This document shows positions 1 through 34,134 of a stretch of DNA of 34,134 nucleotides, in pieces. How positions within the stretch are numbered: the stretch's first letter is position 1; each line of letters begins with the position of its first letter. Source of the stretch: Actinomycetota bacterium (GTDB lineage: Bacteria; Actinomycetota; Acidimicrobiia; Acidimicrobiales; AC-14); assembly GCA_040754375.1 (NCBI GenBank), contig JBFMCT010000001.1:1-34134 (forward strand), written 5' to 3'. The notes beneath the pieces were generated by a model. It was not told the origin of the DNA. It worked only from the letters and a program-made list of their open reading frames with translations, and made no database searches. Made by a program: the position numbers and the translations under genes.

Positions 1-1326
1 GCCAAGGCCACCACCGCGGCCAAGGCCACGCGGGCGGCCCGGTCCCCGAAGGTGGCCCCGGCGGCCGTGCCGGCTCGTAAGCGGACGCCGCCCCCCGTGG
101 GCCGGGAGGCTCCGACCACCAGCCGAGCCGGCCGCACCCCCCGTTCCGCGCCCCAGACCCCCGCGCCCCGCCGCCGGCGCACGGCCACCGCTCCCGTCGA
201 GGCCCGGCCCGCCCCCGTGGTCGGGGTCGAGCTCGACGAGGACGAGCGCGGCGAGGAGATCGTCGGCTGGGCCGACGACACACCCGAGGTCGAGCTGCCC
301 GGCACGTCCGGCTCCGAGGACGACGATCTCGAGGACGACGATTTCGAGGACGACGAGCTCGAGGACGACGAGCCCCCGGCCCCCAGCCCGCCTCCCCGGA
401 CCGGCGGCCTGCTCTCGCTGCGGGAGCGCCTCTCGGCCGCCGCCGCCCAGATCGAAGGCGGTGCGCCGCCGCCCATGGCCGCCCCGGCCCGGTCCCGCCC
501 GGCCCCGGTCGTCGAGCCTGAGCCCGACGAGGTGGAGGAAGGGGCCGACGAAGCGGACGAGCACGACGAGGTGCCGCCCGCTCCCGCGGCCAAGCGGGGG
601 GCCAAGCGCCCGGCGGCCAAGCGTGCCGCGGCCTCGCGCCCCGCCCCACTGTTGCCCCGCGTTCCTCCGCCCGACGACTCGGGGCCGGCGACGTCCGAGA
701 TGCCCGGTCTCGGCACCGACACCTCCCTGCCGCCCACGCCGCCGCGCTGGGAGCCGACGGCCCAGTCACCGCCCCCGGCCACCCCGCCGCCGGTGTTCCC
801 GCCCGCCCAGCCGATGCCGCCGCCCAGCGCCCCGCGGCCCGCCCCCGGCCCCGACAGGGACAAGGGCGGCAAAGGCAAGACCATCGGGATCATCGTGGCC
901 GTGGCCGTGGTGGTGGCCGGCGTAATCGTCCTGCTCCTGACCCTCCTGGGCCGCGACTCGGGGGGCGTGAAGTACTCCGAGCTGCAGCCCGGCAACTGCT
1001 TCCAGGAGCCGTCGGGTCGGTTCAACAACGTCAAGACCGTCGACTGCGCCGAGGCCCACCACCTCGAGGTGTACGCCGTGCTCGACCACCCGGCCGGGCC
1101 CAACGAGGAGTTCCCGGGCCAGGACGAGCTCGTCCGTTATGCCAACCCGCTGTGCCTGGCCCAGTTCCAGGGTTACACGGGCGTGCCCTTCGAGCAGCTC
1201 AACCTGGCCGACAAGTACATAACCCCGAGCGACGACGCCTGGAACGACGGCGCCCGCCGCCTGGTCTGTGTAGCCGGGCCCTCCAGCGGCGAACAGACCA
1301 CCGGCTCCATCAGAGCAGGCGCATAA
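1..1326 (+). CDS. Membrane protein with Septum_form-type C-terminal domain (5' partial)
   Basis: The frame is open from the first base, so the gene probably begins outside the window; a GTG at 52 is the first internal start candidate. The N-terminal part is low complexity: Lys/Ala/Pro/Arg-rich, then strongly acidic Asp/Glu runs around bases 230-380, then Pro-rich. One transmembrane helix follows (about bases 886-950, Ile/Val/Ala/Leu-rich), preceded by a Lys/Gly-rich stretch. The outside domain (about 965-1290) has the pattern GNCF, VDC, AHHLEVYA, FPG, a C in NPLC, a Trp in DDAW and VCV. These are the spaced Cys and His-Glu-Val features of the actinobacterial Septum_form (septum formation) family. 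I infer a single-pass protein with a long disordered cytoplasmic tail and an extracytoplasmic disulfide-bonded domain. Its partners are unknown. The domain call is fairly secure; a cell-division role is inferred from the family name only. Confidence 0.7.
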   Translation, partial: AKATTAAKATRAARSPKVAPAAVPARKRTPPPVGREAPTTSRAGRTPRSAPQTPAPRRRRTATAPVEARPAPVVGVELDEDERGEEIVGWADDTPEVELPGTSGSEDDDLEDDDFEDDELEDDEPPAPSPPPRTGGLLSLRERLSAAAAQIEGGAPPPMAAPARSRPAPVVEPEPDEVEEGADEADEHDEVPPAPAAKRGAKRPAAKRAAASRPAPLLPRVPPPDDSGPATSEMPGLGTDTSLPPTPPRWEPTAQSPPPATPPPVFPPAQPMPPPSAPRPAPGPDRDKGGKGKTIGIIVAVAVVVAGVIVLLLTLLGRDSGGVKYSELQPGNCFQEPSGRFNNVKTVDCAEAHHLEVYAVLDHPAGPNEEFPGQDELVRYANPLCLAQFQGYTGVPFEQLNLADKYITPSDDAWNDGARRLVCVAGPSSGEQTTGSIRAGA

Positions 1327-1355
1327 GGGCCGGCGGAGCGGGGTAGCTCTCAGCC

Positions 1356-1841
1356 GTGGCTGAGAACGATCCCTTGGGCACGTACCTGAACGACCACCTG
1401 TCGGGCGCCAACGGCGGCTGCGAGCTGGCTCGTCACATCTCGTCGGTGGCCGGCGGCGCCCTCGACGACCTCGTGGCCGACATCGAAGCCGACCGCGACA
1501 CCCTGGCCGGCCTGGCCGAGTCCCTGGGCGTACGCCGCCAAGGCGTCAAGCAGGTGCTGGGGGCGTTCGCCGAGAAGCTCACCCAAGCGCGCCTGAGCCG
1601 CTCGGTCGTCGGTTCCGAGGGCCTGGCCGTCCTGTTGGAGATGGAGGCCCTCTCGATGGGCATCCGGGGCAAGCGGGACCTGTGGGAGGCGCTGGCCGAG
1701 GCGGCCTCGACCGAACCTCGCCTGGCCGGGTACGACTTCGGGGCGCTGGTGGCCCGGGCCGAGGACCAGCAGGCCCGCCTGGCGGCCCACCGCCTGGCGG
1801 CCGCGGGTGTGGCCTTGAGCGACCCCGCCCGCCCGGCCTGA
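1356..1841 (+). CDS. Conserved hypothetical all-helical protein (161 aa)
   Basis: A 161-residue soluble protein starting at GTG 1356, 29 bp after the preceding gene and probably co-transcribed with it. It contains no signal peptide or membrane segment. The sequence looks wholly alpha-helical, with the pattern LGTYLNDHL, ELARHI, DIEADRDTL, LEALSMGIRGKRDLWEAL and a C-terminal helix rich in Ala, Arg and Gln. The LNDHL...EADRDTL...GKRxLW pattern resembles a family of actinobacterial conserved hypothetical proteins, some with a ferritin-like four-helix appearance. I see no complete set of Glu/His metal ligands, so I do not call it a ferritin. Function unknown; the gene itself is well supported by length, codon pattern and conserved-looking motifs. 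Confidence 0.7.
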   Translation: MAENDPLGTYLNDHLSGANGGCELARHISSVAGGALDDLVADIEADRDTLAGLAESLGVRRQGVKQVLGAFAEKLTQARLSRSVVGSEGLAVLLEMEALSMGIRGKRDLWEALAEAASTEPRLAGYDFGALVARAEDQQARLAAHRLAAAGVALSDPARPA

Positions 1842-1860
1842 CCGAGCCCGGCCTGACCGG

Positions 1861-1877
1861 GCCCGGCCTGGCCGGGC
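1861..1877. terminator. GC hairpin between convergent genes
   Basis: An 8-bp perfect inverted repeat (GCCCGGCC / GGCCGGGC with one central base) lies in the 44-bp gap between the plus-strand hypothetical gene and the minus-strand gltB. A second, imperfect copy of the same motif precedes it. The position between convergent stops suits a bidirectional terminator. There is no T-tract, as is common in high-GC actinobacteria. Confidence 0.45.
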
Positions 1878-1885
1878 CCGGGCGA

Positions 1886-6277
<4,392 letters not shown>

Positions 6278-6459
6278 GGGCGGGCCTACCTCGTTCGGGT
6301 CAGGGCGCGGGGAACGCAGGGCGGGGACGGTGGGGCACCGGCGGGCTTCTTCGTCGAAGAGGCGACGCTGCCTACTCCGGTGACCGCCCCAGGATACCCG
6401 GGCCGGGAGCTGGGCCGGGCGGGGTAAAGGTCTGGGGCCCGGCGGCCGACAAGGGGAAG
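6278..6459. promoter_or_regulatory. Divergent intergenic region gltB / secreted protein
   Basis: This 182-bp stretch must hold the promoters of gltB (leftward) and the secreted metzincin-like gene (rightward). A perfect 13-bp palindrome, TCTTCGTCGAAGA, sits at 6348-6360, 70-80 bp from the gltB start, and could be an operator. A TATCCT (-10-like, minus strand) occurs at 6391-6396. No convincing -35 partner was seen, so the promoter assignments are tentative. Confidence 0.3.
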
Positions 6460-8478
6460 GTGCCACCAGACCACGCCCGTCGCCGACCCAGGTGCACCGC
6501 CCTTGCATCTGTCCTGGTGATAGTCGCGGTCCTCGGCACGGGGGTGGGGTCGGCCGCCCAGTCGCCATCACAGGCGGCCGGCCCCGTACCCGATTTCGTG
6601 GCGCCCGGGCCGTTCCTCGACGGGCCGGCCAACGAGCGGGCGCGCGGCCTGGTGTTCGACGGCCTGCGCCCCAGCCTGCCCGACGAGGCCTGCAAGGGAG
6701 CCTTCGAGTTGCGCCTGGCCTCGGGGGAGACCTCGTGCACGCACGGCCCTGACCCCGCGCCGGTGGACATCGACGTGCGCGAGCCGGCGCCCGTACCTTC
6801 GGTGAGCGCCGAGACCGCCGCCCTGTCCACCATGGCCTGCCAGGGCGACGGCGTGACGGGCAAGCGCGTTCAGCTCGTCTACGCCCGGCCCTCCAACAAC
6901 AGCGACCGCTACTCCAGCTTCGTGGCCAACATCCGGCTGTGGGCCGCCCAGATGGACGACATGGTCAACCTCAGCGCGGCCCAGACCGGGGGAGTGCGGC
7001 ACATCCGCTTCGTCCACGACTCCTCGTGTGTGCCCACTGTGCTCAATGTGACCCTGTCGTCAGCCGGGGACGACACCTTCACCAATACCATCAACGAGCT
7101 TCGGGCCCTGGGCCACAACCGCAGCGACCGCAAGTACATGGTGTGGATGGACTCCAACGTCTACTGCGGGATAGCCCAGGTCTACAACGACGACCGCCCC
7201 GGCCAGGACAACCCCAACAACGGCATCTCCCAGGTGCCCGGCATGGTGGCCCGGGTCGACCGGGCGTGCTGGGGCTCGGCCAACTCGGTCGAGTTGCACG
7301 AGCTCGTCCACACGCTGGGCTCGGTCCAGCCAACCGCCCCCAACGCCACCGCCAACGGCCACTGCACCGACGAGTACGACCGGCTCTGCTACACCGACGC
7401 CGTGGGCGTGCAGATGCGCTACCTGTGCCCCAGCTCCAACGAGGTCCGCCTCGACTGCAACAACGACGACTATTTCTCCACCGCCCCGGTACCGGGCACC
7501 TGGCTGGCCACCCACTGGAACACGGCTAACAGCGCGTTCCTGACCAGCTCGTCGGGCCAGGTCCCGTCTCCCACGACGACCACCACCACGACCGTGCCGC
7601 CGACCACCACCACGACCGTCCCGCCGACGACCACGACCGTCCCGCCGACCACCACCACGACCGTCCCGCCGACGACCACGACCGTCCCGCCGACGACCAC
7701 CACGACCGTCCCGCCGACGACCACCACGACCGTCCCGTCGCCGACCACCACGACCGTCCCGCCGACCACCACGACCGTCCCGCCGACGACCACGACCGTC
7801 CCGCCGACGACCACGACCGTCCCGCCGACGACCACAACCACAACGACCGTCCCGCCCGGGCAGTCGCAGTCGGCCCGGTTCGTGGACTCGTCCTATGCCC
7901 ACATCCTCGGGCGGCCCCCTGCGGCCATCGAGAAGACGGCTTGGCTCAACGCCTTCACTCTCGGAATCACGCGGGCCCAGATGGTCAACGCCCTGTTCGC
8001 CAGCACCGAGTACCGGCGGACGGCCGTCGACGTGTACTACCGCGCCTACCTAGGCCGGCCGGCGTCCGGCGCAGAGATCGACCATCTGGTGGGCCTGGTC
8101 GGCGCCGGGTGGCTGTGGGAGTGGGTGCAGATGGCGATCATCGGCTCCGACGAGTTCTACGCCCGGCGAGGCGGCACGCCAGCCGCCTTCGTCGACGCCT
8201 TGTGCTTGTTCACCATCGGGACCGTCGACGCCAATGCCCGTGCCTTCTGGGTCGACCAGATGAACAAGGGCATGAGCCGCTACACGGTCGCCTTGGCCTT
8301 CACGACCTCGCCCGTGGCCCGCCAGAACGTCGTCAAGGTCGGGTTCTCGTGGTACCTCGGGCGGCCGGCATCAGCCAACGAAGTGCTCGTGTGGTCCAAC
8401 CAGATCACAAATGGCATGCGCCAGGAGGCCTTCTTCGCCGCCCTGGTCGCGTCCCCCGAGTACCTCCTGAAGGTCTGA
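6460..8478 (+). CDS. Secreted metzincin-like protein with Thr-Pro linker and DUF4214 repeats
   Basis: A 672-aa exported protein. The GTG start at 6460 has AAGGGG just upstream and gives a classic signal peptide (Arg-rich n-region, then LASVLVIVAVLG, cleavage near SAAQ). The first domain (about 40-360) contains HELVHTLGSVQ, a zinc-protease HExxHxxG motif in which the usual third His is Gln. It is followed by GHCTDEYDRLCY, where a later His could supply the third ligand. Similar HExxHxxGxVQ...HCxDxxDxMCY arrangements occur in actinobacterial secreted proteases; here the Met-turn Met is Leu. A roughly 95-residue Thr/Pro/Val linker follows, then two or more DUF4214-like repeats (YxxxLGRPxxxxE...F..SxEY), which often occur in surface or adhesion proteins. 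I infer an extracellular protease or matrix-associated protein. Catalytic competence is uncertain. Confidence 0.8.
   Translation: MPPDHARRRPRCTALASVLVIVAVLGTGVGSAAQSPSQAAGPVPDFVAPGPFLDGPANERARGLVFDGLRPSLPDEACKGAFELRLASGETSCTHGPDPAPVDIDVREPAPVPSVSAETAALSTMACQGDGVTGKRVQLVYARPSNNSDRYSSFVANIRLWAAQMDDMVNLSAAQTGGVRHIRFVHDSSCVPTVLNVTLSSAGDDTFTNTINELRALGHNRSDRKYMVWMDSNVYCGIAQVYNDDRPGQDNPNNGISQVPGMVARVDRACWGSANSVELHELVHTLGSVQPTAPNATANGHCTDEYDRLCYTDAVGVQMRYLCPSSNEVRLDCNNDDYFSTAPVPGTWLATHWNTANSAFLTSSSGQVPSPTTTTTTTVPPTTTTTVPPTTTTVPPTTTTTVPPTTTTVPPTTTTTVPPTTTTTVPSPTTTTVPPTTTTVPPTTTTVPPTTTTVPPTTTTTTTVPPGQSQSARFVDSSYAHILGRPPAAIEKTAWLNAFTLGITRAQMVNALFASTEYRRTAVDVYYRAYLGRPASGAEIDHLVGLVGAGWLWEWVQMAIIGSDEFYARRGGTPAAFVDALCLFTIGTVDANARAFWVDQMNKGMSRYTVALAFTTSPVARQNVVKVGFSWYLGRPASANEVLVWSNQITNGMRQEAFFAALVASPEYLLKV
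7570..7858 (+). repeat. Thr-Pro-Val coding tandem repeat
   Basis: An imperfect tandem repeat of 18-24 bp units based on CCGCCGACGACCACGACCGT encodes about a dozen TTTT(T)VPP blocks, the flexible linker of the secreted protein. Unit lengths vary by multiples of three, so the frame is kept. Such arrays are prone to copy-number change. The antisense strand is open too (Val/Gly repeats), but only as a by-product of the repeat. Confidence 0.85.
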
Positions 8479-8515
8479 CCGCAACAGCCGGCTCGATAGT
8501 CCTCGGGACGCGCCG

Positions 8516-8926
8516 TCAGTCGACGGTTCCCGGCGGGACAACCCATTGGGTGGCTTGAGCGGTCACAGCCGAGATGTGGTCGAAGTCGGCGTCGTAGTGG
8601 AGCACGGTTCGCGCCGTCGTCTCCCCGACGGCGGCGATGAGCAGATCACGCACCTTCCGACCCTTGAGGCCGCGGTCGGCTAGCAGCCGCTGGACCTTGC
8701 GAGCGCGAGCGAAGTGGGTGGGCTCGATGTCGACGAGTGGGAAGGCTGCCACCGCGGCCATGAGCCGGTCCCAGTCCGAAGCTGTGCTCGCCGAGAACCC
8801 GATCTCGAGGTCGGTCATGGGGGAGCGGGCCAGCCCGGCGGCGTCGAGGGCTTCGATGCGCGAGCGCACGGCCGGGTGGCGGAGCCGGGTGAGAACGCTC
8901 GTGTCCAACAAGTACGTCACCGCCAT
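8516..8926 (-). CDS. Orphan PIN-domain (VapC-like) endoribonuclease toxin
   Basis: A 136-aa PIN-domain protein starting at ATG 8926. The frame stays open upstream into the antisense of the acyltransferase gene, but the PIN domain begins at MAVTYLLDTSVL. All expected acidic residues are visible: Asp8 in LLDTSVL, Glu41 in TDLEIGF, Asp94 in KVRDLLIA, and Asp112, Asp114 or Asp116 in the YDADFDHI block. The protein therefore looks catalytically intact. VapC-type PIN proteins cleave RNA, often tRNA, and are normally held in check by a small antitoxin gene just upstream. Here only 47 bp separate its start from the acyltransferase stop, and I see no antitoxin ORF in that gap or on the other side. It may be tail-end co-transcribed with the lipid operon. 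Family assignment is strong; its cellular role is open. Confidence 0.85.
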   Translation of the reverse strand: MAVTYLLDTSVLTRLRHPAVRSRIEALDAAGLARSPMTDLEIGFSASTASDWDRLMAAVAAFPLVDIEPTHFARARKVQRLLADRGLKGRKVRDLLIAAVGETTARTVLHYDADFDHISAVTAQATQWVVPPGTVD

Positions 8927-8973
8927 GAGGCCGATAGACTCAGCTGGCGCGAAGCCCCTCGGGGGACGCCGGC

Positions 8974-9879
8974 TTAGGGCCAGGACTTGGCGGTGGAGGA
9001 GAGGGGGCGGCGCTTCTCCTTGAGGGCCCAGGAGCGGCGCCAGGCTCCCGCACCGGGGCCGGTGATCGCAGGGGTGGCGCCCTCGGCGGCCCGGCGCCGG
9101 GCCGTCCACCAGTCCGACGCGGCCTCGTCGGCCAGCACGGCTACCGCGTCCTGAACACGGGCCCCGAGGCGGCGGGTGTCCTCGCCCGGCTCGGGGCGGA
9201 TGGCGGCCCCGAAGGTCACGGTGACGGCCTCGTCCCGCTTGACCGGCAGGGGGATGTTCTGGCCCTTCTTCCACACCCGGCGGGTGCCCTCGACGTGCAC
9301 GGGCACGATGGGTGCCCCGCTGCGCAACGAAAGGTAGGCGGCCCCGGCCCGGAACTCGCGGGCCCAGCCGTCGGGCGTACGTCCCCCCTCGGGGAAGATG
9401 ACGACGCTCCAGCCGTCCTCGATGAGCGCGACCGACAGGTCGCCCGATCGCCGGTTGACCCGGAAGCGCTCCACCGGGATGGCCCCGATCGACAGGGCGG
9501 AGATGGTGCCCATGGGCCGGCTGCGGAAGAAGTAGTCGGCCCCGGCGGCCACCAGCGTTCGGTGGCGGAACCGGGGCGGGAGCGTGGAGAGCAGAAGGGG
9601 CGTGTCGAAGTGGCTCTGGTGGTTGGCCGCGAAGATCACAGGGGCGTCGAGGTGCTCGATGCGGTCGAGGCCGGCCACCGTGGGCGAGCCCAGCAGGTGG
9701 ACGATGGGCCGGATCACGTCGTCGACGATCACGGCCCGGGCCAGGCGGGCCGGGTAGCGCCGCGCCCACGACGTGTCGTAGTCGAGCCCGGTACGGCTCT
9801 CCACCGGCGGCCGGGGCACGGTCGTGGGCCACGTGGGCGAGCCGAGCGGGAACGGGGCGCGCAGGCGCAGGCCCTTCAC
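8974..9879 (-). CDS. 1-acyl-glycerol-3-phosphate acyltransferase-like protein (PlsC family)
   Basis: A 301-aa acyltransferase. It carries the catalytic NHxxxxD motif as NHQSHFD and the FPEGGRT motif of the glycerophosphate acyltransferase family, about 85 residues apart as expected, plus PVHVEGT further on. Such enzymes transfer an acyl chain from acyl-CoA or acyl-ACP to a lysolipid or other hydroxyl at the membrane. There is no obvious transmembrane helix beyond hydrophobic patches. The GTG start at 9879 overlaps the TGA of the LarA-like gene by four bases (GTGA), so the two are translationally coupled. It belongs to the operon with the acyl reductase and alcohol dehydrogenase, suggesting a job in making a dedicated lipid, perhaps an ester or ether type, rather than bulk phosphatidate. 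The substrate cannot be read from sequence. Confidence 0.88.
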   Translation of the reverse strand: MKGLRLRAPFPLGSPTWPTTVPRPPVESRTGLDYDTSWARRYPARLARAVIVDDVIRPIVHLLGSPTVAGLDRIEHLDAPVIFAANHQSHFDTPLLLSTLPPRFRHRTLVAAGADYFFRSRPMGTISALSIGAIPVERFRVNRRSGDLSVALIEDGWSVVIFPEGGRTPDGWAREFRAGAAYLSLRSGAPIVPVHVEGTRRVWKKGQNIPLPVKRDEAVTVTFGAAIRPEPGEDTRRLGARVQDAVAVLADEAASDWWTARRRAAEGATPAITGPGAGAWRRSWALKEKRRPLSSTAKSWP

Positions 9880-11492
9880 GGGCCGGTCACGTCGGCGATC
9901 ATCAGGGGTGGGGCGTGCAGGTGGGTGATGCGGGGGTCGCGGCCCACGATGTCCTCGGCCATCTCCAGGGCGTCGCGCAGGGTCGACGCCGGCTTGAAGC
10001 CGAGCCGGCGCACGGCCTTGGGGTCACCGCCCATGATGATGACCCCGCCGGGGGCGAGGTGCTGGAGGGCGTGGGCGCCCCAGTACCACATGTAGAACGG
10101 GTGGACGCCGTGGTAGGCGTAGCTGGTGCGGTAGAGGTGGATGTACCACGGGTCGGTGGCGAAGTCCTCCTCGAACTTCTTCTCGATCTCCTTGGGGTCG
10201 GTCGTCTCGCTCAGGACCTGCTCGAAGAAGTCGATGTAGCTCGGGTGGTGGACGGGGTGGAACTCCCAGGGCGTGGGGTGGCTCATGATGACCACCCCGC
10301 CCGGGCGCACCAGGGGCTGGCCCCGGTAGAGGTTGAAGAAGTAACCCAGGCCCAGGCACATGACCAGGATGGGGTTCATCACCGAGTTGACGTTGTATGG
10401 GCAGATGTAGGGCAGGCCCATGGTGAGCACGTCCGCCTGGCCGTCGACGGCGACCATCTGCTGGCGGTAGACGGCCTCGGTGGTGATGGCGTGCACGGCC
10501 TCGACCTCGCCGGCGGTCACCCCGGTCATCTTGTGGGGCGCGCGGATGGCCTGGAAGATGGGGCGGGAGATCGAGCGGGGGGTGCGGTCGAGCGACTTCT
10601 TGACGGCCAAGTAAGACGCCCGGTCACGCGCCGTCCACTCCCACTCCCGGCGCTGCAGGAACCGGAAGGCAGCCGGGAACGTGTCGGTGTTGAGCGTCGT
10701 CTCGATCTGGAAGACCTTGATCCCCGAGCTGCGTATGAGCCGTCCCATACGCCAGTTGGACGAGTGCAAGGCCGACTTCGTCTGGTCCATCACCGACCGG
10801 CTGTGCTGGAGGGTGTGGACGTTGTGGTGGTGGCGCAGGCTCCGGTAGGTGGTCAGGCCCGTGCCCAGGCTCTTGTGCCCGCCGTCCATGGACACGAGGT
10901 TGATGTTCACGTAGACGAGCAGGTCGCTGGTGGCCGCCCGCTTGTTCATCTCCACCAGCTCGCCCTCGGCCGTGTGGCCGACCACGACCAGGTTGTCGGG
11001 GTCCTCGGCGTCGTGCTGGGTCAGCAGGCCGTGGGGGGCGAAGGCGTCGTAGACCCGGTCGCCCACGGCGTGGCGCAGTTCGGCCTCGGTCATGCGCCGG
11101 TGAAGGCCGAGGGCGGCGATCAGCACCACGTCGTCCACGCCAGCCGCGGCCGCCATCTCCAGGACCGCCTCGATGACCCGCTGGCGGTTGTCGGGCCGGG
11201 CCATGGGGGGCAGGGGCAGCGAGAGGTCGTCGAAGGCGATCGTCAGGCGCATGCCCGGCCGCAGCAGGGCGGGCAGGGGTTCGGAGTCGCCCACCGGGTT
11301 GAGCAGGGCGTGGCGGACGGCGGCGTCGGGGTCCTCCAGGGCGGGCAGGGCCTCGTTGGGGTAGACGACCCGGCTGCCCACCGGCAGCTTCTCGAGGTGG
11401 AAGCCCTCGCCCGCGTGGAACAGGATGGGCGGCGTCGACCGGTCGACCTCGAGGACGAACCCGGGCCGCGTGTGCTCGCGGTGCGTGCTCAC
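9876..11492 (-). CDS. LarA/DUF2088-like protein (lactate-racemase superfamily)
   Basis: A 538-aa protein from a GTG at 11492. The open frame extends to 11807, but that part is antisense to the next gene and low-complexity. The N-terminal half resembles LarA/DUF2088: FDDLSLPLPPM at the 'D-x-T-R-P' position, ALGLHRRMTEAEL matching the LarA 'TGxHRxxTxEE' helix, and VVGHTAEGE, then DGGHKSLGTG where LarA has its cofactor-binding GGRK. The LarA His ten residues before that Lys seems absent (Ile/Asn here). The C-terminal half is rich in aromatic residues and His (HPTPWEFHPVHHPSYIDFF, HPFYMWYWGAH). LarA uses a nickel-pincer cofactor made by LarB, LarC and LarE, none of which is in the window. It lies between alcohol dehydrogenase and acyltransferase genes, which suggests a 2-hydroxyacyl or lipid-related redox/isomerase role. 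That role is inference only. Confidence 0.7.
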   Translation of the reverse strand: MSTHREHTRPGFVLEVDRSTPPILFHAGEGFHLEKLPVGSRVVYPNEALPALEDPDAAVRHALLNPVGDSEPLPALLRPGMRLTIAFDDLSLPLPPMARPDNRQRVIEAVLEMAAAAGVDDVVLIAALGLHRRMTEAELRHAVGDRVYDAFAPHGLLTQHDAEDPDNLVVVGHTAEGELVEMNKRAATSDLLVYVNINLVSMDGGHKSLGTGLTTYRSLRHHHNVHTLQHSRSVMDQTKSALHSSNWRMGRLIRSSGIKVFQIETTLNTDTFPAAFRFLQRREWEWTARDRASYLAVKKSLDRTPRSISRPIFQAIRAPHKMTGVTAGEVEAVHAITTEAVYRQQMVAVDGQADVLTMGLPYICPYNVNSVMNPILVMCLGLGYFFNLYRGQPLVRPGGVVIMSHPTPWEFHPVHHPSYIDFFEQVLSETTDPKEIEKKFEEDFATDPWYIHLYRTSYAYHGVHPFYMWYWGAHALQHLAPGGVIIMGGDPKAVRRLGFKPASTLRDALEMAEDIVGRDPRITHLHAPPLMIADVTGP

Positions 11493-11517
11493 CGTGGGCC
11501 CCCGGCGGCGGGCAGGG

Positions 11518-11576
11518 CGCGAAACCCGCGCGGGAATAGTGGGCGAAATGCCCACGAATCCCGCGCAGGTTTCGCG
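11518..11576. repeat. 59-bp palindromic repeat element, copy 1
   Basis: Two 27-nt arms (11518-11544 and 11550-11576) match at 24 of 27 positions around a 5-nt loop. The element sits in the 97-bp gap between the alcohol dehydrogenase stop and the LarA-like start, 13 nt after the stop. A closely related element follows ectB at the right end of the window, in the same orientation and position relative to its upstream gene. There is no T-tract, so it may be an RNA-level terminator or processing hairpin, or a REP-like mobile repeat. Confidence 0.85.
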
Positions 11577-11589
11577 AGGGGGGGTCGGG

Positions 11590-12765
11590 TCACCGGCGTT
11601 TTTCTCCTCGCAGGTCGAAGACCACCTTGACGGCCCCTCGGCGGCCGGCGTTGGCGGCGTGGTCGATGGCCTCACGGTAGCGGTCGAGCGGGTAGGTGGC
11701 CGAGACGAGGCGGTCGAGGCCAGCCTCGGCCACGAGCTCGAAGGCCAGGTCGAAGGTGCGGCGCGGGGGATCGGCGGCCGCCTCGAACCCGTAGGCGTAG
11801 GACCCACGCAGCGTGACCTGGCGCTGCCAGAGCGCGGTCATGTCGACGCTGACGACCGACGGCATGCCCAGGAGGGCCACGACGCCCCCGGGGCGGACGA
11901 CGGCCAGGTCCTCGGCCACCGACGAGGCGCTGCCCACGCAGTCGACGACCACGTCGGCCCCGCCCGCCAGGCGGTCGCCCAGCTTGAGCGAGCCCGTGGC
12001 CCGGCGTACGGCCCGCCTGGTCTCCTCGGGGCGCACGACCACGTCGGCTCCCAGGTCGGCGGCCAGCGCCCGTTGCTCGGGGTACTTGGCCACTGCGATG
12101 ACCGTGGCCGGGCCCGTGTAGCGGCGCAGGGCGGCGACGGCGCACAGGCCCAGGGTCCCGGCCCCCAGCACCAGCACCGTGGCTCCGGTCAGAGGGCCCG
12201 CTCCGAGCACGCCGTGGATGGCGCACGCCGCCGGCTCGACCATCACGGCGGCTTCGTCGCTCATGGCCTCGGGCACGGGGTGGACCTGGCTGTCGTGGGC
12301 CACCAGCGAGGTCGACCACCCCCCGCCCGTCCCCGAGCAGTAGCCGGTCTGCATGCCCGCGCCCAGGTCGCCGAAGGCCAGCCGCTCGCAGCAGTCGGCC
12401 CGGCCCTGCCCGCACGCCCCGCACGGGGGGTCGACCCCCCGCACCGCGCAGCCCAGGACGGGCTCGATCACCACCCTCTCGCCCCCGGCCAGCTCGCCCA
12501 CGACCTCGTGCCCGGGAACGAACGGGAACGAGACCAGGGGTTCGAAGTAACGGGACGACTTGCCGTCGATGGTGGACAGGTCGGACCCGCAGATGCCGGC
12601 CAGGCGGGGGCGGACCCGCTGCCAGCCCGGCCCGGGCAGCTCGGGCTCGTCGATCTCGGCCAGCTTGAGCGGGCCCACCCGCGCCCCCAGGCCGGGGGAC
12701 AGGGAACCGGCCACGCGGGCGGCCGCGTAGCGGGGGAGCGAGTGCCCGAAGCGTAGGGCGCGCAT
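11590..12765 (-). CDS. Zinc-dependent medium-chain alcohol dehydrogenase
   Basis: A 391-aa member of the MDR/threonine-dehydrogenase-like zinc alcohol dehydrogenases. Visible features are the catalytic-zinc Cys in GICGSDLS, PGHEVVGE with the second zinc ligand, four closely spaced structural-zinc Cys (PPCGACGQGRADCCE), and the NAD(P)-binding Rossmann segment VLVLGAGTLGLCA, followed by DVVVDCVGS. It should interconvert an alcohol and aldehyde or ketone with NAD(P)H. Its ATG at 12765 shares one base with the TGA of the upstream acyl-reductase gene (TGATG), so the two are translationally coupled. The neighbouring reductase would supply a fatty aldehyde or alcohol as a plausible substrate; that is inferred from context only. 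Confidence 0.9.
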   Translation of the reverse strand: MRALRFGHSLPRYAAARVAGSLSPGLGARVGPLKLAEIDEPELPGPGWQRVRPRLAGICGSDLSTIDGKSSRYFEPLVSFPFVPGHEVVGELAGGERVVIEPVLGCAVRGVDPPCGACGQGRADCCERLAFGDLGAGMQTGYCSGTGGGWSTSLVAHDSQVHPVPEAMSDEAAVMVEPAACAIHGVLGAGPLTGATVLVLGAGTLGLCAVAALRRYTGPATVIAVAKYPEQRALAADLGADVVVRPEETRRAVRRATGSLKLGDRLAGGADVVVDCVGSASSVAEDLAVVRPGGVVALLGMPSVVSVDMTALWQRQVTLRGSYAYGFEAAADPPRRTFDLAFELVAEAGLDRLVSATYPLDRYREAIDHAANAGRRGAVKVVFDLRGEKRR

Positions 12766-15122
12766 CAGGGGCGGGCCCGGCTGCCCGAGACCGCCGCCGG
12801 GCGGCCGGCCCCCCCGGCGCGCCGGGGGGCCAGGGGCAGGGGCGGGCGGGGCGCCCCGGGGGCCTTCGTCCACTGCTCGATGTGCCAGCCCCGCTTGCGG
12901 GCGATGGCGGCCAGCTTGGGCTCGGCGTTGACCGCCACCGGGAAGCCCACCGCCTCCAGCATGGGCAGGTCGCTGGCCGAGTCGGCGTATACGACCGACT
13001 CGGACATCTGCAGGCCGTGGTCGGCGGCCCACGACTCGATGACCAGGGCCCGGGCCTCGCCCGTGGGCGGGGCGTCGATCAGTTCCCCCGTGAACCGCCC
13101 GTCCTTGACGCCCAGGTGGGCGCATATGACGTCGTCGAACAGGGGCCTCAGTGGCTCGATCACGAAGTCGAGGGCACCGGTGATGAGCAGCGTGCGGGTG
13201 CCGGCCCGGCGGTGCTCGCGGACCCGGCGGATGCCGGCCGGGAACGACTTGGTGAGCAGCAGGTAGCTGAACAGCTCCCAGGCGTCGGCCCTGACCCGCT
13301 CGACGGGAGCGTCCTCGTAGCGCCGGTAGAAGTGGCGCAGGAAGTCGCCCCTGTCCTTGCGGTCGAGCGACCACATGGAAGGGGCGGCCCTGAGCATGCG
13401 GGTCACGAACCGCACCCGCTCCTCGTCGTCCATGCGCCGGCTGGCCAGCCAGGAGTAGGACTCGACCACGTTGGAGGCGATCAGCGTGTTCTCGAGGTCG
13501 AAGGCCGCGAAGTGGCGTTCGCCGGAGAGGACCGACTTGCGGGCCCTGTCCTCCCGAGACGGCCCTTCCCGGCGCCCTCCGGTCGTGCGGGCCCGGGCCT
13601 GGCGCACCACCGTGGGCATGTGGACGGTGAGGATGTACTCGGTCCAGTCCATGACCTCGGTGTCGAACCCGAAGGCCTCCTGGTCCTCGGGCCCGAGCGA
13701 CTCCCACAGCGCACGGAGCCGGGCGTCGTCGAAGATGGCCTCGGTCTCCGCGTAGGCCCCGTAGAGCTTCACGTAGTCGAGGGCGCGCTGGGCCTGGATG
13801 CGCTTCTCCTCGACCTTGCCGCTGATCTCGGCCTTCTCGCCCCGGATGGGCAGGGCGCCCACGGCCTTCTCGGCCCCCTTGAGCAGGGTGATGCCCCGCA
13901 CGAGCTGGCGCTGCACCCGGCCCCGGCCCCCGAACGACCACGGGGCTACCACGATGGGCTGGCCCTCGTTGTCGTAGATGGGGTGCTCGCCGTAGTACTC
14001 CCGCACGGTGTCGACCAGGTGGTCGTAGCGCAGGGGGTTCCGGGCGCCCGTCGAGGCGTGGAAGACGGCCGGTCGAGCCGGCGGGCCCTGGGCGGCCACA
14101 GCCAGGATGGAGGCCACGACCAGGTCGACGGGTATCACGTCGACGACGCTCTCGGGGATGCCCGGGAACTCCTTGAGCAGGCCCCGGCCGTAGGAGATGA
14201 TGATGGGCTCGGCCATGCGAAAGCCCCGGATCCACCCAGGATGGGGCTCGGCCAGGGCCGACTCGATGATCGAGGGCCGCAGGATGGTCAGGGGGACGTC
14301 GCCGCACACCTCGAGGGCGGCCCTTTCGGCCAGCGCCTTGGTGTAGGCGTAGGCGTCGGGCCAGCCCAGGGCCTTGGCCCGTGCCCGGCCGGCCTCGACC
14401 AGGAAGTCCGACACCCACTGCTCGCGCAGCCGCTCGCCCTTGGCCGCCAGCAGGGGCGGGCCGGCTGCCCCCAGTTCGTGGCGGGCCTCCTTGGCGAACC
14501 GTTCGAGCAGCTCGGGACGCCGGCTCTCGGCCTCGGCGTCCCCCCGGGCCCGGCGGATGGCCTCGACCTCGGCCTGCCAGGACACCTCGGTCGAGAACGG
14601 GGTCTCGGTCAGCGGGGCCTCGGGCGCCCGGCCCCGGCGGTTGCCGGCCACGTAGGCGGTGGACACGGAGATGAAATGGGGCGTGGCCCCGGCCGCCCGG
14701 ACCAGGTCGATGACCCGCTTGGGGCCCAGCAGGTTGGTCTCCATGGCCTTGTCGATGGGGGCGTCGAAGCTCACCAGGGCGGCCGAGTGGATGATCGTCT
14801 GGCAGCCGGCGATCAGCGCCGCGCCCTCGGCGTCGACGGCCAGCCCGTCGACGGACACGTCGCCCCCGACCACGTGAACGCGGCTCTCGACCTCGGCGTC
14901 GAAGCGGTCGCCCCACTCCCGCTTGAGCCGTTTGAAGGCGTCGTTGCCGAAGATCTCCCGCCGGGCCCGCTCCGCGGGGGTGGACCGGCGCCCCGGCCTG
15001 ACCAGCAGCACCAGCTCGCACCCGGGCACGGCCCGCAGCATCCGCTCGACGAGCGCGGTGCCCAGAAAGCCCGTCGAACCCGTGACGGCTATGCGCTGGG
15101 CCCCGAGGGCCTCTCTGATCAT
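12765..15122 (-). CDS. Fatty acyl-CoA reductase-like / HAD-IB phosphatase-like fusion
   Basis: A 785-aa two-domain protein starting at ATG 15122. Residues about 9-500 form an extended SDR 'male sterility/NAD_binding_4' reductase: the dinucleotide motif TGSTGFLG, a GDVSVDG/HSAALVSFD core, STAYVAG, and the catalytic Tyr-Lys in YAYTKALAE. Family members reduce fatty acyl-CoA or ACP to aldehyde or alcohol. Residues about 535-750 form a HAD-IB (SerB-like) domain with FDLENTL at Asp542, LITGALD and YADSASDLPML. In this HAD motif the second Asp of DxDxT is Glu544, unusual for an active phosphatase; the later DSxSD acidic motif is intact. The tail is basic and Pro-rich. It heads a minus-strand operon with alcohol dehydrogenase, LarA-like and acyltransferase genes, pointing to long-chain alcohol or lipid modification. 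Confidence 0.85.
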   Translation of the reverse strand: MIREALGAQRIAVTGSTGFLGTALVERMLRAVPGCELVLLVRPGRRSTPAERARREIFGNDAFKRLKREWGDRFDAEVESRVHVVGGDVSVDGLAVDAEGAALIAGCQTIIHSAALVSFDAPIDKAMETNLLGPKRVIDLVRAAGATPHFISVSTAYVAGNRRGRAPEAPLTETPFSTEVSWQAEVEAIRRARGDAEAESRRPELLERFAKEARHELGAAGPPLLAAKGERLREQWVSDFLVEAGRARAKALGWPDAYAYTKALAERAALEVCGDVPLTILRPSIIESALAEPHPGWIRGFRMAEPIIISYGRGLLKEFPGIPESVVDVIPVDLVVASILAVAAQGPPARPAVFHASTGARNPLRYDHLVDTVREYYGEHPIYDNEGQPIVVAPWSFGGRGRVQRQLVRGITLLKGAEKAVGALPIRGEKAEISGKVEEKRIQAQRALDYVKLYGAYAETEAIFDDARLRALWESLGPEDQEAFGFDTEVMDWTEYILTVHMPTVVRQARARTTGGRREGPSREDRARKSVLSGERHFAAFDLENTLIASNVVESYSWLASRRMDDEERVRFVTRMLRAAPSMWSLDRKDRGDFLRHFYRRYEDAPVERVRADAWELFSYLLLTKSFPAGIRRVREHRRAGTRTLLITGALDFVIEPLRPLFDDVICAHLGVKDGRFTGELIDAPPTGEARALVIESWAADHGLQMSESVVYADSASDLPMLEAVGFPVAVNAEPKLAAIARKRGWHIEQWTKAPGAPRPPLPLAPRRAGGAGRPAAVSGSRARP

Positions 15123-15206
15123 TCCCGCATCTCTAGCAGGACCGGACTGGGCCCATGGGCGTTACATCGACGGTGGTCGTTGCACCCGGGCCGGCGGGGG
15201 CCGAGA

Positions 15207-16799
15207 ATGGCCGAAGTGCACGGACGGGGGAGGGGGCGGGGGCTGGCGACCGGGGACGGCCGACGCCTGGCGACCGGTCGGTGGGCGATCACCGGTAGGC
15301 GACCGTGGACGGCGGTCGTGTTCGCCGCCCTGGTCGGGGCCGCCGCCTGCCAGGCGGGCGTGGCCGGCGACGTGGCCATGCCGGCCACCACCACGTCGTC
15401 GTCCCCGGGCCCCTCCACCACCGAGGGCCCGGCAACCCCCACGTCCTCCAGCCCGACGACCACCCCACCGACGACCACCCCACCGACGACCGTGCCTGCA
15501 GCGGTCCGCGGCCTGCTCACGTTCCGGGGCAACGCCACCCGCTCCTACTACGGCACGGGCCCGGTGCCGTCGTCGCCCCGGGTGCAGTGGAGCTACCCGG
15601 ACGAGCCCATGTGCTCGGAGACCGAGGAGGCAGGGCTACCGGTGCGCTGGTGCGGGACGGGCTGGACCGGCCAGCCCGCGGTCTTCGAGCGGGACGGGCG
15701 GACATGGGTGGTCTTCGGGGCCTACGACGGCGCCGTCCACTTCCTCGACGCCTCCAGTGGCCGCCCCCTTCTCCCCAGCCTCCAGACCGGGGGGCTCGTC
15801 AAGGGGTCGGTCACCGTCGACCCCGACGGCTACCCCCTCGTGTACGTGGGGTCGCGCGACAACAACTTCAGGGTGATCGCCATCGACCGGCCCGTCCCCA
15901 CCGAGCTTTGGAGCCTGCCGGCGTCGGCCGTCAGCCCCGTGCTGTGGAACGACGACTGGGACGGCGCCGCCCTCGTGGTCGACGGCCACCTGCTCGTCGG
16001 AGGGGAGAACAGCCACTGGCACGCCGTGCGCCTCGACCGCTCCTACGGGCCCGACGGGCTGGTGCGGGCCGCGCCCGAGCTGGTGTTCAGCGCCCCCGGC
16101 TGGGACAGCGAGCTGCTGGAGGCCCTCGGTGACTACAACGTGTCGATCGAGGGCTCGGTGGCCCTGTGGGAAAGGACTCTGTACTTCGCCAACTCGGGCG
16201 GCCTGGTGCAGGGCTGGGACATCTCCGGTCTGGCCGCCGGCCGGGCCCCGGAGCGGACCTTCCGGTTCTGGACGGGCGATGACACCGACGCCACCGTGGT
16301 CATCGACCCCGAGGGCATGCTCTATGTGGCCTCCCAATGGGAACGCCGCACCGAGCGGGGCCGCCAGGTCGGCCAGGTAATGAAGCTCGACCCCCGCCGG
16401 GCCGACCCCCTCGTCTGGTCGTTCGCCGACCAGGAGGTCGTGGCCCGCGACGGGCTGGCGGGCGTGTGGGCCACTCCCGCCCTGCACCGCGACCTGGTGA
16501 TCGTGGCCACCCACGGGGGCCGCCTGGTGGGCCTCGACCGGGCGACGGGGGCCGTGCGGTGGGCCAAGTCGCTCCCTGGCCCGCTGTGGCAGTCGCCGGT
16601 GGTGGTCGACGGCGTGCTCCTCCAGGGTGACTGCTTCGGGCTCCTGCACGCCTACGACGTGTCCTCGACGGCCGTCGACCCACCCGAGCTGTGGTCGATC
16701 GGCCTGGGCGGGTGCATCGAGTCGACCCCGGCAGTCTGGGGCGGCCAGGTGATCGTGGGCACCCGGGCCGGGCTCGTCCTGGCCGTCGCCCAGCGCTGA
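15207..16799 (+). CDS. Exported PQQ-type beta-propeller protein
   Basis: A 530-aa protein from ATG 15207, with a GGCGGGGG sequence shortly upstream. The frame is open far to the left, but that part is antisense to the FAR gene. The N-terminus is Arg/Gly-rich, followed by a membrane-spanning stretch TAVVFAALVGAAAC that ends in Cys. This may be a relaxed lipobox, so it is a candidate lipoprotein. A Thr/Pro/Ser linker follows, then repeated beta-blades with PQQ/WD-like features (VVFGAYDGAVHFLDASSG, VYVGSRDNN, LVGLDRATGAVRW, VIVGTRAGLVLAV). Such propellers act outside the membrane as scaffolds or binding proteins, and there are no PQQ-dehydrogenase active-site residues I can point to. The gene is divergent from the FAR operon (84 bp apart). 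Fold call good, function unknown. Confidence 0.8.
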   Translation: MAEVHGRGRGRGLATGDGRRLATGRWAITGRRPWTAVVFAALVGAAACQAGVAGDVAMPATTTSSSPGPSTTEGPATPTSSSPTTTPPTTTPPTTVPAAVRGLLTFRGNATRSYYGTGPVPSSPRVQWSYPDEPMCSETEEAGLPVRWCGTGWTGQPAVFERDGRTWVVFGAYDGAVHFLDASSGRPLLPSLQTGGLVKGSVTVDPDGYPLVYVGSRDNNFRVIAIDRPVPTELWSLPASAVSPVLWNDDWDGAALVVDGHLLVGGENSHWHAVRLDRSYGPDGLVRAAPELVFSAPGWDSELLEALGDYNVSIEGSVALWERTLYFANSGGLVQGWDISGLAAGRAPERTFRFWTGDDTDATVVIDPEGMLYVASQWERRTERGRQVGQVMKLDPRRADPLVWSFADQEVVARDGLAGVWATPALHRDLVIVATHGGRLVGLDRATGAVRWAKSLPGPLWQSPVVVDGVLLQGDCFGLLHAYDVSSTAVDPPELWSIGLGGCIESTPAVWGGQVIVGTRAGLVLAVAQR

Positions 16800-16822
16800 G
16801 CGCTCCGCTCCCCGGCCCCAGT

Positions 16823-16850
16823 TTGAGTTTGGGGCTCCTGTTGCTACCGT
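16823..16850 (+). promoter_or_regulatory. Probable leaderless promoter of the M23 peptidase gene
   Basis: TTGAGT (16823-16828), a 16-bp spacer and TACCGT (16845-16850) form a reasonable actinobacterial -35/-10 pair. The GTG start at 16858 lies 7 bases after the -10, right where transcription should begin, and no Shine-Dalgarno fits between. That suggests a leaderless mRNA, which is common in actinobacteria. Confidence 0.5.
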
Positions 16851-16857
16851 TGCGCAA

Positions 16858-18069
16858 GTGGGCAAGGTGGGTGAAGGGGGTAACGGTAGGCGACGCCTGG
16901 TCGCGCTACTGCTGGTCGGTGGCCTGGCCGCGGTGCTCGCGGCCGGGCCCCCGACCCCGGTCACCCCCGGGGCCGAGCCCGTCGAGGCCCAGCTCTCCAG
17001 CGCGGCCGACGAGGCCCGGCTGATCCAGGCCGTCGAGGAGTCTCTGGCCCGCAAGAAGGAGCTCGACGCCCGGGTGGCCGAGCTCGACGGCCGGCTCGGG
17101 GAGGCCCAGAGCGAGTTGCGGGCCGCCCAGGCCCGCCTGGGTGCCCTCGTCTCGCGCCAGCGGACCACCGAGACCAAGCTGGAGGAGACCCGCCAACAAC
17201 TGGCCGGGGCCGAGCAGGCGCTGCGGGACCAGGCCATCGCGGCCTACACCGGTCGGTCCGATTCCGGGCGCATCGTCGCCGTCCTGCGCTCGTCGGACAT
17301 GGCGGTGGTGGCCAACCGCCAGTCCTACCTGCGGGCGGTGGCCGGCACCCAGGCCGACGCCGTCGTCAACCACGAACGGCTCAGGGACCAGACCGACGAC
17401 CTGCTGGCCGAACTGGCCGTCGAGAAGGAGAAGGCCGAAGCCGAGCGCAACGTGGTGTCGGCCAAGACGGCGGCCATCCAGTCCGACCGGGACGCCCAGG
17501 CCGCGGCCCGCCACCAGGTGTCGGTCGAGATCGCCAACCACGACCTGGCCCTCCAGGAGATCATCCATCGCCAAGGCGAGTTCGAGGCCCAGGCCCGCGA
17601 GCTCGAGGTGCAGTCGGCGGCCGTGGCCGAGTCCCTGGGCCGCCGCCAGCAGTTCCAGCCTCCGGCCTCGTCCTCGCCCTCCGGAGGTCGCCTCGGGCCC
17701 CCGTTGGCCAGCGTGCGGGTGTCGTCGGCCTTCGGGTGGCGGGTCCACCCCGTGTTCGGCAACCGCAGGATGCACACCGGGGCCGACCTGAGCGCGTCCA
17801 CGGGAACGCCCATCCAGGCCGCGGCCGAAGGCGTGGTCGTGTCCGCGGGGTGGATGGGCGGCTACGGGAACGCCACCGTCATCGACCACGGCGGGGGGCT
17901 GGCCACCCTCTACGCCCACCAGAGCGCGGTGCTGGTCCGCCCCGGCCAGCGGGTCTCGCGGGGCCAGGTCGTCGGCCGGGTGGGGTGCACGGGCACGTGC
18001 ACGGGGCCTCACCTGCACTACGAGGTCAGGGTGAACGGCTCGCCCGTCGACCCTGCGCCCTACCTGTGA
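16858..18069 (+). CDS. M23 family peptidoglycan endopeptidase with coiled-coil (EnvC-like)
   Basis: A 403-aa exported murein hydrolase. The GTG start at 16858 gives a signal peptide with basic GRRR and the hydrophobic core LVALLLVGGLAAVLAAG. Residues about 45-265 form a long coiled coil (Glu/Ala/Arg/Gln heptads, two helical arms separated by a TGRSDSGRI turn), as in EnvC/NlpD-type regulators of cell separation. The C-terminal LytM domain (about 285-403) keeps all zinc ligands: HTGAD (HxxxD) and HLH (HxH) near the end. It is therefore likely an active endopeptidase that cuts peptide cross-links in the wall. The MscS gene begins 4 bp downstream, suggesting co-transcription. The coiled coil may hold the catalytic domain inactive until a membrane partner binds; that is known for homologues and inferred here. 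Confidence 0.9.
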   Translation: MGKVGEGGNGRRRLVALLLVGGLAAVLAAGPPTPVTPGAEPVEAQLSSAADEARLIQAVEESLARKKELDARVAELDGRLGEAQSELRAAQARLGALVSRQRTTETKLEETRQQLAGAEQALRDQAIAAYTGRSDSGRIVAVLRSSDMAVVANRQSYLRAVAGTQADAVVNHERLRDQTDDLLAELAVEKEKAEAERNVVSAKTAAIQSDRDAQAAARHQVSVEIANHDLALQEIIHRQGEFEAQARELEVQSAAVAESLGRRQQFQPPASSSPSGGRLGPPLASVRVSSAFGWRVHPVFGNRRMHTGADLSASTGTPIQAAAEGVVVSAGWMGGYGNATVIDHGGGLATLYAHQSAVLVRPGQRVSRGQVVGRVGCTGTCTGPHLHYEVRVNGSPVDPAPYL

Positions 18070-18073
18070 CGCC

Positions 18074-18985
18074 GTGAACGGGGACTACCTCTACCGCCTG
18101 TTCCGCAGGATGGGGCTGTCCGACTTCGGGGCGGACACGGCCCGGGTGCTGGTCCGCCCCCTGGAGGTGCTCCTGGTCCTGGCCGTCGCCCTGGTGGTCA
18201 GCCGGGCACTGGCCAAGGTGGTCCGCCGGTCGGTGACGGGCCTGGTGGCCCGTTCGACCTTCCACAGCGAGAGCCCGGAGCGCACTGCCTCGCGGGCCGC
18301 CACCTTGGCGGGCGTGGCCGCCAACGTGGTGCGCATCGCCGTGTGGACGGTCGCCCTGCTGGTGGTGATCGACAAGGTGGGCATCAACCCCGGGCCGGTG
18401 CTGGCCGGGGCCAGCATCGTGGGGATCGCCCTGGGGTTCGGGGCCCAATCCCTGGTCAAGGACTTCCTGTCGGGGTTCTTCGTCCTGGCCGAGGACCAGT
18501 TCGCGGTGGGCGACGTGGTCACCGTGGTGGACGTGACGGGTACCGTCGAGGAGGTCAACCTGCGGACCACGCGGTTGCGGGCCGACGACGGGACGGTGTG
18601 GTTCGTACCCAACGGGGAGATCCGCAAGGTGGGCAACTCGGCCAAGGACTGGTCGCGGGCCGTGCTCGACGTCTCGCTGCCGCCCGGGGCCGATATGACC
18701 GTGGCCGAGTCGGTGATAGCCGACGTGGTCAGCGCCATGGCGCAGGAGCCGGCGTGGTCGTCGGTGGTCCTGGAGGCCCACGTGCTGGGCGTGGAGTCGA
18801 TGGGCCCGGACGGGTTCACGATCAGGGTCTCGGCCAAGACCGTGCCGGCCCAGCGCACGCGGGTCACGCGCGAGCTCCGGGTGCGGATCGGCGCCCGCCT
18901 GCGCCGCGAGGGGATCGTCCCCCTGCGCCAAGCCGTGGTGCCCTCGGCCGACAGCTCTGGGGGCGGGGCCTCAGCGCCCGAGTAG
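18074..18985 (+). CDS. Small-conductance mechanosensitive channel, MscS family
   Basis: A 303-aa MscS-type channel from GTG 18074, 4 bp after the M23 gene. Transmembrane helices are seen at about 25-43 (VLLVLAVALVVSRAL), 77-100 (VVRIAVWTVALLVVIDKVG) and a pore helix at about 105-130 (VGIALGFGAQSLVKDFLSGFF), the Gly/Ala-rich TM3 signature of the family. The beta domain follows (FAVGDVVTVVDVTGTVEEVNLRTTRLR, VWFVPNGEI), then the C-terminal alpha/beta cage. Such channels release solutes upon hypo-osmotic shock. The ectoine genes at the right end of the window would make the solute such a channel vents, though the two loci are 13 kb apart. Its last 15 bp overlap the end of the convergent glycosyltransferase gene. 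Confidence 0.93.
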   Translation: MNGDYLYRLFRRMGLSDFGADTARVLVRPLEVLLVLAVALVVSRALAKVVRRSVTGLVARSTFHSESPERTASRAATLAGVAANVVRIAVWTVALLVVIDKVGINPGPVLAGASIVGIALGFGAQSLVKDFLSGFFVLAEDQFAVGDVVTVVDVTGTVEEVNLRTTRLRADDGTVWFVPNGEIRKVGNSAKDWSRAVLDVSLPPGADMTVAESVIADVVSAMAQEPAWSSVVLEAHVLGVESMGPDGFTIRVSAKTVPAQRTRVTRELRVRIGARLRREGIVPLRQAVVPSADSSGGGASAPE

Positions 18986-19987
18986 CCCCGAGAACAGTTC
19001 TATGTGCTCTTCGGCGCAGCGGCGCATCGAGAAGTAGCCCTCGGTGGCCGCCCGGCAGTCGCCCCGGTCGAGGTCGGCCACGGCCGCGATGGCGTCGGCC
19101 ATCTCGGCCACGTCCTCGCACAGAAAGCCGGTGCGCCCGTGGTCGACGACCTCGGGGGCGGCGCCCTCGGGGAAGGCGAGCACGGGCGTTCCACAGGCCA
19201 TGGCCTCCACCATCACGAGGCCGAAGGGCTCGTTCCAGCGGATCGGGAAGAGAACGCAGCGGGCCTCGGCCAGCAACCGCACCTTGTCGTCGTGGAGCAC
19301 CTCGCCGAGGTACTCGATGTCGTCGTCGAGCAGCGGGCGGACCTGCTCGTCGAAGTAGGACTGTTCCCAGGGTTCGCGGCACTTGCCGGCTATGAGCAGC
19401 CGGGCCCCGGCCTTGCGGGCCGCGCCGGCCGCCCAGTGGGCACCCTTGTCGGGGCTCATCCGCCCCAGGAACAGGCAGTAGTCGCCCCGGCCGTCGCCCA
19501 CCGGGAACTCAGAGGCGTCGATCCCGTGGTGGATCACCCCGCCCACCGGCAACTCGGGAGCGGCCCGGCGCTGGGCGTGGGAGATGGCGATGATGGGCAC
19601 GTCGGCGGCTATGCGCCGGTAGATGGCCGTCAGTTCCTCGTTGAAGGGCCCGTGGTTGGTCGTGACCACCGTGTGGCCTCCCAGGCCCCGGGCGTAGACG
19701 GGGCCCATCACGGAATGGTCGTGGACGATGTCGACGTCGTCGAAGGCCTCGTAGGCGGCCATCACGTGGCGCAGCTCAGGGACGGTGAAGCCCATCCGGT
19801 AACCCTCGGCCCGGTCGAGCTCCCACCGGCGGGGGACGGGGCTGGTGGAGTCGCCGGTGGTGAACAGGACGACCTCGTGGCCGGCGGCCACGAACCCGCG
19901 GGCCAGCCCGTCGATGGCCTGCTCGATCCCGCCGTAGAGCGGGGGTGGGACCGGGGCCCACGGGGGAGCGAGGATACCGATGCGCAT
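18971..19987 (-). CDS. Glycosyltransferase family 4
   Basis: A 338-aa GT-B fold glycosyltransferase. I start at ATG 19987 (MRIGILAPP, with GGGGG 3-7 bases upstream) rather than the in-frame ATG at 20005. The N-terminal acceptor domain has YGGIEQ, VDIVHDHS and NHGPFNEE. The C-terminal donor-binding domain has LFLGRMSPDKG, LIAGKC, and the GT4 E-x7-E motif in EPFGLVMVEAMACGTPVLAF. GT4 enzymes move a sugar from a nucleotide-sugar donor, retaining its configuration, in glycolipid, mannoside or trehalose-type synthesis. Donor and acceptor cannot be told. The gene stands alone on this strand, convergent with and overlapping mscS by 15 bp. The 151-bp gap to the next gene is divergent. Confidence 0.9.
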   Translation of the reverse strand: MRIGILAPPWAPVPPPLYGGIEQAIDGLARGFVAAGHEVVLFTTGDSTSPVPRRWELDRAEGYRMGFTVPELRHVMAAYEAFDDVDIVHDHSVMGPVYARGLGGHTVVTTNHGPFNEELTAIYRRIAADVPIIAISHAQRRAAPELPVGGVIHHGIDASEFPVGDGRGDYCLFLGRMSPDKGAHWAAGAARKAGARLLIAGKCREPWEQSYFDEQVRPLLDDDIEYLGEVLHDDKVRLLAEARCVLFPIRWNEPFGLVMVEAMACGTPVLAFPEGAAPEVVDHGRTGFLCEDVAEMADAIAAVADLDRGDCRAATEGYFSMRRCAEEHIELFSGLLGR

Positions 19988-20138
19988 GACCCCCGATTCC
20001 ATCACGGTTCCCGGCGCCCCTCGTCACGGCATCGGCACACGCCGATCAGTGCCGGCCCGCTCCCGTGCGGCGAACAGCCCCGGGGCCCATGCGGGAAGCG
20101 AGGCGAACCGTTCCTGGCGAGCACTACCGTGGGGACCG

Positions 20139-20807
20139 ATGACGCCCGCGCCCCACGCGCCATGGGCCCTCACCGGCGAGTGCGTCGTGGCGTGGGCGCG
20201 GTGGCGGGGGCCCAGGGGTGGGCTCCCGGCCGAGCTGGGAAGGCTCCCGGGGCCGTGCACGGTGACCGCCGCCCGCTTCGACACCTCCCCCGTCGGGCCC
20301 TACCGGGAGCTGGCGGTCTCCGAGCCCGCCCGCCTGGGAGCGAGGCTCGGCATGTGTGTGACGACGATGGTCGTCGACTCGTCGGAGTCCCGCATCGGAG
20401 GCCGCCAGAACTGGGGGTTCCCCAAGGAGCTGGGCACCATCCATTGGGAGGCCGACGGGCCTGAGCGGCTCCTGGTCTGGCAGGAGCGCGGTGTGCGGGT
20501 CGTCGCTGTCCCGTCCGGCCCGGCCGTCCCCGTCGTAATGGTGTTGCGGGCGCTGCAGCGGCGAGCCGACGGCGTCGTGGTCGTGCCCGGTCGGCTGTGG
20601 GGCCGGGGCCGCCTGAGCCGGGTCGAGGTCGAGACGGCGGCTGCCGACCCCCTGGCCGCCCTGGCCGGCTCGCACCGCGGGCTGCTCGTGTCCGGCCTGC
20701 ACCTTCGCGTCGACCCCGCCCGCCGCCCCACCGGTCTGGCGGCCACCCTTCGGGCCCCTCTTCGTGCCCCCGAGCCTGCACTATCGTGGGACACCTCGGG
20801 CGATTAG
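20139..20807 (+). CDS. Acetoacetate decarboxylase-like superfamily protein
   Basis: A 222-aa protein from ATG 20139, with GGGGACCG directly upstream; the frame is open for 53 earlier codons that look non-coding. ESRIGGRQNWGFPKELG resembles the 'GREI..(F/Y)PKKLG' core of acetoacetate decarboxylase. Aligned by eye, the segment that carries the Schiff-base Lys in Clostridium enzymes (near 'YGKLRV') reads QERGVRV here, so the catalytic Lys is missing. Similar Lys-less relatives exist in actinobacteria with unknown or lyase/aldolase-like roles. The stop codon TAG is formed by bases 8-10 of the downstream tRNA-Val, so the gene runs 10 nt into the tRNA. Family-level call moderate; enzymatic function not assignable. 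Confidence 0.7.
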   Translation: MTPAPHAPWALTGECVVAWARWRGPRGGLPAELGRLPGPCTVTAARFDTSPVGPYRELAVSEPARLGARLGMCVTTMVVDSSESRIGGRQNWGFPKELGTIHWEADGPERLLVWQERGVRVVAVPSGPAVPVVMVLRALQRRADGVVVVPGRLWGRGRLSRVEVETAAADPLAALAGSHRGLLVSGLHLRVDPARRPTGLAATLRAPLRAPEPALSWDTSGD

Positions 20808-20872
20808 CTCAGCGGTAGAGCGCTGCCTTCACACGGCAGAGGTCGGGGGATCAAGACCCTCATCGCCCACCA
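20798..20872 (+). tRNA. tRNA-Val (anticodon CAC)
   Basis: A complete cloverleaf: acceptor GGGCGAT/ATCGCCC (20798-20804 with 20862-20868), D-arm TAGCTCAGCGGTAGAGC, anticodon arm CTGCC-TTCACAC-GGCAG with anticodon CAC (valine, GUG codons), discriminator A and encoded CCA at 20870-20872. The T-stem is GGGGG/CCCTC, and the T-loop reads ATCAAGA instead of the usual TTCAAxx, so position 54 is A rather than T. Otherwise it looks functional. Confidence 0.95.
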
Positions 20873-20880
20873 CAGAACCC

Positions 20881-20909
20881 TGAGGCGGCGCTGGGGGTCG
20901 CCCGCCTCA
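20881..20909 (+). terminator. Hairpin after tRNA-Val
   Basis: TGAGGCGG (20881-20888) pairs with CCGCCTCA (20902-20909) across a 13-nt loop, starting 8 nt after the tRNA CCA end. The placement fits a tRNA transcription terminator. A second stem (GGCTCGC 20933-20939 / GCGAGCC 20950-20956) follows. Neither has a T-tract. Confidence 0.45.
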
Positions 20910-20980
20910 CGACTGAGCTCGCACGGCTCGACGGCTCGCTCGACCGGGCGCGAGCCGCTGGCGATCGTCCGCTCCCTCGG

Positions 20981-20994
20981 AGTGTACGTATACT
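20981..20994 (+). promoter_or_regulatory. Operator and -10 box of the toxin-antitoxin pair
   Basis: AGTGTAC/GTATACT is a near-perfect 14-bp palindrome (one mismatched pair). Its right half contains TATACT (20989-20994), an excellent -10 box ending six bases before the antitoxin ATG, so the mRNA is probably leaderless. An operator laid over the -10 is what is expected for antitoxin autoregulation. Confidence 0.6.
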
Positions 20995-21000
20995 AGGCGT

Positions 21001-21252
21001 ATGCCGAGGATGCAGGTCTACCTCCCGGAAGAGCTCTACAAGGTGGTGAAGGAGCAACACCTTCCCGCCTCGGAGCTGCTTCAGGATGCCGTGCGCGCTG
21101 AGCTTCATCGCCAGGAGCTTCTCGCTGAGACGGACCGCTACGTCGGGGAACTCCTCGACGAGGTCGGCGAGCCGTCGCCCCAAGTGGCCGGTCGCGCCGA
21201 GCGCCTGGCCGCCGAGATCGGAGGGCGCAGCCGGCGCAGGAAGGGGGTTTGA
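21001..21252 (+). CDS. VapB-like ribbon-helix-helix antitoxin
   Basis: An 83-aa protein from ATG 21001. The N-terminal 45 residues read as a ribbon-helix-helix DNA-binding unit: a beta strand MQVYLPEELY, a helix KVVKEQH, then PASELLQDAVRAELHRQE. The C-terminal part is acidic then basic (ETDRYVGELLDEVGE ... GGRSRRRKGV), as expected for a toxin-binding tail. It should dimerise on the palindrome just upstream and repress the pair. The stop overlaps the toxin start (TTGA). Base composition is noticeably less GC-rich than in the flanking genes, and the pair sits right after a tRNA gene, both consistent with acquisition by transfer. Confidence 0.8.
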   Translation: MPRMQVYLPEELYKVVKEQHLPASELLQDAVRAELHRQELLAETDRYVGELLDEVGEPSPQVAGRAERLAAEIGGRSRRRKGV

Positions 21253-21635
21253 GCTCGCTGGTTCTGGATTCAGGAGGGGTCAGCAAGCTCGCTCGACGGA
21301 ACGCGGACGCTCTCGCTGTCATACGGGCGTTCAGGAACGAGGGTCTCTGGCCGCCGGTCGTGCCATCGATGGTCCTGGTTGGGTCCCTGACGGGCGGACC
21401 GCGCACCGATGCCAACGTGAACCGCTTCGTCAAGACGTGCGACGTCGTCGAGCGTGTTCCCGAACGACTCGCCAGAAGGGCAGCATCGCTCCGGGCCAAA
21501 GCGCGGCTGGGGTCAGCTGTGGATGCCCTCGTGATCGCGCTGGCGGAACCCGGCGGCGACGTGCTGAGTGGGGACCTCGCCGACCTACGAGCCTTGGCCA
21601 CGTACGCGATCGACGTGACGGTCCATCGGGCCTAG
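21249..21635 (+). CDS. PIN-domain toxin (VapC-like) with a substituted active-site Glu
   Basis: A 128-aa PIN protein starting at TTG 21249, preceded by AAGGGGG, overlapping the antitoxin by 4 bases. First acidic residue: Asp7 in LVLDSGG. Third and fourth: Asp92 in SAVDALVIALA and Asp109/Asp112 in LSGDLADLRAL. The second, normally a Glu in a V-L-(V/A)-E-(S/V)-(L/W)-x-G-G block, is Gly45 here (VLVGSLTGGPR). The codon is GGG at 21381-21383, one transition from GAG. PIN nucleases need this acidic set to bind Mg/Mn, so the toxin may be dead or weakened. If so, the pair may persist as a repressor complex or be decaying. Pairing and overlap make the toxin-antitoxin call strong. Confidence 0.83.
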   Translation: MSSLVLDSGGVSKLARRNADALAVIRAFRNEGLWPPVVPSMVLVGSLTGGPRTDANVNRFVKTCDVVERVPERLARRAASLRAKARLGSAVDALVIALAEPGGDVLSGDLADLRALATYAIDVTVHRA

Positions 21636-21651
21636 GCCGATCCGGGCGGCG

Positions 21652-21672
21652 GTGACCGTTCACCAGGGTCAC
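21652..21672 (+). terminator. Weak hairpin after the toxin gene
   Basis: GTGACC (21652-21657) can pair with GGTCAC (21667-21672) across 9 nt, 17 nt after the toxin stop and before the convergent methyltransferase stop at 21804. The rest of the 168-bp gap shows no gene. Confidence 0.3.
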
Positions 21673-21803
21673 AGCCTGCCGACAGCCGGCGAACCGCATC
21701 ACCCCAGCCGGTCGCGCCGGGCGCCATGGTTGCCGCCGGGGACGGTCCGCGGACTTCGAGTACGAGTGCTGGGGTGAACGGTCGTGGCGTGGCGGGCTGG
21801 GCT

Positions 21804-22886
21804 TCAGCCGACCACGTGGTAGAAGCGCCAGAAGTCGTTCTCGATGGGCAGCACCGTGACGTCCGCGAACCCGGCGTCGGCCGCGTACTGCCGCAGGACC
21901 GGTGCCCGCATGATGGTCCCCGTCCCCGCCGCCGGGGGTGCCGTCATGGCTGTGGGCAGGCAGTGGAGCGCGCTGAAGCCCCATTGGAAGCGCTCGGCGT
22001 CGTCGACGTCGGTCGTGAAGGTGTCGGCGACCCGCTCATCGGCGACCAGTACCGCACCGCCAGGAGCCAGCAGGGACCGCATGGCCCGCAGCGCTCCGAC
22101 CGGGTCGCACATGTCGTGGACCGTCTCGAAGGCGCATACCAGGTCGAAACGGCTGGCGAGGGCCGGGTCGGCGGCGTCACGTACCTCGAACGAGACCCTG
22201 TCGGCCACGCCCGCCTCTTCGGCGTTCCGCCTGGCGTCGTTCACCGATTCAGGGTCGAGGTCGAGGCCGGTGACCTCCACCTTCGGGAACCCTCGGGCGA
22301 TGGCGATGGTCGACCAACCCGAGCCGCACCCCACGTCCACAACCCGGGCGGGCGGGTCGGCGGTCAGCCTTTCCACCAGACCGGGCACCTGCGGGAACCA
22401 CTCTGCGGCCAGGAGGTTGAGGAACATGGGCCGGTTGATACGGGCGATACCCCTGCGCAGGTCCGGACCGTAAGCCTCGTAGGGCACGCCGCCACCGGTG
22501 CGGAACGCCTCGAGCACCTCCGGCATCGTCCGGGCCACCGAGGCCAGGAACAGACCGAGCGGCATCATGTAGGACAGGCTGTCGCCGTCGAGCAGGACCT
22601 CGGCGTGCTCGGCCGGCAAGGCGAAGCGGCGCTGGCCCGGGCCGGCGTCGAGATCGTCCACCGTCAGGATCCCGGCCACGGCCTGGTGCTCGAGCCACTC
22701 CCGGGCGTACCGCTCGTGGATGGCGCACCGCTCGGCCAGCTCGCCGCTGGTGAGGGGCCCCTCGACGGCCAGCGCGTCGTACAACCCCAGTTGCTCGCCC
22801 AAGTACACGTGCAGCAGGTCCATCGCTCCGATCAGGGAGCCGAAGAGCCGTTCGACGAGCGCCTCTTGCCTGGTCGCCCCGGCCAT
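21804..22886 (-). CDS. SAM-dependent methyltransferase with N-terminal winged-helix domain
   Basis: A 360-aa protein. The ATG at 22886 is chosen because GGAGG sits 6 bases upstream; the in-frame TTG at 22898 would lie within that ribosome site. The N-terminal domain (about 10-110) is a winged-helix/dimerisation module (LYDALAVEGPLTSGELAERCAIHERYAREWLEHQ), as in small-molecule O- or C-methyltransferases. The Rossmann SAM-binding core starts near residue 175 (VVDVGCGSGWSTIAIARGFP), followed by acidic motif II TGLDLDPESV and SFEVRDA, then CAFETVHDM and LLAPGGAVLV. It is cytosolic, with no membrane segment. This architecture is common in actinobacterial class I methyltransferases of unknown substrate. 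No biosynthetic partner genes are nearby, so the substrate is not assignable. Confidence 0.85.
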   Translation of the reverse strand: MAGATRQEALVERLFGSLIGAMDLLHVYLGEQLGLYDALAVEGPLTSGELAERCAIHERYAREWLEHQAVAGILTVDDLDAGPGQRRFALPAEHAEVLLDGDSLSYMMPLGLFLASVARTMPEVLEAFRTGGGVPYEAYGPDLRRGIARINRPMFLNLLAAEWFPQVPGLVERLTADPPARVVDVGCGSGWSTIAIARGFPKVEVTGLDLDPESVNDARRNAEEAGVADRVSFEVRDAADPALASRFDLVCAFETVHDMCDPVGALRAMRSLLAPGGAVLVADERVADTFTTDVDDAERFQWGFSALHCLPTAMTAPPAAGTGTIMRAPVLRQYAADAGFADVTVLPIENDFWRFYHVVG

Positions 22887-22980
22887 CTCTACCTCCAACG
22901 TCCGTCCTACGAGGTCGGTCGCGGCGACCCCTCACCTCGCTACAGCGTCGCACCGGCGGTGACCGCCAACAAGCCGGGTC

Positions 22981-23011
22981 GCCACCGGTGGCCGCACGAA
23001 GGGGTTAACCC
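22981..23011. promoter_or_regulatory. Two perfect palindromes upstream of the phosphatase gene
   Basis: GCCACCGGTGGC (22981-22992) and GGGTTAACCC (23002-23011) are perfect palindromes 9 bp apart in the 197-bp gap between the divergent methyltransferase and phosphatase genes. A TTGACG at 23035-23040 could be a -35 for the phosphatase gene, though no clear -10 follows. Either palindrome could be an operator; the evidence is symmetry and position only. Confidence 0.35.
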
Positions 23012-23083
23012 GCGCCGCTGGCGCGCCGATCACCTTGACGGCAGCCGCCGAGCGCGGCCAAGGTTCCCACTGGAAGGACGATC

Positions 23084-23785
23084 CTGAACGCAATCATCGA
23101 CGCCACGACCGCTCCTGAGCCCCAGGCGACCAAGGCCCGGCCTCGCGTCGCGAGGTCGGCCATCTGGGCCCTCGCCGTGACCGCCGCCCTGATCTTGGCC
23201 GGCAACCTGGGCATCCTGGCCGCGTCGCTGCTGGCCCAGGGCAGCACCAGCAAGGCGATGCTCCGCGGGATCCCCGGGATCGACCACCTCGAGGCGGTCG
23301 ACGGCAAGCTGTGGCGGGGCGGGGCCCCGTCGCCCGAGGGCTACCGGGAGCTGTCCGCCGCCGGCGTCACCACCGTCATCGACCTGCGGGCCGAGGACGG
23401 TGTCGAGCTCGACCTCGCGTACGCCCGCTCGCTCGGGTTCGAAGTCGTCCCCATCCCCATCCGTGACGGGCAGACCCCGACGAGCGAGCAGGTGCAGAGC
23501 TTCCTTGAGGCCACGGAGCGGGCCGCGGGCAACGTCTTCGTGCACTGCGGGGCGGGCGTGGGCCGCACGGGCACCATGGTCGGCGCCTGGCTCGTCTCTA
23601 CTGGCGAGGTCAACGGGCGGGGGGCGGTCCGCCGTAACCTGGCTGTCGGCCCGCCCTCGCTCGAACAGGTGGTGATGGTGGCCGGCATGGACCGCGGTGA
23701 CCTCGCTCGCCCGAACGTCGCCGTACGGGCGGTCAGCCGGGTCCTCGACGCCCCCCGCCGCATTTGGCACCGCGTCGGCCTGTAG
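23084..23785 (+). CDS. Membrane-anchored tyrosine/dual-specificity protein phosphatase
   Basis: A phosphatase with the Cys-x5-Arg signature HCGAGVGRTG, in which Cys is the nucleophile, and a likely general-acid Asp in PIRDGQT. It also has VDGKLWRGGAPSPEGY and VTTVIDLRAEDG, typical of DSP/PTP folds. The first standard start is GTG 23177, but it lacks a ribosome site and cuts a membrane helix in half. I prefer a CTG at 23084, five bases after GGAAGGA. It adds a short tail, a basic RPRVARS stretch and a complete helix (AIWALAVTAALILAGNLGILAASLLA), making 233 aa. The C-terminal domain would then lie outside the membrane if the basic tail stays in the cytoplasm. Phospho-protein or phospho-lipid substrate unknown. 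The phosphatase call is firm; the CTG start is inference. Confidence 0.8.
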   Translation: MNAIIDATTAPEPQATKARPRVARSAIWALAVTAALILAGNLGILAASLLAQGSTSKAMLRGIPGIDHLEAVDGKLWRGGAPSPEGYRELSAAGVTTVIDLRAEDGVELDLAYARSLGFEVVPIPIRDGQTPTSEQVQSFLEATERAAGNVFVHCGAGVGRTGTMVGAWLVSTGEVNGRGAVRRNLAVGPPSLEQVVMVAGMDRGDLARPNVAVRAVSRVLDAPRRIWHRVGL

Positions 23786-23806
23786 GTCCAAGAAGCCCGT
23801 TCCCCT

Positions 23807-24190
23807 TCATGGGGTACCGATGTCCTTCTTGGACACGACGTGGCCTTGGAGGCGATCGATGGTGAAGTCCTCGAGACAGCCCTGAAGCCGGCGCCAGGCG
23901 TGCTCCCCGACGGCCGGTTCGGTGACGGCCAGGAACCGGCCTGCCTCGAGCTCGACCAGGCCCGGTTCGGCCAGCTTCTGCCACACGGTGTGCTGGCAGG
24001 CCCCCCACAACCCCCGGGCGCGGTCGAGGGGAGCGGGGTCGAAGCTGTGCCGCACGCGCACGTCGAACACCAGCTCGCTGCGTGAGCCCCGCAACACCCG
24101 GTCGGGCCGGTCCTGGGTGAGGTCGGCCAACCAGTCGACGCCCCCGATGGTGGCCACCACCAGCGCAGCCACCAGCGCGAACCGCTTCAT
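23807..24190 (-). CDS. Small exported hypothetical protein (127 aa)
   Basis: The N-terminus MKRFALVAALVVATIGGVDWL is a signal peptide or single membrane anchor. The remaining 100 residues look like a compact extracytoplasmic domain with two Cys (GACQHTVW and QGCLEDF) that could form a disulfide. SELVFDVRVRH and GRFLAVTEPAVGEHAWRRLQGC are the most distinctive stretches. I do not recognise the family. It is the last gene of a three-gene operon: its ATG overlaps the preceding membrane-protein stop by four bases (ATGA), so its production is tied to that protein and to the ATP-grasp enzyme further upstream. It converges on the phosphatase gene, 21 bp away. Confidence 0.7.
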   Translation of the reverse strand: MKRFALVAALVVATIGGVDWLADLTQDRPDRVLRGSRSELVFDVRVRHSFDPAPLDRARGLWGACQHTVWQKLAEPGLVELEAGRFLAVTEPAVGEHAWRRLQGCLEDFTIDRLQGHVVSKKDIGTP

Positions 24191-24723
24191 CGCCGCGGCG
24201 GGCGGGCGGGCCGGGTGAGGATGGAAGGGGGGCTCGGGCGGGTGGGGACCAGGCCTGCTGGCGGCCAGGAGAGCACGGACAGGCGGGCGGCCAGCCTCCG
24301 CTCCAGGGCCGGGCCGGCCGTGCGCCGGGCCAGGCGTTCAACGACCCAGGCGAGGGCGGAGGCGACCACCCCCATACCCATGAGCACGGGCACGAAGACA
24401 CCCATCTGGTCCCCCCTGGGCCTCAGCCAGGCGAACGAGCTACGGGGTGGGGGGGCCGTCTCCCGCAGGCGGGCCACGACCTCGGGGTCAGGTCCGGTAG
24501 TGGTGCCCGTCGCCCCCCTTTCCCATCCCCGGCCGGCCGGGAGCCGAGCGAGCACCATCGACGTCCCGAGGGCGATCTCGGCGGCCAGGAACAGGATCCC
24601 GGCGATCACTGCCCGGTTCCACTCCCACCGCCACAGGTATACGAAGAAGTAGGCACCGGAGGTGAGCAGCACGACCGCGGCCAGCAGCCGGGCCAAGCGC
24701 TGAGCAAAGCCCGGCCCCGTCAT
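24187..24723 (-). CDS. Multi-pass membrane protein of unknown function (178 aa)
   Basis: Three likely transmembrane helices: about 11-33 (LARLLAAVVLLTSGAYFFVYLW), 37-58 (AVIAGILFLAAEIALGTSMVLA) and 107-128 (MGVFVPVLMGMGVVASALAWVV). A Gly/Thr/Pro-rich loop lies between helices 2 and 3, and the C-terminal tail is strongly basic and Pro-rich. The ATG at 24723 overlaps the ATP-grasp enzyme's TGA by four bases, and its own stop overlaps the next start in the same way. I do not recognise the family. Tight coupling suggests it forms a membrane complex, or acts in the same process, with the flanking gene products. No catalytic motif is visible. Confidence 0.7.
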   Translation of the reverse strand: MTGPGFAQRLARLLAAVVLLTSGAYFFVYLWRWEWNRAVIAGILFLAAEIALGTSMVLARLPAGRGWERGATGTTTGPDPEVVARLRETAPPPRSSFAWLRPRGDQMGVFVPVLMGMGVVASALAWVVERLARRTAGPALERRLAARLSVLSWPPAGLVPTRPSPPSILTRPARPPRR

Positions 24724-26807
24724 GCCGCACCTATGTGGTGGTCGACGAGGGACACCTCGCCCGTGCTCCCGTCTACCAGCACCAGTGCGCCGGCCGGGAA
24801 GCGAGCCGTGGCGTCGACCACTCCGACGACAGTGGGCACCCCCACCTCCCGGGCCAGGATGGCGAGATGGGAGAGGGGGCTGCCGGTCTCGGCCACCAGG
24901 GCGCCGAGACGGGGCAGGACCGAGGCCAACCTCGGGTCGAGCGACCGTACGACGAGCACCGCGCCCTGGGGTGGGACGCCGGCGCCGCCGTAGACCACGC
25001 CCATCCCACGACCGCCTCCGGCCCCGGCCGCGCCCCCAGGGCGCCCGCGGCGCCGGCGATGGACGGCCGCCACCACCGTCCCCGAGCCCGTGACCCGGAA
25101 GCGGGCCGGCAGCGGCGCCGTCTCCTGTTGGCGGCGGCCGTCGAGGTCAGGTGGGACGGCGCCCGTTCGGACCGCCGCCCGCAACTCGTCGGCCCGCAGC
25201 CAGCCGACCTGGTGGGCGGCTTCCAGAACGCCTCCCTCGGCCAGCCGCTGTCCCAGCTCCCAGGCCGCCCGGGCGGTCAGCTCCTGGGCCCAGCGGGCAC
25301 GGAGCCGCAGTGCCTCCCGCAGAAGGGCGGGGTCGTCGTCGGCGACGCTGGCGGCCGGGAGGTGGGCCAGGGTCGCCTCGGGGGTCGGTGGGAGCAGGGT
25401 GCGTCCCCCGATGCGGGGCGGGACCAGGGCCAGCACGCCCGGGTCCCGCTGCACGATCTCGTCGTCGCTGAGCCCTTCGGCCCGCCCGGCGGCGAGCAGC
25501 TCCATGGCCGACGAAGCGGCCGTCACTCGGGCGGAGGCAGCGTCCACGAGCCACCCCACCAAGACCTCGTGGCCGTGGAGGGCGGTGAGAGCCTGGCGGC
25601 TGGAGTCGAGCAGGTCGAGCAGCTCGCTCCCGGTCATGCGATCGAGCTCGTCGACGGCCAGCAGGTCGGCGTCGGCCCGGGCCACCAGGTCGCGAGCCAG
25701 CACCGGCAGGGCGGACCTGAGACGGCCGACCCGCCAGGCGGCGAGGAGCTTGCGTACGCCCGGCCGGGGATCGAGGCGGGTTGCGGCCGAGCGTGGCGCC
25801 GTCCCGTCGGGTACCACGGCCAGGTCGACAGCCAGGCGCCCGCCGACCACGGCGAGGACCGGCGACGAGGCCAGGCGGCGCCGGGGGGCCGTACCGGCCA
25901 GCGCCAGCGAGTGGCGGAGGGCGTCGCGCAGGGGCTCGGCCCAAAGGTCCTGTTCCAGGGGCGAGAGTGCTTCGGGAAAGGTCTCGGCCACCGGGCCGGT
26001 GCCGAGCAGCGGTCCGGTGCGGGCGTCGCCGCCGCCGGCCGTGACGGGCCGGCTCTGGAGCAGGTGGAAGGCGCCCTCGCTGTCGAACGCCCACTCCACG
26101 TCCTGGGGGCCCCCGAAGGCTCGCTCGGCTGCTCGAGCGTTCCGGGCCAGTTCCCGGCGCTGCCGGCGGTCGAGTATGGCCGGACCATGGGGACCGTCGA
26201 CCAGCCGGCCGTGGCGGGTGAGCACGTAGTTGCTCCCGTCCACCGTTCCACCTACCAGGGCGGCCGGACCGAGTTCGGAAGCGGAGACGAAAAGGCGGTC
26301 GCCGCGCCCGGACACGGGATCGAGGCCGAACGTCACCCCGCCCGATACGGCCCGCAGGTAGGGCTGGACCAGCACGGCCATGGGCGCGTTCCCGCCCCCG
26401 TCCACCAGCGGTACGACGTTGGCGGAGGAGAGCACCGTGCCCACCGCCTCCTGGAACGGGCCCCAGCCGCGCACGTCGAGGACCGACGTGAACAGGCCGG
26501 CCATCGACGTGGTGGCGCCATCCTCGATCGTCGACGACGAGCGAACGGCGAGGGAGAGCTCTCCGCCCTGGGAAAGCTGCGCCCACGCCCCGAAGGCCTC
26601 CTCGCGGTGGGCCGAGCTGGCGTGGTCGTAAGCGGTGGTCAGGACGAAGCCGGGGAGAACGGGCATGCCGACGGCGGCAGCTACCGTGAGGGCGGACGCC
26701 TTCGCACCCGTGAGGGCCGGGTCGCGGGCGGGGCCCTGGCCGAGCCACACCACGGCGGCGGGCGTGGTCGGGCCCAACCGTTCCCCCGATCGGACGGCTG
26801 ACCGCAT
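24720..26807 (-). CDS. PPDK / rifampin-phosphotransferase-like ATP-grasp and phosphohistidine enzyme
   Basis: A 695-aa enzyme from ATG 26807, with GGGAGG 6-11 bases upstream. The N-terminal 270 residues form the PPDK/PEP-synthase ATP-grasp domain: GAKASALTVAAAVGMPVLPGF, LAVRSSSTIEDGATTSMAGLF and a C-terminal VEWAFDSEGAFHLLQSRPV. A helical middle part of about 330 residues follows. The C-terminal swivelling domain has ETGSPLSHLAILAREVG with the phosphorylatable His647. The order ATP-grasp, middle domain, swivel-His and absence of a PEP/pyruvate TIM barrel match rifampin phosphotransferase-type proteins (usually about 870 aa) better than true PEP synthase. It would split ATP and pass phosphate through His to an acceptor bound by the middle domain. 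The acceptor is unknown; antibiotic resistance is possible but not shown. It heads a coupled operon with two membrane or exported proteins. Confidence 0.85.
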   Translation of the reverse strand: MRSAVRSGERLGPTTPAAVVWLGQGPARDPALTGAKASALTVAAAVGMPVLPGFVLTTAYDHASSAHREEAFGAWAQLSQGGELSLAVRSSSTIEDGATTSMAGLFTSVLDVRGWGPFQEAVGTVLSSANVVPLVDGGGNAPMAVLVQPYLRAVSGGVTFGLDPVSGRGDRLFVSASELGPAALVGGTVDGSNYVLTRHGRLVDGPHGPAILDRRQRRELARNARAAERAFGGPQDVEWAFDSEGAFHLLQSRPVTAGGGDARTGPLLGTGPVAETFPEALSPLEQDLWAEPLRDALRHSLALAGTAPRRRLASSPVLAVVGGRLAVDLAVVPDGTAPRSAATRLDPRPGVRKLLAAWRVGRLRSALPVLARDLVARADADLLAVDELDRMTGSELLDLLDSSRQALTALHGHEVLVGWLVDAASARVTAASSAMELLAAGRAEGLSDDEIVQRDPGVLALVPPRIGGRTLLPPTPEATLAHLPAASVADDDPALLREALRLRARWAQELTARAAWELGQRLAEGGVLEAAHQVGWLRADELRAAVRTGAVPPDLDGRRQQETAPLPARFRVTGSGTVVAAVHRRRRGRPGGAAGAGGGRGMGVVYGGAGVPPQGAVLVVRSLDPRLASVLPRLGALVAETGSPLSHLAILAREVGVPTVVGVVDATARFPAGALVLVDGSTGEVSLVDHHIGAA

Positions 26808-26858
26808 CTCGACCTCCCTCGGCGCGCTGCCCTACGTCAACTCGCGAACGGCTCGCGT

Positions 26859-26877
26859 TTCATCCCGTCAGGATGAA
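26859..26877. promoter_or_regulatory. Palindrome near the ATP-grasp operon promoter
   Basis: TTCATCC (26859-26865) and GGATGAA (26871-26877) form a perfect 7-bp inverted repeat around CGTCA, 52-70 bp upstream of the ATP-grasp start. The minus-strand CATCCT at 26870-26875 inside it is a possible -10 box, so a repressor here could block that promoter. Confidence 0.35.
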
Positions 26878-26898
26878 CTGACCACCAGGCCGTGTGAA

Positions 26899-26912
26899 CC
26901 GTGCGAGCACGA
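26899..26912. promoter_or_regulatory. Degenerate copy of the island operator (facing the ATP-grasp operon)
   Basis: CCGTGC-GA-GCACGA keeps the core of the two perfect sites (CCGTGC-CA-GCACGG) with one arm base changed and a different spacer dinucleotide. Its centre is 72 bp from the copy at 26964-26985 and lies about 42 bp upstream of the start predicted from the CATCCT box at 26870-26875. The spacing matches the other two copies but the promoter call is weak. Confidence 0.4.
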
Positions 26913-26963
26913 CACTTGGCCGCGGGTGCTACCCCCCTCCCTCCTCCGCTCCCGGCCCACGAC

Positions 26964-26985
26964 CTGTCGTCCGTGCCAGCACGGA
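26964..26985. promoter_or_regulatory. Island operator copy upstream of the receiver/kinase operon
   Basis: This 22-bp sequence contains the inverted repeat TCCGTGC-CA-GCACGGA (26970-26985) and is identical to the 22 bp at 29972-29993. A CACAAT -10-like box at 27010-27015 ends five bases before the regulator ATG at 27021, so transcription probably starts at or near the ATG. The palindrome centre would then lie at about -43, a typical activator position. The sequence identity is direct; the binding protein is inferred, with the NarL-type regulator at 30006-30698 the best candidate. Confidence 0.65.
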
Positions 26986-27020
26986 TGCACACCGGCACCG
27001 TCCACGAGCCACAATTGGGC

Positions 27021-27380
27021 ATGCCGATGCGCGTCGTTCTCGTCGACGACGATGCCAGGTTCCGCTCGATGGCCCGCCGCGCCCTGGTGGACGACGGCGT
27101 CGACATCGTCGCCGAGGTCGAGGACGGCCGTGAGGCGGTTGCCGCCGTGGCCCAGTGGGGCCCCGACGTGGTCCTGCTCGACCTCGCCCTGCCCGGTATG
27201 GACGGGCTCGAGGTGGCTCGGCGGCTTCAGGCGGAGCCTGGGGGGCCCATGGTGATACTGATATCGAGCCGCGACCTGGCCCATGGGCGGCGCCTGGCCC
27301 AGGGGTTGGCAGCCGGGTACGTGCCCAAGGACGAACTGTCCCTGGCCGCCATCCTGGCCGTCACCGACGCTGGGCCATGA
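27021..27380 (+). CDS. Receiver-only response regulator (CheY-like)
   Basis: A 119-aa single REC domain. ATG 27021 is chosen over in-frame upstream codons because the domain starts right there (MPMRVVLVDDD) and a -10 box sits just before it. Key residues are the acidic pocket Asp9-Asp10-Asp11, phospho-acceptor Asp54 in VVLLDLALPGMDG, Ser at the Thr/Ser switch (LISS) and the conserved Lys in YVPKDEL. There is no output domain, so it may act by protein-protein contact or as a phosphate intermediate or sink. Its stop overlaps the kinase start by four bases (ATGA), so kinase and receiver are made together. With the DNA-binding NarL-type regulator 3 kb away, a branched or relayed phosphotransfer scheme is possible. 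Confidence 0.9.
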   Translation: MPMRVVLVDDDARFRSMARRALVDDGVDIVAEVEDGREAVAAVAQWGPDVVLLDLALPGMDGLEVARRLQAEPGGPMVILISSRDLAHGRRLAQGLAAGYVPKDELSLAAILAVTDAGP

Positions 27381-29149
27381 GCGGTCGGTGGCGCCTGGGG
27401 GCGGCGGTCGTCACCCTCGTGACCTCGGCCGCCCTGTTCGGCCTGGAGTACGACGACCCCGACGAGTCGGGCTCCCGGCTCTTCGTCGGGGTGCCCATGG
27501 CCATGGTGGGCGCTGGGCTCCTGACCAGTGCCCGCGGGAGCCGACGACTCGGAGGCGCCAAGGCCGACGAGCCCGACAGCCGGCCGCCATCGCTGGTCAT
27601 CAACCTCGGGACCTCGGGCGACCGCGAGACGGCGCGTGACGCCCTGAGGCGGGCGCTCGGGGACCCCGAGCTGGACATCGTCTACCCCCGGGTGGGCGCC
27701 GGAGGCTGGATCGACGAGGTGGGCGACGCCACAGGGTCGACGGGGGACGCGGGGACGGCCTTCACCCCTATCGCCCGGGGCGGTAAGCCGGTGGCCGGGC
27801 TCCTCCACGACCCCGCCCTGCTGGGCGACCCCGACCGGCTGCGGGCTGCGGTGGAGTCGGCGTCGTTGGCCATCGACAACGAACGGCTCAAGGCCCAGGT
27901 GCACGCCCAGCTCGCGGAGGTCCAGGCGTCGCGTGCCCGGATCGTCGACGCCGGCGACCGTGAGCTGCGGAGGGTGGAACGCAACCTCCATGACGGCGCT
28001 CAGCAGCGCCTGGTCGGGCTCGCCCTGGTGCTCCGCCTGGCCAGCCGGAGGGTGGGAGACCGTGCGGTGGGTGACCTGATCGCCGAAGCGGCCAGAGAGG
28101 CTGACGACGCGCTAGCAGAGCTGCGTGAGCTGGCCCGGGGGATCCACCCCGCGATCGTCGACGACGCCGGGATCGAGGGTGCCATCGAGACGCTGGCGGA
28201 ACGGCCGGGGGTGCCCGTCGAGCTGCACCTCGACGTACCGGAGCGACTGCCCCAGCCCGTCGAGGTCGGTGCCTACTACCTCGTCGCCGAGGCCCTGGCC
28301 AACGTCAACAAGCACGCCCACGCCCGCCGGGTGAGCGTGGAGGCCAGCGTCGCCCAGGGAGTGCTGCAGGTCACCGTCTCCGACGACGGCGCAGGCGGCG
28401 CCGTCCCTGCGCCCGGGTCAGGGCTCGAAGGCCTGGCCGACCGGGTCAGCGCGCTGGGCGGCGAGCTGCGCATCGACAGCCCTCGCGGTGGAGGGACGGT
28501 CGTGGCGGCTGCGATCCCCCTGGCCGCGCCTTCGGATACCGAGGTCGAGCGCCGGCGCCTCACCGCCCTCAAGTGGATCGGCTGGGAGAACTGGGAAGTC
28601 CCCGGCGAGCTGTACGAGCAGATCACCGAGGAGGACAACCTCATGGCGGCCAAGGCCGTCCTGCTGTGTGCCGGGGGCAACAGCCGGCTCACGGCGCGGG
28701 AGCGAGAGTGGCTCATCGGTTACCACACGGCCGCGGGGAGCTCAGACCGCGTGATCGAGTTGATCGAGACCTATGACGACTCCGACACCGTGGAAGCGAT
28801 GATGGGGGCTCCGGGCATGGCGCTGATCAGTGGCGCCATGGTCTACGACGCGCTCCGCGCCTGTTGCTCGGACGGCCCGCTCACGCACGACGAGCTCGAC
28901 CGCCTGGCCCGTGGGGCGGCGGCCATGGGAATCGCGCCCGACGCCTTCGCCGCCCTGCGCGAGGTCGTCGACGCCGAGCTAGCCCTCCGCTCCCGCCGGT
29001 ACGAGCTCGTCACGGCCCCGGTGCTCCCCGGGCACCGCCGCGCCGGAGGCTCGGAGGGTCACCGGTCAGGCGACGGGCTGCGAGGTGGCGGCGATGATCT
29101 GGTCGAGGACCGACTGGTCGGGGAGCGGGGGCGGCGGGACCGAGGGTAG
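27377..29149 (+). CDS. NarL/DesK-type sensor histidine kinase with C-terminal TerB-like domain
   Basis: A 590-aa kinase from ATG 27377. Two membrane helices come first (about 5-22 and 35-50), with a short acidic loop. A GAF-remnant-like sensor region follows (PVAGLLHDPALL...LAIDNERLKAQV), then HisKA_3 with phospho-acceptor His205 in ERNLHDGAQQRL, and the HATPase domain (N-box AEALANVNKHAHA, G1 DDGAGG, G2 GSGLEGLADRVSALGG). Kinases of this class normally end here. This one has about 200 more residues. Residues about 418-535 look like a TerB-like helical domain: AAKAVLLCAGGNSRLTARERE, a middle helix block, then VYDALRACCSDGPLTHDELDRLARG...AMGI. The second DG..E metal-type site is kept and the first is not. 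The last 84 bp are antisense to the end of the convergent diiron-protein gene. Confidence 0.88.
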   Translation: MSGRWRLGAAVVTLVTSAALFGLEYDDPDESGSRLFVGVPMAMVGAGLLTSARGSRRLGGAKADEPDSRPPSLVINLGTSGDRETARDALRRALGDPELDIVYPRVGAGGWIDEVGDATGSTGDAGTAFTPIARGGKPVAGLLHDPALLGDPDRLRAAVESASLAIDNERLKAQVHAQLAEVQASRARIVDAGDRELRRVERNLHDGAQQRLVGLALVLRLASRRVGDRAVGDLIAEAAREADDALAELRELARGIHPAIVDDAGIEGAIETLAERPGVPVELHLDVPERLPQPVEVGAYYLVAEALANVNKHAHARRVSVEASVAQGVLQVTVSDDGAGGAVPAPGSGLEGLADRVSALGGELRIDSPRGGGTVVAAAIPLAAPSDTEVERRRLTALKWIGWENWEVPGELYEQITEEDNLMAAKAVLLCAGGNSRLTAREREWLIGYHTAAGSSDRVIELIETYDDSDTVEAMMGAPGMALISGAMVYDALRACCSDGPLTHDELDRLARGAAAMGIAPDAFAALREVVDAELALRSRRYELVTAPVLPGHRRAGGSEGHRSGDGLRGGGDDLVEDRLVGERGRRDRG

Positions 29150-29902
29150 GGCCCGCGTGAGGTCGAGTGCCCGCTGTATGAGCTCGCCCTCGAGGACAGG
29201 CGTGTGGCACCCGGCAATGGTGTTGAGGTCGAGGTTCTGGACGGCGTCGACGGTACGGCCGAACTTGTCGTGGTCCGCTGTCGCCAGCCACGGGCTGACG
29301 GCGCCGAAGGAGAAGAGCGTCATGCCGAACTGCCAGAACTCGGCGTCGAGGTCGCCCACCGCCATCTCGGGTGACGTCAGCGGCGTGGCGAACGAGTCCA
29401 CCGACCAGTACACGCCGGTGGTCGGGTCGAACAGGCCCCGGGTCGTCGGCGAGTCGTAGACCGGCGGCCGCAGCGCGTGCAGCGTCCGGTCGCCGATGCT
29501 GAACGACTCGTCGTGCATGACCCAGCGGCACTTGTCGATGGGGAAGTTGAAGCAGTTGGTGTGGCGTTCGACCATGGCCCAGTTGCAGACGAGGGTGGCG
29601 TTCGGGCAGGCCGTCATCACCTGCTCGAGGTTGCCGGTGTGGTCGACGTCGTCGTGGGACAGGAAGACCCAGCGGACGTCGGCGGGCTCGACGAGGGAGA
29701 AGACGTCTTCGAGCCACTGCTTGCGGTTGGCCGGGGTGCCCGTGTCCACGATGAGGGGCTCCTGGCCGAGGATCACCATCGAGTTGATCTGAACGAACAG
29801 CGGCTGGCCCAGCGCCTCCTGGACCTGGTTGATCACATACGTACCCGGCGCGATCTTCGTGGGCGGGATGTAGATGGTCGGGGCGACCGGTGCGAACGTC
29901 AT
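29066..29902 (-). CDS. Flavodiiron-type metallo-beta-lactamase-fold protein (ODP-like)
   Basis: A 278-aa MBL-fold protein. ATG 29902 has AGAGGAG 7 bases upstream and starts the conserved part; the frame extends further but overlaps the regulator gene antisense. His83, Asp85, Asp87 and His88 in SHDDVDHTG match the HxExDH metal motif of flavodiiron proteins (FprA/ROO), and Asp169 in WSVDSFATPL matches the bridging Asp. The family His usually found in a 'LHWPDxM' block is replaced by Asp (VYDSPTT). CHTPVLEG supplies a late His. There is no flavodoxin domain, so it is a stand-alone oxygen/NO-binding-type diiron module, possibly a sensor or a reductase needing outside electrons. Its promoter carries the island palindrome. 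The stop lies within the convergent kinase gene. Confidence 0.85.
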   Translation of the reverse strand: MTFAPVAPTIYIPPTKIAPGTYVINQVQEALGQPLFVQINSMVILGQEPLIVDTGTPANRKQWLEDVFSLVEPADVRWVFLSHDDVDHTGNLEQVMTACPNATLVCNWAMVERHTNCFNFPIDKCRWVMHDESFSIGDRTLHALRPPVYDSPTTRGLFDPTTGVYWSVDSFATPLTSPEMAVGDLDAEFWQFGMTLFSFGAVSPWLATADHDKFGRTVDAVQNLDLNTIAGCHTPVLEGELIQRALDLTRALPSVPPPPLPDQSVLDQIIAATSQPVA

Positions 29903-29949
29903 GTTGGGCTCCTCTGCTGAGCGCGCGGTGACCGATACCTGGGGAGCGA

Positions 29950-29995
29950 AGGCTACGAACGGCACCGCCCGCTGTCGTCCGTGCCAGCACGGACG
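29950..29995 (-). promoter_or_regulatory. Promoter and island operator of the diiron-protein gene
   Basis: CGTCCGTGC-CA-GCACGGACG (29976-29995) is a perfect 9+9 inverted repeat. Bases 29972-29993 are identical to 26964-26985. On the minus strand TAGCCT (29955 down to 29950) fits a -10 (TANNNT), giving a start near 29943. The palindrome centre is then about 42.5 bp upstream, overlapping the -35 region, typical of NarL-type activation. A 41-nt leader with an AGAGGAG ribosome site leads to the ATG. Confidence 0.6.
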
Positions 29996-30005
29996 GGCGC
30001 AGCCG

Positions 30006-30698
30006 TCAGCGGGGGGCGGGCCCGCCGGCGCGCAGGTGGGCCAGGACGGCCAGCACCCGGCGGTGGGTGGACCGGTCGGCTTGGAGGCCGAGCTTGGTGA
30101 AGATCCTGCTGGTGTGGGTTTCCACCGTGCGGGCTGTGACCGCCAGCCGGTGGGCGATCTCGTCGTTGGAGTGGCCCTCGGCCACCAACTCCAGCACCCT
30201 GCGCTCCTGGGCGGTGAGGCGGGCCATGGAGCCCTCGTACCGGGGGGTGCCGAACACTGTCCGCACCACGTCGGGGTCAACGGCCGTCCCTCCCAGGGCC
30301 ACACGGTTGACGGCGTCGATCAGCTCCGCGGGCCGGGAGATGCGTTCTTTCAACAGGTAGCCGACCCCTCTGTGGCCACCGCGGAGCAGCTCCATGGCAT
30401 GGCGGGTCTCGACGTGTTGGGACAGGACGAGCACCCCCACGTCCGGGAACCGGTGCTTGAGCTCGACGGCCGCCTGCAGCCCCTCGGTCGTGTGGGTCGG
30501 GGGCATGCGGACGTCGAGCACGACCACGTCCGGGTGTTCGGTGCCCATGGTGTCGAGCAGCCCGGAAGCGTCCGAGAGCTGGGCTACGACCTCGACCCCC
30601 TCGTCGGCCAGCAACCGGGCGATCCCCTGGCGGACCAACGGCGCGTCGTCGACGAGGACGACACGTACGGTCCCTGCGGGGGGATTGCCCTCGTTCAA
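30006..30698 (-). CDS. NarL/LuxR-family response regulator
   Basis: A 230-aa two-domain regulator. TTG 30698 is the only start: an in-frame stop lies four codons upstream and no ATG/GTG precedes the receiver domain. The REC domain has Asp17-Asp18, phospho-acceptor Asp62 in VVVLDVRMPP, and Lys in GYLLKERI. The linker is followed by a LuxR-type helix-turn-helix (about 160-222: LTAQERRVLELVAEGHSNDEIAHRLAVTARTVETHTSRIFTKLGL). Such regulators dimerise on inverted repeats when phosphorylated, usually by HisKA_3 kinases like the one at 27377-29149. It is therefore the leading candidate to bind the palindrome found upstream of the kinase operon and the diiron gene, one copy of which lies just after its own stop. 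Partner assignment is inference; family is certain. Confidence 0.93.
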   Translation of the reverse strand: MNEGNPPAGTVRVVLVDDAPLVRQGIARLLADEGVEVVAQLSDASGLLDTMGTEHPDVVVLDVRMPPTHTTEGLQAAVELKHRFPDVGVLVLSQHVETRHAMELLRGGHRGVGYLLKERISRPAELIDAVNRVALGGTAVDPDVVRTVFGTPRYEGSMARLTAQERRVLELVAEGHSNDEIAHRLAVTARTVETHTSRIFTKLGLQADRSTHRRVLAVLAHLRAGGPAPR

Positions 30699-30747
30699 CG
30701 CTCTCGTTCAGTCCCAGGGACGACGGTCACGAGGGGCCCGTGGTGCA

Positions 30748-31059
30748 TCACAGGTCGCTCATCACCGCGGCGGTGATGTCCGCCCGGGCCGTCGGTTCGT
30801 CGGCCGACCACACTCCCCAGCGCCCGCCGATGTCCTGGACGCGGGCCATGGTCACCCCCAGGACGGCTGCCTTGAGGTCGTCAGCCACCTCGACCTCGCT
30901 CATGCCCTTCTCCGCCAGACCGGCGACCAGGTCGGCCACGGCCTGAGGCTCGGGGCTCTCGTCGCGGTACACGAGGCAGGTCGACGGGCCGAGCCACAGC
31001 CCTACAGGGAAGTACCCGCCGGCGAGCACGACCTCGTCAGAACTCGAGTCACCCCACAT
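30748..31059 (-). CDS. Small hypothetical protein upstream of the NarL regulator (103 aa)
   Basis: A soluble 103-residue protein, with a beta-rich N-terminal part (DEVVLAGGYFPVGLWLGPSTCLVYRDE) and a helical C-terminal half (PQAVADLVAGLAEKG, EVADDLKAAVLGVTM, ARADITAAVMSDL). I do not recognise a family. ATG 31059 is the conservative start; an in-frame GTG at 31083, with AGGAG two bases upstream, would add eight residues. It precedes the NarL regulator by 49 bp on the same strand, so the two may be co-transcribed. It is divergent from the desaturase gene. Confidence 0.6.
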   Translation of the reverse strand: MWGDSSSDEVVLAGGYFPVGLWLGPSTCLVYRDESPEPQAVADLVAGLAEKGMSEVEVADDLKAAVLGVTMARVQDIGGRWGVWSADEPTARADITAAVMSDL

Positions 31060-31125
31060 GGTCGCTGGTGCGGTCCAAGGCACGTCTCCTGGTCGGCGGG
31101 TCCGGACGACCAAGGATGTCACAAC

Positions 31126-31172
31126 GTCTCGGTGTATTTGTTGCCGCTCAGCGGCAACGAACATACCGAGAC
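31126..31172. promoter_or_regulatory. 47-bp near-perfect palindrome in a divergent promoter region
   Basis: Arms 31126-31148 and 31150-31172 match at 20 of 23 positions around a single base; two of the mismatches could pair as G-U. It lies between the divergent hypothetical gene (31059) and desaturase gene (31199). As DNA it could bind a large dimeric or tandem regulator of both genes; as RNA it would be a very stable hairpin in either leader. Confidence 0.7.
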
Positions 31173-31198
31173 TGGATCGGACGGAGAGGGCGCACGGT

Positions 31199-31927
31199 AT
31201 GTTCTGGCCCGTGCCGGAGGGGGTGATCGTTGGCCTTGTCTCGGGGGCCCTGGTGTGCGTGGTCACCGAGATCTACTGCCACCGCTGCCTGGCCCACCGG
31301 GCTTTCAGCGTCCATCCGGTCCTGGCCTCCCTGATGAGCGGGTTCATGCAGGTCTACGGCGGGGCCCACCCTCAGCGGTGGGCCGGGGTGCACCGGCTTC
31401 ACCACCGCTACGCGGACACGCCCCTCGACCCGCACTCGCCCCTCGAACGCAACCCGTTGCTCGTCCTCGTCGGCACTCCCTACCTGTTCGCCCAGGCCCG
31501 GCACCGCTTGGCCGCCGACGCGTCCCCACCGCCCGCGCCGGCCGCCGTCGTGGTCCGTATCGCCGTGACGGCCTTCTGGCTGTTGGCCATCGGGCCTGTC
31601 CAGACGCTGTTGGCCGTGGCCGTCCATCTGGGCCTCTACTTCGGGATCATGGGCATGGTGAACACCGCCGGCCACCGGGCCGGGCGCAAGCCCCACCCCG
31701 GCGTACCCGGTTACGACCTGGCGTGGACGGCCCCCCTGCTGCTGGGCCACGGCTACCACAACTCCCACCACGCCCACCCCTCGGCCGCCCGTATGGGGCT
31801 GCTCGACCCCATGTGGCCGCTCGTGCGTGCGTTGTCGGGGCTCCGGCTCGTCACCCTCGATGGCTCGCCGCTCGCTCCCTCCCGGACCTGCTGCCGAGCG
31901 GGCGTCACGATGGCGTCCTCCCGCTAG
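31199..31927 (+). CDS. Membrane fatty-acid desaturase (delta-9 acyl-CoA desaturase-like)
   Basis: A 242-aa integral membrane diiron desaturase. ATG 31199 is chosen because GGAGAGGG lies 9-16 bases upstream and the frame before it is non-family. The three His boxes are present in order: HRCLAH (HxxxxH), HRLHH (HxxHH) and HNSHH (HxxHH), which bind the two irons. Membrane helices: GVIVGLVSGALVCVVTEIY at the start, a pair around VVVRIAVTAFWLLAIGPVQTLLAVAVHLGLYFGIMG. Such enzymes use O2 and electrons to put a double bond into acyl chains and control membrane fluidity. At 242 aa it is short for the family (about 300 or more), with a trimmed C-terminus. As an O2-consuming enzyme it fits next to a redox/oxygen-type regulatory island; that link is inference. 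Confidence 0.9.
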   Translation: MFWPVPEGVIVGLVSGALVCVVTEIYCHRCLAHRAFSVHPVLASLMSGFMQVYGGAHPQRWAGVHRLHHRYADTPLDPHSPLERNPLLVLVGTPYLFAQARHRLAADASPPPAPAAVVVRIAVTAFWLLAIGPVQTLLAVAVHLGLYFGIMGMVNTAGHRAGRKPHPGVPGYDLAWTAPLLLGHGYHNSHHAHPSAARMGLLDPMWPLVRALSGLRLVTLDGSPLAPSRTCCRAGVTMASSR

Positions 31928-31966
31928 TTCCGGCGCCGCCGTTACAGAAAGCTTCACAAAACACTG

Positions 31967-31979
31967 ACGAACGGTTCGT
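31967..31979. promoter_or_regulatory. Palindrome in the ectA upstream region
   Basis: ACGAAC-G-GTTCGT is a perfect 13-bp palindrome. It lies at the end of the most AT-rich stretch of this gap (31940-31970, containing TTACAG and TTCACA). That stretch probably contains the ectoine promoter, about 210 bp upstream of ectA, so an operator role is plausible. Confidence 0.4.
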
Positions 31980-31995
31980 GACCGGCGGCCGGGGA

Positions 31996-32113
31996 GCGGG
32001 TAGGTTCGGCCTCAGTTGCACCTGGCAGCGGCCCCGCACGGGGTTGAGCGGTAAGGGAGGTGGTCGAAGAGCCGGACTGGTCGTGGCGTACCCGTCAGGA
32101 CCAACCAGCCCGC
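31996..32113 (+). ncRNA. Candidate structured leader RNA upstream of ectA
   Basis: The 262-bp gap before ectA holds a segment that can close on itself. 31996-32006 pairs with 32103-32113 (9 of 11 positions), enclosing CCCCG-CA-CGGGG, CTCA...TGAG and TGGTC (32078-32082) with GACCA (32099-32103). A GGGGTTGA...GTAAGGG...ACCCGTCAG order loosely recalls c-di-AMP (ydaO) leaders, and parts also recall cobalamin leaders. Neither match is good enough to name it. A leader riboswitch on an osmolyte operon would make sense; this is inference from pairing only. Confidence 0.3.
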
Positions 32114-32189
32114 GATCCCTCCGCAGTACCTTCGGCTTGCCCGGTGTTGCCGGCAGGTCGAAAGCTCGGGCCCAGTTCAGCTCGTTCCC

Positions 32190-32789
32190 ATGACGGTGGA
32201 AGCCTCGGCCCATCGCAGTGCGATGCGTGACCTCAGCTTCCGGCGACCCCTCGTGGCCGACGCTCCGGCGCTCTGGCGGCTGTGCCGCGGCAGCGGCCAA
32301 CTCGACGAGAACTCCCCTTACGCCTACCTGCTCGTGTGCTCGCACTTCGCAGCCACTTCGGTCGTGGCGGCTCGTGGCGGGGAGGAAGAGGAGGTAGTGG
32401 CCTTTGCGTCGGCCTACCGGCCGCCCACGGCCCCCGAGGCCTTGTTCGTGTGGCAGATCGCCGTGGACCCTCGTGCCCGTCGCCGAGGCGTGGGGCGAGC
32501 GCTGCTCGAAGAACTGCTCGAGTTGCCCGCCAACCTCGACGCCACCCACCTCGAAGCCACCGTCACCGCCTCCAACGCCGCCTCGGAACGCCTCTTCCTC
32601 TCGTTCGCCGACGACCACGGGGCCGCCTGTGCGGTGTCGGTGATGTTCCCGGCCGAGGCCTTTCCCGGAGGCGGCCACGAGGCCGAGCGGCTGTTCCGGA
32701 TCGGCCCGCTGCCCGACCGACAACCCTGCCCGCCCGCGCCGGAGCGGCCCCGCGCCGCCCCGCCGCCCACCACGGAGGTCCCCGCATGA
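32190..32789 (+). CDS. ectA: L-2,4-diaminobutyric acid acetyltransferase
   Basis: A 199-aa GNAT-fold enzyme, second step of ectoine synthesis: acetyl-CoA plus diaminobutyrate gives N-gamma-acetyl-diaminobutyrate. EctA hallmarks are seen: CRGSGQLDENSPYAYLLVCSHF, VWQIAVDP and the acetyl-CoA-binding loop RARRRGVGRALL, then HLEATVTASNAASERLF. The tail after residue about 165 is Pro/Arg-rich and not conserved. ATG 32190 is used, but no clear ribosome site precedes it; ATG 32223 (MRDLSFRRP), where the conserved region begins, is an alternative. The stop overlaps the ectB start by four bases (ATGA), so the two are coupled. The product is an intermediate of the compatible solute ectoine, made under salt or drought stress. 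Confidence 0.93.
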   Translation: MTVEASAHRSAMRDLSFRRPLVADAPALWRLCRGSGQLDENSPYAYLLVCSHFAATSVVAARGGEEEEVVAFASAYRPPTAPEALFVWQIAVDPRARRRGVGRALLEELLELPANLDATHLEATVTASNAASERLFLSFADDHGAACAVSVMFPAEAFPGGGHEAERLFRIGPLPDRQPCPPAPERPRAAPPPTTEVPA

Positions 32790-34075
32790 ACATCGTCAAC
32801 CGCCTCGAGTCCGAGGTCCGCTCCTACTGCCGGGAGTGGCCCGCGGACTTCGCCCGGGCGCAGGGGTGCCGGCTGACCGACACCAGCGGTCGTAGCTACC
32901 TCGACCTGTTCGCCGGGGCCGGTGCCCTCAACTACGGGCACAACCACCCGGTCCTGAAGTCGGCCCTGCTCGAGTACCTGGCTGCGGACGGCATCGTCCA
33001 CAGCCTCGACATGGCCACCGAGGCCAAGGAACGGTTCCTGGAGACGTTCGAGCGGCTGGTGCTGGTGCCGCGCGGGCTGGACTACAAGGTCCAGTTCCCG
33101 GGCCCCACCGGGACGAACTCGGTGGAGGCCGCCCTCAAGCTCGTACGCAAGGTCAGTGGCCGTGACCGGATCGTCAGCTTCACCAACTCGTTCCACGGGA
33201 TGACCCTCGGGTCGCTCTCGGTCACCGGCAACTCGGTCAAGCGAGGTGGGGCCGGCCTCCCGCTGGGTTCGACGGTGAGCATGCCCTTCGACGGCTACAT
33301 GGGCGAGGACGTCGATACCCTCGACGTGTTCGAGGCCATGCTGGAAGACGGGGGCAGCGGTCTCGACCGGCCCGCGGGGGTGATCGTCGAGACCCTGCAG
33401 GCCGAGGGTGGGATCAACGTGGCCTCGGCGGGCTGGCTGCGGCGCCTGGCCGCGCTGTGCCAGCGGTCAGAGATGCTGCTCATCGTCGACGACATCCAGG
33501 TGGGCAACGGCCGGACCGGTCCCTACTTCAGCTTCGAGAAGGCAGGCATCACGCCCGACATCGTCTGCCTGTCGAAGTCCCTCAGCGGCTACGGGCTGCC
33601 CCTGGCCGTGACCCTCATCCGGCCCGACATCGACCTGTGGGCGCCCGGCGAGCACAACGGCACGTTCCGGGGCCACAACCCGGCGTTCGTCACGGCGGCG
33701 ACCGCTCTCGAGACGTTCTGGACCACCGGCGAGCTGACCAAGGAGGTCAACCGCAAGGCGGCCCGGATGGAGGCCGCCCTCGACCACCTGGTGGAGGTCT
33801 ACCCCGAGCTCGGGGGCCAGGCCCGGGGGCGGGGCATGCTCCAGGGCATCGCCTGCACGCCTCCCGACCTCGGCTCGAAGGTCACGCGGGCGGCTTTCGA
33901 GCGGGGCGTCATCATCGAGACGTCGGGGGTGGAGAGCCAGACCATAAAGCTCCTGCCCCCGCTGGTCATCTCCGACGGCGAGCTCGAGGAAGGGCTGGCC
34001 GTGCTCGACCTGGCCATCGCCGACGCCCTCGACGTAGCCCCCCGTTCCGCCCTCGAAGAGCTGGCAGCCGTATGA
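32786..34075 (+). CDS. ectB: Diaminobutyrate-2-oxoglutarate aminotransferase
   Basis: A 429-aa PLP-dependent class III aminotransferase, first step of ectoine synthesis: aspartate semialdehyde plus glutamate gives diaminobutyrate. The start ATG 32786 has GGAGG 8-12 bases upstream. EctB features: NRLESEVRSYCREWP at the N-terminus, LDLFAGAGALNYGHNHP, PGPTGTNSVEAALKL (phosphate-binding turn), SFHGMTLG, DDIQVGNGRTG with the PLP-ring Asp, SKSLSGYGLPLA with the Schiff-base Lys, and GTFRGHNPAFV. Length matches the family (about 420-430). The usual order is ectABC(D); ectC, ectoine synthase, is not in the 59 bp that remain and would be expected just downstream. A palindromic repeat begins 16 nt after the stop. 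Confidence 0.96.
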   Translation: MNIVNRLESEVRSYCREWPADFARAQGCRLTDTSGRSYLDLFAGAGALNYGHNHPVLKSALLEYLAADGIVHSLDMATEAKERFLETFERLVLVPRGLDYKVQFPGPTGTNSVEAALKLVRKVSGRDRIVSFTNSFHGMTLGSLSVTGNSVKRGGAGLPLGSTVSMPFDGYMGEDVDTLDVFEAMLEDGGSGLDRPAGVIVETLQAEGGINVASAGWLRRLAALCQRSEMLLIVDDIQVGNGRTGPYFSFEKAGITPDIVCLSKSLSGYGLPLAVTLIRPDIDLWAPGEHNGTFRGHNPAFVTAATALETFWTTGELTKEVNRKAARMEAALDHLVEVYPELGGQARGRGMLQGIACTPPDLGSKVTRAAFERGVIIETSGVESQTIKLLPPLVISDGELEEGLAVLDLAIADALDVAPRSALEELAAV

Positions 34076-34091
34076 GGCGGGCGACAACCCA

Positions 34092-34134
34092 CGAAACCCG
34101 CGCGGGGATCGTGGGCGTTTCGCCCACGATCCCC
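34092..34134. repeat. Palindromic repeat element, copy 2 (cut by window end)
   Basis: Left arm 34092-34117, loop TTT, and the first 14 bases of the right arm, which pair perfectly, before the window ends. Its left arm shares CGAAACCCGCGCGGG exactly with the copy at 11518-11576. Read in the sense of the upstream gene, both have GTGGGC-(A/G)TTTC-GCCCAC at the tip. It begins 16 nt after the ectB stop, matching the position of copy 1 after its upstream gene. Confidence 0.8.

Follow-up and report, generated by a model that had tools for sequence, protein, structure and literature searches.

What does a 22-bp sequence do that recurs unchanged beside a set of two-component genes? The window, i.e., the whole stretch of 34,134 nucleotides that was analyzed (contig JBFMCT010000001.1 of an Acidimicrobiales bacterium), carries CTGTCGTCCGTGCCAGCACGGA at positions 26964 to 26985 and, identically, at 29972 to 29993. 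The first-pass annotation had reported both copies correctly and had taken them for a palindromic site of a NarL-type regulator, placed at about -42 and tying the two-component genes to their neighbors in a local regulon. The operator at about -42 and the link to the neighbors are supported by the -10 spacing at 23 sites, by the position of the site in three Nocardioidaceae, and by its co-occurrence with the two-component cassette. Judged from the sequences, the 22-mer is very probably a composite operator-promoter module that contains the cognate activation site of a NarL-type two-component system. The genes concerned are the following.

24720 to 26807, minus strand: PEP synthase/PPDK-like protein, possible target (Pfam PPDK_N and PEP-utilisers)
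27021 to 27380, plus strand: receiver-only (REC) response regulator (Pfam Response_reg; translation)
27377 to 29149, plus strand: HisKA_3-type histidine kinase with HATPase, a GAF-like region, and a predicted C-terminal TerB-like domain at about residues 385 to 564 (Pfam; AlphaFold model)
29066 to 29902, minus strand: ODP-family metallo-beta-lactamase-fold (MBL/ODP) protein without a flavodoxin domain, predicted target (Pfam PF19583 and PF00753)
30006 to 30698, minus strand: NarL/LuxR-type response regulator, proposed to bind the sites (Pfam Response_reg and GerE; orthologues 64 to 73% identical)

Copies of the 22-mer in the genome

On the basis of base composition, about 2e-6 (1.6e-6) exact copies of the 22-mer are expected on both strands of the 3.51-Mb genome, and four were observed, so that a chance repeat is indeed very unlikely. 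A pattern search of the whole genome (105 contigs) with the 20-mer at up to 3 mismatches identified five places and no others: two in the window and one each on contigs C13, C27, and C20. The C13 and C27 copies are exact over 22 bp; the C20 copy, with 2 mismatches, is a near copy that adjoins a methyltransferase gene. Over 100 bp, the sequences flanking the four exact copies show 17 to 38% identity, indicating that the copies do not belong to recently duplicated DNA. Both window sites and those on C13 and C27 are intergenic, and the motif is thus not scattered at random through coding DNA.

The regulon cannot be called local, since sites also lie on C13 and C27 (a recurrence missed in the first-pass annotation), the former between a paralogous regulator gene (73% identity), accompanied by its kinase gene, and a divergent SnoaL-like gene. 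This second regulator-kinase pair occupies 3195 to 5654 of C13 (locus L016); its kinase, also 73% identical to that of the window, apparently starts without the two N-terminal transmembrane segments. An orthologous regulator in a C13-like layout was found in A. terrae (locus L091), where the SnoaL-like protein is 54% identical. Pattern searches thus recovered the motif elsewhere in the genome (C13, C27, and C20). It is absent from the genomes of nine family relatives, in which the regulator is present only at about 52% identity or less, and a class-level scan at 1 mismatch gave only single, chance-like matches in four other genomes. Elsewhere in the window, short direct repeats (CCGCCGACCACCACCACGACCGTCCC...) form an array at about 7597 to 7790, which probably corresponds to a Pro/Thr-rich linker inside a coding region.

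Probable operator and promoter elements

When the sites of this genome and of Nocardioidaceae were aligned, the constant core was the 16-bp palindrome (TCCGTGC-CA-GCACGGA in the 22-mer), with inverted 7-bp half-sites and a 2-bp spacer, the 7-2-7 arrangement of NarL-type sites. Wherever a promoter reads away from the core, on one side or on both, the flank CGAC(AG) is present. The window contains these elements.

26870 to 26875: CATCCT, at the exact -10 offset from the degenerate candidate site
26898 to 26913, minus strand: degenerate candidate site GTCGTGC-TC-GCACGGT with the flank TCACAC
26964 to 26969, minus strand: CTGTCG (CGACAG on the minus strand), outward-facing -35-like flank (site alignment and spacing test)
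26970 to 26985, plus strand: 7-2-7 operator core of the receiver/kinase promoter, forming the first 22-mer copy together with 26964 to 26969; equally placed ahead of the orthologous receiver genes at loci L090, L091, L092, and L094
27010 to 27015, plus strand: CACAAT, -10-like box 5 nt ahead of the receiver ATG (in orthologues CAGAGT, GAGAGT, or GAGGGT, 6 nt before the ATG)
29950 to 29955, minus strand: TAGCCT, -10 box for the MBL/ODP gene with the conserved 22-bp offset (spacing test)
29973 to 29978, minus strand: ACGACA, -35 box abutting the operator with one base in common, 17 bp before the -10 box (spacing test)
29978 to 29993, minus strand: 7-2-7 operator core preceding the MBL/ODP gene and lying 13 bp past the stop codon of the regulator gene (exact 22-mer copy)

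The spacing test covered 23 sites (46 directions) from this genome and from cassette-bearing Nocardioidaceae genomes. In 10 of the 46 directions, a TANNNT hexamer begins exactly 22 bp past the operator core (about 8 independent cases, since orthologous promoters account for three of the ten); in 2 directions it begins at 23 bp, and at the remaining offsets from 0 to 53 it occurs once. With shuffled flanks, no offset scored above 4 in 5,000 trials. The sites were partly gathered with a pattern that included the CGAC flank; the -10 position was in no search pattern. Since the hexamer sits at a fixed 22 bp from the core, the operator center would lie near -42.5, which matches simple NarL-activated promoters in Escherichia coli, and the operator stands just upstream of the -35 box at a fixed distance from the -10 box, as is characteristic of NarL-type promoters. 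NarL 7-2-7 sites that abut the -35 box are a known geometry (PMC7419079), and actinobacteria typically have TANNNT -10 boxes and leaderless genes (PMC3898074).

ACGACA matches four of the six bases of TTGACA and is followed by a 17-bp spacer, and the CTGTCG/CGACAG part of the 22-mer is best read as promoter sequence (a -35 box) outside the palindrome. The 22 bp are therefore not one palindrome, as first annotated, but a 7-2-7 operator abutting the -35 box ACGACA, even though the second copy does extend to a 9+9 repeat. An asymmetric 22-bp or a 28-bp palindromic element was considered and dropped once the CGACAG flank coincided with the -35 position. Likewise dropped was the idea that each site serves whichever gene lies toward its CGACAG flank, which would have directed the 26970 site toward the ATP-grasp gene; on that side of the site, there is no -10 box at the expected spacing. 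The half-site TCCGTGC differs from the NarL consensus TACYYMT, which points to a NarL relative with its own specificity rather than to a NarL site.

The TAGCCT and CATCCT boxes named in the first-pass annotation are in place, and CACAAT stands next to the receiver ATG, where a -10 box had been annotated. The MBL/ODP gene starts at 29902, and an AGGAG sequence precedes its start codon. The receiver gene begins with the ATG at 27021, 35 bp downstream of the end of its site, and its CACAAT lies 2 bp further from the operator than the -10 box does in Nocardioidaceae. The hexamers of the orthologues, located 6 nt before the ATG, suggest leaderless transcription, and the receiver gene transcript is probably leaderless or nearly so. 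The weaker copy annotated at 26899 to 26912 is, by sequence alone, at chance level (3 mismatches from the 7-2-7 core; 7 such matches in the window against 5.85 expected). However, its TCACAC flank and the CATCCT at the exact -10 offset make it a plausible operator of the ATP-grasp (PEP-synthase-like) gene, which may possibly belong to the regulon.

Distribution and predicted targets

Of the 84,980 other species scanned, only two Aeromicrobium and two Nocardioides species (family Nocardioidaceae, soil bacteria that are distant relatives) contained the exact 20-mer, and three of these four carry orthologues of the receiver and kinase genes (kinase identity, 59 to 61% over the aligned part). At L090, L091, and L092, 34 bp separate the end of the site from the ATG of the receiver-only gene. 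In Nocardioides LHD-245, a second site adjoins the gene of the NarL-type regulator (68% identity). In a sample of 295 Nocardioidaceae genomes, sites at up to 1 mismatch were present in 4 of the 6 kinase-positive genomes (at least 52% identity over most of the length) and in 2 of the 289 kinase-negative ones (Fisher p, 7e-7). By these counts, sites are mostly confined to genomes with the cassette. Exceptions are as follows: (i) in N. albidus (G405), a perfect 13+2+13 site (L093, 8208 to 8223) precedes the gene of a secreted Ig/calcium-repeat protein, and neither a regulator orthologue at E ≤ 1e-50 nor the kinase was found in this genome; and (ii) G592 has regulator and kinase, and no good site was found there. 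A search of 395 other Acidimicrobiia-level and 396 phylum-level samples did not recover the kinase outside its own genome, suggesting a sporadic distribution, and a search of plasmids did not recover it either. Horizontal transfer of the system is likely.

The site closely follows the stop codon of the regulator gene in four genomes (the window, L090, L091, and L095), each time before a different gene (those for the MBL protein, an MFS transporter, a Crp-type regulator, and a secreted protein), and it lies between the regulator gene and a divergent gene on C13 and at L091, L092, and L094. No site was found upstream of the regulator gene of the window. In L091, L090, L094, L095, and the window (29978), the operator-promoter units flanking the regulator gene serve differing genes, as if cargo had been exchanged.

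In its own genome, the system has as predicted targets the receiver-kinase operon, the MBL/ODP protein, the SnoaL-like protein on C13, and a small, predicted secreted protein on C27, which is cupredoxin-like by reading of the sequence and has no Pfam match. The methyltransferase site on C20 has no -10 box at the right spacing. In Nocardioidaceae, the adjoining genes encode FG-GAP/VCBS, RTX/Ig-type, and Vgb-lyase-like secreted proteins, NmrA, MFS, and SnoaL proteins, and a Crp-type regulator, large secreted proteins being the more frequent theme outside the own genome. The designation of the locus as a redox island is thus weak: the MBL/ODP and cupredoxin-like proteins fit it, but the targets elsewhere are mostly large secreted, SnoaL, MFS, NmrA, and Crp-type proteins.

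Proposed regulation and known systems

With its REC and GerE domains and a HisKA_3/HATPase kinase as partner, the regulator conforms to the NarL/FixJ family of two-component systems. Its orthologues (64 to 73% identity) have the recognition helix RT[VI]ET[HN][TI][SN]RIF in common, which paralogues at 45 to 51% identity lack. The N terminus of the kinase reads as two apparent transmembrane helices with a very short loop between them. Its C-terminal domain, some 180 residues long and shared by all of the orthologues found, is predicted to have a TerB fold: in the AlphaFold model (mean pLDDT of this part, 82), the top Foldseek match was the TerB-family structure 2ou3 (E, 8.8e-7; TM, 0.77/0.85), while the match to Pfam TerB reached only an E of 0.13. 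The predicted domain hints at a metal- or stress-related input.

The repeat, its rarity, its fixed spacing, its conserved position, and its co-occurrence with the cassette were obtained by computation; the binder, its phosphorylation, the signal, and activation rather than repression are what we infer. The partner kinase would phosphorylate the NarL-type regulator (30006 to 30698), and a dimer of it, or of the C13 paralogue, would bind the 16-bp TCCGTGC-NN-GCACGGA. As this operator directly abuts the -35 box (xCGACA), followed by a 17-bp spacer and a TANNNT -10 box, with its center at about -42.5, the bound regulator could contact RNA polymerase and activate transcription. Targets in the window would be the receiver-kinase operon (autoregulation, with a near-leaderless transcript), the MBL/ODP gene, and possibly the PEP-synthase-like gene; elsewhere, they would be the SnoaL-like gene beside the paralogous pair on C13 and the gene of the small secreted cupredoxin-like protein.

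It is unlikely that the module at -42 is real and yet has another transcription factor, or chiefly the C13 paralogue, as its binder, the two-component genes being only among the targets. Such a binder would account for the N. albidus site without the cassette, for one A. terrae site before a Crp-type gene, and for the lack of a site upstream of the window regulator itself, but the sites co-occur with the kinase and hug the regulator gene in several genomes, and the 7-2-7 geometry is typical of NarL-type dimers (PMC7419079). Equally improbable is a role of the sites in repression. A protein bound to an operator that abuts or overlaps the -35 box could block the polymerase; however, the -10 boxes are weak and the -35 boxes nonconsensus, which suggests that the promoters need an activator, and NarL activates at single 7-2-7 sites just upstream of the -35 box (PMC7419079). 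A small mobile repeat (REP/MITE-like), a terminator, or another hairpin without a regulatory role, which the exact palindromic copies on several contigs might bring to mind, is very improbable and largely refuted by the fixed 22-bp spacing to -10 boxes downstream of the palindrome. The unrelated flanks, the number of copies (only 4 to 5), and a placement ahead of orthologous genes that is conserved in another class also speak against it.

The operator-promoter module of a NarL-type system, as preferred here, would be of an ordinary kind of regulon, largely supported by comparisons that are unusually clean; what is new is the operator sequence and the unusual kinase. Literature searches for this two-component system found nothing. 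The analysis provides an operator, a candidate binder, a promoter position, and a list of targets for an apparently undescribed actinobacterial system of an Acidimicrobiia genome and Nocardioidaceae, and the prediction is directly testable, as cultured Aeromicrobium and Nocardioides carry the system. One regulator-operator pair with changing targets in two classes also makes a clean case of regulon movement and rewiring. More tentatively, the TerB-fused kinase, receiver-only protein, and NarL-type regulator might form a sporadic stress-sensing module with its own operator-promoter units, into which lineages plug different, largely secreted cargo.

The closest comparison is to E. coli NarX/NarL at single 7-2-7 promoters such as yeaR-yoaG and ogt, which also have 7-bp inverted half-sites with a 2-bp spacer and one site upstream of or abutting the -35 box, centered near -42 to -45 (PMC7419079). 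Both systems pair a NarL-family regulator with a HisKA_3-type kinase, but the one described here has TCCGTGC in place of TACYYMT, other targets, an extra receiver-only protein, and a TerB-like kinase domain. With TerB-family domain proteins (PDB 2ou3), the kinase C terminus shares the predicted fold, here fused to a HisKA_3 histidine kinase. In the DosR/DosS dormancy regulon of mycobacteria, too, a NarL-family regulator of actinobacteria has palindromic sites ahead of its own gene and of distant ones; this regulon differs in operator sequence and targets, and perhaps in its heme/GAF sensor.
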